From NCBI GenBank assembly GCA_945889325.1, contig CAMDBH010000009.1, forward strand, positions 1 to 64,000: a DNA stretch of 64,000 nt, in the 5' to 3' direction. A program made the translations under genes and the position numbers. This DNA comes from Klebsiella pneumoniae. Its GTDB lineage: Bacteria > Myxococcota_A > UBA9042. Under the pieces are notes generated by a model that made no database searches, was not told the origin of the DNA, and saw only the letters and a program-made list of their open reading frames with translations. This document shows, in pieces, positions 1-64,000 of the stretch (the stretch's first letter is position 1; every line of letters begins with the position of its first letter).

Positions 1-567
1 GCGGAATCCTGCAGCAACAACTGCACCATCAACGGCAGCGGCACGGCCATCGGCGACGCGTTGAACCGCGCGTATTTGCGCCTTGAAAAAGCCAAATCGC
101 GATCCAAGATGCTGATTCTAATCACCGACGGCAAGCAGGAAGGCGGCAAAATGGATCCGCTGACAGTGCCCAAGTACGTGTCCTCGCTGCCGGAAAAGGA
201 TCGCGTCAAAATCTTTACGTTTCAGGTCGGTTCGGGCCGTGAGACGCGGCTGCCGTCGATCGATCCGCTGCGCGGTCGGCCTCTGGTCGATGCCTACGGC
301 CGCAAAGTGTATCAGCGGCCAGATCGCGCTTTCCCCACCGATCCCGAGCTATTGCGCCAGATCGCCGACCTGACTGGCGGCAAATTCTATGACAGCTACG
401 ATGCGGCTAAATTTGGCAACGACTTTAAAGATCTTGAAAAAACAACGTTCTCGATCAAAGTTCACACCAACCGCCGCGAATTGTTCTTTGGCTGGTTGGT
501 CGCAGGTATGTGTTTGCTGCTGGCTGAATTGGTGTTGCGCCGCTCGTGGTTGCGCACGTTTCCGTAA
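1..567 (+). CDS. batA: BatA-like VWA-domain membrane protein (5' truncated by window edge)
   Basis: The reading frame is open from base 1, so only the C-terminal ~188 residues are present. The end of a von Willebrand A fold is visible: a GTAIGDAL segment carrying the MIDAS threonine, then LILITDG with the MIDAS aspartate. A single membrane helix (LFFGWLVAGMCLLLAELVL) closes the protein, as in BatA/BatB anchors. In the Bat aerotolerance family these proteins sit in the inner membrane and expose the VWA domain to the periplasm; the exact reaction is unknown. BatB-, BatC-, BatD- and BatE-like modules follow on the same strand, the first 37 bp downstream, which supports the assignment. BatA rather than BatB is inferred from gene order. 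Confidence 0.75.
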   Translation, partial: AESCSNNCTINGSGTAIGDALNRAYLRLEKAKSRSKMLILITDGKQEGGKMDPLTVPKYVSSLPEKDRVKIFTFQVGSGRETRLPSIDPLRGRPLVDAYGRKVYQRPDRAFPTDPELLRQIADLTGGKFYDSYDAAKFGNDFKDLEKTTFSIKVHTNRRELFFGWLVAGMCLLLAELVLRRSWLRTFP

Positions 568-604
568 GTTTTCCCCACCCTCGTTGGTTATTGCCCGGAT
601 TTGC

Positions 605-3600
605 ATGGACGCGCTCAACTTTGCTCAACCTGAACTGTTTTGGCTGCTCGGCGGCGCGGTCGCGCTTGTGGCGTGGATGATCGCCCAGCACGTCGGCTTT
701 TCCGTGCGCTTGAAAAATTTGGGGACAGGTCCTGTCGTGCAACGCTTGGTGGCTAACTGGTCGTCACGCAAGTCGATTTGGCGCATCGTGTTGACAGGCT
801 TGGCTTTGATTTTCGCGGTGACGGCGCTAACACGCCCGCGATATGGCGTGCGCGAAACGGAGGTGTCCAACGCCGGCATCGACATCGCGCTGGTCGTGGA
901 CGCGTCCAAGTCCATGCTCGTCAAAGACGTGGTACCGAATCGACTGCAGGGCACGGCGCTGGAAATCTCCGGTCTTCTCAATCGCTTGGCCGGCGGCCGC
1001 GTGGCCTTGGTGCCGTTCGCGGGCATCGCGTTTACCCAATGCCCGCTAACGACCGATCACGATGTCGTTCGCACCTATCTTGCTGATTTAAAACCGGAAG
1101 ATGTGCCGGTGGGCGGGACAAATATCGGCCGAGCGCTCACCCAAGCGATGGAGGTGCTCACCGGCGAGCAGGAGCACGCGCGGGCGGAAGCCACCGACAA
1201 CCTGATGCCGCAGTTTAAAGGTTCAAAAAACAAAGCGATTATTCTATTTAGCGACGGTGAAGATCACGAAGGCGCGGCGATCGAAGCGGCGCAAAAGGCT
1301 GCCGCAGCCGGCATCAAGATTTTCACAGTCGGCGTGGGCAGCGCTTTTGGCGATCCCGTGCCCGTTTTGGGCCCAGACGGCGTGGCCAACGGCGTGCAAA
1401 AGGACGAAAAAGGCGATCCGATTTTTTCAAAGCTCAACATGGCGCTGCTCGACCAGATTGCCGCAACCACTGGGGGCAAGTCTTTTCATTACGCCAATCA
1501 GTCGGTCGCACCGCAGCTCTTTGCCGCGCTCGACGCTTTGGAAAAGGCTGAATATACAGCACAATTCAAAATGCTCGGTGAAGATCGCTACCAGTATTTG
1601 CTGGGACCGGCGATTTTACTGCTGCTTATCGACACGGCGCTGGGAACGCGCCGGCGGCAGCGGCGCACCCGCAAGTTCTCGACAGATTCTGCCCGGCAAC
1701 CGGGCTCGGCAGCAGCCGCGCTCGCCTTTGCGGCCGTCGCGTTTGGCGCGATCTGGAGCGTACTGACGCCGGCCAGCGCTTGGGCGGTTCCGCGATGGCT
1801 GCAGCATGAGAATTCGGATATGGCCGCGGGCCGCAAAGCGATCGAGGAGCAAAAGTTTGGCGACGCCCTCAAAAGCTTTGAAGAAGTGCGGCGCACTCGG
1901 CCGGAACACGTGATTATTTGGTATAATTTGGGGCTCGCGCAGGCGGCGTTGGGGCTGCATCAGGATGCGGTCACCAGTTTCTCACGCGCGTTGGGCGGCA
2001 TGCGCGAACGCAACCGCGCGCTGGAAGCCGATGTGCATTACGCCACCGGTACAACGCAATTGGAGTGGGCGCGCAAGTTGGAAACGCAGGCTGCCGCGCA
2101 GGATCAAGGCAAAGATGCGGCGCCAGGCAAGGACGGCAAAAAACCCGATAATACCAAGCCAAGTCAGCCGGATAAGGCACCCGTCAAGGCGCCGGATGCC
2201 GAACCGCCGGGCGCGGCTGCGGCGCCTGTCGATCCGCTGCCGCACTACCGGTCAGCGGTGACGAGCTTAGAGCAAGCGCTGCTGGCGGCTCCCGATCGCG
2301 TTGAAACAAAAAAGAATTTGGAGATCGCGCGCTTGGGCGCGTGGCCTCCGTGTCGCAGCCGCGACAAGGCCAACGAGCCCAACGACCAACTCGCCCAAGC
2401 GACGCCGCTGACGTTTGCTGCCGATCAGCGGGAACAGACACTGGATCTGCGCGCTTGTCCTGAAGATCGCGACCTATTTAAGATTCCGTTGCAGCCGGGC
2501 GATCGTTTCAGCGCGACCGTCAAAACCAAGGCCGATACGACGCCCGCCGCGGAATCTGAAGACGCTCTGGCCGGTGCGGCGGCCAAATTGGGGCTTTGGT
2601 TGCTCAAAGAGGATGGCACCACGATATTGCGCGGGGCCCACGACCGAGAACCGCCGATGGATGCAGTGGATTTGGGCAGAGTGGACCAGAATGAGACAGT
2701 GATCATCGACGTGCGCAACATCGCTGAAGTCGAGAGTGCCTACGATCTGACTTTGAAATTGCTGCCGGGTTGCCATCGCCTGGAGGACAAGTATGAGCCC
2801 AACGATTCGCCCGTTGCGGCAAAGCACGTGGCCGTTGGAGAGCCGATTAAAGCGCGGCTGTGCCCGATGAATGACGACCATTTTGGTGTCAGCCTGCAAA
2901 TGGGACAAGGGCTGGCGATTAAAGCGAAAACCAAGGTCGATATCGGCAGCGACAAGATTGAAATCGCGATCTTGGACGGCAACGGTCAAATCGTGGCCCA
3001 GGCGCGTCAGGGCAAGGAAGGCTTGGTGGCGCGGCTGGCTTTTGCCCAGCAGCCGGGCATTTATATCGTGCAAATTCGCGGCGCTCTGGATACTGAGGCC
3101 GATTACGAACTCGCGATGGCGATCTTGCCGCCTTGCGGTGAGCGCGACGACGCTTGGGAGGACAACGATCAGGCACTACAGGCCAATCCGCTCGGACCGC
3201 CGCAACTGCAGTCGCCGATGGAGGAATTGCAGCTCTGTCCCGCTGACGATGATTGGTACGCCGTCGAGATCAAACAGGGCGAGAGCTTGTTTGTCGATTT
3301 GTCGGCCAAAATCGAAGATTTGCCCGATGCGCAGGATTTGGCGGGTACATTGACCGTAGAAGTCTATGACGACAAAGGCACACTTTGGGGACAAGCGATT
3401 GGCAGCGCCGCCGTCGGTGCGCAGGCGATCGTGCGCACGGTGGCCGTGTTGGAACCACCGGCAGGCACGTACCGCGTTCGCGTCACCGGCGGGGGGGTGC
3501 AGGGACCGAGTTTTCCGCTGCCGCCATTGCCCCCGGGCAGCGTGCAGATGTCGGAGCCCGCAGCTGCACAACCGCCAGGATCTATGGGCCAACCGCGAGA

Positions 3601-4459
3601 TCCCTCGCAAATGCCACCTGGTCCCGGTCAGCCGCCGCCGCCACAGCCCGGGCAGCCGCGGGGCCAAGCGCCGCCGCCGCCGCCGCCAATTCCGCATGTG
3701 ATTTTACCGCCCAATACCGTAGTACCACTGGTGAATCGCGCCGAAGCCAATTTGGACGTGCCGTATTCGCTCAAACTGCGCATCCTGCCGCCCTGCCCTG
3801 ACGGCAATGACGAATTTGAGCCGAACAACAGCGCCGCCGAAAGTAAACCGGTCCAGGTTGGCAGCGAACAGCTGATGCGCATCTGCAAAGGCGACCAAGA
3901 TTGGTTGCAAATTGCCCAAAAGGCGGGGCAAAACCTGCAAGTTACGGCGCGTTATGATCTTTCTCATGGCCCGCTGGAGATGACGGCGTACGACGAGGGA
4001 GGGACAAAGGAACTGGTCAAAGGACAGCGCGTTGAACCCGATGGCAAGAAAAGGGCTGAAAATCAGGGAGATGATACCCCTGCGGCGCGCAAAGGCCGGA
4101 CGGCGACCACTGGGCTGCAGATCAAAGGTGAAAAGGCCGATCGGACAGTGAAGTTGCGCCTGTGGGCTGAGAAAGATGGGCAGAATTTCTACGTGTTGCG
4201 CATCGAAGAGCCGCCGCCACCCAGTGACAAGGACAACAAAGACAAGCAGGACGAGGACAAAAAAGACGACAAGAAAGACGAGGACAAAAAGGAGCAGGAC
4301 AAGAAAAAGGAGGAGCCAAAGAAACCGGAGGAAAAGCCGGATACTTCGCAGCTCAAGCAGCAAATGGAGCGCAACGATCACAATCCAACCAACCTCGAAG
4401 CGCAGGAGGCGCTGCGCAAATCGCAATTTCGCAATGCGACCCCTGCGAAGGACTGGTAA
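605..4459 (+). CDS. batB: BatB-BatC fusion: VWA domain, TPR, four PPC-like domains
   Basis: The 1284-residue protein is read from ATG 605; the open frame continues upstream but only across the end of batA. Two N-terminal membrane helices precede a VWA domain with the MIDAS motif DASKS (about residues 99-103). A further membrane helix near LLGPAILLLLIDTALG and a second hydrophobic segment lead to TPR repeats (about 400-460), so BatB and BatC are joined. The following part is unusual: four pre-peptidase-C-like modules start with EPND/EDND/EPNN motifs near 585, 727, 848 and 1069. A Pro/Gly linker lies near 990-1030 and a Lys/Asp tail near 1207-1248. The last residues (NATPAKDW) resemble BatB/BatC C-termini. 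It probably works in a periplasmic Bat complex. Confidence 0.8.
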   Translation: MDALNFAQPELFWLLGGAVALVAWMIAQHVGFSVRLKNLGTGPVVQRLVANWSSRKSIWRIVLTGLALIFAVTALTRPRYGVRETEVSNAGIDIALVVDASKSMLVKDVVPNRLQGTALEISGLLNRLAGGRVALVPFAGIAFTQCPLTTDHDVVRTYLADLKPEDVPVGGTNIGRALTQAMEVLTGEQEHARAEATDNLMPQFKGSKNKAIILFSDGEDHEGAAIEAAQKAAAAGIKIFTVGVGSAFGDPVPVLGPDGVANGVQKDEKGDPIFSKLNMALLDQIAATTGGKSFHYANQSVAPQLFAALDALEKAEYTAQFKMLGEDRYQYLLGPAILLLLIDTALGTRRRQRRTRKFSTDSARQPGSAAAALAFAAVAFGAIWSVLTPASAWAVPRWLQHENSDMAAGRKAIEEQKFGDALKSFEEVRRTRPEHVIIWYNLGLAQAALGLHQDAVTSFSRALGGMRERNRALEADVHYATGTTQLEWARKLETQAAAQDQGKDAAPGKDGKKPDNTKPSQPDKAPVKAPDAEPPGAAAAPVDPLPHYRSAVTSLEQALLAAPDRVETKKNLEIARLGAWPPCRSRDKANEPNDQLAQATPLTFAADQREQTLDLRACPEDRDLFKIPLQPGDRFSATVKTKADTTPAAESEDALAGAAAKLGLWLLKEDGTTILRGAHDREPPMDAVDLGRVDQNETVIIDVRNIAEVESAYDLTLKLLPGCHRLEDKYEPNDSPVAAKHVAVGEPIKARLCPMNDDHFGVSLQMGQGLAIKAKTKVDIGSDKIEIAILDGNGQIVAQARQGKEGLVARLAFAQQPGIYIVQIRGALDTEADYELAMAILPPCGERDDAWEDNDQALQANPLGPPQLQSPMEELQLCPADDDWYAVEIKQGESLFVDLSAKIEDLPDAQDLAGTLTVEVYDDKGTLWGQAIGSAAVGAQAIVRTVAVLEPPAGTYRVRVTGGGVQGPSFPLPPLPPGSVQMSEPAAAQPPGSMGQPRDPSQMPPGPGQPPPPQPGQPRGQAPPPPPPIPHVILPPNTVVPLVNRAEANLDVPYSLKLRILPPCPDGNDEFEPNNSAAESKPVQVGSEQLMRICKGDQDWLQIAQKAGQNLQVTARYDLSHGPLEMTAYDEGGTKELVKGQRVEPDGKKRAENQGDDTPAARKGRTATTGLQIKGEKADRTVKLRLWAEKDGQNFYVLRIEEPPPPSDKDNKDKQDEDKKDDKKDEDKKEQDKKKEEPKKPEEKPDTSQLKQQMERNDHNPTNLEAQEALRKSQFRNATPAKDW

Positions 4460-7111
4460 GTGAGCGCGTTGGCTGTGCATCACAGGTCTATGCTATTTAA
4501 GCATTTTCTTGCACTACTCTGCGTGATGCTCGGCTGGCTGCCGGCGATCGCGCCGGCCTACGCCGCGCAAGGCAACCACCTGCAACTTCAGGTCAGCGTG
4601 AAGCGGCTGGCTTTGGATGAGGAATTGCAGGTTCAACTGCGGGCGTCGGGTGAATACGATGAAATGACAGCACTATCGCCCGATGGCTTTGACTTTCGCG
4701 AAGCAGGGCGGCAGAACTCAGTTAACATCGTCAATGGCAGCGTCGATCGCAGCGAAGTCTTCACGTTTGTCGGCACGCCCAAGCGCGCCGGCAAGTTTGT
4801 GCTGGGTCCCGTGGAACTGCGCAGCGATGGCCGGGTGGTTGCGCGGAGCGAAAGTGTAGAAATTGAGGTTGTTAGCCAAGATGCCGCGAACATGCCGGCG
4901 CAGTCGGTCGCGCAGGCAACGGACCTTCAGCGCCACGCGGGTGAGCCGGTATTCATCCATCCGGTGTTGTCGCTCTCGTCGCCGTTTGTCGGACAACCAT
5001 TTGTCATTACTTATGAAGTTTACTGGTCTCAGCGCATCGGCCTGCGCGCCATCCGGCAAACGACCCAACCCAAATGGGGCAACCTCGACATTGAGGATCT
5101 GCAGCCCAAAGGCTCGCCGCAAGAGCAGGTGAATTTTGGGGGCCGCGCGTATGTGCGGCAAAGTACCCAAAAAATGCTGTTGACGGCCGCCACGCCGGGG
5201 AAAATTCGCATCGAAGGGCCGGCCTTTCGCGTTGAAATTGGCGACGTGTTTGAAACCCGCGCTTCCAAAGTCCTCACGCCGCCGATCGAGTTGGAAGTCC
5301 GCACCATTCCCGCGCTCGGTCGCCCGTCGAGTTTCGTCGTAGGCAACGTAGGGTCGTTGAAATTAAACGGCTCTTTGAGCGCGGGCGGCAAGACGGGCGG
5401 CGGCTTGACTGCGCAGGTGGGTGAACGCCTGTTGCTCGACTATACGGTGACTGGCGAAGGCAATCTGCTGGGACTTAAGGCGATTATTCCTCCCGCTCAG
5501 GCCAACATGGCCGTCGACGCATTGCCCGCGCGTGCCGATGAAGGTGTTGAGCACACCGACGCCGGCTTGCGCGGCTCGCGCACGTGGAAGTCCGTGATAA
5601 GTTTTGATAAACCGGGTGTTTATACCGTTGCAGCGGTGGAGTGGACTTCTTTTGACCCGGTTGCAGAACGCTTTGAAACCAGCACGGTCGGGCCTTTTCA
5701 GGTCACGATCGTGGGCGAAGCGACCGCACAGGTGGCAGCCGCCAAGGTGGAGGGCGATGGCGTGACGCCCAAGGCAGTCGCGGCGCAGGCCGATCCGTTT
5801 GCCAATTTGAGCCCGATCGCCGCGCAAGCGCGCCTAGCTGAGACGCAGCGAACCCCATGGGCTCGTTTGCGATTTGCGTGGTTGATTGCGCTACTGCCAT
5901 GGCTCGGCGCGCTTTTGGTCCTGCTAGTCTTGCGCGTTCGCGTGTGGCGCGCGCGCCGCCTGCCCGCGCTGAAGCGCGCCAGCGCGCTGGGTGACGCCGC
6001 AGCGGGACTCGCCGGTGTCGCAAGCATCGGACCCGACCGCGGCTTTGCGGCCATTCGCGATGCGATTGGCGCGTACTTGCAGCGGGCATTTTCTGTGCAA
6101 CTGGCTGGGCTAACTGAGCAATCTCTCCGGCAACAACTTGACCGCTGTGGGGTCGATCCGGCCGACGCCGAACAGTTGGCCATCGAATTGCAGCACTGTG
6201 ATTTTGCGCGCTTTGCACCTGGTGGCGACCGCGACGGCGACCTCGCCGCGACGGCGGCGAGGGTGCGCGTCGTGCTTGAGCGCGTCGAATTGGCAGCGGG
6301 CAAGAAGACTGGCGCTTCGCCGGTTGCGTTGAGTTTGCTAGTTATTTTCGGCTTTTCCGCCTTTTGTTCGGCTGGAGCGACCGCAGCCACCCTCGATGAT
6401 GCATTTACTTCGGGCAACCGTTCCTACCTTGCCCATGATTATGCGGCCGCGAAAAAGGCCTACGAATCGCTGTTAATGCACGACGTTCGCTCCGTGGCGA
6501 TTCAGTACAACCTCGGCAATACGCTGGTGCGCCTTGGCCAACCGGGACGCGCGATCGGCCGCTACAAGGCCGCGCAACGCTTAGCGCCGACGCCGGAATT
6601 GGCGGACAGCATCCGCAACAATTTGACGATGGTCAGAGCCGAGCTGTCCGATCGCGCCCGACGCAACCACGCCACCTTGCACATCTTTGACGAAAGCCCC
6701 GAGTTGGATGTGGCGATCGCGCGCGCCGCCCCGCAAAATGTACTAATTATATTAGGGATTATCGCAGGTTTCGCCGCGCTGCTTTTGTTCGGCTTGCGCT
6801 GTCTAAGCGCCGACGCAAGACACCGCACGGGTGGACGGCTGGCGCTATTGCTGAGCTGCGCGACAGTCCATGTGATCGCGCTGGTGTGGCTCTGGCAGGC
6901 GCAAGTCACCGAGGCTGAGGTGGTTCATGCTGTAGTTATTGAAGAAGACGCCGCGCTGACGACCTGTCAAGGCGCGAGCGAAACCATCGGTCTGCCCGAG
7001 GGTCTTGAGGTGCGCAAAGTCGCCGAACTGGCCGACGGCCGATTGGAAGTGCGGCTGCCCAACGGCCAGCAGGGTTGCATGAGCATGAGTTCACTTGAAC
7101 TTGCGCAATGA
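4460..7111 (+). CDS. batD: BatD-BatE fusion protein (oxygen-tolerance family)
   Basis: The gene starts directly after the preceding stop (GTG 4460). An inner ATG at 4490 gives a more typical signal peptide (MLFKHFLALLCVMLGWLPA) and may be the real start. The first ~460 residues fit BatD: secreted beta-rich repeats and a membrane anchor (LIALLPWLGALLVLLVL). The rest fits BatE: a hydrophobic segment, TPR repeats around SYLAHDYAAAKKAYESL, two membrane helices and a C-terminal SH3-like domain (VVIEEDAALTTCQG). BatD and BatE are usually separate proteins, so this is a second fusion in the locus. The next frame can overlap its stop by ATGA at 7108. Family assignment is firm; the molecular role of Bat proteins is not established. 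Confidence 0.8.
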   Translation: MSALAVHHRSMLFKHFLALLCVMLGWLPAIAPAYAAQGNHLQLQVSVKRLALDEELQVQLRASGEYDEMTALSPDGFDFREAGRQNSVNIVNGSVDRSEVFTFVGTPKRAGKFVLGPVELRSDGRVVARSESVEIEVVSQDAANMPAQSVAQATDLQRHAGEPVFIHPVLSLSSPFVGQPFVITYEVYWSQRIGLRAIRQTTQPKWGNLDIEDLQPKGSPQEQVNFGGRAYVRQSTQKMLLTAATPGKIRIEGPAFRVEIGDVFETRASKVLTPPIELEVRTIPALGRPSSFVVGNVGSLKLNGSLSAGGKTGGGLTAQVGERLLLDYTVTGEGNLLGLKAIIPPAQANMAVDALPARADEGVEHTDAGLRGSRTWKSVISFDKPGVYTVAAVEWTSFDPVAERFETSTVGPFQVTIVGEATAQVAAAKVEGDGVTPKAVAAQADPFANLSPIAAQARLAETQRTPWARLRFAWLIALLPWLGALLVLLVLRVRVWRARRLPALKRASALGDAAAGLAGVASIGPDRGFAAIRDAIGAYLQRAFSVQLAGLTEQSLRQQLDRCGVDPADAEQLAIELQHCDFARFAPGGDRDGDLAATAARVRVVLERVELAAGKKTGASPVALSLLVIFGFSAFCSAGATAATLDDAFTSGNRSYLAHDYAAAKKAYESLLMHDVRSVAIQYNLGNTLVRLGQPGRAIGRYKAAQRLAPTPELADSIRNNLTMVRAELSDRARRNHATLHIFDESPELDVAIARAAPQNVLIILGIIAGFAALLLFGLRCLSADARHRTGGRLALLLSCATVHVIALVWLWQAQVTEAEVVHAVVIEEDAALTTCQGASETIGLPEGLEVRKVAELADGRLEVRLPNGQQGCMSMSSLELAQ

Positions 7112-7248
7112 TGCCGCGACACACGCGGCTGAAATCGTTTTGCTTTGTACGCACAGAACCTTTGGATCTAGGCTGTCCGAGCTTGGGCACTTCTGGCATA
7201 CTGCGACCCGCCGCTCTCAAGCAGACGCGGTCGTCAAAACGGGTAGGC

Positions 7249-9237
7249 ATGACTGGGCGGCAAATCCTTCTTGTAATTAAGATGTTCGCGACCATGTCGC
7301 TGGCGCTTGCCGCGTTCAGTGCGTGCGGACAGAAACAGACGCCGGCAGCCAAGCCTTCGGCCCCAAAGGGCGAAAACAGCGCGCAGCCCAAGGCGTCCGC
7401 GATCGACAAAGCCGACACGCAAGCCGGCACAAACCCGACGACGCCGGCACAAGATGTAGAGCTTTCGGGAACCCTCACGCCAGACCAGCGATGGCCACCC
7501 CAAGTGGGCGTGGACATCTTGGTTGTGGCCGAAGCACCCGGCTTGGCTGCGACGGAAGTGGATGCGTTGACCCGCCCAACGCTCAAGCTGTGGCGCGCCG
7601 CCGCAGGCGTCAGCCAAGTGTTTTCGCGCGCAAGCGCGGCTGAATTTCGCGCTGTGGTGCGTTTTGATCCCGGAGCAAAGCCCTCGGCGGCGCGTGCGCT
7701 TGTAGCCGATCTTTGGCAAAAATTGCCCAACGATAAGTTGGGTCCTTTGCGGCTCGAGGCCATCGCGCGCGGTGCCCGGGCGCAACAGGTGCTGATGATC
7801 GTTGCCGCAGGAGGGCGTGCGCAGGCCACCGTGGCCGCACAAGGGCCGCTGCAGCAATGGGCCGCGCAATTGCCCAAAGCGACTCGCGCGCACATCGTTG
7901 GGGCTGTACGGCCTTATCTCGTTGCCGACCTGATTTCGCCTTCGATTCGCAATTCCGAGTTGGATTTCGCTCAAATCCTCGACGCACTGCCCAAAGCCCT
8001 AGGAAAAAGCCGCGTTGCGCCAACCGATGCCGCAGCCGATGAGGGCCTGCGCACCGAATTGGCAAGCATGAAACTTCCGCGCCACCAGACTGCTGGCGCG
8101 CAAACGCTGCCGCCGGTTGGGCTGGACCAGGTCTTGGCCGTGACCCGTGCCGTTGGCGAGCCAACGCGTGAAGCGCGCAACGGGCAGGTGCCAATGACGG
8201 CGTTGCTGGCGGACGGCGGCTTTGCGCCTGCCGACGCCGGCATGGGGGCGGCTGACACGGCGTGGCGGCGCAAACCGTACAACATCAAACTGCTGGGAAG
8301 CGGCGTTGAACTTTTTCCAGTGGCGTTGAGTCACGCCTACCGCTTTGCCCTTTGGCTGCGACCGGGCCAGAAAATGGAAACGCTGGCCGAACTGTCGGCA
8401 AGGCTGCAAAAAACCCGCCTGGGCCCAGAAATGACCGGCATGTTCGCGATGCAAGGCCAAGATGGCATTCCGGAATCGATCGACGTAGAAGGCCAAGCCG
8501 GTCGCGTGTGGACGGTGTGGGTCGTGCTGTCGACGCCGGACATGGAAATGGCGCTGCGCGCAGCGTTGGATCGTTTGGGTGACGGCGCTTGGAAGGCGCA
8601 TTTGCTCACCGATTCGTTTGACTCGGCACTGGGTTGGCTGACTGAATCGGCCGGCACTGCTGGCATGTTCGTGACCTCGCCGACCGGTGAAAATTTGGCA
8701 GCCAACGTCAGCCAAGTGGCAGCGGCCATCAACAAAATTGCCAAAAATGCCCAATTGCAAACCGGCCCTCCCAGACATCCCGCAGCAGACCTGTTTGCGC
8801 GGCTGCAACAGCCCAACGTCGCCAGAGTCCCCGCGGCCGCGTTGGCAATCGCGACGCACCTGAGTCAAAGCCGCGTCTATTTGGGTCAATTTGGCACAAC
8901 GCCGGTTTGGTTGGGCAGCGGCGGCGCGGCGCTCCAGTCTGAGATCGGCAAGCTTCCGTTGGCCTATCAGGATTACGACGCCAAGCCGGCCGCGACCAGC
9001 CGCGTTTGGCTGTTGAGCGACCTGCTGCAATTACCCGTAGGCGATTTGGTGTTGGATCGTTTGCGCGTCGATGACCGGCCCGCTCTGTGGTTGACCTCTG
9101 ATAGCATGGGAGATTTGCCGGCCGTACACGCCAACGGTTTTTGGGATTTGGTTGAGCGTACCTTGGACCTTCACGACGGCATCGCAATTTTTCCCTTTGA
9201 TTTGAGCCAGCGTGCCCTCGGTGTCGCAGCGCCATGA
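7249..9237 (+). CDS. predicted lipoprotein of unknown function
   Basis: The frame is open from ATG 7108, which overlaps the stop of the previous gene. I place the start at ATG 7249 because it has a GGGTAGG ribosome site and gives a clean lipoprotein signal (LALAAFSAC) with cysteine near residue 25. The 662-residue protein has an Ala/Pro-rich spacer after the lipid anchor and then a mixed alpha/beta body with no motif I recognise. It is coupled to the next gene by an ATGA overlap at 9234-9237, so the two lipoproteins and the porin downstream are probably made together. A role at the outer membrane is inferred only from the signal and the context. Confidence 0.6.
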   Translation: MTGRQILLVIKMFATMSLALAAFSACGQKQTPAAKPSAPKGENSAQPKASAIDKADTQAGTNPTTPAQDVELSGTLTPDQRWPPQVGVDILVVAEAPGLAATEVDALTRPTLKLWRAAAGVSQVFSRASAAEFRAVVRFDPGAKPSAARALVADLWQKLPNDKLGPLRLEAIARGARAQQVLMIVAAGGRAQATVAAQGPLQQWAAQLPKATRAHIVGAVRPYLVADLISPSIRNSELDFAQILDALPKALGKSRVAPTDAAADEGLRTELASMKLPRHQTAGAQTLPPVGLDQVLAVTRAVGEPTREARNGQVPMTALLADGGFAPADAGMGAADTAWRRKPYNIKLLGSGVELFPVALSHAYRFALWLRPGQKMETLAELSARLQKTRLGPEMTGMFAMQGQDGIPESIDVEGQAGRVWTVWVVLSTPDMEMALRAALDRLGDGAWKAHLLTDSFDSALGWLTESAGTAGMFVTSPTGENLAANVSQVAAAINKIAKNAQLQTGPPRHPAADLFARLQQPNVARVPAAALAIATHLSQSRVYLGQFGTTPVWLGSGGAALQSEIGKLPLAYQDYDAKPAATSRVWLLSDLLQLPVGDLVLDRLRVDDRPALWLTSDSMGDLPAVHANGFWDLVERTLDLHDGIAIFPFDLSQRALGVAAP

Positions 9238-10349
9238 AAGCGCACAGCCCGCTGCAGTTGTGTGCAGTGCTGATGCTGGGGTGCGGTGCGCTTGACGATT
9301 CGGCGCCGGCTCGGCCCGAAGCCAACGCGTGCAAAACGGTCGGCGAACAGATGCAACCGCTTGTTGCCCTTGGCAATAACGGAAAGCTGCACCACATCGC
9401 CGCCATCGTTTCGCACGATTTGGATGAACCGACGCAACGCGCGATCGTGCGCCTCGTGCTCAATATTGCCAAAGCGATGCCCGCTGACAGCATGAAAAAG
9501 ATGCCGGAATTGCTCAAGGATCCGTCAACAACCAGCTTGATTCCAATTGTCGTGGCTGTCCTGCGGCCCCTGCCCGGCGACGCCAAGGCGCAACCGCCCA
9601 TCCCGCCTAAAATCGCCGAAATGACAGCCTTTTCCGGGATCGCGCAAACGTGCCTGCGTCAGGATTTGTATGCCTTGATGACCGATTTGTTGCGGGATCC
9701 GCGCATGCCGGCGGTTGTCGACGCGATCAACCGCGATATCAGTGGTTCGGCGGGCCAGATGCAAAATCTCCTGAAGCAGGCGGGGGTTTCGGGACGAAGC
9801 GGATTGCTGGCGCTGCTGCACAATGCCTTGGTATCCATCGCCGCGCCGGGTTTTGATCCCAAACCACTTCTGGATGCGCTGGCCGGTTTGCGCAATCCGG
9901 CACAACCCAGTCTAATCGATACAGTTTACACTGTCCTGCAGGCCGCGTCCTACTTGCCCAACGGCGAATTTGCCCCGTCGCGGGCGGCCGCGCTGCAACG
10001 ATTCGCCGCCTGTTTTTTACAACAAGATCCGCAAATTGGCGTCCTAGGCGAGTGGTACGATGTGCTGCTTGCCGCCGACGTTTCGCCCAGCGCCCTGCCG
10101 CCGACGCCATTGCCCGGTTCGACGGCTCAAGTCGTGCAACTGCTTGCCGTCGTTACTGAAGTGCTGGCCGAGGATGAAGCATCGCGCGATGCGCTCAACC
10201 AGACGCTGGGCTTGATGCTGAGGCCCGATCTGGCCGTCGGCGCGATCCCAGAACTCATTGAATTATTGGAGTCCGATACCCTCAAAGGCATCGTGGGCTT
10301 GCTGGCTGATCTGGTCCTGCAACCCTGTCGAACGGCTGCAACGCCTTGA
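9234..10349 (+). CDS. predicted helical lipoprotein of unknown function
   Basis: The start ATG overlaps the previous stop (ATGA). The N-terminus MKAHSPLQLCAVLMLGCG is a lipoprotein signal with a LMLGC lipobox. The remaining ~350 residues are almost wholly helical, rich in Leu and Ala, with short amphipathic helices resembling a HEAT/ARM-type solenoid, though I cannot assign a family. The gene is overlapped in turn by the TTG start of the FadL-like porin. It is likely a periplasm-facing outer-membrane lipoprotein acting with its neighbours; that is inference from the tight linkage. Confidence 0.6.
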   Translation: MKAHSPLQLCAVLMLGCGALDDSAPARPEANACKTVGEQMQPLVALGNNGKLHHIAAIVSHDLDEPTQRAIVRLVLNIAKAMPADSMKKMPELLKDPSTTSLIPIVVAVLRPLPGDAKAQPPIPPKIAEMTAFSGIAQTCLRQDLYALMTDLLRDPRMPAVVDAINRDISGSAGQMQNLLKQAGVSGRSGLLALLHNALVSIAAPGFDPKPLLDALAGLRNPAQPSLIDTVYTVLQAASYLPNGEFAPSRAAALQRFAACFLQQDPQIGVLGEWYDVLLAADVSPSALPPTPLPGSTAQVVQLLAVVTEVLAEDEASRDALNQTLGLMLRPDLAVGAIPELIELLESDTLKGIVGLLADLVLQPCRTAATP

Positions 10350-11749
10350 TCAAACACATTTCCTCAATTATACTAACGCTCTGGCCGATTTGCGCCGACG
10401 CCAGTGTGTTTGAAATGTTCGGTGCCGGCTCCCGCGGCGTCGGTATGTCCGGCGCGCTGACGGCAGCGGCGTCGGGAGGCGAAGCGGCTTTTCACAATCC
10501 GGCCATGCTCGGCGGCACGGTCACCCCGGGGGCGTGGGCTGGATATAACGGGACTTTAAATGAACTTCACGTCGATTTGGCGCGACCCGTCTGCACGTCG
10601 GCCTACGCGGCCTGTCGCGGCCAATACATCTCTGGCTTTTCGGCGCGTGCGCCACAAACGCCCCGTGATTCTCAAGCGTTTATGGCCGGTTGGCACTACC
10701 CGTTGGGCGGTCTTTTTCGCGATCGCGTCGCGATCGGCGCGGCGTTGTCATTGCCGCAGGGTCACATCATTCGCATCAGCGGACCCGATCCGCAAACGCC
10801 GCATTTTCCTATGTACGAGGGCATGCCCGACAGAATTGCCTTTCTTTTTGGCGCATCATGGCGCATCACCGATTGGTGGTGGGTCGGGGTCGGCACCCAA
10901 GTGCTGGCGGTCTTGAACGCGCAGATCGACCTCGACCTCAACCCAACCAACCACACGATGGACAAGGCCAGCGTGCGGATCGGCTTGGAGCCACGGGCGC
11001 GTTTGACCGCTGGGATGGCGCTGCATCCGACACCTTGGCTATGGCTTGGAGCGAGTTACCGCCAGCGCCTGTCGCTTGAATACAAGATTCCCACGGGCAT
11101 CGACATCGGTTCGCCTGCGCATCTTTCCATCGGTTTGGGTCATGAAACGCTGTTTACTCCGGACGAATTGCATCTGGGCGCTTCGTGGAAAATTCTAAAT
11201 AAACGCCTGCTGATTTCGACAGATCTGGGCTTGGCATTTTGGTCGCAGGCGCCAGATCCGTCGCCGCAGGTTTCCTTGCGCGTGTCTGGACCGGCTGCGG
11301 ATGCGCTTGGCCTTGGGCCGATTTTGGCCGTTGGCACCGATACGCCCGCAATCCAACTGCATTACTCCGACACACTTTCCCCTGCCATTGCCTTTGAATT
11401 TCATGTAGATGAAAATTGGACCCTGCGCAGCGGCTACCAATATCGGCCAACGCCGGCCCAACGCGCGAGCGGCCCGTTCAACTACCTCGACAATCCCATG
11501 CAGGCGATCGGCCTCGGTGGACGGTTCGGCTTTGGCAGCCACGATGCGCCGACGCAACTGCAACTCGATGACGACAGCGACCGCGATCCCGCTGGACCGG
11601 CCCCGCCTTTGCACGTCGATGTCGGTGTGCAATTGCAATATTTGCCCGATCGCAGCATCTACAAGTCCGACCCCAATGATTTGGTTGGCAATTTGACCCA
11701 CGGCGGCAGCGTCTGGCATGTCGGCGCAAGTTTTGGCGGTTCGTTTTGA
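10346..11749 (+). CDS. FadL/OmpP1-like outer-membrane beta-barrel
   Basis: The gene begins with TTG at 10346, overlapping the preceding TGA as TTGA. A signal peptide ends near ICADA. The mature start FEMFGAGSRGVGMSGALTA, then an Asn-Pro-Ala (HNPAM) segment, is the hallmark of the FadL/TodX/OmpP1 family, whose N-terminus plugs the pore. The body has alternating aromatic strands (WWWVGVGTQV, PWLWLGASYR, WTLRSGYQYRP) expected of a barrel. Length (467 aa) matches FadL porins. The family takes up hydrophobic compounds across the outer membrane; the substrate here is unknown. Partnership with the two coupled lipoproteins upstream is inferred. Confidence 0.75.
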   Translation: MIKHISSIILTLWPICADASVFEMFGAGSRGVGMSGALTAAASGGEAAFHNPAMLGGTVTPGAWAGYNGTLNELHVDLARPVCTSAYAACRGQYISGFSARAPQTPRDSQAFMAGWHYPLGGLFRDRVAIGAALSLPQGHIIRISGPDPQTPHFPMYEGMPDRIAFLFGASWRITDWWWVGVGTQVLAVLNAQIDLDLNPTNHTMDKASVRIGLEPRARLTAGMALHPTPWLWLGASYRQRLSLEYKIPTGIDIGSPAHLSIGLGHETLFTPDELHLGASWKILNKRLLISTDLGLAFWSQAPDPSPQVSLRVSGPAADALGLGPILAVGTDTPAIQLHYSDTLSPAIAFEFHVDENWTLRSGYQYRPTPAQRASGPFNYLDNPMQAIGLGGRFGFGSHDAPTQLQLDDDSDRDPAGPAPPLHVDVGVQLQYLPDRSIYKSDPNDLVGNLTHGGSVWHVGASFGGSF

Positions 11750-11817
11750 GGGCCTTTCCGTTTCGGCGTGTGACGTGGTAAACAGGTCGGCGGCGCGTGC
11801 TGCGCGCGGAGGGCTGA

Positions 11818-13374
11818 TTGGGCGTTCTTGACACCATCGACACCACGGTGACGTTTGAGTGGGGATCGACGCGTACCATCGGTACGCTCATTCAACTCGG
11901 CGGATATAAAGCCGTTATAACGACTTTGCGCGCGCCGCCCGTCGGCCACGCCGTGCATTTGCGTCTTGAGGGCGAGGATGCAATCGATGCCATCGCGGTC
12001 GACGGTGCCTGCGCCGCACTGGCGGACAGCGACTGGGGCGAACATCAAGTTACCGTTCAAATTCAGCGTGTTGGCGCCACATCTTCGGCGACAGCGCTGC
12101 GAGATTTCATCGAACAGCACGACATCGAACGCGGCGGATCAGTCTCGATCGGTAAGAACCGCGACAATCCCGAGCTGAAGCGTTTTGTCTACACGCTGCC
12201 AGCGCGGCCGATCCGCGATACCGCACCATTTGAGCTGTCGCCGACCGATGATGATTTTGCCGCCAGTTCTGCCAATTTTTCCGAAGACACGCCCACGGTT
12301 GCGCACGCGCCCATCGACACGCCCATCCACGAAGCACCGCGAGGGCCGTCGGCGTCCGCTGGGTTACAGCTCAAAGCGCCGCCACCGCGCCAACCTCAGC
12401 CCTTGGACGACGACGAGCAAGCCACCAAAATGCTCAATATCTTAGGGGCATTTGAACCTGAAGCGCCGCTGGAACGCACGGCTTTTATGAACGCAGTTCA
12501 GCCGGCGGCAAACCCGCGCATCGCGCCTGTTGAAAAACCGGCGGCGGTGGAAAAGCCAGCTGTTGTGGCCCAACCCGCGCCTGTCGCCGTGGCAATTACT
12601 GGGCAATTCCTGTCCGAACCACCGCTTGAAGCAACTGCCCTTTTGCAGGCTTTTGACGATGACGCGGTCGACGTCAACGAACCGATCTTGGTCAACACCG
12701 TCTCTCGCGACATAAACGTGGCCTCGCCAGTTATCACCGCACCCAAGGCTGGCCACAAGCCACAGGAAACGGGGGCGTCGCTGGTAAAGCGCCTGTTTGG
12801 CGGTATGCGCGGCAAGAACGCGGGCGGCACTGCCGCCCCAGCGCTCGCCGCCGAGGCCGAAATCCCCGGGTCGCTGGCGTCCGCGGCTGCTGACGCGGGG
12901 GCAGCCGGCGCGGCCCGCGTCGCACAAGCGCAACAAGCCCACGCCGAACCGCAGCGGCGCCTAAGCGCGACCGTAGAGCCAAGCAAGCGCGGCAGCAAGG
13001 TTTCAGGTTCGCTTGAGGCCGTGCAGGCGCTGTTTGCGCGCGATACCGCCGTACGCGCCGATCGGCCCGTGCAGTTTGAATTCAACCGCAAGAAATACAA
13101 AGGCGTCTTGCAGCGTTTGGCTGAAACCAAGTTGCGCATTCAAACGGCCCACATGCCGGAGTTGTACGATCGCGTGCTCGTGTACCTGCCTGCACCGCAA
13201 GGGCAAAAAGATCCGATCGCGCTGCAATGCGTAGTGGCGCGCATGCGCCCGCCCGACAACGATTCGTCTGACGGATCGTTTGACGCCCAGATCAACGCCA
13301 GCAATCCGCCTTTGACCATGGCGCGGTTGCGCTTGGTGCTCGTCGAGCTGGAAACGCCACCGCCCAGAGATTAG
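11818..13374 (+). CDS. two-domain protein, possible PilZ-like ends with a long disordered linker
   Basis: The start is TTG 11818, chosen because GGAGGG lies a few bases upstream and no ATG fits. Residues 1-130 form a small beta-rich domain, about 280 residues are Ala/Pro/Asp-rich and probably disordered, and the last ~110 form a second beta-barrel-like domain (RPVQFEFNRKKYKGVLQRL, then LYDRVLVYLP). The C-terminal segment resembles PilZ domains, which bind cyclic di-GMP, but the RxxxR signature is not clear, so this is a tentative call. The next gene starts 3 bp after the stop. Confidence 0.5.
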   Translation: MGVLDTIDTTVTFEWGSTRTIGTLIQLGGYKAVITTLRAPPVGHAVHLRLEGEDAIDAIAVDGACAALADSDWGEHQVTVQIQRVGATSSATALRDFIEQHDIERGGSVSIGKNRDNPELKRFVYTLPARPIRDTAPFELSPTDDDFAASSANFSEDTPTVAHAPIDTPIHEAPRGPSASAGLQLKAPPPRQPQPLDDDEQATKMLNILGAFEPEAPLERTAFMNAVQPAANPRIAPVEKPAAVEKPAVVAQPAPVAVAITGQFLSEPPLEATALLQAFDDDAVDVNEPILVNTVSRDINVASPVITAPKAGHKPQETGASLVKRLFGGMRGKNAGGTAAPALAAEAEIPGSLASAAADAGAAGAARVAQAQQAHAEPQRRLSATVEPSKRGSKVSGSLEAVQALFARDTAVRADRPVQFEFNRKKYKGVLQRLAETKLRIQTAHMPELYDRVLVYLPAPQGQKDPIALQCVVARMRPPDNDSSDGSFDAQINASNPPLTMARLRLVLVELETPPPRD

Positions 13375-13377
13375 GCC

Positions 13378-14181
13378 ATGCAACGCGCGGCGATTTTCAC
13401 GAAGGCCGTATTCGGCGGCTGCGCTGGATTGGCAGTCATTGGCTCGGTATTTTCAATTGCGATTGCCCAACAGCCGGCTCCGCCCAAAGCGCCGCCCAAG
13501 CGTTGGCTTGATCCGACGCCGCCATCGCAGCCAGCGGCCCCAGCCCCAACGCCCGCGACGGTGCCTACGCCGCCCAAAAAAAATGCCGAACAGCCACCCG
13601 TGCAGGCAACGGCACCTCGTTTGCCGACAGAAGTGACCCCGTCCGTGGCGGAATTGCCTGCCGTGGAACCGCCGCCAGCCTGGATGCAGTGGCTCGGTTG
13701 GTCCAGCGATGGACACCGCATCGCGTGGCGGCAAGGCAGTGCCAAACAGCTGGCCCGGGTAGCCGGTCCGATCGAGATCGCGCGCCTTGACGATCGCGGC
13801 GGCATCGTGCAGCGCCTGCAGGTGCGGGAAAATGTGGCGGCGGCACTGGCAAGTCGGCAAATTCGTTTGGTTGCGCCGGTTGCGCATGAGCAAGTAACAC
13901 CAGCCGATGTTTTGCTGCGCACGGCGACTGGCCGCCTGTATGCGGTGATTGTGCGCGGCACCGAGCATCCGACAGCGACTGTGCTGGAAAAGCGCGGTGA
14001 CTCTTACGATCCTGTGGCGCAATGGCCAGTGCGCGGCCCAGCTGCTCGCGTCGAAGCCAATGGTTTTGAAGAGCAAACGCATCGCCTCATGGCTGTGATG
14101 ACCCACACGGGTCAAGGCGATCAGCGGCAAGCGCACATCGTAGTCTTGCCGTTGCAGGCGACGCCAACAACTGTCCCGTGA
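13378..14181 (+). CDS. secreted protein with Pro-rich linker, unknown function
   Basis: A 267-residue protein with an N-terminal signal or anchor (AVFGGCAGLAVIGSVFSIAIA), a Pro/Ala-rich stretch to about residue 100, and a compact C-terminal domain. WLGWSSDGHRIAWRQ resembles a beta-propeller blade or a DUF2259-like start, but only one copy is present. It is 3 bp behind the preceding gene and 41 bp ahead of the response regulator, so it may belong to that signalling unit. Function is not assigned. Confidence 0.55.
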   Translation: MQRAAIFTKAVFGGCAGLAVIGSVFSIAIAQQPAPPKAPPKRWLDPTPPSQPAAPAPTPATVPTPPKKNAEQPPVQATAPRLPTEVTPSVAELPAVEPPPAWMQWLGWSSDGHRIAWRQGSAKQLARVAGPIEIARLDDRGGIVQRLQVRENVAAALASRQIRLVAPVAHEQVTPADVLLRTATGRLYAVIVRGTEHPTATVLEKRGDSYDPVAQWPVRGPAARVEANGFEEQTHRLMAVMTHTGQGDQRQAHIVVLPLQATPTTVP

Positions 14182-14222
14182 TTTCATCAACGTAGGTGGC
14201 GAATAGCCACCGCGGAGCGCGC

Positions 14223-14912
14223 ATGATTCCGAACATTCTGGTTGTCGAAGATGAAGCGGATCTGCGCGATTTGATTGTCCATCACGTCGAGACGGCCGGC
14301 ATGCAAGCGCTGGCGTGTGCCACGGGCGCAGAAGCACTCGCACAGGCAAAGCAGACCAAGCCCGATCTGGTGCTGCTCGATCTGATGTTGCCCGACATGA
14401 GCGGGGTCGAAGTGTGTCGGCGCTTGCGTGCGGAAAGCGCGACGGCGCAAGTGCCGGTCATCATGTTGACCGCGCGCACGGCCGAGGCCGATCGCGTGGC
14501 TGGTTTTGAAGCCGGCGCGGATGACTACGTCGCCAAACCGTTTTCCACGCGGGAGTTGCTTTTGCGCGTCCGCGCGGTCTTGCGCAGGCGCGACAAGCCC
14601 GCGGACGCGCCGGAAAATAGGTTGGCCGCAGACGGCATTGTCATCGATCACGCGCGACATTTGGTGCACGTTGAGGGCGTTGAGATCAAGATGACAGCGC
14701 TTGAATTTCGGCTATTAGCCACGCTTTTGGCGCGGCGCGGTCGCGTGCAAACGCGGCAAATGTTGCTGGAGGACGTCTGGGGCCTAAGCCCCGATTTGCA
14801 AACGCGCACGGTGGATACGCACGTCAAACGGCTGCGCGAGCGGCTGGGAACTGCGGGTGATCGCATTGAAACCATCCGCGGCATCGGTTATTGCTTTCGC
14901 GCCGAGGAATAG
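14223..14912 (+). CDS. OmpR/PhoB-type response regulator
   Basis: The start ATG 14223 follows CGGAGCGCGC and gives MIPNILVVEDEADLRDL, the normal receiver start with its acidic pocket. The phospho-acceptor aspartate is in LVLLDLMLPDMSG, the switch threonine in VIMLTAR and the lysine in DYVAKPFS. The C-terminal winged helix is PhoB/OmpR type (TALEFRLLATLLARRGRV, then TVDTHVKRLRERLG). At 229 residues it has the normal family length. It activates or represses transcription after phosphorylation by the histidine kinase encoded 2 bp downstream. PhoB/PhoR identity is plausible but the regulon cannot be read from sequence. Confidence 0.92.
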   Translation: MIPNILVVEDEADLRDLIVHHVETAGMQALACATGAEALAQAKQTKPDLVLLDLMLPDMSGVEVCRRLRAESATAQVPVIMLTARTAEADRVAGFEAGADDYVAKPFSTRELLLRVRAVLRRRDKPADAPENRLAADGIVIDHARHLVHVEGVEIKMTALEFRLLATLLARRGRVQTRQMLLEDVWGLSPDLQTRTVDTHVKRLRERLGTAGDRIETIRGIGYCFRAEE

Positions 14913-14914
14913 CC

Positions 14915-16015
14915 GTGACCGAAAAGAGCGCGCTGCGCAAAGAACCGCGAACGAACTTGTTTTCAACGGTTTTGGACGCGATGAACGATGGCGCCATGGT
15001 CGTGGACGACAAGATGCGCGTGGTCATCACCAACCGCGCGCTGCGGGAAACGCTGCTTTTGCCGCCGCTCAAGCAAGGCACGCCGCTGCAGCAACTTTTA
15101 CCGGAAGCTGCGCTTCACAAAGCATTTCAGGAAGTTTTGGCCGGTGACAGCGCCCGTCAGGTGGAGCTTGTGCACCGCGGCTTGCAGGACCGCATCTTTG
15201 ACGTCTTGGTCGCGCCGCTGCCCGATCACGAGTATTGGGGCCACCGCGCGCTCGGTGTGTTCCACGATGTCACGGAGCGCAAGGCGCTGGACCGCATGCT
15301 CCGCGATTTTATTGCCAATGCCAGCCATGAGTTGCGCACGCCCACCGCTGCGATCTTGGGTTACGCCGAAACCCTTGCGGAAGCGCCGCCCAAAGACCCA
15401 GCCAAATTTCGCAAATTTGCGGACACCTTATATCGCCACGCCCAGCGCTTGCATAAGCTACTGGAAGAATTGCTGGATCTGAGTCGCCTCGACGCCCAAA
15501 CCTATACGCTGCACTTGGAACCGTTGGTCGTCGCCCCGCTGTTGCTGGACGCACTTGAGGTGCAACGGCAGCCAGCGCAGGACGCCGGTCTGTCGGTGAA
15601 ATGGACTCAACCGCCCGATTCACTGCAGGTATTGGCCGATCGCGGCGCCTTGGAGGTGGTGATCGGCAATTTGGTTCAAAACGCCGTGAAATACACGCCC
15701 GCCGGCGGGCGCATCGAAGTGCGCGCGCGCGTGCAGGAAGTCGAGTGGGTGCGCATTGAGATCATCGACAGCGGCATCGGCATTTCCGCCAGCGATCAAC
15801 TGCGCGTTTTTGAAAGATTTTATCGTGTTGACAAGGGACGTAGCCGCAGAATGGGCGGCGTCGGACTTGGGCTTTCGATCGTCAAACAGTTGGTCGACAC
15901 GCTCGGCGGCCGGATTGAATTGGCCAGCACCGTGGGCAAAGGGTCGACGTTTGCGGTAATTTTGCCACGCGTCAAAAAGGCGAAATTGTCAGCAAGTACC
16001 AAGACTGTGCTGTAA
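14915..16015 (+). CDS. PAS-containing sensor histidine kinase (PhoR-like, no visible membrane helix)
   Basis: The start is GTG 14915, 2 bp after the response-regulator stop. The order is PAS-like sensor (about 15-125), HisKA with FIANASHELRTP (phospho-histidine), then an HATPase domain with an N box (NLVQNAVKYTP), DSGIGI and GVGLGLSIVKQL. The G box reads GGVGLGLS rather than the usual GGTGLGL. PhoR-class kinases are normally membrane-anchored, but no hydrophobic helix is present in these 366 residues, so the sensor is probably cytoplasmic. Hairpin element A follows the stop and may end the transcript. Confidence 0.9.
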   Translation: MTEKSALRKEPRTNLFSTVLDAMNDGAMVVDDKMRVVITNRALRETLLLPPLKQGTPLQQLLPEAALHKAFQEVLAGDSARQVELVHRGLQDRIFDVLVAPLPDHEYWGHRALGVFHDVTERKALDRMLRDFIANASHELRTPTAAILGYAETLAEAPPKDPAKFRKFADTLYRHAQRLHKLLEELLDLSRLDAQTYTLHLEPLVVAPLLLDALEVQRQPAQDAGLSVKWTQPPDSLQVLADRGALEVVIGNLVQNAVKYTPAGGRIEVRARVQEVEWVRIEIIDSGIGISASDQLRVFERFYRVDKGRSRRMGGVGLGLSIVKQLVDTLGGRIELASTVGKGSTFAVILPRVKKAKLSASTKTVL

Positions 16016-16065
16016 CTGTGCACAGGTAATCCACCGTGTGCGGCGTATCGGCGACGAACGGCGCA

Positions 16066-16264
16066 GCTCAGAGGCTGTGAAATATCCATTTCACAGCTGC
16101 TGAGCGGGGTCAGGTCTTAGCAGTTTCTGCGTGCCCGTTCCGTAAGTTATTGATGTTATAGAGGCTAAACAATTGAATCCGAGCAGGCGGCTGGTCGATC
16201 GGCAGAAATTGCTAACACCAGACCCCATTTGAGAGCGGTGAAAAGGTTTTTCCACACGCTCTCA
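16066..16264. mobile_element. hairpin element copy A (MITE-like, reverse orientation)
   Basis: A 199 bp element lying between two convergent genes. It starts with long hairpin H2 (16066-16105), then GGGGTCAGGTCTTAGC at 16106 and its imperfect inverted partner ending CACCAGACCCC at 16226, an AT-richer core between them, and a bulged hairpin H1 (16230-16264). Its reverse complement matches copy D at 54588-54785 almost base for base. H1 overlaps the stop codon of the minus-strand gene at 16262. No coding capacity. The inner inverted ends suggest a non-autonomous mobile element; a REP/BIME-like role is an alternative. Confidence 0.75.
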
Positions 16265-16825
16265 GGCCAGATCGCCAAATCGTTTGGCGCGGTATTCCGC
16301 CGACACGCGCACGCCGTTGATGAGACAAGCGATATGCACGTCGCGCTTGTCGTACAGGCCTTCAAGCGCGTCGAAAATCGCATCGCCCTGCTCGTCGGTG
16401 ATTTCCGTGATCGCCTCAACATCCTCATTGATCTTCTTTACTTCGCGCTGCAAATCGCCGTAAAGCCGGTGTTCCGCCTCATCCCAGTTGTAGATGACCA
16501 ATTGCGCCAAAAGACCGTTGCCTTTTTCCAAAATCTCACGCCGCAGCACTTTTTCCAAATGGGTGCCGTCAATTTTTTGCGGACGATAGCCCTTAAAATG
16601 ACGATAGAAAACCGCGCGATCGAGGCGTTCCAGCTCCGGCAGAAAGGTGCGCAACGGCACCCGCCGCGTCAACCGCGCAAATTGGCGCTGTGACAGCAGC
16701 CTGAGCGCCGCAATGGCCTCTTTGTCGTCTGCCGCCGAATCGCCCGCGTCGGTCGCTGCGGCAGCTTGGCTTGCTGCGGTGGGTTCAACGAGCGAATCAT
16801 CTGATAATGCGGTAACTTGCGACAT
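16262..16825 (-). CDS. hypothetical protein, 187 aa
   Basis: ATG 16825 is preferred over the upstream TTG 16846 because AGCAGG lies about 7 bases before it. The first ~45 residues are Ala/Ser/Asp-rich; the rest is charged and mainly helical, with conserved-looking blocks (LPELERLDRAVFYRHFKGYR, LVIYNWDEAEHRLYGDLQRE). No signal peptide or membrane segment, so it is cytoplasmic. I do not recognise the family. The stop codon lies inside the H1 hairpin of element A. Confidence 0.55.
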   Translation of the reverse strand: MSQVTALSDDSLVEPTAASQAAAATDAGDSAADDKEAIAALRLLSQRQFARLTRRVPLRTFLPELERLDRAVFYRHFKGYRPQKIDGTHLEKVLRREILEKGNGLLAQLVIYNWDEAEHRLYGDLQREVKKINEDVEAITEITDEQGDAIFDALEGLYDKRDVHIACLINGVRVSAEYRAKRFGDLA

Positions 16826-16952
16826 TTCTAAACCTGCTGGGCTCAAACTCGGCGTAAAATCGCCACCACGTTGGCAACGACAAGGGCCAAGAGTTTAAGG
16901 GTGTTTGCCAAAACTGGCAAGGAGCAAAATGGACTTCGCGGCACTGCGGGCT

Positions 16953-17483
16953 TCAATTTTTGGGTCTGAACACTGCCACAACAGCGGGGTTGCAGGTCAA
17001 AAAAGGCCCTTCTATCAGATCGATGCAGTACGGTATCGCGGGCATCACAGCGGCGAGGCATTCGCCGATGGCCTTGGGTTTGCCGGGTAGATTGACGATC
17101 AGCGATTTGCCGCGCACACCGGCCGTTTGGCGGCTGAGAATGGCTGTGGCCACTTTTTGCAGTGAAACCGCGCGCATCAACTCACCAAAACCTGCGAGTT
17201 CCTTGACAATTACCGCGCGCGTCGCTTCCGGCGTGACATCGCGGGCCGCTGGGCCGGTGCCGCCGGTCGTCACGATCAAGGCGCAGCCGATTTCATCGCA
17301 AAGTTGCCGCAAGGTCGCCTCGATCAACGGTTGTTCGTCGGCGATCACGCGCGCCACGCCGGTCCAGTCGCAATTCAGCGCGCCTTGGAGCCACGCGTGG
17401 ATGGCGGGGCCGCCCAAATCCTCATATTCTCCGCGACTAGCGCGATCGCTGACTGTGACAATGCCAATCTTGATGCTGCTCAT
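16953..17483 (-). CDS. mogA: molybdopterin adenylyltransferase MogA
   Basis: The start ATG 17483 is preceded by AGGAGA. The 176-residue protein shows the full MogA signature: IGIVTVSDRASRGEYEDLGG at the N-terminus, TTGGTGPAARDVTPEAT for the MPT/ATP site, FGELMR, and the C-terminal IVNLPGKPKAIGECL and PYCIDLIEGPF blocks. The enzyme adenylylates molybdopterin before molybdate insertion in the cytoplasm. No other molybdenum-cofactor gene is nearby, so it acts with genes elsewhere. Assignment is firm by family resemblance along the whole length. Confidence 0.92.
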   Translation of the reverse strand: MSSIKIGIVTVSDRASRGEYEDLGGPAIHAWLQGALNCDWTGVARVIADEQPLIEATLRQLCDEIGCALIVTTGGTGPAARDVTPEATRAVIVKELAGFGELMRAVSLQKVATAILSRQTAGVRGKSLIVNLPGKPKAIGECLAAVMPAIPYCIDLIEGPFLTCNPAVVAVFRPKN

Positions 17484-17586
17484 GCCGTCTCCTATTTTGC
17501 AATTTGATCGCCACGACTTTGCGCAAATTCACCGCAACTTGCAACTAACCCGCCGGCTGCTAGCATGCTGCCGGTTGGGGGAAAAG

Positions 17587-18192
17587 ATGCGCGCCTTACT
17601 GTTGAGTCTAGCTACAATTGCCTGCCTGCTGCCGCGAACGAGTGCTGCAATTCCGCTTACTTTTGTCGCGGCGCTGGGCGATGAAGCGTTGCCGTACGCC
17701 AATTCGCCGATTGGCGAACTGGATCTGCGCCTGAAAATCACGCCGCGCTGGAGCGCGCAAGTCGCTGTGCGCTCAGGTGTTATCTTTCAACACGCCTAGG
17801 CCGACAGGGCGACGATGCCGCTGATGACCGACACGCGTGAACACGGCGACGCCACGCAAGTGCAAGTCGCCCTGCTGGCAGGCGGCGTTCTGAGCGTGCC
17901 CGTCGGCGATTTCGTCATGCGTTTTACGCCGTTAGTCACACATATTCACCACACCACGGTCGAAGAGTGGCTCAATCACCCGCTGCTCAACATCGCTGGA
18001 GATTCGACGGGAACGGTCAAGCATCGCACGGGGTTGGAGCTGCAAGTGGGCCTGACTATTCCAGATCTTCACCGTTTTACCGCTTGGTCGTTGGACTTGG
18101 AATTTGACGCGTTGCTGGGTACGTTGCCGACTTCGGATGTGCTCGCGTGGGCCGCAGGTGGTCGAATCGCTTTGGCTTTGCGCGAATTGTAG
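17587..18192 (+). pseudogene. outer-membrane-type protein interrupted by an in-frame TAG
   Basis: A signal peptide (MRALLLSLATIACLLPRTSA) starts at ATG 17587 behind a GGGGGAAAAG site and leads into beta-strand-like sequence. The frame hits TAG at 17797-17799 and then stays open in the same frame to 18192. The downstream part (from the next ATG at 17815) continues with alternating strands (VQVALLAGGVLSVPVGDF, HRTGLELQVGLTIP) and has no signal of its own. One nonsense change explains the pattern better than two genes. It could be a recent pseudogene, a sequencing error or stop read-through. The family is unknown; the short barrel-like layout suggests an outer-membrane protein. Confidence 0.65.
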
Positions 18193-18241
18193 CTGCGCCG
18201 TTGACCGACACGGTGGCGTTCGGCCGACACGCTGCGATCGG

Positions 18242-18778
18242 CTATTCTTCAGGCGAAAAAGTCTGAAATTCCGCTGATTCCGTCAGGATGCAGTCGATGG
18301 GCGACGAATCTTTGCTGCCATGACCGATGAAGCGAAAAGTCGAATAAACACCGTCGCAATCCAGATCGCCGTACGCCGAAAGTTCATACTTTGCAGCCGC
18401 CAACGTACCGCTGGCCTTGTATTCGTAAACGTAAGCGTGGGCCTCCGTCGGCTGGAAACGCAGACCTAGCCAAAGGGTGCGATTCCATTCCATTTTAGCA
18501 GGATCGCATAGCCCATCGCCGTTGTTGACACTCGGATCGCAACAGCTTTTGGCCAGCGTGGAGCGGATTTCGCCTTGGGGAAATTGGCACAACATGCGGT
18601 TGCCCGTTTCATCGCCGCGCGGTTTGACGAAATAGATCGACGCCGTGCGCGACAGTTTGGCAAGTGTCTGAATCGCTTCGGTTTGATACTGGCGGCGCAT
18701 CAAGGCGGGTACGCCCCAAACGGCGCTCACCACGCTTAACGCGCCGATTCCAATGGCGATCGCGGCGCGCAAGCTCAT
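18242..18778 (-). CDS. pilin-like membrane-anchored protein
   Basis: A 178-residue protein with one N-terminal membrane helix (AIAIGIGALSVVSAVWGVP) running directly into RRQYQTEAIQTLAKLSRTAS, the pattern of a type IV pilin or pseudopilin helix. The C-terminal part has two cysteine pairs and a GDLDCDGVYSTFRFIG strand seen in delta-proteobacterial pilin-like proteins. The prepilin-peptidase motif (G then FTLIE) is missing, so it is probably not processed as a classical pilin. Located in the periplasm, anchored in the inner membrane. Function is not assigned. Confidence 0.55.
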   Translation of the reverse strand: MSLRAAIAIGIGALSVVSAVWGVPALMRRQYQTEAIQTLAKLSRTASIYFVKPRGDETGNRMLCQFPQGEIRSTLAKSCCDPSVNNGDGLCDPAKMEWNRTLWLGLRFQPTEAHAYVYEYKASGTLAAAKYELSAYGDLDCDGVYSTFRFIGHGSKDSSPIDCILTESAEFQTFSPEE

Positions 18779-18826
18779 GGCGAGAATTCTTCCCTGCTCG
18801 AAATGCGCGACAGATGCAACAATTAA

Positions 18827-21409
18827 CTAATTACAGCCACTTGTCGCTGAATACTGACACGGAAACCACTGACACGACGCCGAACAAAATTGCCACTTCA
18901 GCGTGCCACAACACTGATAATTCTTGCCCGCATTATAAACGCAAGCATTGCCCGGCTTTAAGCCGCAACCACCCCAAGCGCAATTCGCGCCGCAAACGCG
19001 TTGTTGACACCCATCGGCGCAGTTGCCATCGGTTGCGCCCGCCGCGCACACGCCCTGACTGCCACACGCACCGTAGGCGCCGTACGCACCCCACTGGCAA
19101 CTGTTGCTGCAGGTGCGCGTGTGCGACTGGGTGCCGCAATTGCCGCAACCCTGTGATTGAGATTCAGTTTTCCCCGGCGCGCACACGCCTTGACTGCCGC
19201 AAACGCCAAACGCCGACCAAGCGCCCCATTGGCAACTGTTGTTGCAAGTGCGCGATCGGCTTTGGGTGCCGCAATTACCACACGCCTGTGAATTGTTTTC
19301 GATCTGGCCCGGTGCGCACGGGCCCGATGCACCTTTGATGCACTGTCCGTTGTTGCAAACCGCTATGCCGCACGCGTCGTTTAACGCGCTGCAATCCTTA
19401 AGACTGCCCGTGCACTGGCCATTTTGGCAATGATCGTTGTCTGTGCAGCCGTTGCCGTCGTTGCAGCCGCCGCCGTTGTTGATCGGCGTGGCGACACATT
19501 GGCCACCCTGGCAAGTGCCACCGCCACATACAGAATTTAGGCCGCTGCAGTCCTTTTGCGTGCCTTTGCAGGCGCCGCCGGCGCAGGAATCGCCAACCGT
19601 GCACGCGTCGCCATCGTCGCAGGCACCTTGTTTTGCTTGCGATTGGCATTGGCCATTTTGGCAGATACCTGCGTTGCACTTGCCGTCCAAATACGTGCAA
19701 TCCTTAGGCGTTCCTTTGCAAAACCCCGCCACGCAACTGTCGTTGCCGGTGCATGCATCGCCATCGTCGCAAAGACCCATGTCTTTGGCTTTGGCGCTGC
19801 ATTGGCCATTGACGCAAATACCGATGCCGCAAACGCTATTGTTGGCCGAGCAATCCATCGCCTTGCCTTTGCACACGCCGAAATTGCATTTGTCCAACAC
19901 CGTGCAAGCATCGCCATCGTCGCAAACTAGGCCATTTTGCAAAACAAATGCGCTTTTGCTTTGGACAGGATTGCAGACCTTGCACGGGTCGCTCGGGTCG
20001 ATCGCGCCGGCTTGCACGCACATGCCGCCGATGCTGCAAATCCCGCTGTCGAGCGAATGTTTGCAAGTGCCCGCCGCGTCACAGAGATCGCTTGTGCAAC
20101 TGTCGCCGTCGTCCGGACAGGGCTTGCCTGCCTCAAAAATGTGCGCGCACTTGCCGATTTGGCACACATCGGTGGTGCAGGCGTTGCCGTCATCGGTGCA
20201 CGCTTCGTTGTCCTTGCTCGTGTGAATGCAGCCCTTTGCGATGTCACAACTATCCGTTGTACAAGGGTTTTTGTCATCGCAGGTCATGACATCGGCGCCA
20301 ATGCACTTGCCGTCGATGCATTTGTCCACCTGCGTACAAGCGTTGCTGTCGTCGCAAGAACCGTCGGGGGGCGTTACCTGTTTGCACGATCCGTCCGTGT
20401 TACAAGTCCCGATTGTGCATGGATTTCCGTCTTCGCACAGGTTGTCGTCCGTCTTGCCGTTGCAGTCGTCGTCAATCCCGTTGCACGTTTCGGGTTTGGC
20501 CACTTTGGCGTCGCAAGTCGGTTCGCCGCTGTCACAACCCGACGAGACGCCGGCGCAAGTGCCAAATTCGTTTTTGTTATAGCAGACTTCGCCCTTGCCA
20601 ACGCCTTCATCCGTTTGGCCGTTGCAATCGTCGTCTTTGCCGTTGCAGATCTCCAGCGCGGGCACCGGTGCGTCGCAATCGCTCAGGCCCGTGGCACCAC
20701 ACTTGCGCAACCCATTGCAAGTACCAATCATATTCTTGTGGCTGCACGCCGTGCTCAAGCCTTTGCTGACCGCAGCAGGGCTGCATTTGCATTGCCCCGA
20801 TATCGGCGAACATTGGTAGGCCGCTTTGCCGTTGTCGGGGTTGATCGCGCTCACACATTCGTAATCATCGGGGCAATTGGGTTTAGCGGGGTTGCACGCC
20901 GTGCCGCAAAAGCTGCCCAACGGCCCCTGAGCGATGCACAAATTGTCGATACTGCCATTTTCATTGCAGTCGGCGCCCTTGCCGCATGGATCGCAGAGGT
21001 GCGTAAGCGACGGTAAACAGACAAATTGCGTGTCACCGCTGCCGGCAATTTGTCCGCAAATCCAACCGGGATCGCACGTTTCTATGCACTTTTTTGTGCA
21101 GACCTTGCCATTGGGGCCGTTGATGCAGTAGCCGCTGTCGCAATCGAGGTTTTGGGTGCAAGTAGCACCATATTCGCCGGGGGTTGCATCTGGGACCGCG
21201 GGCTCTGGCACATCCAACTCTGTGTCACTCAAGGTAGTTTTTGTATCAGGCTTTTTGCCGCTGTCCAAAATTTTGACGTCGAAGTTGACACCGGCGTCAA
21301 CACCGCTGGCGCTGCCGCCGCCGCCAGCTGCGGGATCTGCGCCACAGGCGGTTGCCAGCCACGCAGCAGACGTCGCCAGAAAAACCAAACAAGCGCGGCG
21401 AGTTATCAT
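18827..21409 (-). CDS. large Cys-rich surface lipoprotein with Dictyostelium-type and TSP1-like repeats
   Basis: The start is set at ATG 21409, which gives the lipoprotein signal VFLATSAAWLATAC; the frame is open slightly further up. The 860-residue protein has an Asp/Ala-rich spacer, two MopE-like motifs (NGKDDDCNGQTDE, NGIDDDCNGKTDD), then about nine CxDGxxCTxxxxC repeats of the Dictyostelium slime-mould class. It ends with two ~43-residue repeats of the form CGNCGTQSRTRTC...CQWGAWSAFGVC that look like thrombospondin type 1 modules, and a final Cys-rich tail. Such proteins are exported, disulfide-bonded and surface exposed; a binding or adhesion role is likely but not shown. Confidence 0.8.
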   Translation of the reverse strand: MITRRACLVFLATSAAWLATACGADPAAGGGGSASGVDAGVNFDVKILDSGKKPDTKTTLSDTELDVPEPAVPDATPGEYGATCTQNLDCDSGYCINGPNGKVCTKKCIETCDPGWICGQIAGSGDTQFVCLPSLTHLCDPCGKGADCNENGSIDNLCIAQGPLGSFCGTACNPAKPNCPDDYECVSAINPDNGKAAYQCSPISGQCKCSPAAVSKGLSTACSHKNMIGTCNGLRKCGATGLSDCDAPVPALEICNGKDDDCNGQTDEGVGKGEVCYNKNEFGTCAGVSSGCDSGEPTCDAKVAKPETCNGIDDDCNGKTDDNLCEDGNPCTIGTCNTDGSCKQVTPPDGSCDDSNACTQVDKCIDGKCIGADVMTCDDKNPCTTDSCDIAKGCIHTSKDNEACTDDGNACTTDVCQIGKCAHIFEAGKPCPDDGDSCTSDLCDAAGTCKHSLDSGICSIGGMCVQAGAIDPSDPCKVCNPVQSKSAFVLQNGLVCDDGDACTVLDKCNFGVCKGKAMDCSANNSVCGIGICVNGQCSAKAKDMGLCDDGDACTGNDSCVAGFCKGTPKDCTYLDGKCNAGICQNGQCQSQAKQGACDDGDACTVGDSCAGGACKGTQKDCSGLNSVCGGGTCQGGQCVATPINNGGGCNDGNGCTDNDHCQNGQCTGSLKDCSALNDACGIAVCNNGQCIKGASGPCAPGQIENNSQACGNCGTQSRSRTCNNSCQWGAWSAFGVCGSQGVCAPGKTESQSQGCGNCGTQSHTRTCSNSCQWGAYGAYGACGSQGVCAAGATDGNCADGCQQRVCGANCAWGGCGLKPGNACVYNAGKNYQCCGTLKWQFCSASCQWFPCQYSATSGCN

Positions 21410-21529
21410 GCTTTTTGAGCGAATGGGGATCAAAAGTAGACCTCATTGCGCATGGGGCGATGCGCTGACACCTCTACAGCATAATGCTTAGCGCGCCGCG
21501 CAACAAGGCAAAAGCGGCGACCTGATCTG

Positions 21530-21670
21530 GGGCGCAAACCCAAACGACAGCGCCGAATTATTTTTAATCCGCCTTCTTTCAAGCACTTACATCGGTTGGC
21601 GCTGGGTCAAAACCGGCCGCTCGTGCAAAACTTTCATCCCAGCGCCCGGATGCCCACCCGCAGCGCAATC
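21530..21670. repeat. duplicated flank F, copy 1
   Basis: A 141 bp segment upstream of the Cys-rich lipoprotein gene that matches 28836-28976 without gaps, with about 18 mismatches counted by eye. Both copies lie upstream of a minus-strand lipoprotein gene and both run directly into a hairpin element. No reading frame is evident. It marks one end of a duplicated segment and might carry promoter sequence shared by the two genes. Confidence 0.75.
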
Positions 21671-21870
21671 TGAGAGCGTGTGAAAAAACCTTTTCACCGC
21701 TCTCAAATAGGGTCTGGTGTTAGCAATTTCTGCCGATCGACCAGCCGCTCCCTCGGATTCATTTCATCATCCTAAATAATATCAATAATTTATAGAACGA
21801 GCACGCAGAAACCGCTAAGACCTGCCCGCAGCTCAGCAGCTGTGAAATGGATACTTCACAGCTGCTGAGC
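21671..21870. mobile_element. hairpin element copy B (MITE-like, forward orientation)
   Basis: A 200 bp copy in the same orientation as copy D. H1 is at 21671-21705, the inner end GGTCTGGTGTTAGC begins near 21711, and H2 at 21831-21870 has arms GCTCAGCAGCTGTGAA and their exact complement. The core and right inner end have drifted from copies A and D (for example CTGCCCGC for CTGACCCC). It abuts the transposase remnant at 21871 and flank F on the other side. Confidence 0.75.
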
Positions 21871-22130
21871 ATGACATTTGCGCCTGTGACCGAGCAGCGC
21901 ATCCGCGGCAGCCGGCACCGGGCTTGAATCGCCCAAGCGTGCACGCTTTCCATGGCCCCTGAACCAATCAACATGCGGTTTTCGCGCACCCAAGCGTAGC
22001 GCATCCGTGCGCGATGGGTCTTCAAATACTCTTTAACTTTGCTCAATTCCTCCTGTCGTTTCCCCGACAGTTTGAGCTTGCTCACCCCTGCAAGAGATGC
22101 GTACTGACGGCAAAGCCGAAGCATTTTTCA
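21871..22130 (-). pseudogene. transposase remnant, C-terminal part (ISKra4/UPF0236-like)
   Basis: On the minus strand CFGFAVSTHL joins, through a frame change near 22090, to SKLKLSGKRQEELSKVKEYL and then MLIGSGAMESVHAWAIQA and TGANVM. The IGSG-x-x-E block followed by an (I/V)QAR helix and GAN(A/V)ML is typical of the last domain of ISKra4-like and related transposases. Only ~85 residues remain, the frame is broken and the end runs into hairpin element B. A near-identical stretch coding CFGFAVSTHL recurs at 29425-29470. The exact IS family is uncertain. Confidence 0.55.
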
Positions 22131-22339
22131 AACAAATCCATAGCCTTGGCGTTGGATAGCAACGTGGTCAGCGGCGCAATCATGCTGGCGAATTCTTGGC
22201 TGTGGCCGCGCAATCGATCGACGATGCAGGTTTCGCGGCGGTGGCTGCGTTTGCTCAGGTGGCAAGGGCCATTCCGGCGCGGAGTCCGGACGGGGTGTCG
22301 CTGGCCGGTGTTGCGGAGGACGTGCAGGCGGCGTGGGGA

Positions 22340-22696
22340 CGTGTGCCGGACGCGCGCTGGCGCCAAGTCGCGGCGGCGGCGGTAGCGGTGGTCGTCGGGC
22401 CGTGTGCGGTCCGGATGCTGGACGTAGCGACCACGAGCATGGTTCGCTGCACGGCGGTCAGGTAGACCGTGCGCAAAAAACACGTCGAGCTGCTGTTCAA
22501 GTTAGACAAACTGCAGGTCTATCTGCTCGACGGTGTGGAAAAGAGCGTGGCGCCACCGGCCGAAGCCAAAGCGATCGTGCAAGTGGGCAAGATCAGCCAC
22601 CCGCTGGCGCTCAAAGCGACGGGCGATGTTCGGGTCGGCGCGCCGCCGGCGCAAGCCGCGAGCGCGGGCGTGCTGCGGCGCTTTCGGACATTTTAG
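22340..22696 (+). pseudogene. decayed His-rich lipoprotein, probably heavy-metal related
   Basis: Three overlapping pieces in two frames read like one protein: a hydrophobic segment ending in Cys (QVAAAAVAVVVGPC), a His-rich block from about 22426 (SDHEHGSLHGGQV), and from GTG 22469 the domain KHVELLFKLDKLQVYLLDGV, then VQVGKISHPLALKATG. The last frame change coincides with a run of six A near 22473. The HGG-x-V then xHVELxxx-VYLLD layout is known to me from periplasmic proteins of copper and heavy-metal clusters. It fits the YtkA-like and multicopper oxidase genes 2-3 kb away. The reconstruction is inference. Confidence 0.45.
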
Positions 22697-23053
22697 ACGT
22701 CTAAGGTGTTCAAAAGCGCTTGCCGAATCGATCTGGATGGCATCAGCATCACCGGCAGCTGACGCAGTATCTTGAATAAGCATATCTTTTTCAGCAGTTT
22801 CAGCGCCAGCGTCTGCCTGACTTGCTGCGTCCTTCGCATGATCGGCGGCTGATTTTCCATCCGGCGGCGATGTCGCTGCGTCGCCTGCGTCTTTTTTGAC
22901 GTCGCCCGCAGCAATTTCAGCCTTTGTGCCCAATGTCGCATCCGCACCTGCGTCCCACCTGCAGCCGGCGAACGTGGACGGGTTGGCACCGCCGGCGGCC
23001 GTCGCAAGCGCAGGCAAACCAAAGCAAATACGCCGCAACTTATGGGCGATCAC
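22502..23053 (-). pseudogene. 3'-truncated Asp/Ala-rich lipoprotein
   Basis: A GTG at 23053 overlaps the stop of the cytochrome lipoprotein gene as GTGA, implying translational coupling. The product begins with a lipoprotein-type signal (GLPALATAAGGANPSTFAGC) and continues with the Asp/Ala/Lys-rich spacer typical of lipoproteins in this window, for about 118 residues. Past roughly 22700 the frame continues only as the reverse of the decayed gene at 22340-22696 and becomes Arg/His-rich nonsense to 22502. I therefore read it as a lipoprotein whose functional part was cut off by rearrangement. Confidence 0.55.
22693..22704. repeat. 12 bp perfect palindrome at a breakpoint
   Basis: TTAGACGTCTAA reads the same on both strands. 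It sits exactly where the plus-strand decayed gene ends (its TAG is 22694-22696) and where the minus-strand lipoprotein coding sequence loses its sense, so it marks a probable rearrangement junction. Confidence 0.6.
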
Positions 23054-24207
23054 TTGCCGCACGCCGAGTCATCGCACGGCGCGCCTGCAGCAACCCACAT
23101 CTTGATCAGAGCCTTTTCAGCGTCGGTCAACTGCGGCATCCCCGGCGGCGGCATGGATCCGTTGATCATCCCCACAATATTGCTGGCTTTTGACGCGACT
23201 TGGCCGCAATCCGTGCCGCCGTAGGTGCTGTGGCAGCTACCGCATTTTGCCGCCAAAATCGGCTGGACATCGCTGTATTGCATGCACATCGGCGGCATGG
23301 CGCAGTCCTTGGGGCAATTGTCCGTTGTTTCGCCGACTTCGCAGCTGCCGTTGCCGCATGCCGTCGCAGGGCAGTCCTTGGCGCACTTGGTCACCGATTC
23401 GGTCGGGTCGCAGACGCCGTTGCCGCAAACCGGGCCGATGCCGTTGCACCAAGCACAAGTCGAGCCCGCGCAGACCTTTCCGGCCTTTTTCGTCCCCGTC
23501 GCATCGCAACAATCGCCGTTTTGGGCGCAACTTTCCGCGCAACTGCAGACGCCGCTTGGTGTCGCTTTGCCGCAGCCTTTGTCACAAAAATACGCCGGCG
23601 ACCCGCTGTCCATCTGGCCCATGGTCATGTCTGCGATCAGGTCGGTTTTGGCTGAATCGCCTGCGTTGCCCTTGGTTTCACCGGCGGAGTCAATGGATAT
23701 TTCCGCCGCTGCATCGACAAGCCCAGCGTCTTTGGCTGCGTCCGGCGGCGCGATTGAATCCTGGAGCGTATCCACAGCCGAGTCGTCCGCATCGGCAGGC
23801 ACCAAATCCGTTCCATTTTCCGCAGTTGAATCCGTGCCGATTTCCGCATCGTCAACGGCACTCGCCGCCGCATCTGCGTCAGACAAATCACCTTTGCATA
23901 TCGTGTGCTTTTTTGTCACGGACGCAGGATCCTCCAATTCGACGCAGCGTTCGCCAGCAGCGCAATCGGCGATGATTACCCATTTTCCTACACTCGCATT
24001 TGCCGCGTCGATTTGGCAGCCGATGCGCCTGTTGCCGGCGCAGCTTTCGCCTTCATTCGCCGGGGCGCACGACGCACGGGCGGCCGCCTGAGCATCGTCG
24101 GCCGCCGGCGCATCGGCTACATCAGCTCCGGCGGACCCGGCGTCGGTCGCCGCTGATCCGCAGCCCAAAAGCGCGAAACAACTTAGCAAATTCACTGCCA
24201 GCCGCAA
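23050..24207 (-). CDS. Cys-rich c-type cytochrome lipoprotein
   Basis: The start TTG 24207 is preferred because GAGG precedes it and it gives MRLAVNLLSCFALLGCG, a lipoprotein signal. The 385-residue protein has a Cys-paired domain (CAPANEGESCAGNRRIGC), an Asp/Ala/Ser spacer, Cys-rich blocks including CGNGVCDPTE and CGNGSCEVGE, and a C-terminal cytochrome c domain: QPILAAKCGSCHSTYGG carries the CxxCH haem motif and MPPPGMP a possible Met ligand. The lone haem domain at the end of a surface lipoprotein suggests extracellular electron transfer or a redox partner for the copper enzymes nearby; that role is inferred. Confidence 0.75.
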   Translation of the reverse strand: MRLAVNLLSCFALLGCGSAATDAGSAGADVADAPAADDAQAAARASCAPANEGESCAGNRRIGCQIDAANASVGKWVIIADCAAGERCVELEDPASVTKKHTICKGDLSDADAAASAVDDAEIGTDSTAENGTDLVPADADDSAVDTLQDSIAPPDAAKDAGLVDAAAEISIDSAGETKGNAGDSAKTDLIADMTMGQMDSGSPAYFCDKGCGKATPSGVCSCAESCAQNGDCCDATGTKKAGKVCAGSTCAWCNGIGPVCGNGVCDPTESVTKCAKDCPATACGNGSCEVGETTDNCPKDCAMPPMCMQYSDVQPILAAKCGSCHSTYGGTDCGQVASKASNIVGMINGSMPPPGMPQLTDAEKALIKMWVAAGAPCDDSACGK

Positions 24208-24855
24208 GCAGGACCTCGGATCGCCCCGGAATTTCGGCGCGGCGCAATGCGGTAAAACGAAAGAATTATAGACAGGTGCACAACGGGTCGCCAAACACTT
24301 CACGCGGTTGCGTGCGGACATCTCGGCGCGCATCCGCCCGACCGAGTTTGGCGCGCGCGCCAAATCTGCCGGGCGCCGTCCAAGAATTTCTTGCACAACC
24401 ACCGAGAATAGCTTGACATTCCGCTTCGCGATCGTGGACCACCACTTCGAGGCGCCGACGAAATTTCGCCGACTGGCTCCTTCATTGTGCAGACGGTGCA
24501 AGCCAAGGTCAATCCTGTTTTTTTTTTGGAAATTTGCGCCACAGACAGCGTGTTTACGACCTGCCAGGATTCACCACAGATCTTCGGGCGATTTGTCGAT
24601 TTGGGATGCAAATCAAGGAACAAGGTGCTGCTCACAGGCTGTGAAATGGATATTTCACAGCCTGTGAGCGCGATGCACCCGTCGACGGTGCTGATTCAAC
24701 AAATTTGGGAACGTGTCCTTGCGCTGGAGGTGCAGCCGAGCGGTTAGTCGTTGCTGATTTACGCCGAGTTTCGGACCGTTTTTTCGTCCGTTGCGCCGCG
24801 GCATTGTTTTGTCGAGCGCTTTTGCGCTTTCCTCTTCAGTATTTGAGGTACATCC
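24208..24855. other. divergent intergenic region
   Basis: 648 bp between the cytochrome lipoprotein (minus) and the YtkA-like gene (plus). It holds a T9 run near 24510-24520, the isolated hairpin H2 at 24630-24669 and only short frames without recognisable products. Promoters for both flanking genes must lie here, but I cannot assign boxes. Confidence 0.5.
24630..24669. repeat. isolated H2 hairpin (element fragment E)
   Basis: A perfect inverted repeat with arms GCTCACAGGCTGTGAAAT and ATTTCACAGCCTGTGAGC around GGAT. It matches the H2 hairpin of elements A, B and D but has no H1, no inner inverted ends and no core. Compared with copy D both arms carry the same paired change (ACAGG with CCTGT instead of AGAGG with CCTCT). 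Confidence 0.8.
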
Positions 24856-25467
24856 ATGATTCGCATCGCTTTTATTTTCTGCATTTTTGCGCTTTCCGCC
24901 TGTGGTGGCGCAGCAACACCCGCTGCAACAACAGCCGACTCGGGCACAACCGCCGACAATGGCATGGGTTCTGCCATGGACAGCAGCGGCGGCGACGCTG
25001 CGGTTACCGGCGCCACCCCGAAGGCCGACGCGCCAGCCGAGGACGTGGCCAACGACGCGATGACGGCGGCAGCCTGTACCGCCACGTCAACGGTCAAATC
25101 CAAAACCGCAGCAGCCAGCGCGAGTTTGTGCAGCCCGACCGCGCTTATCAATGGCCAGACCGTCAGCGTGAAGGTTCTTTTGGTCGGTGCAACGTCGGGC
25201 GCGCCGTTGACCGGCCTGGACCTCAGCGTCGGCTTCGTCCAGACCTCCATGGGCCACAGCGGCAGCAAAGTGCCCGCGGCGCGTGAAATCGGCAACGGTT
25301 TGTATCAGATCGACGGCTTGGCCCCGCGGGGCATGAGCGGCCATTGGACGCTGACTGTCAATTTTGGCAAAGATTCAACAGCCTTTCATCTGAACGCCAA
25401 TGAAGCTCACGGACAACCGATGGGAGCAAGCCATGCTGAGGCTACCGAGAATCGTTTCCTCCATTGA
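24856..25467 (+). CDS. YtkA-like domain lipoprotein
   Basis: ATG 24856 follows GAGG by 8 bases. The signal MIRIAFIFCIFALSACGG has a lipobox. After an Ala/Thr/Asp spacer of ~65 residues comes a YtkA-like domain: NGQTVSVKVLLVGATSGAPL, then LSVGFVQTSMGHSGSKVPA and GLYQIDGLAPRGMSGHWTLT, the usual beta-sandwich with a Met/His-containing loop. YtkA-like proteins are common in copper-handling loci. It lies 113 bp before the multicopper oxidase on the same strand, so they are probably one transcript serving copper tolerance in the periplasm. Confidence 0.7.
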   Translation: MIRIAFIFCIFALSACGGAATPAATTADSGTTADNGMGSAMDSSGGDAAVTGATPKADAPAEDVANDAMTAAACTATSTVKSKTAAASASLCSPTALINGQTVSVKVLLVGATSGAPLTGLDLSVGFVQTSMGHSGSKVPAAREIGNGLYQIDGLAPRGMSGHWTLTVNFGKDSTAFHLNANEAHGQPMGASHAEATENRFLH

Positions 25468-25580
25468 GGGTGCCGGAATCGGCGGCATGCTGTATCTTTT
25501 CCATAGGTCATTTAACGCCCGCGATCGAATCGACCACATGGTCGGCACCCAACCAATCCGCGGGCGAGGAAGGATGTCTC

Positions 25581-27787
25581 ATGCAACGCATCGTGTTTAT
25601 AGGAATAAGTATGATTTTTGCCTTACCCGCGCTGGCCCAGCCGCCTGCCCGCACCGTGCGCTATGACCTTCATATCGCTGAAACAACGGTAAATTTTACC
25701 GGGACGCCGATCCGCGCCATCGCGGTCAACGGCAGCATTCCGATGCCGACGCTGACCTTTACGGAGGGCGATATGGCCGAAATCTATGTCTACAACGATC
25801 TGGATGAAGACACCTCGCTGCATTGGCACGGCCTGTTTTTGCCCAATCAATACGACGGTGTACCGAACCTGACCCAAATGCCGATCAAGCCGCACACCGT
25901 GCATCTGTACAAGTTTCCGATCGTGCAGCACGGCACGCACTGGTACCACAGCCACAGCGGTCTGCAGGAGCAAATCGGTATGTATGGCGCGATGATCCTG
26001 AACCAAAAGCAGGAACCGACTACCCGACGCTGCCGGTGGTACTGAGCGAATGGAGCGACAGCAAGCCGGAACAAATCGCGCGCAGCCTGCACGCCGCAAG
26101 TGACTGGTTTGCCATCAAAAAAGGCACGACGCAAAGCTATTGGGAGGCGATCCTGGCGGGGCATTTGACGACGAAGCTGGTCAATGAATTGAAGCGCATG
26201 AACGCGATGGACGTAAGTGATGTTTATTACGATGTATTCTTGGTCAACGGCCAAAACCAAAGCGAGCAGCCTCAGTTCAAGGCGGGCGACAAGGTGCGCC
26301 TGCGGGTCATCAATGCCGGTGCCTCAGACTATTTTTGGCTGACGTATGCCGGTGGAAAGATAAAGGTGATTGCGTCGGACGGCAACGACGTGCAACCGGT
26401 CGAGGTCGATCGGCTGCTGATCGCGGTCTCGGAAACCTACGATGTGGAGGTGACGATCCCGCAGAACAAGCGCTGGGAGTTCCTTGTAACACCGGAAGAT
26501 CGCACGAAATCAGCGTCGCTGTGGCTGGGCAGCGGCGAGGCGGTGCGCGCTGCGCGGCTGCCAACGCTGAACTATTTCGCAGGCATGAAAATGATGAACG
26601 ATATGATGGACATGAACGGCAATTTGACCGGCATGGGCGAGATGAAGATGCAGAATCAGGAAATGGACATGAATACTGTGATGTATCGCGAGGTTATGGG
26701 CGATGAGCGCCAAGATGCGGCGCACGCACCTTTGCCGAATGCGCTGACTGAAACCGACGAGTTGGTGACCTTGAATTACGCGATGTTGCGCGCAACTGAC
26801 AAGACGACGCTGGCGCCTGGCCCGCTGAAAGAATTGACATTTACCCTGACTGGCAATATGAATCGCTATGTTTGGACGATGGACAACAAAACGGTGTCGG
26901 AATCCGATAAGATCATGATCAAAAAGGGAGAAAATGTGCGTATCATTCTGTTCAACAACAGCATGATGCGCCATCCGATGCACTTGCACGGCCATGATTT
27001 CCGCTTGCTCAACGGCCAAGACGAGCACGCGCCGATGAAAAACATCATCGATATCATGCCTATGGAAACTGACGTCATTGAATTTGCGGCGGATCAAAGC
27101 GGCGATTGGTTCTTCCACTGTCACATTTTGTACCACATGATGAGCGGGATGGGGCGGGTGTTCAGCTATGAAAATTCGCCGCCAAATCCGGAGATTCCGG
27201 ATCCGGCCCTGGCGCAGGAGCGCCTGTTCGACGACGATCGGATGTGGCACAAAATGGCCAAAATCGGTATTGAAAGCAATGGGCTAGATGGAGCGGCGAT
27301 GATGGCCAATACCCGCTGGCGCGCGAGCACGATGTGGCACTTGGGCTATCACGAGCGCCACGGCTGGGAAAGTGAAACGATGATCGGGCGTTATCTCGGG
27401 CGGATGCAGTGGGCCTATCCGTATGCAGGTTTCGATTTTCATTACAAAAAGCCGGGAGGTCCCGAAAATATCTTTGGCGACGACAGCAAGACTTGGCTTG
27501 GGCAGAGCAGCACCAAGAATGATCGCAAAGCGCTGGTGGCGGGCTTTCAGTACACGCTGCCGATGCTTTTTGTCGCGGACATGCGGGTGGACAGCGACGG
27601 CCGCCTGCGTTTTCAGCTGGGTCGCGAGGATATCCCGCTGTCGAGTCGGCTGCGGATGAGCGTGATGCTCAATAGCGACAAGGAATACATGGCGGGCCTG
27701 CGCTTCATCGCGACCAAATGGCTTTCCATTTCCAGCCACTATGACAGCGACATGGGCATTGGCGCCGGGGTGACTTTGGTGTACTGA
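25581..27787 (+). pseudogene. copA: CopA-like multicopper oxidase with C-terminal barrel-like domain, frameshifted
   Basis: ATG 25581 follows GAGGAAGGA. After a signal peptide come cupredoxin domains with intact copper ligands: HWHG and HWYHSHSG early, HPMHLHGHDF and WFFHCHILYHM late, and a Met-rich stretch (MMNDMMDMNGNLTGMGEMKM) typical of periplasmic copper oxidases. Near 26000-26020 the frame must shift by one base: the first frame ends at TGA 26043-26045 while the sense continues as DYPTLPVVLSEWSD in the next frame to 27787. Beyond ~530 residues a domain ending HYDSDMGIGAGVTLVY resembles the CopB-like tail of Bacteroidota oxidases, suggesting transfer. A one-base loss, sequencing error or programmed shift are all possible. 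Confidence 0.8.
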
Positions 27788-27990
27788 CGCCACGCGCGCA
27801 CCCGCCAAAAAGGACGCCACCAACGGACCAGGCTCACGCCAAAGTCGCGCAACCGCCTAATTTAACAACAACCTATACGGTCGACGGAAAAGAAAGGCGA
27901 CGCGGACTGGCTAGAATTATTTGATTTTGTCGGCGCCGCGCAGGCTTGCTCGCAGTAGAAAATCGATCTACCGGTACACGCCCCGTGCGG

Positions 27991-28779
27991 TCACGGTGGT
28001 TTGGCGCACTTGTCTTGGAGGCAAACTTGGCCGGTCGCGCTGCAATCGGTATCCAGCTCCCAAGTGCTGCCATTGTAGTTGCAAGCCAGTAACTTGGCTC
28101 CTTGACACAAATATTCGTACGGCGTGCAGATGATCGGCACGCATTTGGCGCCGGTGCACACAGCTTTCTTGGCGGTGCAATCGGTGATGATGACCCAACT
28201 TTTGGCCGTGGCGTCGCATTGGACCACGTTTTCACCGTCGCAGCCCAAAGCGGAGGGTTTACAAGGCGGATCGAGGCACATCACCATGCCCATGCCCTGC
28301 TCGAACCCGCACAACAGGCCGATGGCCGCGCAATCTTCGATCAGGGCCCAACCAGTGCCTTGCTGATTACATTCAAATACTTGACCGTCTTGGCATTGTT
28401 CATCGTACGGCGTGCAACTGTCAGCCGCGTCCTTTTTGGCTGTTTGGTCCAAGCCCACATCGGCTTTGAACGCATCGGCAACGTCGGCAGCGTCGGCATC
28501 AGCGGCATCCTGTGTATCTGCTTGAATCTCAGCGTCCTTTTCAGCCGCGACCGTGGCAGCGTCCAATTGATCTGCCGCGTTTCTGCCGCCATCGACCTGT
28601 GGTGTTGCCTCTCGGATCGGCGATTTCGCTACATCGGAGATGGGTTGAGCGCCGTCCGCGATTGTGCCGGTGACCTCGGCTGCGTCCCGCACAGCGTTCG
28701 CGCCGCCGAATGCCGGCGAATTGCTTGCGCAGGCGCCCACGGCAAATAGCCACCACCCGACAAAAAAGCGACGCAACAT
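27991..28779 (-). CDS. small Cys-rich surface lipoprotein
   Basis: Start ATG 28779 is chosen for its GAGG site and for the signal MLRRFFVGWWLFAVGAC. The 262-residue product has an Ala/Asp/Lys-rich spacer of about 110 residues and then three repeats of the form C-x-P-x(2-4)-C-x(6)-C...W-x(4-5)-DC, for example CTPYDEQCQDGQVFECNQQG and CTPYEYLCQGAKLLACNYNG. Each probably forms a small disulfide-linked unit. The same C-G-N-R-x-x-C...W-x-I-x-D-C pattern appears once in the cytochrome lipoprotein at 23050-24207. The upstream flank is a duplicate of that of the 18827-21409 gene. Function unknown. Confidence 0.65.
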   Translation of the reverse strand: MLRRFFVGWWLFAVGACASNSPAFGGANAVRDAAEVTGTIADGAQPISDVAKSPIREATPQVDGGRNAADQLDAATVAAEKDAEIQADTQDAADADAADVADAFKADVGLDQTAKKDAADSCTPYDEQCQDGQVFECNQQGTGWALIEDCAAIGLLCGFEQGMGMVMCLDPPCKPSALGCDGENVVQCDATAKSWVIITDCTAKKAVCTGAKCVPIICTPYEYLCQGAKLLACNYNGSTWELDTDCSATGQVCLQDKCAKPP

Positions 28780-28835
28780 CAGGAACCTCGCCAAGCAGGT
28801 TGCCAGATCCGGCCAGTTGCTGCAAGCGATGGCAA

Positions 28836-28976
28836 GGGCGCAAACCCAAACGAGAGCGCCAAATTATTCTTAAGCCGCTTTCTTCCAAGCACTTACATCG
28901 GTCGACACCAGGTCAAAACCTGCTGCGGGTGCAAAACTTTCATCCTAGCGCCCAGATGCCCACGCGCAGCGCAATC
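28836..28976. repeat. duplicated flank F, copy 2
   Basis: A 141 bp segment aligning gaplessly with 21530-21670 (about 87% identity by eye). It lies 57 bp upstream of a lipoprotein start and runs directly into truncated hairpin element C. Confidence 0.75.
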
Positions 28977-29054
28977 TGAGAGTGTGTGAAAAAACCCTTT
29001 CACCGCTCTCAAATGGGGTCTGGTGTTAGCAATTTCTGCTGATCGACCAGCCGC
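28977..29054. mobile_element. hairpin element copy C (truncated, left part only)
   Basis: It holds H1 (28977-29011), the inner end GGGGTCTGGTGTTAGC and the conserved stretch to GACCAGCCGC, after which similarity to copies A, B and D stops at 29054. The core, right inner end and H2 are missing. The transposase remnant begins immediately at the breakpoint. Confidence 0.7.
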
Positions 29055-29497
29055 ACGTTGCGAAACCCACTATTTTCTTGTGTTTTGGGCACTTGTGTCG
29101 GCGCGTCCGGCCCCGGCTTGCCGCGTTTGGCCGCCTTGACCGCATTGGCTTTTTCTTCGCGCACGATTTGCGCCAATGCCTCCCGTTCTTTTGCTTTTTT
29201 AACCGTTCGCTCCTTCGCGCCTCGACCGCGCGCGCCATCCTGAATCCCAATTTCGGAATCATCCCACATCACATATAACCTCCTGTGCCGATTGAGATTT
29301 TTGAGTACGGCCGGTAACGGCCCTAACCATTGCGGGTCGTTGGTGCGCTGCGCCCGCAATCGCTCTGCCTGCGCCGTTTCCTGGCTCACCAATTGCTTGC
29401 CGATTTCCATGGTCAAGTCGCGCGCAAGATGCGTACTGACGGCAAAGCCGAAGCATTGTTCAAACAAATACCATCGCACACCGGCGCTATTTTTCAA
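29055..29497 (-). pseudogene. transposase remnant, N-terminal/middle part
   Basis: A minus-strand frame reading LFEQCFGFAVSTHLARD, then GPLPAVLKNLNRHRRLYVMW and a Lys/Arg-rich stretch ending PKTQENSGFRNV at the edge of element C. The CFGFAVSTHL block and its DNA (about 29425-29470) recur at 22082-22130, where the C-terminal half of what looks like the same transposase is kept instead. By itself the fragment is not diagnostic; the linkage to the other remnant makes the transposase call. Confidence 0.5.
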
Positions 29498-29737
29498 ACC
29501 ATTGATATCGCTTGTGAATTTAAGATTTTATCGGGGCGCTCTCGATTGGATCTGCGCTCTAAGCTGCGACTGGTTGTCAGATAACGCTGTTTTGTGCTTC
29601 AATCGCGGTAGTTCAGGGCGTCGGGTGGCGTAGTTCTACCCCAGTGCGCGGCCACTTGTGGACAAACGCCGCACCGCCGCGTCGGCGCGGCGTTCAGATC
29701 GCACTGAAATTCCAGCGCATCACCGGCATCGCGAGGT

Positions 29738-29753
29738 TGGCACATCTTTTGCA
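29738..29753 (+). promoter_or_regulatory. sigma-54 (-24/-12) promoter
   Basis: TGGCACATCTTTTGCA matches the RpoN consensus TGGCAC-N5-TTGCA at every defined position with exact spacing. It is 80 bp upstream of the first gene of the glycan cluster, in the right direction, so the cluster is probably switched on by an enhancer-binding activator. The activator gene and its binding sites are not visible here. Confidence 0.7.
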
Positions 29754-29832
29754 CCCGCCATTTGAATCGGCACCGCGAAGCGACCGAACATTCTTCGACA
29801 CCAAAACTCGTTTTGCGCAAGAAAAAAGCACC

Positions 29833-30609
29833 ATGACCGTTGCCGATAACTACAGTCCGCCGTCCGCACGCACCGCGTTGGTCAGCCTTCACGACGTTAC
29901 GCCCGCGCATGAGGACATTGTATTTGCAGCTATTTCCCACCTTCGCGGCCTAGGGGTCGCGGCTCTTTCGCTGCTCGTGGTGCCGGATTTTCACCACCGC
30001 GCCGATCTGCGGCGGTATCCGGCATTTTGTGCCCGGCTGCGCGCGGCGATGGGGCCGCGCGATGAGATTTTGCTACATGGTTATTGGCATTTGGACGACG
30101 GCCGCCGGCGCGATGCTTCGCAGCGGTTGGTCGCCCGAGCCCTGACGGCTGGCGAAGGCGAATTTCAGGCTCTCGATCTGGCCGAAGCCAACGTGCGAAT
30201 CGCCAACGGCCTTGCGGTCCTGCGTGAAACGCTCGACGCAAAGCCCGCAGGCTTTGTCGCTCCGGCGTGGTTGCAAAACAGCCAAGTCGTTACTGCTGTT
30301 GCGCAAAACGGCCTGCGCTACTGTGAGGATCACTTGCGCGTTCACGACGTCAAAAGCGGTTCGTCCGTGTTTTGCCCCGCGTTGAGTTTCGCCTCGCGCT
30401 CGCCTTGGCGCCTGCAAGCGTCCTTATTTTCTGCCGTTTTTTCTACGCCCGCACTGGCGTTGAAGCCGGTTGTCCGCCTGGCGGTGCACCCCAATGACTA
30501 TCGCCACCCATCACTCGTCGCCGGCATTGCCCGCGTCGTGCGCCGCTGGCTCACCACCCACCAGGCACAGTCCTATAGCGAGCTTTTGCCATGCATATCG
30601 GAATCTTAA
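29833..30609 (+). CDS. DUF2334 polysaccharide-deacetylase-like protein
   Basis: ATG 29833 is the first start after the sigma-54 site. The 258-residue protein has the family's metal-site pattern: LVSLHDVTPAHED near the N-terminus, LLVVPDFHH, and LLHGYWHLDDG for the second histidine motif. NodB-fold deacetylases remove acetyl groups from amino sugars; no signal peptide is visible, so it may act in the cytoplasm or be exported otherwise. Its end overlaps the next gene by 19 bp. First gene of a seven-gene surface-glycan cluster. Confidence 0.75.
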   Translation: MTVADNYSPPSARTALVSLHDVTPAHEDIVFAAISHLRGLGVAALSLLVVPDFHHRADLRRYPAFCARLRAAMGPRDEILLHGYWHLDDGRRRDASQRLVARALTAGEGEFQALDLAEANVRIANGLAVLRETLDAKPAGFVAPAWLQNSQVVTAVAQNGLRYCEDHLRVHDVKSGSSVFCPALSFASRSPWRLQASLFSAVFSTPALALKPVVRLAVHPNDYRHPSLVAGIARVVRRWLTTHQAQSYSELLPCISES

Positions 30610-32144
30610 CTGACTATCCCGTTGTGACTTTTACCAACGGCCCGTCGCTGGCGACCCAAGCGCTCAAATGCTACTTGGAAAACCGCGGCCACACCGTGAC
30701 GATCATCGGCCCGCGTCCGGGACCGGGCGAACCAGCGGCCCAGCCGGGCTCGGTTTTGCTCGACGCGATCGATTTTCGCGCGCATCCCGGCGTGCGCATT
30801 CCGTTTGCGTGGCCGCCGGCCGCCTTTTCCAACGCGCCCAAATTTGACGTCATCCATTCGCACGCCAACAGCCTGCTGATGCACTGGGCGCCGATGATGC
30901 GGGAATTACATGGGATTCCCTGCCTCGCCACCAACACGATCTACCTGCCGTCGTTTGCCCAGCACCTGCTGCCCAACCAGATTTACTCGTTTGAACTGGT
31001 GCGCAATTTTTGGTCCAGCCTGTCGTTCACCGTCGAGCGATCGTTTGCCAAGGTCTACAACCAAGGCGATGGCCTGATCGTGCAATGTCCGCAGCTAGAG
31101 AATTACTGGCGCAAAATGGGCGAGTTGCGCGTACCGCTGCACTGCATCCCGCGGCCGATCGATGAACGCGTCTTTGACGCGACGCTCGGCACGGACCCGT
31201 TCCGCAAGAACTTCAAGCGCGGTTTTCGCTGCATCACCGTGGGCCGGCACGCGCGCGAAAAGGATCTGGACAAGGTCATCTTGGCATTTGCCAAGTACAT
31301 TTTGCCCAAATGTCCCGATGCGTCGTTGACGTTGGTCGGCGATGGAATGGAGCATCAGCCGCTTATCACCCAAGTTCGCAGCCTAGGTGTCGATCACCGC
31401 GTTGATTTTGTAGGTGAAAGGCCGCATCGCGAATTGCGCGACTATTATGGCCACGCTGATTTGTTCCTGTACGCGTCGATGAGTGAGACCTATGGTCAAG
31501 TGATTTCAGAGGCTTTGTGGTGCGGCGTGCCGGTTGTGGCCGCCGATGACAAGATGGGTGTCGCGTCACAGGTTGAAAGCGGCGCGGACGGCATTCTGGT
31601 CGCCGACGGCAAAGATCTGGTGCGCAAAATCGGCGATGCGGCGGCCGATCTGTTGCAAGATGCGCAAAAACGTCGGGCATTTGGCCAAGACGCTGCCCGT
31701 CGCGCGCGCGAGCGCGTCGCGCCCGTCAAAGTGCACGCAGCGTATGAGGCCGCGTACGAAAGCGCGATCGAACACGCGAGGGCCAATCCACCCGTGCGGC
31801 GCAACATTGTCAATCCGCTGGATTGGCTGCAATTGCTCAATGATCACTTGGTGCCGTGGACTTGGAAGCACGTGGCGATGTGCGCAATCGGCTCGTTTCG
31901 TGGCGCAAAAGGCTATGATGTTGCGAAGGATTTGCGCTGGGATGACATCGACGCACCGATTCCAGCGACCGCAACCGCAACTGCGGCGGCAGTCGCCGCC
32001 GCTGCGAGCGCAGCGCGCGCGCCAAGCACCAACAAAACCACTAACGCCGAAGCCGCCGTTGCACCGGATGCGGCCGTCAAACCCGCGGCGAAAAAGCGTA
32101 AAGCCCCTGCAAAGAAAGCGGATTCGGCTGCACCGGCCAAATAG
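30591..32144 (+). CDS. GT4-family glycosyltransferase with Ala/Lys-rich tail
   Basis: A GT-B fold enzyme: MHIGILTDYPVVTFTNGPS start, HSHANSLLMHWAP in the acceptor domain, TVGRHAREKDLDKVI opening the donor domain, LVGDGMEHQP, and the E-x7-E signature SETYGQVISEALWCGVPVV. It transfers a sugar from a nucleotide donor to a lipid or glycan acceptor at the membrane face. Beyond the catalytic part the protein ends in about 60 residues of Ala/Thr then Lys/Pro/Ala (AAKKRKAPAKKADSAAP), resembling a histone-H1-like tail and unusual for GT4. The start overlaps the deacetylase gene. Confidence 0.85.
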   Translation: MHIGILTDYPVVTFTNGPSLATQALKCYLENRGHTVTIIGPRPGPGEPAAQPGSVLLDAIDFRAHPGVRIPFAWPPAAFSNAPKFDVIHSHANSLLMHWAPMMRELHGIPCLATNTIYLPSFAQHLLPNQIYSFELVRNFWSSLSFTVERSFAKVYNQGDGLIVQCPQLENYWRKMGELRVPLHCIPRPIDERVFDATLGTDPFRKNFKRGFRCITVGRHAREKDLDKVILAFAKYILPKCPDASLTLVGDGMEHQPLITQVRSLGVDHRVDFVGERPHRELRDYYGHADLFLYASMSETYGQVISEALWCGVPVVAADDKMGVASQVESGADGILVADGKDLVRKIGDAAADLLQDAQKRRAFGQDAARRARERVAPVKVHAAYEAAYESAIEHARANPPVRRNIVNPLDWLQLLNDHLVPWTWKHVAMCAIGSFRGAKGYDVAKDLRWDDIDAPIPATATATAAAVAAAASAARAPSTNKTTNAEAAVAPDAAVKPAAKKRKAPAKKADSAAPAK

Positions 32145-32173
32145 ATGCTTCGATCGGTCAAGACGAGTTCGGC

Positions 32174-33151
32174 ATGAATTTACCGTCAATGGCGCATTTC
32201 ATTTGGCTTGGCAGGCAGTTGCCTGCGATTGCCTATCTGGCCGTGCGCGCGGCCCAAGAGCGGTCGGGGCTGGCCGAAGTCGTGTTGCACGCGGACAACA
32301 TGGATCTTCAACGCGATCGTCTGGTAGCCGACTTGATCCGCCGCGGCGTGCGCTTTGCGTGCTTGACCATGGATGTGGCTGACGAGCCTCAATCCGGTGT
32401 CTACACGAGTTTGCATAAACTTCTTAGGCACTTGTACCAACCAGCGGCGCAAGCGGACATTTGGCGGCTTCTCGTATTGTGGCGCGACGGCGGCATTTAC
32501 TTCGACACCGATGCGATCGTGGTGCGGCCTTGCACCGATCTACTTCAACACCGCGGGTTTGCTGGGCTTGAGCGAATTTGTCTGCCGGCGTCACTGTACG
32601 CCAGCCGCAACCCGCTGCGCTGGGCCCGCGCCGGAGCGCTCTTGTCGGCCCGTCAGGCCATCAGCTATCTGCCGCAAGCCAATAAAACATTTAGCAAAAT
32701 TTCCCAGCACTACGACCTCGCTTGCAACAATGCAGTGCTAGGGGCGCAGCCGCAACACCCGCTCATTGGGCAACTGCTTAAAACAATTGCCGATATGCCG
32801 CTCGGTCAGGCCAGCGAACTGTATGAACTCGGGCCGAGGCTGCTGGAAAACGCGACGCAAAACCGCAGCACGCCGGCGTTTGCGCTGTTGTCCCCGGCGC
32901 ATTTCTATCCGTTATCCCCTGAAATCTGTTGGGATTACTTGCGGTCCGACCCGCAGGGCGCTCTGGGCGACACGCCTGACACCCAGACCATCGCCGCGCA
33001 TCTCTACGATTCGGTTTTGGCGCGGCGCCTGAAAGCGCCGATAACCGCTGAATTTCTTCATCGCCATCGACGCGACACGCTGCTCGGTCGGATGGTGGCG
33101 CCTTTTATCGACGATCTTGTTGGCCTGCAATCGCAAACCGCGGCGGCCTGA
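32174..33151 (+). CDS. GT32-like glycosyltransferase (DXD type)
   Basis: A 325-residue protein starting MNLPSMAHFIWLGRQLP, matching the P-x-x-x-H-x-I/F-W-x-G start of GT32 / capsular sugar transferases. The central AAQADIWRLLVLWRDGGIYF followed by DTD is the characteristic A-D-x-x-R-x-x-x-L...GGIYxDxD metal/nucleotide-sugar site. A retaining transfer to a surface glycan is expected from the family; sugar and acceptor are unknown. It sits 29 bp after the GT4 gene and 3 bp before the next. Confidence 0.75.
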   Translation: MNLPSMAHFIWLGRQLPAIAYLAVRAAQERSGLAEVVLHADNMDLQRDRLVADLIRRGVRFACLTMDVADEPQSGVYTSLHKLLRHLYQPAAQADIWRLLVLWRDGGIYFDTDAIVVRPCTDLLQHRGFAGLERICLPASLYASRNPLRWARAGALLSARQAISYLPQANKTFSKISQHYDLACNNAVLGAQPQHPLIGQLLKTIADMPLGQASELYELGPRLLENATQNRSTPAFALLSPAHFYPLSPEICWDYLRSDPQGALGDTPDTQTIAAHLYDSVLARRLKAPITAEFLHRHRRDTLLGRMVAPFIDDLVGLQSQTAAA

Positions 33152-33154
33152 CAA

Positions 33155-34456
33155 ATGCGTCAACTCTTGTACATCACGCCCTATTTCCCGCCGCAAACCC
33201 AAGTGGGCGCGCTGCGTCCACTCAAGTTCGTGCGCCACCTGCCTGCGCTGGGCTGGCAACCGATCGTGCTTTGCGATTTGTGGGCGAGCGACGCAGCGGA
33301 TACCGAATTGGAAGGGTTGGTGCCGCAAGACGTGATTGTCGCGCGCAATTATAGCCGACGCGCCCACGCCGCTTATGCGGAGCTGCACAGCGGTGTGAAA
33401 AAAGCCAAAGCCGTGCCGCGCGGCAAGCCGCTGCACGAACGGATCATTCCGCAATCACTGCAGAATCCCGAATGGATGCCGCTGGGTGAACACAGCCCCG
33501 ACATGCCGTGGGCTTACCGCGCCGCGCGCCGATTGCTCAAACTTTATCCAAACATCGAAGCGATTGTGGTCAATGCCGACCCATTTGCCGCCAGCGTGGT
33601 CGGGGCTCGGTTGCACCAAACCACCGGCTTGCCGGTTATCCAAGATTTTCGCGACATTTGGGCGCCCTGCAAGCTGCGGCGACCGCGGCGGCCCAAGCCG
33701 TGGCTGTGGTTGGAAGACAAGTTGGAGCGCTATTGCTTTGAAAATGCAGCGCATGTTGTGGTCAACACCCAGATCAGCTTGAACGACTACCGCAGGTTTT
33801 ATCCAGAAATGCCGCCGGAAAAGTTCAGCGTGATCCGCAATTTTTTTGACGCCGAACTCGTCGATCACGGTCAGCACGTGGGCTTTGATCGCTATACTTT
33901 GCTGCATTTGGGCCATTTTTCGCGCTTTCGCGTAGCGGATCCGCTGGTGCGCGCGCTGGCGCAAGCGCTGGCGTTGGGCGTGCCGCGCGACCAGATCCAA
34001 GTGGTCAGCACGGGCGCATTTGGCAGTCAAGCGCGTGAACTTGCGAAACAATTGGGCATCGACGATCTGCTCCACCAACAAGTCAGTGTGCCCTATCAGG
34101 CCATCGGCGCCCTGATGCACAGCGCCGATCTGTTGGTTATGATTGCAGAACCGGACGCAGATCAGCGCATCGCCAGCAAGTTTTACGACTACTTGGGTGC
34201 CGGTCGACCGCTGCTGGCCATCTCCGACAATCCAGAATCGAAAGATATTTTGGACACTTGTGGTGCGGGTGCCCAATTTGCCCACGCCGATATCGCTGCG
34301 ATGGCCCATTTTATCGCGGCTGAGTTTGCGGCCGGCCGCCAACGCAACGTCGAGCGCAACCTGGCGGGCTTGGACGCCGTTGAAGCGAGCCGCAATTTGG
34401 TAAAAATCTTGGACGCGGTCACGGGCAAGCCGACACGCGGCGCTGGAGAAATATGA
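33155..34456 (+). CDS. GT4-like glycosyltransferase
   Basis: 433 residues. The N-terminus MRQLLYITPYFPPQTQVGAL and RPLKFVRHLPALGW is typical of group-1 transferases that act on exported polysaccharides. FRDIWAP and YCFENAAHVVVNT define the acceptor domain; LLHLGHFS, VPYQAIGALMHSADLLVMI and ASKFYDYLGAGRPLLAISDN form the donor-side domain, with K-x-Y-D-Y replacing the classical E-x7-E. Its stop overlaps the start of the dehydratase gene (ATGA at 34453-34456). Confidence 0.78.
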   Translation: MRQLLYITPYFPPQTQVGALRPLKFVRHLPALGWQPIVLCDLWASDAADTELEGLVPQDVIVARNYSRRAHAAYAELHSGVKKAKAVPRGKPLHERIIPQSLQNPEWMPLGEHSPDMPWAYRAARRLLKLYPNIEAIVVNADPFAASVVGARLHQTTGLPVIQDFRDIWAPCKLRRPRRPKPWLWLEDKLERYCFENAAHVVVNTQISLNDYRRFYPEMPPEKFSVIRNFFDAELVDHGQHVGFDRYTLLHLGHFSRFRVADPLVRALAQALALGVPRDQIQVVSTGAFGSQARELAKQLGIDDLLHQQVSVPYQAIGALMHSADLLVMIAEPDADQRIASKFYDYLGAGRPLLAISDNPESKDILDTCGAGAQFAHADIAAMAHFIAAEFAAGRQRNVERNLAGLDAVEASRNLVKILDAVTGKPTRGAGEI

Positions 34457-35448
34457 GCTTTTGGCAAGGTAGACAGGTACTTGTAACTGGCGCTGCGGGC
34501 TTCATCGGCTCGCATTTGACGGAATACTTGTTGCACAACGGTGCCAAAGTGCGGGCGCTTGTCCGGTACAATTCAGCCGGCCGGCGCGGCCATCTAGATG
34601 ATTTTCCGCAGGAAATGCACGATGCCATCGAATTTGTGGCGACAACGGTTGAAGACCCTTTTGCTGTGAGCAAGGCCGTCGCCGGCTGCGATACAGTCTT
34701 TCACTTGGCAGCACTAATCGGTATTCCGTATAGCTACTTAGCGCCGCAGCACTACGTTCAAACCAACGTTGTGGGCACGCTCAATGTCCTGCAAGCCTGT
34801 TTGGATCATGGGGTTCGCCGCGTTGTGCACACTTCGACCTCGGAAACGTATGGCAGCGCCCAATACACGCCGATCGACGAAAAACATCCGCTGGTCGGGC
34901 AATCTCCGTATTCTGCAAGTAAAATCGCGGCCGATCAGATGGCCATCGCGTTTCATCGCTCGTTTGGCCTGCCTGTGGCGACGCTGCGGCCTTTCAATAC
35001 CTACGGGCCGCGGCAATCTGCGCGGGCGATAATTCCAACGATCATGAGCCAACTGGCTTCAGGCGCTCATGAATTGCGCGTGGGCAACTTGGACCCCAAA
35101 CGCGATCTGAATTATGTCGCGGACACCGTTCAAGGTTTTGTCAAAATCGCCCAGTGCGACGCGGCCATCGGCGAAACCGTCAATGTCGGCGCGGGAAGTT
35201 GCGTAACTATCGGCGAATTGATCGAGCAGATTTTTGCCGCGACCGGGCTGTACGTGCCGATCGTGCAGGAGCAAGCGCGTTTGCGCCCCGATGCCAGTGA
35301 GGTGCGGGTTTTGCTGGCTGACACGCAAAAAGCCGCACAATTATTTGATTATCGCGTAGAGCACTCCTTGGCCCAAGGTTTGAAGCAGACGTGGGAGTAT
35401 GTGCAAGCGCACAGCGCACGCTACCGGCCCAATATTTACAACGTCTAG
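34453..35448 (+). CDS. LegB-like NAD-dependent sugar-nucleotide 4,6-dehydratase
   Basis: An extended-SDR enzyme of 331 residues. GAAGFIGSH binds NAD, TSTSETYGSA and YSASK give the catalytic Ser/Thr, Tyr and Lys, and RPFNTYGPRQSARAIIPTI closes the sugar site. The segments VRYNSAGRRGHLDD and HLAALIGIPYSYLAPQHYV are typical of the LegB branch acting on UDP-GlcNAc. The product would be a 4-keto-6-deoxy sugar for the aminotransferase encoded next. The start overlaps the previous stop. GDP-mannose or other NDP-hexose substrates cannot be excluded. Confidence 0.8.
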   Translation: MSFWQGRQVLVTGAAGFIGSHLTEYLLHNGAKVRALVRYNSAGRRGHLDDFPQEMHDAIEFVATTVEDPFAVSKAVAGCDTVFHLAALIGIPYSYLAPQHYVQTNVVGTLNVLQACLDHGVRRVVHTSTSETYGSAQYTPIDEKHPLVGQSPYSASKIAADQMAIAFHRSFGLPVATLRPFNTYGPRQSARAIIPTIMSQLASGAHELRVGNLDPKRDLNYVADTVQGFVKIAQCDAAIGETVNVGAGSCVTIGELIEQIFAATGLYVPIVQEQARLRPDASEVRVLLADTQKAAQLFDYRVEHSLAQGLKQTWEYVQAHSARYRPNIYNV

Positions 35449-35483
35449 AAATTTATTGATTTCGCGAGACAATGGAGGGTGAG

Positions 35484-36707
35484 ATGTGGAAGATTTCCTT
35501 GAGCGATTTGCGCCTGACGCCCGACGACCACGCGGCGGTCATGGAAGCTTTGCAAAGCAATTGGTTGACTATGGGGCCGCGCACTGCTGATTTTGAACAG
35601 CTTTTTGCCGAGGCCCTGGACCCCATCGCGCCACCGTATGCTTTTGCCGTTTCTAATTGTACAGTTGGCCTGCATATGGCGTTTGTGGCCGCGGGCATTG
35701 GGCCTGGCGACGAAGTGATCGTGCCGACGCTGACCTTTGTCGCGACGGCCAATGCGGTTCTCTACACTGGGGCAACCGTCGTCCTGGCTGATGTTACCTC
35801 CGCAGAAGACTTGACGATTTCTGTCGACGACGTGATCGCCAAGTTCACGCCGCGCACCCGCGCCGTGGTGCCGGTGCATTACGCAGGCCAACCTTGCGAT
35901 ATGGTTCGGTTGCGCCGAGAGTGTCGCCTGCGCGGCGTGGCGATTATTGAGGACAACGCCCATGGACCGCTGGCCGACGCCTGGATGGACGACGACGGTC
36001 GGGTACAGGCCCTTGGAACTATAGGTGAAATCGGCTGCTTTTCTTTTTTCTCCAACAAAAACATGGCCACCGGCGAAGGCGGGATGGTCGTGACGCGCGA
36101 CAAGGCACTGGCAGACAAATTGCGCCTTCTGCGTTCGCACGGCATGACCACCCTGACGTTGGAGCGCCATCGCGGTCACGCTTACAGCTACGACGTGGTG
36201 GAAGAAGGTTTCAACTATCGCATCGATGAGTTGCGCGCCGCGCTCGGTATCAGCCAATTGGCTCGCCTGCCGGAAAACAACCGCAAGCGCGCCGAGGTGG
36301 TCGCAGGATACATCCAACGGCTGCGCGAGCTACCAGGCGTCGTGGTGCCTTTTGCCGATCGACTGCCCCAAGGCCGCACGGCACATCATATTATGCCAAT
36401 TCAACTGCCGATCGGCGTGGCCCGGCATGCCGTGCAGGAGGCGATGAAAGAGGCCGGTATTCAAACATCGCTGCATTATCCACCGGTTCACTCGTTCACG
36501 CACCACCGCCACAGCGATCGCGTGCGCAAAGACGAACTGCAACTGGTCGATTCAATTGCCGATCGCATGCTGACCCTGCCGCTGTACCCTGGCCTGTCTG
36601 ACAAGGATTTGGATCTCGTCGTGCGCAGTTTGGCCAATTCTATCGCGCACGCACGAAAAATTTCAGACCTATCTGCATCTTCCGTGGTTGGCGGAGGCGC
36701 GCAATGA
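35484..36707 (+). CDS. DegT/DnrJ/EryC1/StrS-family PLP aminotransferase
   Basis: ATG 35484 is taken as start because GGAGG is 6 bases before it; an in-frame ATG at 35472 lies too early for that site. The start KISLSDLRLTPDDHAAVMEA with SNWLTMGPRTADFE is standard for sugar aminotransferases. PVHYAGQPCDM, IIEDNAHGP and FFSNKNMATGEGG (Lys for the PLP Schiff base) are present. It should aminate the keto sugar made by the upstream dehydratase. Its stop overlaps the nucleotidyltransferase start (ATGA at 36704-36707). Confidence 0.85.
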   Translation: MWKISLSDLRLTPDDHAAVMEALQSNWLTMGPRTADFEQLFAEALDPIAPPYAFAVSNCTVGLHMAFVAAGIGPGDEVIVPTLTFVATANAVLYTGATVVLADVTSAEDLTISVDDVIAKFTPRTRAVVPVHYAGQPCDMVRLRRECRLRGVAIIEDNAHGPLADAWMDDDGRVQALGTIGEIGCFSFFSNKNMATGEGGMVVTRDKALADKLRLLRSHGMTTLTLERHRGHAYSYDVVEEGFNYRIDELRAALGISQLARLPENNRKRAEVVAGYIQRLRELPGVVVPFADRLPQGRTAHHIMPIQLPIGVARHAVQEAMKEAGIQTSLHYPPVHSFTHHRHSDRVRKDELQLVDSIADRMLTLPLYPGLSDKDLDLVVRSLANSIAHARKISDLSASSVVGGGAQ

Positions 36708-37450
36708 CCGAACAACTGCCGCGCACGGCGGTCATGCTCGCAGGCGGTCTCGGCTCACGCCTGGCGCCGTATACTGCCATTATTCCAAAGCCTTTGGTGC
36801 CAATCGATCGCGAATCGATCGCCGAGATTCTGTTGGCGCAATTGGCGCACGGTGGCATAGAGCGGGTAATCGTGTCGATTGGCTATTTAGGCCATTTGAT
36901 TCAAGCGGTTCTGGGTGACGGTGCGCGCTATGGCTTGGAAATTCTGTACCAACGCGAGGAAAAGCCGCTTTCAACTGTAGGCCCACTGTGGCTGGTTGAG
37001 CCGCTGCTGCCAGAAAATTTTCTGGTTCTGAACGGCGACGTGCTCAGCGACATTGATTTTGCGGCACTTTTTAGCGCGCATGCGCACAGCCAGCACACCG
37101 TGACGGTGGCAACGTACAGCAAGCAGACCAAAATTGATCTCGGCGTTTTGATGACCGACGACGATCGCGCCGTCATCGGTTTTGTTGAAAAACCGACCTA
37201 CAGTCACCTAGTTAGCATGGGCGTGTACGCGATGAACCGCAAAGTGCTGCAGTATTTTGCCAGCGGCCAGCCGTTTGGCTTTGATCAGTTGATGTTAGCC
37301 ATGTTGGCGGCCCGCGATCCCATCGGCACGTTCGACTGGAGCCACGGCCGCTGGCTCGACATCGGCCGCCCAGCCGATTTTGCGACGGCTCAAGAGACTT
37401 TCCGCGCCGAACGCCATCTCTACATGCCTTGGGAAACGACGCGCGAATAG
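36704..37450 (+). CDS. sugar-phosphate nucleotidyltransferase
   Basis: 248 residues of the NTP-transferase fold: AGGLGSRLAPYT for nucleotide binding, PKPLVPI for the phosphate, FLVLNGDVLSDIDF for the metal aspartate and GFVEKPTYSHLVSMGVYA for the sugar site. It is shorter than GlmU and lacks an acyltransferase domain, so it resembles RmlA/ManC/PtmE-type enzymes supplying an activated sugar. It ends the glycan cluster; a strong hairpin follows at 37465. Confidence 0.82.
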   Translation: MTEQLPRTAVMLAGGLGSRLAPYTAIIPKPLVPIDRESIAEILLAQLAHGGIERVIVSIGYLGHLIQAVLGDGARYGLEILYQREEKPLSTVGPLWLVEPLLPENFLVLNGDVLSDIDFAALFSAHAHSQHTVTVATYSKQTKIDLGVLMTDDDRAVIGFVEKPTYSHLVSMGVYAMNRKVLQYFASGQPFGFDQLMLAMLAARDPIGTFDWSHGRWLDIGRPADFATAQETFRAERHLYMPWETTRE

Positions 37451-37464
37451 CGGCAAAACCGCAA

Positions 37465-37490
37465 CGGCCGCGGGTTTGCACCCGCGGCCG
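37465..37490. terminator. hairpin between convergent genes, possible bidirectional terminator
   Basis: Arms CGGCCGCGGGT and ACCCGCGGCCG form a perfect 11 bp GC-rich stem with a TTGC loop, located 15 bp after one stop and 32 bp before the other. No T run follows on either side, so intrinsic termination is suggested by stem strength and position only. Confidence 0.5.
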
Positions 37491-37521
37491 CCGCATCCAT
37501 TCAAATTTCCAAACCGTTGGT

Positions 37522-40500
37522 CTACTTGAACCCTTTGCCTTCCGGCAGACCGAGACGATAGGCCGTCACAGATTCACGCAAGAAGTACGGCACTTCCACA
37601 TATTGCTGCAAGCGGACGCACGCGACGTTGTCCATGCAGGTGCATTTGCTGTTGTCTTTCTTGTCGCAGCCGGTGCGGTGTCCGCCGTTGGCGTCGGTCA
37701 CACCCGCGTCGTACTTGACGCGCACTTGGCCCGACGTCGGATCGACGACCGGCAAATACCAGTCCGGCGTGCCATCGCCGTCGATGTCGGCGCCAGGTGT
37801 GGTTTCATAGGCTTGAACCAGCAGACTGTTGGCGTACTCCAACACGCGGGCCGCGATGCCTTTTTGCACAACTTTGCCAAAAATCTCTTCCTTGCCATAG
37901 GTGTGCGCTACATAATCCTTGCCGCCCGGATAGTGAAATTCCATCCGCGCATTGTCCAATTTGGGATCGGAATCGACACCCAATTCCCAAATGCGCAACA
38001 TGTCCATCCAGTTCTGCTGCTGGTTCTCAGGCAGATACAGCATGGTCCAAGCGATCAGGAATTTCTGTTGTTCCCAGCCGATTTGCGGATCCAATGCGAC
38101 AACTTTTGCGGGATCCCCTTGCGCAAAAGGCTTGCTATTCTCCACGCCGTAGCTGTGGCAGATTGTGCTGCCTTCGCCGGGAAAACAGTGCGCCGGCGAA
38201 TCGCCCCACCACGACGTCCAGCCCATGCCGCCCACCGGATACTGAGAAACGTCTGTGATCAACTTGCCATTGGCGTCGGCGGCGATGCGCGGGCCCTTGA
38301 TTTCGTCGTCGTTGGTCAGCGCATTGCTGAGGAAGCGCCGATAGCCTTCGGGGAACAAATCCGCCAAAGACACCGAGCGATAACGCGCGTCGGTGAAATC
38401 ACCCAAGCTTGAACTGATGAAATTGTCTACCGATTCTGTAAACAACATCGCGACATACATCTTGTCGTAGTACGATCCGGCATTCATCGTGTATTCCGAA
38501 TCATATTCGCCCTTATCGTCGGCCAGCGCATTTTCAACTGGGCGACCGCCAAAGGCGACATTGCCGTAAAAACCCGTGGCGCCATTGGGAACCTTGAGCA
38601 CGGTCGTGACTTTCTTGTTCGACTGCTTGCTGTCCATCGAACGCAGCACTTTGCCGTCCAAATAGTGCTCGCCCGGTTCCGGCCGCGCTTCCATGCGCGC
38701 GAAGTGATCGAAAACCATGCCCGAAGCCAGCATCGGCTGTGGGAAGAAATTAAACGCCGCATAAGCCCACAGGTCATCCGGGTTGATGCCGGCTTCAAGC
38801 GCCACATCGCGGTAAATATTGCGATAAAGCCCAAGGCCCTTGGCACCGTCGCGCAGCTTTTCGTTGAAACGCGTCAGGGTCCGATCGGCGGCGGCTTTGA
38901 CGTTGAACGTTGTTTTGCCACGGCGATAGTTGTCAAAGATATGCCCGACTTCTTGCTGGGTGATGAAGAAGTTGAAGATTTCATACTGATCCGCGCCGTT
39001 GTCGTGCCGGTAAACGCTGGCGTTGCCCAAATCCGCCCAGCGGTCGGTGGCAAAACCGTAAGGAACACGTGTGCGGCCGTCGGGATCAACCGCCGGTCCT
39101 GCCCGGCCGCCCGGCAACTGCGCCAACGACGGCCACTGCACGTAGTCCACCGCCTGCTGTCGGCAACGCGTAGTTTCGCCGTTTACCGTCACGATCAGAC
39201 CGTCGATCAGCGCGTTCCAGTCTCCGTCGATGGCTTTGTCCCATCGCGCGGGGATGAAGTTCTTGGCGTCGACCGCCGTGCACTTGCTGATCAATTCGTA
39301 GTCTTTCTGCAACTGTGAGTAGTGAATGTCCTTGGTCCCCAGCTTGGGCGTCAGGCCCAAAATGCCACCGAAATTGTCCGTCTTGGCCAGCGATCCCTGC
39401 CCGCGCGCCGTGGTCGACTTGTAGCTGTCATCGGCGTGAACGGCGACGGTGTCGCCGTAGAACAAACGCGCCGCGGCAAAGTCATAGGCGCCCAAACCGA
39501 TCATGTCCTGCGTGGCTTCGCCCGCGTAGTCCATCACGGACGATTGCATGAACATCCAGATCAAGTTGTTGCGCTCGTTGTCGGTCACCGGGTCAAAGTA
39601 GCGCGGACCGACGCAAGACTCCGCGTTCTTTTGCGATTGCAGCGACGCACATGCCTTTGAAACTGCGCCGTTGTTTGTGCGCAACTGCCAGTACTGCGGC
39701 CGATAACTCCACGCGTCGGCTGAACTGACAAAGTTGTGGCGCAAACCGATGGAGTGACCCATTTCATGGATAATCACAGCATATTGCACGCGGCGAGCCA
39801 GATATTTGCGCATCTTTTCCGCACGGGCCTGCTGTACGTCTTTGGAATCCTGTGGGTTGAAATTGCCAAATTTCTTCTGCAACACGTCTGCCAAACCGGC
39901 GATCGCCAACGGAGCCGGCGCTTGTTCCATCACGCAGGCACCGCGCTCGGCCAGCGCAGCGTCGCGCATCTGCCGCAACTGCCGCTCAAAGCCCGGATTG
40001 CCGCCGCGCAACGGCGAGACCATGTCCATCAGGCCTTGGCTCATCGGCTGGCCGACGATGCCGGCATAAGCCTGCAACATCGGAGTCATCAGTGCTGCTT
40101 CAAACTGAGTACCGGTCGCCGACTGGCGCCGCGCAAGATACATCGGCGTATGCGCGGATGGTGCATCATTTGAGGCCTTTACGCCCGCCAATTGCTCAGC
40201 GACTTCAGCGACGCGAGCCGCGGCTTGCGGATTTTTTTCTTCAAATTTTTTGGACTGCTCAGGCGTCATTTTGGCGCCCGAGTCGGCCATTTTCTGCTGC
40301 ACCTGTTCAGCCGTTAGCAGCGGCAACAAGCCGTTGGTCGACGCGGCTTTGGCCGCTTGGCTCCAATCGTGGATGTATTTGCCGCTGGTGATGTCCTCGG
40401 TCTTCAATTCGCCTGCAATATAGCGGGACTGATCGATGACGCCCTGGCTCCACAGTTCATTGATATACGTCCAGATGTTGATGCTGGCGCTGACCGTTTC

Positions 40501-42309
40501 ACCGGTCGTCGGATCGTGCGAATCGACCATAATGCCCCATGGCGACGGGGTTTGTGGTTCCACCACGGCGTTGATTTGGTGGTAGCGCAAATCGCCGCGG
40601 CGGGCTTGCAGTACGGTCTTACCGGCCTTATTGGTGGTGCACTTGGCCATGTTCTTGCGGTCGGCCGCGCGGCGGTAGTTGTCGCACATTTCCGCAGTCA
40701 TTTCCACGTCCAAGCGTTGATCGGCAGGGGCGCAGACCGCGGGATCGTTGGTTTCCACTGGGCTGTGGCACATGACGACCATTTCCGCTTGTTTGGCCAA
40801 CGCGATGACGCCCGGCTGCGAACGGCGCGCCGCGCCAACGGTATCTGCCAACTTGACGCAGGCCTCCTCATCGCGGTTTAGACTTTTGTACGCGATACCG
40901 TGGCGGCAATCGTCGACTTCCTTGGCCAAGGCGATGACATCGTCGTGGTCGTCCTGTTGACCGGTGTACATCGGGAACCGCTTGGCACAGTCCTTGTCGC
41001 CAACGCTTTTGCAAGCTGCGTACTTGCCCGACATGACCGCGCCGCGCATGGCGACGTCCCATTCATGCGCAGCGTCCTCGGTCGGCGAAAAGTATTCGGG
41101 CTGGCTGCCAGATGTGTAGTACCAAACGACCGGGCGCGACGTGCGTTCCTGCATTGGCAACGTGCACTTCTGGCTAAATGTGTCGCATTGCGAACCCTTG
41201 ATTCCGCCCAGCGCCACGGTTACCGCTTTGCATTCATCGGCCGTACCGTCTTTGTCGGCGTCGGCGTTCGGATCTGCTCCGTAGCCTGTCTTTTTTGTGA
41301 AGCAAGGTATCGCTTGCCCAGCCGCATCGTAGTAGTGGCTTTTGTCCCAAATGTTGTAGTGATCCAAGAAGCGATACCAGCGATCGTCGGTCATGCCGTA
41401 ATTGCGTGCATAGCCATAGCGTTCTGACGTGAAACCGCCAAACGCCTGAAAGCGAAAACCATCCCACTCCTTGGGTTCAAAATCGTGGTCGACGACACGG
41501 CGAAACGCGTGGCGCACCGTGATTTCAATGGGATTACAGCTGCCAGCGGGGGCTGTACCTTGGTAATTGCCCGGCAGGAAACAAGCCGGAAACGTGCCAT
41601 CGCCCCAACCGAGCGACGCCAAATCGATGAGACCGGGTTTGGCGAAAGCCTTGCTGGTAATGTCAAAATACGTGCCATCTTCTGAAAAATACGGCGCATT
41701 TTCATCGCTCGGGTCGTCAATTTCAATCGCCAGCGCTTCGTACTTGATGCCGCCGTAAATGCCCATCATCGACAAGGTGTCGAAATCATAGCTGTCGACG
41801 TTCAAATTCTTGGAGAAATCGGCGCGGAAATATTGCCGCTGGTACCACGGGCGGTCGACGCCATTTTCCTCAAGGACATTGAGTTCTTCACCCGTGGTCG
41901 AGTTGTAAGCATGTTTGATATCAAAATGCGATGTGATCTTGAAAGCGCAGGCAATTACACCGTCATTGGTCTGCTTGCCCAAGCCCTTGCCGTCCGAGCC
42001 CTGAATCCGCTCATACGACAGGCGTCCGATGAGCAAGTCCTCTGTCAACTGCCATTTCATCCGCGACATCGGCTGGGCGTAGGTCGATGTAAATAGGCCG
42101 TCTTGTGAGGCGCCATAGCCGACATCAATGAGCGCTGCGTGCGAATAAAATTCCGGATCGTCTTTTGGATCGGCCAGATCCTTGCCGACAAACAGTTCTT
42201 TGTTCAGGTAGTACGGCTGCACCCGGTTGATCGGCGCGCGCTCCTGAACACAGCCGGTGAAAGCCGCGGCGAGGAAAAGCATGGGAACGATAAGGGGACG
42301 CGTTTGCAT
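37522..42309 (-). CDS. giant metzincin zinc-protease lipoprotein
   Basis: ATG 42309 gives MQTRPLIVPMLFLAAAFTGC, a lipoprotein signal; the open frame upstream only crosses the tandem repeat. The 1595-residue protein holds HEMGHSIGLRH at about 848-858, the HExxHxxGxxH zinc motif of metzincins, and MQSSVMDYAGE further on as the Met-turn. The large N- and C-terminal parts have no repeats I recognise; Cys pairs near the C-terminus (CDKKDNSKCTCMDNVAC) suggest an extracellular location. Gluzincin/metzincin lipoproteins of this size are seen in Myxococcota and probably degrade external protein. It is downstream of the beta-barrel gene, 117 bp apart, same strand. Confidence 0.8.
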   Translation of the reverse strand: MQTRPLIVPMLFLAAAFTGCVQERAPINRVQPYYLNKELFVGKDLADPKDDPEFYSHAALIDVGYGASQDGLFTSTYAQPMSRMKWQLTEDLLIGRLSYERIQGSDGKGLGKQTNDGVIACAFKITSHFDIKHAYNSTTGEELNVLEENGVDRPWYQRQYFRADFSKNLNVDSYDFDTLSMMGIYGGIKYEALAIEIDDPSDENAPYFSEDGTYFDITSKAFAKPGLIDLASLGWGDGTFPACFLPGNYQGTAPAGSCNPIEITVRHAFRRVVDHDFEPKEWDGFRFQAFGGFTSERYGYARNYGMTDDRWYRFLDHYNIWDKSHYYDAAGQAIPCFTKKTGYGADPNADADKDGTADECKAVTVALGGIKGSQCDTFSQKCTLPMQERTSRPVVWYYTSGSQPEYFSPTEDAAHEWDVAMRGAVMSGKYAACKSVGDKDCAKRFPMYTGQQDDHDDVIALAKEVDDCRHGIAYKSLNRDEEACVKLADTVGAARRSQPGVIALAKQAEMVVMCHSPVETNDPAVCAPADQRLDVEMTAEMCDNYRRAADRKNMAKCTTNKAGKTVLQARRGDLRYHQINAVVEPQTPSPWGIMVDSHDPTTGETVSASINIWTYINELWSQGVIDQSRYIAGELKTEDITSGKYIHDWSQAAKAASTNGLLPLLTAEQVQQKMADSGAKMTPEQSKKFEEKNPQAAARVAEVAEQLAGVKASNDAPSAHTPMYLARRQSATGTQFEAALMTPMLQAYAGIVGQPMSQGLMDMVSPLRGGNPGFERQLRQMRDAALAERGACVMEQAPAPLAIAGLADVLQKKFGNFNPQDSKDVQQARAEKMRKYLARRVQYAVIIHEMGHSIGLRHNFVSSADAWSYRPQYWQLRTNNGAVSKACASLQSQKNAESCVGPRYFDPVTDNERNNLIWMFMQSSVMDYAGEATQDMIGLGAYDFAAARLFYGDTVAVHADDSYKSTTARGQGSLAKTDNFGGILGLTPKLGTKDIHYSQLQKDYELISKCTAVDAKNFIPARWDKAIDGDWNALIDGLIVTVNGETTRCRQQAVDYVQWPSLAQLPGGRAGPAVDPDGRTRVPYGFATDRWADLGNASVYRHDNGADQYEIFNFFITQQEVGHIFDNYRRGKTTFNVKAAADRTLTRFNEKLRDGAKGLGLYRNIYRDVALEAGINPDDLWAYAAFNFFPQPMLASGMVFDHFARMEARPEPGEHYLDGKVLRSMDSKQSNKKVTTVLKVPNGATGFYGNVAFGGRPVENALADDKGEYDSEYTMNAGSYYDKMYVAMLFTESVDNFISSSLGDFTDARYRSVSLADLFPEGYRRFLSNALTNDDEIKGPRIAADANGKLITDVSQYPVGGMGWTSWWGDSPAHCFPGEGSTICHSYGVENSKPFAQGDPAKVVALDPQIGWEQQKFLIAWTMLYLPENQQQNWMDMLRIWELGVDSDPKLDNARMEFHYPGGKDYVAHTYGKEEIFGKVVQKGIAARVLEYANSLLVQAYETTPGADIDGDGTPDWYLPVVDPTSGQVRVKYDAGVTDANGGHRTGCDKKDNSKCTCMDNVACVRLQQYVEVPYFLRESVTAYRLGLPEGKGFK

Positions 42310-42321
42310 GGGGGCCTCTGT

Positions 42322-42385
42322 GTGCGGAAACAAGGAGTGGGTGCGGAAACAAGGAGTGGGTGCGGAAACAAGGAGTGGGTGCGGA
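42322..42385. repeat. 19 bp tandem repeat, 3.4 copies
   Basis: The unit GTGCGGAAACAAGGAGTGG is repeated exactly at 42322, 42341 and 42360 with a partial fourth copy from 42379. It lies 13 bp upstream of the metalloprotease start and downstream of the beta-barrel gene, in the 5' leader of the protease message. Unit number could vary by slippage and change expression. Confidence 0.85.
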
Positions 42386-42425
42386 GCTGACAGAAAAATT
42401 CTTGGCTGGGCGAACGGAGACAATT

Positions 42426-43778
42426 TCAGGGCTTTTTGGCGAAGAATTCTTCCGGCGCCACCGAAAGTTCAACGTAAAAACTGGTGTAACGGTTGAAAAA
42501 TGGCGTCTGATAGGTCGAATCGAGTTTGAGCGCGCTGTTGTACGTCTCACTGCCGATGCCGATCGCGATGCCGGTGGCGACGTGAAATTCGGCGCCGACG
42601 CCGTAATACATGAGGCCGCGCAGGGTCGTGTTGTCGCTTCCCGCTGTAATAACGGCTGGTGGTCCAAAGGTCGGTGTGTTGCTCAGCGTGGCTGGACTCA
42701 GCGCCGGCAGCAAGTCGTTGATGATGCCACCCGCGACGGAAAAACTTAGAATATCATTGACTTTATAGCCCAGCGAGCCGATGTTGACAAAACGATAGTT
42801 CGCCGAACGCGCGCCGGTTTGGCTCCAGTTGTCGCAGCCTTCCGGCCCAGCAGCACACGTCGCGAGCGACGGCTTTTGCAGGCTCACGGTGGTGTAGCCG
42901 GTGAACATGTGCGAGAAACGACTGGTGTAACTGGCTGAAATGTCCCACTTGCTCCAAGCGACGCCAACGCCAACGCCGGTCATGGCGTAAAGACGCTTTG
43001 CCTGCGAGGCCTTGCTGGTCGGCAAGCCGATTTGGCCATCAAAACCGATGGAGAATCCGGACTCTTTGTCTTTGAGCGCGGACCACGACAACGTTACCAG
43101 CGTATCGCTCAATGTCGGCTCGTTTTTGTACGTCGTATCATCGTTTTGGGTGAGTTCTTGGGTTGAATAGTTCCAAGCCTTGATCGTCAGCGATTTGGTG
43201 ATAGCGAAGCGCGGCGCAAGCACAAGGGCCATGACATACGTCGGATTCCACGTCTGCTCTGTGTCTTTGAGGATTCCCGTCGCGCCGTACATGTTGCGGT
43301 AAGAGAGCGAACTGCCGGCCCAGCGCGAGGAAAAGCTATTGTCTTCCGGTATATCGATGCCCTTGACCGCTACCGTGGTGCCGGTGGCATTGTTGCCGGT
43401 GGCGTTGCCTAGCTCGCTTGGCTTGGTCGGTTCTTCGGTCTTAACGGGCGCTTGAGTGACGGGCGTTACGTCGACTGGCGCTGGCGTTGCGGCGGGCGCT
43501 TCTTCGGGTTTGCGCTCCGCGACGGGCGGCACGCTCGGCGCTGGATCGGGCGTCGGTGCGGCGGCGGGCGCGGGCGTCGCGGGGACGGGATCGACCGCAG
43601 GCGGTTGGGCGGGGGCGGGCGCAGGCGTGGGGGGTGGTACAGGACTCGTCGGCGGTGCGGGTGTCGTCGGCGCTGCCGGATCGGGCGCAGGCGTCGGCTG
43701 CGCGCTCGCCGCGGCCACGAGGGCGCCCGCGAGCACAAAAGGCAGAAAAACTTGGACAAATCGAGGCTTCAATCGCAC
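42426..43778 (-). CDS. outer-membrane beta-barrel with Pro/Ala-rich N-terminal arm
   Basis: The GTG start at 43778 gives MRLKPRFVQVFLPFVLAGAL, a signal peptide ending ASAQP. Residues ~28-125 are almost entirely Pro and Ala, with a periodic P-A-x-P pattern, likely a periplasmic or peptidoglycan-spanning arm. The remaining ~320 residues show alternating hydrophobic strands (WNPTYVMALVLAPRFAI, GVGVGVAWSKWDISASYTSR, YGVGAEFHVATGIAIGIG) and an aromatic last strand (FYVELSVAPEEFF). This fits a small outer-membrane barrel; family unknown. It probably shares a transcript with the metalloprotease downstream. Confidence 0.65.
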   Translation of the reverse strand: MRLKPRFVQVFLPFVLAGALVAAASAQPTPAPDPAAPTTPAPPTSPVPPPTPAPAPAQPPAVDPVPATPAPAAAPTPDPAPSVPPVAERKPEEAPAATPAPVDVTPVTQAPVKTEEPTKPSELGNATGNNATGTTVAVKGIDIPEDNSFSSRWAGSSLSYRNMYGATGILKDTEQTWNPTYVMALVLAPRFAITKSLTIKAWNYSTQELTQNDDTTYKNEPTLSDTLVTLSWSALKDKESGFSIGFDGQIGLPTSKASQAKRLYAMTGVGVGVAWSKWDISASYTSRFSHMFTGYTTVSLQKPSLATCAAGPEGCDNWSQTGARSANYRFVNIGSLGYKVNDILSFSVAGGIINDLLPALSPATLSNTPTFGPPAVITAGSDNTTLRGLMYYGVGAEFHVATGIAIGIGSETYNSALKLDSTYQTPFFNRYTSFYVELSVAPEEFFAKKP

Positions 43779-44025
43779 CTGCCAACGCGTCCCAGAAAAC
43801 GCGGAGCGCGGAGACTAGCCACGATCGCCGACGGGTGCCACAAAAAAAACCATCGTCGATTGAACTGTTGCGGCAAAGTCACAATGCCACCTAGATTTCT
43901 GAAGTAATAATCCTGTGACCGGTCAATTGTGAAGTAACGTGTTGGCCAATTTGCGCGGATCACGCCTAAGACCTCGCGATCGGATCGGGCGGACAAAATG
44001 GGTCCGGCTTCGCAAGAATCTGTTT

Positions 44026-45699
44026 TTAGTTAATTTTGTACAAAACTTGGATGATTGACAGGCACATTTCATCCAAAGTCGTCTCGCCCAAGTGCACATC
44101 GACCGGATCTTTGAGGCTCTTTTGCTGCAATGCCAGCGAAACGAACGGATTGCCCAAGCTATTGTCGTAGGTGCAGGTCATCTTGATCGTGTCGCCAGCG
44201 TGCAAGCGAGGCAGTTGGTCCAAAGGCGCCGCGTAGTTGTAAATGCGCTGCCAGTTGAAGTCCCAAGCAGGCGTTTCTACTAAACATTCTTCGAGAGGGT
44301 CATTTGATGGCGCCTTAGCAGGCACAACGCTGCAAGTCGCATAAAGCGCAGTTTGATCGGCAACTCCTTTGAGCAGCTCAGTTTTCAAGCAATCGCCGCA
44401 TGAACCGGCCAGCGATGCGACCTCCTTTTGGCATTTCGCAGCGGCGCAGTTCACCATATCCATGCCGCCCATGCCGGGGCAGTTGGCCGCGGTGCAACCG
44501 GAGATGAGGTCAAGTTGCGCTTTAATACAAGGCGCTTGCGGCGACCCGCGTGAAACTTCGATGCGCATGTCGCGCCCGACATAATGCATATGCGTACCCA
44601 CGCCATACACCAACAGTTCTGGCAGCGGTTTGTTGTTGAGCACCGACGGCAAGGTGAACTGCATCGTTTCTGTGTGCGCAGTTTTACCAGCAGGAATCAG
44701 AAATTCCACCTTGCCCGGCGGATCATTTGGCCCCGGCATCAGACCGTTGTTGCCAACCTGGCCGTTAAAATTGCCAATTAGCGTCGAGCGACCCAAGTAT
44801 TCCGGCACGCCTTTGGTAAAGCGCATTTGAATTTTCGTCAGGTCGATCGCCGCCGTTTGCCCGGTGGGGTGATAATGCACTTGCATCACCAATTTGGTTC
44901 CAATTTCAATGGGTGTGCCCGCGTTGGGCGGATACTCCAACGGCACCGCGCCCGGTGCCCATGCGCTCAAGAGTTGTTGAGATTGGATACCCACGCCACC
45001 AAAGCAATCGTAACCACCGTCTTTGTCAACCTTTTTTGCTGACTCGTTGTTCGCGTCGGCAAAAACAAGTACGTGGTGCACCACATTGGGATTGCCTGGT
45101 ATGGTCTGCACACCATTGATATACTTGCGTTCCTTGAACTCTGCATCCAACACAAAACAGCGAAAATAATCGTTGTTGCCCGACGCAACATAGCCAACTT
45201 TGGGCTGCGCCGTCACATCTGAATCGGCCAAATTCAGCGATAACGCAGCACTTACCGTAGGCGAGGCGTGCGGATCACCCTCCGGCGCGCCAGCGTCGGC
45301 CCAACTCTTTAACGTGGCCAACTGCACAGGACTCAAACGCAAGTCGTGCTGAAAGCCGAAGCGGGGTTTGCACAGCGCAGTGTCGCGCGCGCCCCAAGGT
45401 GGCATGCGCAAAGCAGAAGTCGAAGCCACGATGCCCTGGGCTCGGCCTTTGACGTCCGCGTAAGTCAGGAGCGGAAACGGTGCGATGCCACCGCTCAGGT
45501 GGCACCCTTGGCATTTTTGCTGCAATATCGGCGCTATATCCTTGTAAAATGTCGCGCCCGTTGCCGCAATCGTGTCGCTACCGGTGCCCGTCGCGGCATC
45601 GGTCGATGCAGTGCTTGTGCTGGAAGTCGCTGATTCTGAAATACATCCGCTGACGACGGCGGCAACGACAACAAGGGGAATAAACGGGCGCAAATTCAT
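44026..45699 (-). CDS. cytochrome c - PHM-like copper monooxygenase fusion lipoprotein
   Basis: The signal MNLRPFIPLVVVAAVVSGC is a lipoprotein leader. A cytochrome c domain follows at once, with haem motif CQGCH at 63-67. From about residue 165 the sequence matches peptidylglycine alpha-hydroxylating monooxygenase-type copper domains: NVVHHVLVFAD near 208 for one copper, VMQVHYHP and THMHYVGRDMRIE for the second, and LGETTLDEMC supplying the Met ligand. A Cys-rich insert (CPGMGGMDMVNCAAAKC) lies between. PHM-like enzymes hydroxylate C-H bonds with electrons from a reductant; the attached haem could deliver them. Substrate unknown. Divergent from the ECF sigma gene. Confidence 0.8.
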   Translation of the reverse strand: MNLRPFIPLVVVAAVVSGCISESATSSTSTASTDAATGTGSDTIAATGATFYKDIAPILQQKCQGCHLSGGIAPFPLLTYADVKGRAQGIVASTSALRMPPWGARDTALCKPRFGFQHDLRLSPVQLATLKSWADAGAPEGDPHASPTVSAALSLNLADSDVTAQPKVGYVASGNNDYFRCFVLDAEFKERKYINGVQTIPGNPNVVHHVLVFADANNESAKKVDKDGGYDCFGGVGIQSQQLLSAWAPGAVPLEYPPNAGTPIEIGTKLVMQVHYHPTGQTAAIDLTKIQMRFTKGVPEYLGRSTLIGNFNGQVGNNGLMPGPNDPPGKVEFLIPAGKTAHTETMQFTLPSVLNNKPLPELLVYGVGTHMHYVGRDMRIEVSRGSPQAPCIKAQLDLISGCTAANCPGMGGMDMVNCAAAKCQKEVASLAGSCGDCLKTELLKGVADQTALYATCSVVPAKAPSNDPLEECLVETPAWDFNWQRIYNYAAPLDQLPRLHAGDTIKMTCTYDNSLGNPFVSLALQQKSLKDPVDVHLGETTLDEMCLSIIQVLYKIN

Positions 45700-45850
45700 A
45701 GTTCAACCTCGGCAGGGCAAGCGCACCGCGACCGGCGCGCAAAATCGGCCCCAGTGTAGCCATTGGCCGCCGGAACAGCCACAAATAAGTTCGCCGCGCC
45801 GACAATTTCACTTTTTGCGCGGCACGGTGTCTGATGCAAAGGAGTCCCAG

Positions 45851-46630
45851 ATGCCCGCCGCGACCGACCTATTGCATATTGCCGCCAAACGCTGGATAGC
45901 TGCGCCTGAAGTCGCTGCGCCGCAAGCGCGCGATGCCCCGCCGCGCCTCGGATTGCACCTAGCGCCACCATTGCCCGAAATTGTGAATGATTCAGGGGAT
46001 ACGCTGCATGAACCTGCAAACGAAGGCGCGGTGCTAGTGGCTATGACGACCGTATTGCCCTTCAAAACTGCAGCGGCAAGTTTGGATGAAGGCGAGCTTA
46101 CCGCGCGTTTTGTGGCAGGGGACCGGGCGGCTTTCTCTGAATTGGTCACGCGTTACGAGCGGCAAGTTTTTTACGTCGTATGGCGCTACGTGCGCAATGA
46201 TGAAGACGCCAAAGATTTGGTGCAGGCGACTTTTGTCAAAGCTTGGCAAAATGCCGCAACTTTTCGCGGTGATTCATCTGTCCGTACATGGCTTTACCGC
46301 ATCGGCGTCAATTTGGCGCTAAATTATGTGCGCGACCACGGGAAATGGCACACTGAAAGTATGAAAGACGATGCCGCGTCGGGCGAGCCCAGCGCCGCAG
46401 ATCGCATCGCCAACGCCGAAGAAGGATTGCAGTTGCGCCACGCTGTTGAAGAACTCCCAGCAAAACAGCGACTTGTCGTGGAATTGCGGGTACAGGAAGG
46501 CTTATCTTTTCGCGAGGTAGCCGACGTCGCGGAGTGCAGTGAAGACGCCGCGAAAGCAAATTTTCATCATGCGATCAAACGACTTCGCAACCTAATCGGC
46601 GGCGATCGTTCGCGGACAACCGATCAGTGA
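45851..46630 (+). CDS. ECF-type RNA polymerase sigma factor
   Basis: ATG 45851 follows AAAGGAG with good spacing. After an unusual ~85-residue Ala/Pro-rich extension the protein shows sigma region 2 (RYERQVFYVVWRYVRNDEDA, then KDLVQATFVKAWQNA and RTWLYRIGVNLALNYVRD) and region 4 (LPAKQRLVVELRVQEGLSFR, then EVADVAECSEDAAKANFHHA). The layout is that of extracytoplasmic-function sigma factors. The anti-sigma factor and a CpxP-like protein follow in order, so it probably senses envelope or metal stress and may control the flanking copper-enzyme genes. Confidence 0.9.
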   Translation: MPAATDLLHIAAKRWIAAPEVAAPQARDAPPRLGLHLAPPLPEIVNDSGDTLHEPANEGAVLVAMTTVLPFKTAAASLDEGELTARFVAGDRAAFSELVTRYERQVFYVVWRYVRNDEDAKDLVQATFVKAWQNAATFRGDSSVRTWLYRIGVNLALNYVRDHGKWHTESMKDDAASGEPSAADRIANAEEGLQLRHAVEELPAKQRLVVELRVQEGLSFREVADVAECSEDAAKANFHHAIKRLRNLIGGDRSRTTDQ

Positions 46631-46660
46631 TTTAGGCCCGACTGGGCAAGTGAGGACAAC

Positions 46661-47284
46661 ATGGGAAAGAACTCAGACGGAGAAATGCAAGCCACCACTG
46701 CGCCCGACTGCGCAGAGATCGCTGAATTTCTGACAATTTATGCAGATGGCGGCCTGCTGGGCGACGAGGCGCGGCGCGTGATGGCCCACGTCGGGCGTTG
46801 CGCGGCGTGTGCCAACGAGCTTTCTGAAATTCAAAGTGTTCTGGCGATACTGCGCGCGCAACCTGATGCCGCAAAGGCGACCCAGCGCGACGCAGCATTT
46901 TGGTCGGGTATTCACGCCCGCATCATCGCACAAACCAATGATATTTTAGCCCAACCTCCTGTCGTCGCGCCGATGGCGTTGCCAAAAGAAGCCACCTCGG
47001 CAACGCCGATACGGCCGCGGTTCTGGCAGATGCCGCGCGGGCGTTTGGCTGGCGCTGGATTGGCGATCGCCGCGGTGCTGAGCCTGTTTGTCGTGAAAAA
47101 TCTGGGAGATCAAACTCCGTCGGTCAACGCGTCCGTCGATCACCGTTGGACCGACGCCATGCAGGCGCGTTTTTCGCTTGACGAAGAACTCAGCGCCACT
47201 GACAACGACCCGTTTGACGCGCTTGATGAACTCGACGACAACGAAGTGGAAGCCGTTGGTGCGGCGCTCGGCGAGGACGTCTAA
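46661..47284 (+). CDS. anti-sigma factor with zinc-finger (zf-HC2)
   Basis: GAGG precedes ATG 46661. The cytoplasmic part carries the H-x3-C-x2-C ligand set in MAHVGRCAAC (His43, Cys47, Cys50), with an earlier Cys17. One membrane helix (LAGAGLAIAAVLSLFVV, about 129-146) leads to an acidic periplasmic tail (DDNEVEAVGAALGEDV). It should bind and hold the ECF sigma factor encoded 30 bp upstream until a periplasmic signal arrives. 207 residues, normal for the family. Confidence 0.85.
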   Translation: MGKNSDGEMQATTAPDCAEIAEFLTIYADGGLLGDEARRVMAHVGRCAACANELSEIQSVLAILRAQPDAAKATQRDAAFWSGIHARIIAQTNDILAQPPVVAPMALPKEATSATPIRPRFWQMPRGRLAGAGLAIAAVLSLFVVKNLGDQTPSVNASVDHRWTDAMQARFSLDEELSATDNDPFDALDELDDNEVEAVGAALGEDV

Positions 47285-47929
47285 ATGCCTTCTGTTCGAA
47301 AAAGTCATTGGTTACCGATATTTATGGTCAGTTCGCTGGTCCTGATTCTGCCAACCGTTGCCGCGTGGGCGCAACCGAGTCAGCCGGCGATCCAAAATCA
47401 GCCGCGCCAAGTGCCGACTGCCAAGCCGGCCGTGGCCGCCAAACTGGCGGATCCCAAAGCGGATCCGAAAGTGAAGGCCGCCCAAACGCGGGAAAAGTTG
47501 CACCAGCGCATCCGCACACTGCGCGCCCAAAAGTTGGCCGAAGTCATCAAGCCGGACGCCGCGACGGCAAAGCGTTTGCAGGAAGTAGCTGAAAAATTTG
47601 AAGATCAGTTGGCTGCCGTGCGACAAGAGGCGGCGATCACCAAACGCGATCTGCAAAAGTCCCTGCAGGCGCCCAAACCCGACGACGCGGCGCTGAATCG
47701 ACTGACGGACCAGATGCTAAGTCAGCGCGCTAAGTTGCACAAGCTGGAAGACGATCGCAATGGTGCCGTACGCAAGGTCTTGTCGGCGGCGCAGTTTTCC
47801 CGCTTGCTCATCGCCTGGCCCAAGATCAACAAGTCGATTCAGGAAGAAATGTACAAGGCCATTTTAAAGCAGCAATCCGGCACGTTGGGGGCCAATGGTG
47901 CTGCCCAGCCGGTCGGCGATGACTTTTGA
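47285..47929 (+). CDS. CpxP/CnrX-like periplasmic helical protein
   Basis: It starts directly at the anti-sigma stop. The signal peptide (FMVSSLVLILPTVAAWAQP) is followed by a Pro/Ala linker and ~130 residues of charged long helices (REKLHQRIRTLRAQKLAEVI, RLQEVAEKFEDQLAAVRQEA), then AAQFSRLLIAWPKI near the end, which resembles the L-T/S-x-x-Q type segment of Spy/CpxP/CnrX proteins. In Cnr- and Cpx-like systems such proteins sense metal or misfolded protein and act on the anti-sigma or sensor. The role here is inferred from this gene order. Confidence 0.65.
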   Translation: MPSVRKSHWLPIFMVSSLVLILPTVAAWAQPSQPAIQNQPRQVPTAKPAVAAKLADPKADPKVKAAQTREKLHQRIRTLRAQKLAEVIKPDAATAKRLQEVAEKFEDQLAAVRQEAAITKRDLQKSLQAPKPDDAALNRLTDQMLSQRAKLHKLEDDRNGAVRKVLSAAQFSRLLIAWPKINKSIQEEMYKAILKQQSGTLGANGAAQPVGDDF

Positions 47930-48536
47930 GACCGCGGCCGCCGGGCTGCCGGTTGGCTTTTTTTGCCTCGCGCTGGGCGCGTGCGCGGCGCCGGCAAATG
48001 CCGCCTCAGACACAGCCAATAGTCCGGAAATACAAGCGATAGCTGATGTTGCGGTCGACGACGCCGCTGCCGATGGGGCAGCCGTTACGGCCAAAGATGC
48101 CGCAGATGCCAACGATGCCGATGCCGCCGGGTCAGTTGATGCTGGCGTCGATGCCGCGATCGATGTGGCCGTCGATATCGCACAAGACGCAGACAACTGC
48201 ACCACAACGGCGTCGCTAAAGTCGCTTAAACAGGAGTATTTTGGTGGATCGTGTGCGTTTTCCTCCTGCCATTCAGGGGCCAAGCCGGCGGGTGGCTTGG
48301 ACCTTGCCGCAGCTAACCTGCACAGCGAATTGGTGAACGTGTTTTCCGCCAGCAAGGCCGCAGCCGGCAAGGTGCGCGTTTCGCCGGGCAAGAGCGCGCA
48401 ATCGTTTCTGTATCTGAAAGTGCATCAGCCGCCGGACAACCTGTGGATGCCGCCGGGCGTCACTGAACCGTTGGACGCCGCCTGTTCGATCGCCGCGCTC
48501 AAGCTTTGGATCGACAGCGGCGCGCCGGACAATTGA
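47919..48536 (+). CDS. lipoprotein with cytochrome-like CX4CH motif
   Basis: The start ATG 47919 lies inside the end of the preceding gene, giving a short overlap; it yields LPVGFFCLALGAC, a lipoprotein signal. The spacer of ~75 residues is nearly all Ala and Asp. The C-terminal domain reads EYFGGSCAFSSCHSGAKPAG then GLDL, followed by LYLKVHQPPDNLWMPPG. This matches cytochrome c-like domains but the haem motif is C-x4-C-H rather than C-x2-C-H, a variant common in Myxococcota proteins of this type. Haem attachment is therefore uncertain. It closes the sigma-factor cluster; only 6 bp separate it from the convergent gene. Confidence 0.7.
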   Translation: MTFETAAAGLPVGFFCLALGACAAPANAASDTANSPEIQAIADVAVDDAAADGAAVTAKDAADANDADAAGSVDAGVDAAIDVAVDIAQDADNCTTTASLKSLKQEYFGGSCAFSSCHSGAKPAGGLDLAAANLHSELVNVFSASKAAAGKVRVSPGKSAQSFLYLKVHQPPDNLWMPPGVTEPLDAACSIAALKLWIDSGAPDN

Positions 48537-48542
48537 CACAAT

Positions 48543-49823
48543 TCACTTGTTCGAAAGGTACGCCTTGATGAAATCGCACAACGGCGAATCGGGGCAACAG
48601 AGCATATCTGCTTGAAACAGTGCGGGAATTTGATCTTTCCACTTGCCTGGGTTGATGCACATGCGATAGCCCTGAGACGGATAATAATACGCCCAGAAAA
48701 AACACATTTCCGAGTTGGCCGATTCGCCAAAACCCACATTTTTCAGCGTGGTGTTGTTCCAAGTGCAGCGGTATTGCACACCGTGGGAGTCATCGAGATT
48801 TAGCGGCGGATCGTATTTGACAATAGGCGGTTCGGACCAGACATAGGCCACGTCTTTGGGATAAATCAGCGGTGAATCGGCCTTGGCCGCGCCTTGGGCC
48901 AACGCAATTTCAACATTTGTGCCCAACGCATGTGTGTGCCCGGTCATGGCAAAAACTTTCGTCCCCGGCATCGCATTCATGTAGTTCCACGGCGTGGACA
49001 CCACTTTGCCAGGAGGCAGGGAAAAATCCGGCGTGCCGTAAAACAGCATATCCGCTTCATTTTTCACATCCGACTTTTTCATCGTGTGAAAATCGACCTC
49101 GCCCTGTGCTTCAATCGGATCCTTGAAATAGTTCAAATAATGCGCTTCCAAGCGAATCATCTGCTTGGGACCAAACTTGAAGGCCACGCCTTTGGGCAAC
49201 GTCAAAGTTTCCGAAGCCAACTGAGTGATCATCAACGGAATATTGCCACCCGACAGGGTTTCTGTGAACGGCTGGCATTTGAATGGCGCCAATTGTTCCG
49301 CCGTGGCATCGGAGCGGTACGCAATCAGGTGATGCGACCCTTTGGCCAGCTTGGTCGAAATGGCGTTGACCCAAATTTCACCTGCATTATCCAAGCGTTT
49401 GACGACGCACCTGGTTGTCTCCTCCTTGGGCTGCATGGTCCACGCACTCAAGTTGGTTGAATAGGTAGCAGCCGGAATAAATTCAGGCACATCGGCCGCA
49501 ATGCCGCTGTCGGCTGGGACCGCGTCCGCGGCGACGGCTGCATCGGCGGGCGCCGGGGCGTCTGCGGCGATGACAACGTCATTTGGCGGCGCGATTTCGG
49601 GACTTACGACGGCGTCCAACGGCGGCGAGGCGTCGGAAAGTGCAGCAACATCTGCACCAGTGCCGACACTGTCGGCTATGCCAAGCGCATCTTCGCCGGT
49701 TTGCGCAGCCGTGTCAGCGCCGGCGGTCGCGGTGCCGGCAGCCTCGTCGGTCGCCTGACAACCGCCGAGGAGGACCGACAGCAAAATTGTCAAATATACG
49801 CGACATTTCATACTATTTCCCAT
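48543..49823 (-). CDS. PHM-like copper monooxygenase lipoprotein
   Basis: ATG 49823 is chosen because GAGG lies 6 bases before it. The signal YLTILLSVLLGGC is a lipoprotein leader; an Ala/Asp spacer of ~90 residues follows. The copper domains show KGSHHLIAYR for the first site, IRLEAHYLNYFK, then GHTHALGTNVEI for the second, and GESANSEMCFFWAYYYP with the Met ligand. It therefore belongs to the same superfamily as the 44026-45699 product but lacks the cytochrome domain and differs strongly in sequence. Eight bases separate it from the upstream Cys-rich lipoprotein gene, so both are one operon and probably one surface complex. Confidence 0.75.
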   Translation of the reverse strand: MGNSMKCRVYLTILLSVLLGGCQATDEAAGTATAGADTAAQTGEDALGIADSVGTGADVAALSDASPPLDAVVSPEIAPPNDVVIAADAPAPADAAVAADAVPADSGIAADVPEFIPAATYSTNLSAWTMQPKEETTRCVVKRLDNAGEIWVNAISTKLAKGSHHLIAYRSDATAEQLAPFKCQPFTETLSGGNIPLMITQLASETLTLPKGVAFKFGPKQMIRLEAHYLNYFKDPIEAQGEVDFHTMKKSDVKNEADMLFYGTPDFSLPPGKVVSTPWNYMNAMPGTKVFAMTGHTHALGTNVEIALAQGAAKADSPLIYPKDVAYVWSEPPIVKYDPPLNLDDSHGVQYRCTWNNTTLKNVGFGESANSEMCFFWAYYYPSQGYRMCINPGKWKDQIPALFQADMLCCPDSPLCDFIKAYLSNK

Positions 49824-49831
49824 AAGTTGCC

Positions 49832-52288
49832 TCAACATCCTGGCTGTCCGATGCACGCCGGATCTTGGCAATCGACCTTGCCATTGCCGTCGTCGTCGAG
49901 CGCATTGCCGCATTCTTCGGCCGAAAAGTCGAGTTGAATTTTCAAATTGTCGACAAACCAGCCTCTGCCGCTGTTGCCTTGGTTGTTCGGCGCCTGCAAT
50001 GAGAATTCCACGCGAAACGATTTGCCACTGACTTTGGGCACTTCGACGTCAATGGCCCGCCAAATCCCTTGGCAGGGTCCGCCGCAATTGTTGCTCGACT
50101 TGCTGAGCAGGAACTGATCGAGAATGATCTTAGTGCCTTCCTCGCGCAAGACCACCAGTGGCACATCCGTTTTCGCCTCGCCAAAACCTGTGCCACCGGG
50201 CTTGGGCCCGTCGAGCTCGTAAAACGTATCAAAACGGATGCGCGGCACCCCTGCCTTACTCGACGCATCGATCAGCGCCGAGGTCGCCGTCACATTCGGC
50301 GTGCCCAAACACAAGTTGCCGCCCAATGGAAAATCGCAATAATTCAGGCCGTTGTTGTAGTTAAGCGTGCACTGGTATTTTTGCTGCTGCGGCAGAATCG
50401 GCGTCTGATCTACCGCCCACAACACTTGATATCCAAACGGTTTTGGCAAATTCCAGCCGTTGCCGCCGTCGACGCATTCAAAACTATCGCTGAGCAGCGT
50501 GCAATTGCCCTTGGTCGGCGCACACAGTCCATTTTTACATGCACTTGCGTCGGTGCAGGCGATACCGTCGTCACACAGGATGCCGTCGCCTACCTTGGCG
50601 GAACTGCACTTGCCTTGTGCGGCGCTGCAAGCATCGGCGGTGCAAAAGTTGCCGTCGTCGCAGGTCGATTTGTTGCCCGCGGTGCAAAATCCTTTGATAT
50701 CGCAGATATCGCCGCTCGTGCAGAAGTTGCCGTCGTCGCAAGGGCCCGCTTTGGCGTTGTGGGTGCAAGCGCCGGTTTTGCTGTCGCAGCCGTCGGCCGT
50801 GCACGCGTTGCCGTCGTCACAACCTTTTAAATCTATTGGTATTCCGCCGCAAACTTGGCCTTTGCAAGCGTCGCCGTCCGTACACGGATTGCCATCGTCG
50901 CATTTGACGCTGACGCCGGGCGGTATGGCCAAGTAGGTGCAGTTGCCCTGACTGCAACTATCCGTGGTGCAAGCGTTCTTGTCGTCACACGCCTTGAGAT
51001 CGCCTTTGCAGTTGCCGGTCTTGCACGCGTCGTTGGACGTGCAAGCGTCGCCATCATCGCACCCGCCAAATTTGGCCGTCCAGTTGCAATTTCCCGTCTT
51101 TGGCTCGCAAACATCATTGGTGCAGAACTTGCCGTCGTCGCAGTCCAGTGCCAGCCCCCCTTTGCACACGCCGCCGCCGCAAACTTCTTTCGCCGTGCAG
51201 GTGTTACCGTCATCGCACGTCTTGCCGTCGTCTACGGCCACCGCGACGCAGCCCGCGAGCGGTTCACAACCTTCTTTGGTACAGACATTGCCGTCATCGC
51301 ACGGTGTTTTGACTGGCGTAAATAGGCAGCCTCCGCTGTTGGCTTCACACCCATCGATGGTGCAAGCGTTGCCGTCGTCGCAGTTTTTCGCCAGCCCCTG
51401 CGCGCACTTACCAGCGGAGCAGGTTTCAGCGACAGAACACGCGTCGTCGTCGTCGCAAGGTGTACCGTCGGCCACGGCGGCGGTGACGCAAACAAATGCT
51501 TGGCATATCCATATTTGGCACGGCAATGGCGGCTTTTTTGCACAGTCGGAAGCCGCAATGCATTCGGTCAACGGTGCATCGCCCAGCGGCGCGTCGGGCG
51601 CCGATATATCGCTAGAATTGCTAGCATCATCTTCGGATTCAGCGTCCACGCTCGCCGAGGCGTCTGGCGGCGAATCGACCTCACTGCCGGCGAGCGAGTC
51701 CGCGGCGTCCTGTGGCCCGCTGACGGCGTCCGGGGCGGCCAAAATATCGCCTATTTTTAGGTCCTTGTCGGGCACGCCATCAGCAGCAGCGTCTGGTGCC
51801 TGCTCGTCAGGCGGGTCCAGCAAACCATCCGCGGAGTCGAGACCCGCATCGGGCGGGTCCGGAAGTCCATCCGGTTTGCCGTCCTTACCGTCAGGTGGGT
51901 CAGGAAATCCGTCTGGCTTTTCGTCTTTTCCGTCGGGGGGTTCGAGCAAACCGTCGGGCTTCTGACCTTTGCCGTCGTGCGGATCGGCAAAACCATCCGG
52001 CTTGTCCGGTTTGCCATCCGGGGGATCTAGAAAACCGTCCGGTTTTCTAGGTATTATATCGGTTTGCGCCCCATCGCCATCTGGTCCTGCAGCGTCGGCG
52101 TCCGCTTGCTGCCCGCCCAAATCAATCTGTTGGACCTGGGTGTCGGTGGTCGCAGTAACATCATTGACTTGGGCCACATCCTCGGCGTCGCCGTTGACGG
52201 GTTCAACTTGCGGATCTGCGCCACAGGCGATCGCTACCCAACTGAGCAAGCTTACAAGTGAAAATCTGTTCACTCTGCCCTGCCACAT
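49832..52288 (-). CDS. Cys-rich surface lipoprotein with 14-residue acidic repeats and twelve Dictyostelium-type repeats
   Basis: ATG 52288 or GTG 52273 can start it; both give SLVSLLSWVAIACG as lipoprotein signal. Residues 82-165 are six consecutive 14-residue units of the form KPDGFxDPPDGKxx. An acidic spacer follows, then about twelve CDDGNxCTxxxC units (metal- or disulfide-stabilised, Dictyostelium slime-mould class). The last ~200 residues form a separate beta-rich domain (WNLPKPFGYQVLWAVDQTP, RIRFDTFYELDGPKPGG) ending in CGNALDDDGNGKVDCQDPAC, a MopE-like motif. It is exported and likely stretches away from the cell on the repeat stalk. Operon with the PHM-like gene downstream. Confidence 0.8.
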   Translation of the reverse strand: MWQGRVNRFSLVSLLSWVAIACGADPQVEPVNGDAEDVAQVNDVTATTDTQVQQIDLGGQQADADAAGPDGDGAQTDIIPRKPDGFLDPPDGKPDKPDGFADPHDGKGQKPDGLLEPPDGKDEKPDGFPDPPDGKDGKPDGLPDPPDAGLDSADGLLDPPDEQAPDAAADGVPDKDLKIGDILAAPDAVSGPQDAADSLAGSEVDSPPDASASVDAESEDDASNSSDISAPDAPLGDAPLTECIAASDCAKKPPLPCQIWICQAFVCVTAAVADGTPCDDDDACSVAETCSAGKCAQGLAKNCDDGNACTIDGCEANSGGCLFTPVKTPCDDGNVCTKEGCEPLAGCVAVAVDDGKTCDDGNTCTAKEVCGGGVCKGGLALDCDDGKFCTNDVCEPKTGNCNWTAKFGGCDDGDACTSNDACKTGNCKGDLKACDDKNACTTDSCSQGNCTYLAIPPGVSVKCDDGNPCTDGDACKGQVCGGIPIDLKGCDDGNACTADGCDSKTGACTHNAKAGPCDDGNFCTSGDICDIKGFCTAGNKSTCDDGNFCTADACSAAQGKCSSAKVGDGILCDDGIACTDASACKNGLCAPTKGNCTLLSDSFECVDGGNGWNLPKPFGYQVLWAVDQTPILPQQQKYQCTLNYNNGLNYCDFPLGGNLCLGTPNVTATSALIDASSKAGVPRIRFDTFYELDGPKPGGTGFGEAKTDVPLVVLREEGTKIILDQFLLSKSSNNCGGPCQGIWRAIDVEVPKVSGKSFRVEFSLQAPNNQGNSGRGWFVDNLKIQLDFSAEECGNALDDDGNGKVDCQDPACIGQPGC
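51794..52045 (-). repeat. in-frame 42 bp repeat, six copies (KPDG units)
   Basis: 252 bp divide exactly into six 42 bp units coding KPDGFLDPPDGKPD, KPDGFADPHDGKGQ, KPDGLLEPPDGKDE, KPDGFPDPPDGKDG, KPDGLPDPPDAGLD and SADGLLDPPDEQAP. The DNA units differ at silent and replacement sites, so the array is not brand new. Each unit offers several Asp side chains separated by Gly, compatible with a calcium-binding or extended stalk. Confidence 0.85.
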
Positions 52289-52550
52289 CTCACACACCAC
52301 CGCGCTGCGTTTTGACGCCAACAACCGGATCCGCTGCAAAGGTCCGCATCCCAAAAGCCGAATGCGCCCCTCTTTAGTAAGCGTTTTGCGGCGATCGCAG
52401 TCAAGTGTCTGCCAAGCTTTTTCGGTGTTGGCGCAATCTGCCGCGGCGTCGTGCGCTGCAAGTCTCTTAGAACAAACAATTTTTCTCCTTCGTGGCGTTG
52501 TGTAAATCCGGCGGGCTGGACGGATGCCGTGGCCGCGATACACTGACGGC

Positions 52551-53042
52551 ATGGCTGCGACGTTACCGAACTACATCTCGCCGCAGGGACATGGCAATTT
52601 GTTGACAGAATACAGACACTTGCATCGCATTGAGCGCCCGCGGGTCGTGCAGGAGGTCGCCGACGCGGCCGCCCAAGGCGATCGCTCGGAGAACGCAGAA
52701 TACATCTATGGCAAACGGCGATTGCGCGAAATCGACCGTCGCCTGCGCTTTTTGGGCCAACGCATCGATGCGGCGGTGATCATCGACGCGCGGGGCCAAA
52801 GCGGCGATCGTGTGCGTTTTGGCGCGATCGTGACTTGTGAAGACGGCAGCGGGCAGCGCTTCACGTGGCAACTGGTCGGCGAGGATGAAATCGACACGGC
52901 CACCAACCGCATCAGTTTTCGCGCGCCAATCGGCGCGGCGCTGATCGGCAAAGAAACCGACGACGAAATCAAAGTCCGTACCCCGATGGGCGTGCGAGCG
53001 TTGACCATCATCGCGGTGACGTTCCCGCCGTTGGAGCCGTGA
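52551..53042 (+). CDS. greB: transcript cleavage factor GreB
   Basis: ATG 52551 gives a 163-residue protein close to GreB length. The coiled-coil region ERPRVVQEVADAAAQGDRSE and NAEYIYGKRRLREIDRRLRF carries the invariant acidic tip; the C-terminal FKBP-like domain shows FGAIVTCEDGSG, QLVGEDEID and SFRAPIGAALIGKETDDEI. GreB enters the RNA polymerase secondary channel and stimulates cleavage of backtracked RNA. The residues GKRRLREIDRR favour GreB over GreA. Its stop overlaps the GTG start of the next gene (GTGA). Confidence 0.88.
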   Translation: MAATLPNYISPQGHGNLLTEYRHLHRIERPRVVQEVADAAAQGDRSENAEYIYGKRRLREIDRRLRFLGQRIDAAVIIDARGQSGDRVRFGAIVTCEDGSGQRFTWQLVGEDEIDTATNRISFRAPIGAALIGKETDDEIKVRTPMGVRALTIIAVTFPPLEP

Positions 53043-54553
53043 TGGATCGCAAGGATCGTGCATACTTATGGGTGTTTGGGCTGGTGATTGCGCTGACTTT
53101 GGCCATAGTCGCCTATTCATTGCTCGCCAGCGACACGCCGCCGCCGGCGGTCGTGACCGTTGCCGAGGCCGTGCCCGAGCCCAAGTCCGCACCGCCGGCC
53201 AAGCTGGACCATCCGGACCAACCGCGTGAATTTCAAAGTGCTTGGTCCGTCACGGTGCGCAGCCGGCAAGGCCGACCGCTGGTGGCGGAGGTGCTGCTCA
53301 CCCGCGCCGGCAATCCGCAAGTCAATAAAATGACGACCGATCACGACGGCAACGCCGAAATCAGCGATCTGCTGCCGGGTCAGTACAAGCTGGTCGTGCG
53401 GGCGCCGGAGCATATGCCTTATGAAACCAGCGATTTGACGCTAGCGGCGGGCAAACACCACCGCGACATTGTGTTGGAACCGTCGCGGGTGGTCACCGGT
53501 AACATCCTGGATCCTCAGGGCCAGCCCGTTGTCGATGGCCAGGTTCAATTTCACTACAACGGCGGCAAAGTCAGTTGGCAGACTGCAGACGGCGCGGGTC
53601 ATTTTGAATGGACAATGCCCGAAGGCGACCAGCAACCGCCGATGGCAACAGCGATTGCCCCGCATTTTGCCAATTCGGCGACCACGCCCGTTGTGGTTGG
53701 GCAGCCTCTGTTGTTGCGAATGGCGCCGGGCGGGATGCTAGAGGTCGAAGTGGTTGACGCGCAAGCGGTACCGCTGCCCAACATCGCCGTGTCGCTGCAG
53801 GCCGACCGCAGCGACCCGGCGCCGTTTCCGAAAATGATTGGGCCTCTGACCACGGACGCGGTGGGCAAAGTGATGTTTGGACCGCTGCGGCCACTGCACT
53901 ATGCAGTTCAGGTGCAAATACCCAATCGTGCGCCGGTAGGGCCTGAAGCGGTGCTGCTCGTGGGTGGCCAGACCGAACATGTTCGGGTTGAGGTCACTGG
54001 ATCTAAAGCGATTTTGCGTGGGCGGATCACAAGCCGCGATGGCAATCGACCGATCGCACGGGCCACAGTGTCGACCGATCACCCGTCTGGCGGCGGACAA
54101 CTGGCCGTCACGACCGATGCCGATGGCCAGTACGAAATCAAAGGGGTTCCGGCTGGGCGGCATTCGCTCAATGTGGTCGCCGAGGGCTATACCACTGAAA
54201 TGTTAAGCGGTATTGACGTGCCAACGGACGGCGAGGTGCGCAAGGACGTGGCGCTCGATTCCGCGCAGACGGGCGGACGGCTGGCGTTGCAGGGAATTGG
54301 CGCGCAATTGCGCAAAGATGCGCGCGGACTGGTCGTCGATGGGTTGGTCGATGACTCACCGGCTGGCAAGTACGGCCTGCAAAAAGGCGATGTGATCGTG
54401 GCGGTCGACAAAGACCCGGTCGGCGACAAGCCCATGGCAGAAGTTGTCAGTCACATTCGCGGCGACGCAGGCTCAACGGTTGTGCTTGAAATTGAAAGAA
54501 ATGGCCAGAAAATGACCATCCCAGTGACGCGCGACCGGGTCAAAGTCAAGTGA
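53039..54553 (+). CDS. membrane-anchored carboxypeptidase-regulatory-like and PDZ protein
   Basis: GTG 53039 overlaps the greB stop; ATG 53042 is the next codon. One N-terminal membrane helix (YLWVFGLVIALTLAIVAYSL) anchors a periplasmic chain of about four beta-sandwich units of the carboxypeptidase-regulatory type (TTDHDGNAEISDLLPGQYKL, LDPQGQPVVDGQVQF, ITSRDGNRPIARATVSTD, TDADGQYEIKGVPAGRHSL). The C-terminal ~90 residues are a PDZ domain (VVDGLVDDSPAGKYGLQKGD, VIVAVDKDPVG). No protease domain is present. It may be a periplasmic scaffold; coupling to greB is probably incidental. Confidence 0.75.
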   Translation: MMDRKDRAYLWVFGLVIALTLAIVAYSLLASDTPPPAVVTVAEAVPEPKSAPPAKLDHPDQPREFQSAWSVTVRSRQGRPLVAEVLLTRAGNPQVNKMTTDHDGNAEISDLLPGQYKLVVRAPEHMPYETSDLTLAAGKHHRDIVLEPSRVVTGNILDPQGQPVVDGQVQFHYNGGKVSWQTADGAGHFEWTMPEGDQQPPMATAIAPHFANSATTPVVVGQPLLLRMAPGGMLEVEVVDAQAVPLPNIAVSLQADRSDPAPFPKMIGPLTTDAVGKVMFGPLRPLHYAVQVQIPNRAPVGPEAVLLVGGQTEHVRVEVTGSKAILRGRITSRDGNRPIARATVSTDHPSGGGQLAVTTDADGQYEIKGVPAGRHSLNVVAEGYTTEMLSGIDVPTDGEVRKDVALDSAQTGGRLALQGIGAQLRKDARGLVVDGLVDDSPAGKYGLQKGDVIVAVDKDPVGDKPMAEVVSHIRGDAGSTVVLEIERNGQKMTIPVTRDRVKVK

Positions 54554-54587
54554 CGGCCTGTTTTTGCCAGCGGCTGTGCTGAACTGC

Positions 54588-54785
54588 TGAGAGCGTGTGA
54601 AAAACCGTTTCACCGCTCTCAAATGGGGTCTGGTGTTAGCAATTTCTGCTGATCGACCAGCCGCCTGCTCGGATTCAATTGTTTAGCCTCTATAACATCA
54701 TTAACTTACGGAACGGGCACGCAGAAACTGCTAAGACCTGACCCCGCTCAGAGGCTGTGAAATGGATATTTCACAGCCTCTGAGC
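54588..54785. mobile_element. hairpin element copy D (MITE-like, reference copy)
   Basis: A 198 bp element. H1 (54588-54621) has arms TGAGAGCG-T-GTGAAA and TTTCACCGCTCTCA with one bulged T. Inner imperfect inverted ends of 25 bp lie at 54625-54649 (GGGGTCTGGTGTTAGC start) and 54721-54745 (ACCTGACCCC end), flanking a 71 bp core. H2 (54746-54785) has perfect arms GCTCAGAGGCTGTGAAAT and ATTTCACAGCCTCTGAGC around GG. It lies between convergent genes, as copy A does. No reading frame of note. Confidence 0.8.
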
Positions 54786-54851
54786 TCTCACTGGGCGAGC
54801 CAATGTTTGCTTTGCATTTTCAGTCCTTTGAAAAACTATTTCTCGACTGGG

Positions 54852-55943
54852 TCAGCGAGCCCCCTGCACTTTAGCGATCTCATCGTATTCATTCTGGTAT
54901 TGTGTCAGCGCATCGCGAACAGTGGTCAGGTTCAATTCATTGGCATCGCTCGGTTGCACTTGATCCAGCCGCGTCATTTGCCGTTCCACTTCATCAAGGC
55001 GATCAATAATATCACACAGTTGCTGAAGATCGCGCGTTTTGCGCGAGTGGCCGGCAAAATGATCAGCATAGGCGCCCAATTCGGCATTGGCCGCGGTTTC
55101 TAGGTTGCTAACCATATTGGCCATCGACGTTTTTTGCCGTTCTGCGCGCACCGCGATGAGCTCCTTTTGCCAACCCGCGTGGCGTTCGCGCACGATCGCC
55201 AAATTGCCGTCGTTGTGTTCGTCGTGAAACCCTTGATCCTTCAAGGCTTGCATCATCTCACCGACGTTGCCGAGCGCGTCAATCAAGCGCAGCAACAGCT
55301 CAGGACGCCGCGTGACCCGCGGTTGTCCGGCAAAATTACTGCGATAATGCGCAAAAAGGTGGTTGGCTGCATTGGCGAGTTGGCTCGCCTGCTCATCCTG
55401 CGTGCCGTCAATGCGCGCTTCCGCAATGTTCTTGCGTTCCGTGCGAAATTGCTCCAAACGTCCCGCAACGACTTGGATATCTGTCTGCAAACCGGCCATC
55501 GGCCGCTGGGCGTACGCTTCGCGCATCGCGACGTCGATCGCCTCCAATTCCGTCAGCATGTCCTGCATCAGCGTGGCATCGCGGCTTGATCGCGATTGCC
55601 CAGCGAAGTGGCGGGTGTAGCGATGAAAAATGTAATTCGCCCGCGTACCCAAGGTGCTTGCCTCCAGCGCCAACGGCCCGCCCTCTTCCTTTGCCTGAAT
55701 AATCGCTTTGTATTCGCCTTTGTACAGCTCAATTTGCCGCGTCGCTTCGGCCAGCAGCGCATCGCGATCGGCAGCGCCACCGTTGCGCAGCCCGCGGGCG
55801 CCCAGGGTCACTTCCTGAGCTGCCGCGATCATTTCCTGCAAAAGCGCGGGGTTGCGTGAAATACGCGAATGACCGGCAAAATTGACATTGTAGCGCGCAT
55901 CATTGAATTCTATACGTTTCTTAAGTTCTTGCACCGTTGCCAT
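54852..55943 (-). CDS. protein of four 91-residue FAG-x-x-R repeats, unknown family
   Basis: 363 residues with no signal or membrane segment. The motif FAG(H/Q)(S/P)Rx(S/T)R recurs at residues 22, 113, 204 and 296, a spacing of 91, 91 and 92. Each unit continues with a helix (LLQEMI, LMQDML, LLLRLI, LCDIID) and ends with a second charged helix of the type RQIELYKGEYKAII, GRLEQFRTERKNIA, AGWQKELIAVRAER or ALTQYQNEYDEIA. The whole protein is therefore four copies of an all-helical unit, with Arg/Gly conserved at the start of each. I do not recognise the family; the cytoplasm is the likely location. Confidence 0.8.
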   Translation of the reverse strand: MATVQELKKRIEFNDARYNVNFAGHSRISRNPALLQEMIAAAQEVTLGARGLRNGGAADRDALLAEATRQIELYKGEYKAIIQAKEEGGPLALEASTLGTRANYIFHRYTRHFAGQSRSSRDATLMQDMLTELEAIDVAMREAYAQRPMAGLQTDIQVVAGRLEQFRTERKNIAEARIDGTQDEQASQLANAANHLFAHYRSNFAGQPRVTRRPELLLRLIDALGNVGEMMQALKDQGFHDEHNDGNLAIVRERHAGWQKELIAVRAERQKTSMANMVSNLETAANAELGAYADHFAGHSRKTRDLQQLCDIIDRLDEVERQMTRLDQVQPSDANELNLTTVRDALTQYQNEYDEIAKVQGAR

Positions 55944-56050
55944 TGCTTCTTCCTACTTCCGTAATTGTTGCGGGATTTGCGGCCAAAATACCCTCCTGGG
56001 CGCAGCGAGCGTGCCAAACAAGGACTCCGCGCACGCGCTGTCAAGTTCGG

Positions 56051-57220
56051 CTACCGATAAGGCGCCAGTTCTGGCTCACGCAACTGCGCACAGGCCACCT
56101 TGTCTCCCGCCTCACAGGCTCGGCGAATCAGATCCGCCGCCCGCCGCAGGTCTTTTTGCACGCCGTTGCCCTTCTGATACGCAATGCCGGCCTTGATGCA
56201 ACTGAGGGAATGGCCCGACGCACAGGCATGTAAATAATACCAAAGCGTGCGTTCGGCCCAACATTTTCCCGGTCCATCGGCCTCACACAGTTCTCCCAAC
56301 CACGCGCAAGCATTGCCACTGCCGAATTTGCAAGCCAAGTCCCGCATTCTTTTAGCATTTTCTGGCGATTTGGCGACGCCTGCGCCCTGTTCGTACAAGA
56401 TGGCCGCATAATTGCACCCGGCGGCGTGGCCGACGTTGCAGGATTTTTGCAAATATTCTAGCGCCTTTACCTCATTGGTCGGTACGCCGCTGCCGCGTTG
56501 GTAGGCCAAACCCAACAGCAAACAACCACTGCCACCGCCAAGTTCGCACGCGCGTTCATAAAAGCTGACCGCCCGCGCCGGATCGCGGTTGGTGCCGCGA
56601 CCGCTTTCAAACAAGTTGCCCAAATTGGCGCAGCCGGGCGGATAGTTGGCGTTGCAGGCAAAACCAAATAATTCTACAGCCTTGGTGTAGTCTTGCGCTG
56701 TGCCGCGCCCGTCGGCATACATGCTTGCCAAATTGTTGCAGCCGCGCGGGTCCTTTTTCTCGCAAGCACCTTGGTAAAGGCGCAGGGCCAGCGCCAAATC
56801 GCGGCCGCGACCTGTTTCAAGCAGCACACCCCATTGCGCACAACTACCTGTATCGCCACTCTTACATGCGGCTGAAAGCAAATCACCCGCCCGTGCTTCG
56901 TCCCGCGGCACACCCAAGCCGACGCGATACAACGCGCCCAACTTGCCACAGCTGGGCATGTCGCCGGCGCGACAAGCTTCATCAAACAAAACAGCGGCTT
57001 TTACAGGATCCGCCGGCACACCTTGGCCGACTTCCAAGCGTTCAGCCAACTGGCTGCAACTGTGCATGTCCCCTGAAACGCAGCCCTGCTCTAGTTCCAG
57101 AGCGCCGCGATCCATCACGGGCGCCTGATTTTCCGCGACAACAGCCGTTGTACCGCCGCAAGCAGCCGAAAGAACCGCCATAGCAGTACAAATTGTGTGT
57201 TTGATTCCATCCTTGACCAT
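56051..57220 (-). CDS. Sel1-repeat lipoprotein
   Basis: ATG 57220 is chosen because AAAGGG lies upstream and the signal ICTAMAVLSAAC is a lipoprotein leader. The body consists of about nine Sel1-type ~36-residue repeats: ALYRVGLGVPRDEARAGDLL, LASMYADGRGTAQDYTKAVE, LGNLFESGRGTNRDPARAVS, LAYQRGSGVPTNEVKALEYL and others. The repeats carry conserved Cys pairs (ACKSGDTGSCAQWG), a subtype in which each helix hairpin is disulfide-linked, as in Helicobacter Hcp proteins. Such proteins mediate protein contacts in the envelope; the partner is unknown. Confidence 0.85.
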   Translation of the reverse strand: MVKDGIKHTICTAMAVLSAACGGTTAVVAENQAPVMDRGALELEQGCVSGDMHSCSQLAERLEVGQGVPADPVKAAVLFDEACRAGDMPSCGKLGALYRVGLGVPRDEARAGDLLSAACKSGDTGSCAQWGVLLETGRGRDLALALRLYQGACEKKDPRGCNNLASMYADGRGTAQDYTKAVELFGFACNANYPPGCANLGNLFESGRGTNRDPARAVSFYERACELGGGSGCLLLGLAYQRGSGVPTNEVKALEYLQKSCNVGHAAGCNYAAILYEQGAGVAKSPENAKRMRDLACKFGSGNACAWLGELCEADGPGKCWAERTLWYYLHACASGHSLSCIKAGIAYQKGNGVQKDLRRAADLIRRACEAGDKVACAQLREPELAPYR

Positions 57221-57522
57221 CGTTGCCCTTTCCGCTCCTGCAGGAACTGCCGGTGTAGAATAGACCAAGATCCGCCGCAGGTCATCCTTCTGCAAATTTT
57301 GCGAATTTTGTTAGCTTTTGCGGGCTACTTGCCGGCCTTTGAGATGCTATGCACAAAGGCTTATGTTCGCACGCAGAATTTGCTACGATCGCACGTGGGT
57401 CGGGCTGAGCGACGCACGTTGGGGCGTGTCCGCGAGCGATTGGCGCCAAAGTTAAACAGGTGCGTTTGCCAAATGCATTGATACTGAAGACATTTAGACC
57501 GCAGAGCAGGAAGGTGCGAGCA
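57221..57522. other. divergent intergenic region
   Basis: 302 bp between two divergent lipoprotein genes. I see no RNA gene, repeat or clear promoter box apart from the two ribosome sites. It probably carries both promoters. Confidence 0.4.
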
Positions 57523-60500
57523 ATGTCCCACAACAATTTCAGCGGTGCCACAGGCCGACGTGCGGGCCATTTCGGTTGCAGCGTACTGTTCAGATCCGTG
57601 TTATCGTTGTCAATTGGCGCGTGCGGCACGGTTGTTACCGTGCCCAATGAAGAGGACGCCAACTCCGTTTTTTTCGACAGCACCGGCACCAAACCCAAAA
57701 CCGACACCAAAGCCAACGCCGACGATCTGGACAGCGGCAAGGCGCAGTTTGAGGATGTTGGTGGCGTGTGTGAATTTGCGGCTGAGCCGCTCAAGGGCGA
57801 GGCCGGTTCGCCCTGCGACGTCGCCGAGGACTGTAACTCCGCGCTTTGTATTGAAACGGCCAATGGCAAGATCTGCAGCAAGCAATGCACGGGGTGTTGC
57901 CCGTCTGGCTTCAAGTGCCAGGAACTCAGCGGCGGCGAAGCGGTTTTTGCTTGTTTGCCGCGGTGGTTGAGTCTGTGCCGCCCCTGTGCGGTGGACACGG
58001 ATTGTGTAAGTAAAACGGACGATTCGCTGTGCATCAGCTACGGCGACGCGGGGCGTTTTTGCGGCGGCATTTGCAAAACCGACAGCGAGTGCCCTGAAAA
58101 CTACTTGTGCAAGGACGCCAAGGGCAATCCAGGATCTGGAAAACAATGCGTTTTGCAGACGGGCGAGTGCAAGTGCACCAGCAAGGATGTTGAAAAGGGA
58201 GCGTCGACTTCTTGCTCGATCACCAATGCGTCGGGCACCTGCCCCGGCACCCGCAAATGCGGCAAGGACGGCTTGACCGTGTGCGACGCTGTCGCTGCAA
58301 CGGGTGAAGTTTGCGACGGTTTGGACAACAATTGCAATGGCCAGACCGATGAAGCTGGGGCGGGCGGCTGCGTCGCCTATTGGTTGGACACCGACAAGGA
58401 TGGCTTTGGCTTGAGTGCCGCCTTTGGTGGCAAGCAGCAATGCTTGTGCAAGTCTATGGATTTGTATACGTCTTTGACGCCAACCGATTGCAACGACGAA
58501 GAAAAAGCCATCAATCCATTGGCGCCCGAATGGTGTAACGACATCGACGACAACTGCAACAGCAAAACCGATGAAGATTGCGACGCCGACAGCGACGGCT
58601 ACTGCGCTGAAAGTGCTGTGATCGTTGGCAAACCGGCGATTTGCAAAAAGGGCGGCAACGACTGCGACGACACCAAGGTGGGGCTGAACCCCGGCGCCAA
58701 AGATCTGTGCGGCGACAACATCGATCAGGATTGCGACGGCAAGACCGACAATGGTGAAGATACACCGGGTTGCACGGAGTTTTTCTTCGACGGCGACAAA
58801 GACGGCTTTGGCTCGTTTGACAGCAAATGCCTATGCGCCGCGGGCGGTTTGTTCACGGCGGTCCAGAGCGGCGATTGCAACGACAGCAGCGCGGATATCA
58901 ACCCAGCCAAAGTCGAAGTGTGCGGCAACGGGGTGGACGACAACTGCAATGGCGCCCAAGACGAGCAGGACGGCGGCCAATGCGTTGATTTTTACGTAGA
59001 TAACGACAGCGACGGCTACGGCGCCGGCAAACCAGCGTGCCTGTGTGCGCCCAATGCACAGTACACGACCAAGAAGGGTGGCGACTGCGACGACACCGAG
59101 CCCAAATTGAACCCAGCGATGGTCGAAGTCTGTGATGGCATTGATAATAATTGCAGCGGCGCCATCGATGAGGAAAATGCTTTTGGCTGCGTCAAGTACT
59201 ACGCCGACGTCGACAAAGACACGTTTGGCAACCCAAATGACGTGAAATGCCTTTGCGCTCCGGATGTTCTGTACAATGCGCTGGGCGGCGGCGACTGCGA
59301 CGATCTGCAAGCGCTGGCCAAACCGGGGATGCCTGAGATTTGCAATAATTTTGACGACAACTGCGATGGACAGGTCGACGAAAATTCCGCCAAAGGCTGC
59401 GTAGATTACTGGGTCGACGCCGACGATGACGGCTACGGCGACGTGGACAAAACCGTTTGCTCCTGTTTGCCCGTCAAAGACTATCCCTGCAAAATCGGGG
59501 GCGATTGCAATGACAAAGACGACAAGATTCATCCCACCGCGGAAGAAAAATGCAACGGTGTGGACGACAATTGCAACACTTTGATCGACGAAAAAGACGC
59601 CGCGGGTTGTAAGGCCTTCTTGCTCGACGAAGACGAAGACGGCTACGGCGTCGACAATAAAATTGCGTGTTTGTGCGGACCGAGCAAGCCGTTTTCGACC
59701 CAAAAGGGCGGCGATTGCAACGATTCAAATCCATCGATTCATCCTGACGCTGCCGAGACTTGCGACGCGGTTGACAACAATTGCAATAACGTCATCGATG
59801 AAAACGGCGCATTGCTGTGCATTTCCTACTTTGCCGACTTGGACAAGGACGGATTTGGCTCCAATATCGTGCCCGCGCAATGTCAGTGCAAGGCGGATGG
59901 CTTCTTTACCTCTACTATTTCAGGCGATTGCAACGACGGCGATCCCGGCACCTTCCCCAAAGCCCAGGAATTTTGCGACGGCAAGGATACGGATTGCGAT
60001 GGCGTGATTGATCCCGTGGGGGCAAAAGGCTGTAAAACCTATTATTTGGATGTCGACTCTGACGCTTACGGAGACTCTTCAACCTCGCAATGTGCCTGCG
60101 CCGGTGCGGGTCAGTTTACCGCTCTGGTCGGCGGTGACTGCAACGACAAGAACGATCAGGTCAAGCCCAACGCCCCGGAAATCTGCAACGGCGTTGATGA
60201 CAATTGCAACGGCGTTATCGATGTCGACTCACCTTTGGCCAAAATGTACTTCAAAGACGGCGACAAAGACGGCTACGGCGCAGGTGCGGGCACGCCACTT
60301 TGCCAAGCGGGCAACGGCTATGTCACTACGTTGGATGGCGATTGCAATGACAACAACGTCGCGGTTTACCCAACGGCCAAGGAGGTTTGCAACGCCATCG
60401 ATGACAATTGCAATGGCCAAGTCGATGAAGGTCCAGGCGGCGCTTTATGCCCAGGCGTGAACAACGGCACGCCTACTTGCAAGGCCGGCGCGTGCGGCAC

Positions 60501-61101
60501 GGCCTGCGCGGCCAATTTTTACGACATTGACGCCAAATTCGACAACGGTTGCGAGTGCCAAGGCGATCCCAAACACGGCACCAACAACACTTGCGGGGCA
60601 AACTCCCAAGATCTTGGGGCCATGGCCGACACCGGCACCAGCCAAACCGCCAGCGGCAGCATCACGCCCGACGAGAGCGGCGATTGGTACCACGTCAAAG
60701 CCGTCGACAATGCCGACTCCGGCGGCGCCTGCGACAAGTTCAAATTCCGCGCCTTTTTCAAGGACAATCCCGACGGCAAATTCGTGCTAGACGTCTACAA
60801 GGGCGGCTGCGCTGGCGGCAACATCTTGTGTTCCGGTGAAACCGATAGCAGTTGGCAGACCAATTTCTACGGCGGCGTCCCCAGTGGCCCCGGCGCTGGC
60901 AAAGGCTCCCCCGCCGGTGATGTCGTCAAGTCGCCTGCGCCCGAGGCCGCGGGTGAGTGCAAGTGTACCGGAGCGCCGGGTGCGCCTGGCATGAATATTT
61001 GCAGCGACAATAGCGCCGATTTTTATGTGCGCGTTTACCGCCAAAATGGCGCGCCCGCCAGTTGTGCTTATTACACTTTGCAAGTGACCAACGGCTTGTA
61101 G
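57523..61101 (+). CDS. large MopE-type metal-binding-repeat lipoprotein
   Basis: ATG 57523 follows GGAAGG and gives the signal VLFRSVLSLSIGAC. The 1192-residue protein has a Cys-rich N-terminal part similar in layout to the 18827-21409 product (CDVAEDCNSALC..., CKTDSECPENYLC). Eleven MopE-type motifs follow (NGxDDNCNGxxDE class), each linked by a DxDxDGxG calcium-loop-like segment and GGDCND...P.A.E.C. The last ~200 residues are a separate domain (DESGDWYHVKAVDNADSGGA). The motif is named after Methylococcus MopE, a surface copper binder; metal binding here is inferred. Exported, surface exposed. Confidence 0.85.
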   Translation: MSHNNFSGATGRRAGHFGCSVLFRSVLSLSIGACGTVVTVPNEEDANSVFFDSTGTKPKTDTKANADDLDSGKAQFEDVGGVCEFAAEPLKGEAGSPCDVAEDCNSALCIETANGKICSKQCTGCCPSGFKCQELSGGEAVFACLPRWLSLCRPCAVDTDCVSKTDDSLCISYGDAGRFCGGICKTDSECPENYLCKDAKGNPGSGKQCVLQTGECKCTSKDVEKGASTSCSITNASGTCPGTRKCGKDGLTVCDAVAATGEVCDGLDNNCNGQTDEAGAGGCVAYWLDTDKDGFGLSAAFGGKQQCLCKSMDLYTSLTPTDCNDEEKAINPLAPEWCNDIDDNCNSKTDEDCDADSDGYCAESAVIVGKPAICKKGGNDCDDTKVGLNPGAKDLCGDNIDQDCDGKTDNGEDTPGCTEFFFDGDKDGFGSFDSKCLCAAGGLFTAVQSGDCNDSSADINPAKVEVCGNGVDDNCNGAQDEQDGGQCVDFYVDNDSDGYGAGKPACLCAPNAQYTTKKGGDCDDTEPKLNPAMVEVCDGIDNNCSGAIDEENAFGCVKYYADVDKDTFGNPNDVKCLCAPDVLYNALGGGDCDDLQALAKPGMPEICNNFDDNCDGQVDENSAKGCVDYWVDADDDGYGDVDKTVCSCLPVKDYPCKIGGDCNDKDDKIHPTAEEKCNGVDDNCNTLIDEKDAAGCKAFLLDEDEDGYGVDNKIACLCGPSKPFSTQKGGDCNDSNPSIHPDAAETCDAVDNNCNNVIDENGALLCISYFADLDKDGFGSNIVPAQCQCKADGFFTSTISGDCNDGDPGTFPKAQEFCDGKDTDCDGVIDPVGAKGCKTYYLDVDSDAYGDSSTSQCACAGAGQFTALVGGDCNDKNDQVKPNAPEICNGVDDNCNGVIDVDSPLAKMYFKDGDKDGYGAGAGTPLCQAGNGYVTTLDGDCNDNNVAVYPTAKEVCNAIDDNCNGQVDEGPGGALCPGVNNGTPTCKAGACGTACAANFYDIDAKFDNGCECQGDPKHGTNNTCGANSQDLGAMADTGTSQTASGSITPDESGDWYHVKAVDNADSGGACDKFKFRAFFKDNPDGKFVLDVYKGGCAGGNILCSGETDSSWQTNFYGGVPSGPGAGKGSPAGDVVKSPAPEAAGECKCTGAPGAPGMNICSDNSADFYVRVYRQNGAPASCAYYTLQVTNGL

Positions 61102-61202
61102 CGCGGCACGCGGCTGCCAATTGCACAGGGTGGTTTTGCGCCTACCGGCGCGCGGTTGTAAGGCACTTTTATCAAGGACAGGTTCCGCCTGTCGGCGGGT
61201 CA

Positions 61203-61224
61203 GAACCGCCTAGCGCGGCGGTTC
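61203..61224. repeat. inverted repeat 1 of the 61 kb cluster
   Basis: Arms GAACCGCC and GGCGGTTC with a 6-base loop TAGCGC, 102 bp after the stop of the MopE-type gene. Perfect 8 bp stem. Confidence 0.6.
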
Positions 61225-61299
61225 CGACACCTCCGCGCGCTTTTGGTTTTAAGTAGTTAGGGTAGTTTTGGGTCGGCGCGGCGTCTGTCTTTTCTCTTT

Positions 61300-61331
61300 C
61301 ATGCCTCGCTGCGCTTCGCTCGCGAGGCATG
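61300..61331. repeat. inverted repeat 2 of the 61 kb cluster
   Basis: Arms CATGCCTCGC and GCGAGGCATG around a 12-base loop that can itself fold (TGCGCTTCGCTC). Perfect 10 bp stem. Confidence 0.65.
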
Positions 61332-61514
61332 ATTTGTTCTACCTCTGCCGCCGCGCTTTTTGATTTTTTGACACGCAGCGGGCGCACGCGCCCGCCAGCT
61401 CGCGGACTTTTCGCGCCCGTCCCAAATCCAAAACCCGCCAAAACTAATCCAAATAGCGCGCGAGCGCAGCCGCGCGCAGCGCCAACTAATCAAACTCGCT
61501 GGCATCACCGTGCT

Positions 61515-61537
61515 GCAAATGGCCCATGGCCATTTGC
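61515..61537. repeat. inverted repeat 3 of the 61 kb cluster
   Basis: GCAAATGGCC, a CAT spacer, and GGCCATTTGC: a perfect 10 bp stem with a minimal loop, closer to a cruciform than to an RNA hairpin. Confidence 0.65.
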
Positions 61538-61561
61538 GCGGCACGTAGATGCCGCTCGTGC

Positions 61562-61583
61562 GCAGCCCGCCGCGGCGGGCTGC
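61562..61583. repeat. 22 bp perfect palindrome
   Basis: Arms GCAGCCCGCCG and CGGCGGGCTGC meet without a loop. Possible protein-binding site or cruciform. Confidence 0.65.
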
Positions 61584-61640
61584 GTCACGGGTGAGCGGCG
61601 GCCCAGATCTGGGGAAAATAGAACAAAAGCGCTGGGTTCC

Positions 61641-61668
61641 CCAAGGGGCCAGCGCTTGGGCCCCTTGG
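61641..61668. repeat. inverted repeat 5 of the 61 kb cluster
   Basis: Arms CCAAGGGGCC and GGCCCCTTGG with an 8-base loop, a perfect 10 bp stem. Confidence 0.6.
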
Positions 61669-61846
61669 GTCGCCGGAGGCGAAATCGATTGAATGAAAAG
61701 GATGTTTTGTTGCCGCGCGCCGGAGGCGCAAAATGATCCCCTGCAATGGGAAACCGCGCCGACAGGCGCAAAAGCTGGACCGCTTAGGTCATAACCCGCC
61801 GAGAGGCCAAGCCCTGCCGGAGGAAAAAGCCGAACGCAGTTCAAAT

Positions 61847-61996
61847 GTTAGGACCGCTTCGCAGTCGCTGGGACGGCCTGAAGGAGGCGATGCCCTGCGC
61901 AGCAGGGAGTTAGGACCGCTTCGCAGTCGCTGGGACGGCCTGAAGGAGGCGATGCCCTGCGCAGCAGGGAGTTGGGACCGCTTCGCAGTCGCTGGG
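61847..61996. repeat. 62 bp direct repeat, 2.4 copies
   Basis: The units at 61847-61908 and 61909-61970 are identical, and a third starts at 61971 (GTTGGG for GTTAGG) and stops after 26 bases. Each contains CGCTTCGCAGTCGCTGGG and CCTGCGCAGCAGGGA, the latter a small hairpin. Located just downstream of the convergent minus-strand gene's stop. Identity implies recent duplication. Confidence 0.9.
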
Positions 61997-62023
61997 TCGC
62001 GGGGAGCAGAGCTGGGCGCAGCC

Positions 62024-64000
62024 CTAGTTACCACATTTGACTGCGCCGCCGGTAGGCGCATTTGGACTGACATAGCAGGGCGTAATACACCAATTATTCT
62101 TGGGTTTTGGCTGCCACATCTGGCCGGCTTTGGGATTGCTTGGGTCTTTTTTGAACAAGCACTGGTTGCCGGTTTGGTAGCAGGTATCTAAGACTTCTTG
62201 GGTGCCGCCGCCGGCGACCTTGTTGGGCCAGTTGATCTTGCCGACGTACCACATATCAAGCGCTTTTAGTTCGATGCCGCCGCCGGGCGCAGCCTCGGGT
62301 GTCGGTTGCGAGTAGTCGACCGCCAAGACGCCGCAAATGTAGACGCGCAAAGTGGCAAAGGAGTGGCCTAGACCTTTGTCATTCCAGTAATGTACGCCGA
62401 CTGGATACTGTGTCGGTTCCACTTGGGTGCCTTGCGGTTGTGGCAGATTGATGTTTTCTGGGCCGGCGCCATCGGTGTCGTCCAAAGCTAGATCGGGATC
62501 GTCTTTGACGGATGCCGCGGCACTGCCCCATTGCGGTTTGCCGTCAAACCAGAAGCAGTCAAAAGAGGCGTCAAACCATGGGTCTGGCTTGCCGTCGCAG
62601 TCGGTGTCGGCGCCGCCCGCGAGGGAATGGGCGACGTGCAGGTCGAGGTCGGCGCCGAAGTCGTCCGTTTCGTCCTTGTCGCCGGGGGTGTGCCACAATA
62701 ATTCTACGTGTAAACAGTCGCTTGGCACTACAATGACGTCTGAACAGGTTTCTTGGCAGGAATTGGACTCAAGTCCTGTAGAATCCGTGACGTTGAGGCA
62801 GATCGTGTACGGGCCGGCGGCGTTGAGCAACAAGTTGGGCGCTGGAGAAAAATCGTTGGGCAAGAATTTCAAGCCCGCGGCACCGATCGGTTTGTTCTTG
62901 ATACTCCATTGGTATTTGGCGATTGAAGCCGTGCCTTTGCCTTTGGATTGTTCGCCGCTCAAGTGCAGATTGGTTTGCGGAACGACTTCCTCGCCTTCTT
63001 TGATGACGATTTTGGCCTCTGGACAAATCGCTTTGACGCAAACACCTTGTAAGTGCACGTTTTTATCTTCGGAATTGGAGGTGACAATCAGATCGGCCAT
63101 GTCGGGCGTTGGATTCTTGGTCGAGGGATCGAGGGGACTGACTTGGTCCGGTGTGTAATGCCCCATGAATTCAAGGCTTTTGTTCTGGAGTAACACGACC
63201 GGTTTGGCGACAGTCGGCGTGGTATCGTTGGGAAAGCTCAGAGCGAACAAATTGGAACCGCCTGGTTTGAAGGCAATGTTGCTGATCGACAATGTCAAAG
63301 AGCCGCAATTTTGCAAGGTAATTTTGCGATCGACCTGGTTGCCGATCAACGCCGCGCCAAAATCGACAATCGGCGGCAGTACCTTGATGCACGGCACCTC
63401 TGAATTGGCCTCCAATTTCACATCGGTCGAAGTCGCCACCGACAAATCGTTGGAAAAAATGTGCAGCACGCCAGTGCGCTTTACTTCGTCGATGGCGGCA
63501 AAAGTCACCATGACGTCGACGTGTTCGCCAGTAGCGATCGTCAGATCAGCGACGGTGAACGCCTGAATCGACCCGCCAAAATGTTGCGCGGTTTCCTTGG
63601 GCAACAGCACGCCAAAACCTTTGTCACCTTCGAGGAACATTTTAGAAATCGTCAATGGTGCCGAGCCCTTGTTGGTGATCTGCAACACTTGGGGATCCGA
63701 TGTCTTGCCGGCCTTGACGTAGCCGAACTTGACTTCGGCTGGGACCAAGATCTTGGGTTTGCCTGAAATCGTGCCGAATTTGATGCAAACGGGCGGCGCA
63801 TAGGGGAACGCTGGATCGCCCGTGGCGTCGATGCATAGTTTGGCGTTGTGAATGGTCTTGTCATCCGCGATCTTCTGCGTGTATTGGATGCGAAAGGTCT
63901 CTTTGTCGACCGTGCCGTTCGCTTGGGCGCCGGCCGGCACCACGCGCTTCCATTTGCCGTCCATGTCGCTGCAGCGGATGGTGCCTGTGCCGTCAAAACA
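62024..64000 (-). CDS. choice-of-anchor-D / ASH-domain secreted protein (5' end beyond window)
   Basis: The frame is open to base 64000, so the N-terminus lies outside; 658 residues are present. Two ASPM-SPD2-Hydin-like beta units are visible: VKFGYVKAGKTSDPQVLQIT with NKGSAPLTI, and VDFGAALIGNQVDRKITLQN with CGSLTLSISNIAF, typical of choice-of-anchor-D proteins. A PKD-like segment (KYQWSIKNKPIGAAG) follows, then a domain with DLDLHVAH and DTDCDGKPDPWFD, common in Myxococcota surface proteins. The C-terminus is Cys-rich (CITPCYVSPNAPTG). It is probably an exported structural or adhesive protein; the anchor cannot be judged here. Confidence 0.75.
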   Translation of the reverse strand, partial: CFDGTGTIRCSDMDGKWKRVVPAGAQANGTVDKETFRIQYTQKIADDKTIHNAKLCIDATGDPAFPYAPPVCIKFGTISGKPKILVPAEVKFGYVKAGKTSDPQVLQITNKGSAPLTISKMFLEGDKGFGVLLPKETAQHFGGSIQAFTVADLTIATGEHVDVMVTFAAIDEVKRTGVLHIFSNDLSVATSTDVKLEANSEVPCIKVLPPIVDFGAALIGNQVDRKITLQNCGSLTLSISNIAFKPGGSNLFALSFPNDTTPTVAKPVVLLQNKSLEFMGHYTPDQVSPLDPSTKNPTPDMADLIVTSNSEDKNVHLQGVCVKAICPEAKIVIKEGEEVVPQTNLHLSGEQSKGKGTASIAKYQWSIKNKPIGAAGLKFLPNDFSPAPNLLLNAAGPYTICLNVTDSTGLESNSCQETCSDVIVVPSDCLHVELLWHTPGDKDETDDFGADLDLHVAHSLAGGADTDCDGKPDPWFDASFDCFWFDGKPQWGSAAASVKDDPDLALDDTDGAGPENINLPQPQGTQVEPTQYPVGVHYWNDKGLGHSFATLRVYICGVLAVDYSQPTPEAAPGGGIELKALDMWYVGKINWPNKVAGGGTQEVLDTCYQTGNQCLFKKDPSNPKAGQMWQPKPKNNWCITPCYVSPNAPTGGAVKCGN

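Follow-up and report, generated by a model that had tools for sequence, protein, structure and literature searches.

The hairpin at positions 24630-24669 (plus strand) of the 64,000-nucleotide stretch of DNA analysed here (the window) raises the question of how the two arms of a repeated hairpin, here called H2, can differ between copies and still match each other. This solo copy reads ACAGG/CCTGT and its arms are fully paired; it has a minus-strand gene to its left and a plus-strand gene to its right, and does not lie at a stop codon. The window contains three further H2 hairpins, reading AGAGG/CCTCT at 54746-54785 (plus strand, copy D), AGCAG/CTGCT at 21831-21870 (plus strand, copy B, with an A.C mismatch adjoining the loop) and AGCAG/CCTCT at 16066-16105 (minus strand, copy A, with a mismatch at stem positions 6-7). 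These four readings had been given in a preliminary description of the window, and the re-read sequences agree with them. The four hairpins are far from chance: their DNA folding z-scores were -11.2 (24630 copy), -5.8 (A), -8.0 (B) and -10.1 (D), and the pattern GTGAAA-N2..12-TTTCAC occurs 79 times in the 3.47-Mb genome compared to 4 times for a reversed-pattern control. The pattern GAGCGTGTGAAAAA..TTTCAC gave 11 matches in a species-level genome collection and 1 in viral contigs, scattered over unrelated organisms and taken as chance. The hairpin at 24630-24669 is probably the stand-alone right-end hairpin of a non-autonomous REP/REPIN-like repeat, in which the different H2 versions would have arisen mainly by template switching and the fold would have been selected over the long term.

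Genome searches showed that H2 terminates, on the right, a dispersed ~199-bp element comprising a hairpin H1, a long middle stem P and the hairpin H2. The copies were collected by sequence search of the genome, an incomplete, metagenome-type assembly (84%), which yielded about 25 full and 20 partial or solo copies in a census that may miss a few. Full copies begin with TGAGAGCGTGTGAAA or a close variant in H1, with a single exception reading TCAG, and terminate in TTTCACAGCCTCTGAG or a variant in H2; the outer termini are conserved and the inner arms of both hairpins are variable. Element A is a full copy of the alpha subfamily (16067-16264, minus strand, 198 bp), in which H1 makes up the first 35 nt (16230-16264) and H2 the last 38 nt (16067-16104), with the P stem between them; it was predicted to fold into these three helices with a z-score of -8.3 as DNA and -8.1 as RNA. 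Elements B (21671-21869, plus strand, H1 at 21671-21705) and D (54588-54784, plus strand, H1 from 54588) are also full alpha copies, and the truncated element C (28977-29054, plus strand) retains only H1 and the left half of the P stem. Left parts of B and C are included in a duplicated 219-bp segment (21530-21748 and 28836-29054, 90% identity) that takes along ~140 bp of flank. The alpha, beta and gamma subfamilies follow a common H1-P-H2 plan, and a fourth subfamily, epsilon (loci L032 and L029), has a different middle and a fold z-score of -15.4. Roughly in their middle, alpha and gamma elements carry an IHF-like motif, ATCAATAACTTA (fitting WATCAANNNNTTR), e.g. at 16130-16160.

Solo hairpins measure 37-40 bp. 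Several solo H2 copies retain 1-6 nt of the element interior, which weakens the idea that they are independent insertions, and four hybrid solos (L026, L034, L076 and the second hairpin of L028) join the left arm of H1 to the right arm of H2 and look like deletions between GTGAAA or TTTCAC direct repeats. When compared to Rfam 15 with gathering and permissive thresholds (a match being a score above gathering or E < 0.01), the window gave no match, and element A and 12 relative loci gave nothing below E = 0.3. An intrinsic terminator was discarded on reading the listed copies, where a T run after H2 is not consistent.

A DNA similarity search of 89 relatives returned 0 copies. Covariance models, R1 built from the window elements and R2 from the epsilon-like elements, found the same architecture in 13 of the 36 genomes searched, all belonging to one bacterial family and representing 7 genera; G014 held 71 matches, G017 61, G010 53 (which were not read one by one) and G016 34. 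The models gave 0 matches in 14 outgroup genomes of the same class and none in several sister genomes. The elements of the relatives start with TGAG or TAGG, end with CTGAG or CTAG, and contain a GC stem as well as a stem-loop, the loop of which (GAATTCACTTC) shows high conservation. When 37 of these elements were aligned by structure, changes on both sides were found in 54 of the 59 base pairs, with 430 both-side-change cells compared to 121 in shuffled alignments. The covariation score was 0.534, compared to 0.175 +/- 0.008 for shuffled alignments and at most 0.10 with slid partner columns; the alignment was fitted to the structure and the numbers are therefore inflated, but the slid control is still far lower. 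G.U pairs outnumbered A.C pairs (83 vs 39, with two conserved wobbles left out and the cells not being independent), which indicates that the stop-codon-bearing strand is the folding strand. The strong covariation of the whole element across the family thus suggests that selection maintains the fold over longer times.

A tentative alternative is that the repeats form a previously undescribed superfamily, so far confined to one bacterial family, which carries either a conserved core stem-loop (..GAAACTGC-N-GAATTCACTTC-N-GCAGTTCTTG..) or interchangeable cargo between two hairpins with stop-codon (TGA/TAG) outer ends and lands exactly at gene ends. Such elements would be mobile, have dedicated stop-codon targeting and a fold conserved at the RNA or ssDNA level, and would not be REPs.

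Within the genome, variation in H2 is concentrated at stem positions 6-7. The preliminary description held that the two arms of H2 are always paired and change together between flanks that stay fixed, and its view does not extend beyond the four loci: 9 of the 31 ungapped H2 copies are perfect and 18 are unpaired at positions 6 and/or 7, with pair 6-33 unpaired in 7 of 19 distinct rows and pair 7-32 in 8 of 19. Copy A, regarded there as an intermediate, has in AGCAG/CCTCT the commonest alpha state and not a rare one (A, L014, L017, L020 and L027 as well as the solos L018, L022, L024 and L025), and the GTGAAA/TTTCAC flanks give way to GGTTGTG/CACAACC in gamma and to AGAGCC/GGCTCT in L029 and L032. 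Nor did both arms change together in the window copies; one arm was changed to match an unchanged one. In D, two adjacent bases of the 5' arm were changed and are the exact complement of the other arm, in B and L031 the same was found for two adjacent bases of the 3' arm, and the solo L033 has a double repair that is also in the 3' arm. As these repairs comprise two adjacent bases of the same arm and a one-repair intermediate is absent from the alpha copies, the recent H2 changes in this genome look like one-arm templated copying, as judged from the copies themselves.

A tree was constructed from the rest of the element, i.e. with H2 removed, and placed D, B and L031 among imperfect copies, with forks that are mostly weakly supported. 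In simulations using the interior branch lengths, three full repairs in nine copies were obtained in 0 of 60,000 runs, and when the rate was raised fivefold to match the observed change count, the probability was 6.7e-5. Independent substitutions do not explain the double repairs of D, B and L031 (p<1e-4), each of which is a multi-base change in one arm to the exact complement of the other, as expected of a template switch. Covariation was also scored for H2 alone, as the preliminary description had proposed, and the excess is real (0.091 vs 0.041 +/- 0.009 shuffled), but the rows are related copies, the excess stems from a handful of events and many cells are unpaired. Where that description had offered selection for structure or the copying of one arm from the other as alternatives, both appear to hold on different time scales, the recent changes pointing to copying and the family-wide covariation to a fold that is kept.

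The proposed mechanism is quasipalindrome template switching, in which an imperfect H2 hairpin would undergo arm-to-arm templated repair during replication. One arm would be rewritten from the other in a single step, giving the differing H2 versions, and in the longer term selection would keep the fold and lead to the pervasive compensatory change seen in the related elements of the family. Template switching has been shown to homogenise the arms of inverted repeats (PMC8604942) and can maintain hairpins (PMC8794818). The H2 changes resemble this process in that one imperfect arm is rewritten from the other through adjacent multi-base changes, with the difference that they are deduced here from paralogous copies and not from dated lineages. 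Template switching predicts two-base repairs in one arm without an intermediate, while selection for pairing favours repairs but not two at once, and we infer that template switching is the probable cause of the one-arm repairs. The one-mismatch state AGAAG/CCTCT of the beta subfamily speaks against a sole role for it, indicating that stepwise change also occurs.

The beta state also fits a purely selective explanation, in which mismatches are disfavoured and second-site compensatory point mutations become fixed with no special copying. The 54 of 59 covarying pairs across the family and the preference for G.U over A.C are in line with it as well. A mismatch is, however, present in most H2 copies of this genome, so selection against it must be weak; furthermore, the alpha repairs skip the one-repair state, and either the 5' or the 3' arm is repaired depending on the copy while the other arm is unchanged. 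Selection as the only process is therefore unlikely.

Repaired arms could also result from ectopic gene conversion or recombination between copies, inverted ones included, by which arms would be swapped to give AGAGG/CCTCT and AGCAG/CTGCT. This is a point against template switching: numerous copies are nearly identical and occur in either orientation, hybrid solos exist, and an exchange with an inverted copy would be expected to yield the two perfect types as its reciprocal products. On the other hand, D retains the alpha loop (TGGATA) and alpha flanks, which requires an exchanged tract shorter than the arm, and deletion between direct repeats (GTGAAA or TTTCAC) accounts for the hybrid solos. 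We consider such exchange improbable as the main source of the repairs and retain template switching as the preferred reading.

The position of the elements relative to genes was also analysed. In about half of the copies, the upstream gene has its natural stop codon in the first TGA of the element, e.g. in element A, where the upstream open frame (16262-16894, minus strand) terminates with the TGA at 16262-16264 that forms the first three bases of the element. The coding frame ends on the first TGA in 22 copies and enters the element in another register in 1 (L046), giving p = 5e-10 against an expectation of 1/3; the gene caller behind the frame scores was a simple one, based on codon usage and trained on the window, which makes individual calls approximate. 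Several of the upstream proteins extend to the C-terminal end of the respective family profile (MoeB 385/387, PcrA 721/725, CoaE 180/180, PrxQ 143/148), showing that these are natural stop codons and not truncations. Stop codons were found at 22 of 43 left ends compared to 6 of 28 (about 21%) non-coding TGAG sites in the window (binomial p = 1.7e-5; Fisher test with this small control 0.014). Part of this placement is explained by selection against insertion within genes, and an enrichment beyond such selection is suggestive, not proven. In the relatives, stop-codon placement recurs in G001 (6 of 7 read copies having a stop-like head), G013 and some copies of G016. The TAGG-type elements of G014 and G017 show it only weakly, which counts against the preferred reading.

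Starting at stop codons, being co-directional with the upstream gene and being strongly structured, the element could instead have a host RNA function, at the 3' end of the upstream gene's transcript, in its stability or in translation termination, and not be a mobile repeat. The excess of G.U over A.C on the transcribed strand agrees with this, and E. coli REPs located <=15 nt from a stop codon have been reported to affect translation (PMC12306157). The copies nevertheless follow unrelated genes, half of them are not at stop codons, tandem insertions are found (L009, L028), and the subfamilies are lineage-specific and burst-like, with 71 matches in G014 and none in several sister genomes. A host function in place of mobility is accordingly hard to credit, and the element is further treated as a mobile REP/REPIN-like repeat.

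The element begins with TGAG and ends with CTGAG on the same strand, comparison of the flanks of about 20 full copies gave no target duplication besides TGA, and the tandem copies L009 and L028 have one TGAG in common. The base preceding the left TGA is free and the G following the right TGA is nearly invariant. The same-strand TGAG at both ends resembles the situation in those Y1/HUH elements whose insertion site is 3' of a fixed tetranucleotide, and a Y1/HUH-type transposase most likely recognises the ends in the form of folded single-stranded DNA; the repeat would thus be mobilised by Y1 enzymes. A transposase gene was not found between these ends, a further point against the preferred reading. 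The sole Y1 gene found in the genome (PF01797, RAYT-like, L060:1480-1914, contig C28) was rejected as mobiliser since its flanking palindrome differs (CCAGTCAAGAAGTCCC/GGGACTTCTTGACC), and the DDE_Tnp_1 genes found in the genome were rejected as they are not flanked by these ends. Among 30 Y1 loci fetched from relatives, none is bounded by TGAG/TAGG hairpins. The palindromes of the C28 gene (CCAGTCAAGAAGTCCC...GGGACTTCTTGACCGGTAGCGGGG) recur beside the epsilon element in L029 and represent another REP family, unrelated to the first.

In the alpha, beta and gamma subfamilies, the P stem (GGGGTCAGGT..) has a match in the terminal repeats (GAGGGTCAGGTATTAACC) that flank a Y1 gene of the relative G003, and the elements therefore look composite, two TGAG hairpins enclosing a terminal-repeat unit of the Y1 type. 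In G003, a 310-aa Y1 transposase is encoded directly between inverted GAGGGTCAGGTATTAACC repeats (L223:1415-2398), with its TAA stop inside the repeat. Y1 genes flanked by terminal repeats are known as TIRYT families, which have a GGGGWSAS motif (PMC3733652); the P stem resembles these in its match to Y1-flanking repeats, and the window elements differ in that the repeat pair sits inside the H1/H2 hairpin pair.

When compared to known systems, the element works like the REP/REPIN type. As in REP/RAYT systems, BIMEs and REPINs, its hairpins are short, extragenic and present in many copies, either single or paired with a spacer, and they are lineage-specific and near gene 3' ends; palindromes of 20-40 nt in many extragenic copies, as used to define REPs, were found. 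Compensatory changes of the arms have also been reported for such systems (PMC2817692), including REPINs (PMC3116915). The differences are that the two TGAG motifs are direct and not inverted, that the element is 135-200 bp long and contains a structured, conserved domain in its interior, and that a RAYT with these hairpins on its flanks was found neither in the genome, whose own Y1 gene has another palindrome, nor at the 30 Y1 loci of relatives. The ends of GTAG REPs often supply a TAG stop codon (PMC3733652). Membership in that group was discarded on account of the missing cognate RAYT and the wrong head, which is TGAG or CTCAG (TAGG in other genera) and lies inside the stem and not beside it. 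With the IS200/IS605 (Y1/HUH) elements, the repeat has in common the hairpins at both ends, subterminal in those elements, the strand asymmetry, an identical cleavage-like motif on the same strand at both ends, and the absence of a target duplication besides a fixed tetranucleotide. It differs from them in that its hairpins start at the very ends and that a tnpA copy with these ends was not found. The least likely explanation is a MITE mobilised by a DDE transposase, with the imperfect terminal inverted repeats GAGCGTGTGAAA/GAGGCTGTGAAA that were indeed found, a target duplication TGA standing direct at both ends (IS5-like, YTNAR) and hairpins as a by-product of the paired repeats, as the free base before the left TGA and the near-invariant G after the right TGA are unexpected for a symmetric target, the DDE_Tnp_1 genes found in the genome lack these ends, and each end forms its own hairpin with arms that covary in relatives. 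The TGA is invariant, and a variable duplication was not observed.

The repeat provides a natural series of one hairpin, with >30 copies per genome and hundreds across the family, in which imperfect, repaired and hybrid states occur together. This series makes it testable what share of apparent compensatory evolution comes from selection and what share from the one-step copying of an arm, which is known to confound the discovery of RNAs by covariation. In addition, the repeat represents a kind of structured element that Rfam lacks and whose first bases tend to coincide with a stop codon, a placement relevant to the question of how small mobile repeats keep from damaging their host.

Some other features were noticed in the genome. 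A MITE-like unit with ends TTAGGGCCTGTC/T...AACAATAA is located beside an IS5-like transposase fragment in L038 (downstream of 1612) and in L087 (~527-700). Three separate arrays of short coding repeats, rich in Cys and Asp (NGVDDNCN-like), were found in the window at 19388-20357, 50541-51383 and 58306-60430 and resemble metal-binding repeat proteins. Lastly, the window contains a perfect 62-bp tandem duplication, with two identical copies, at 61847-61970.
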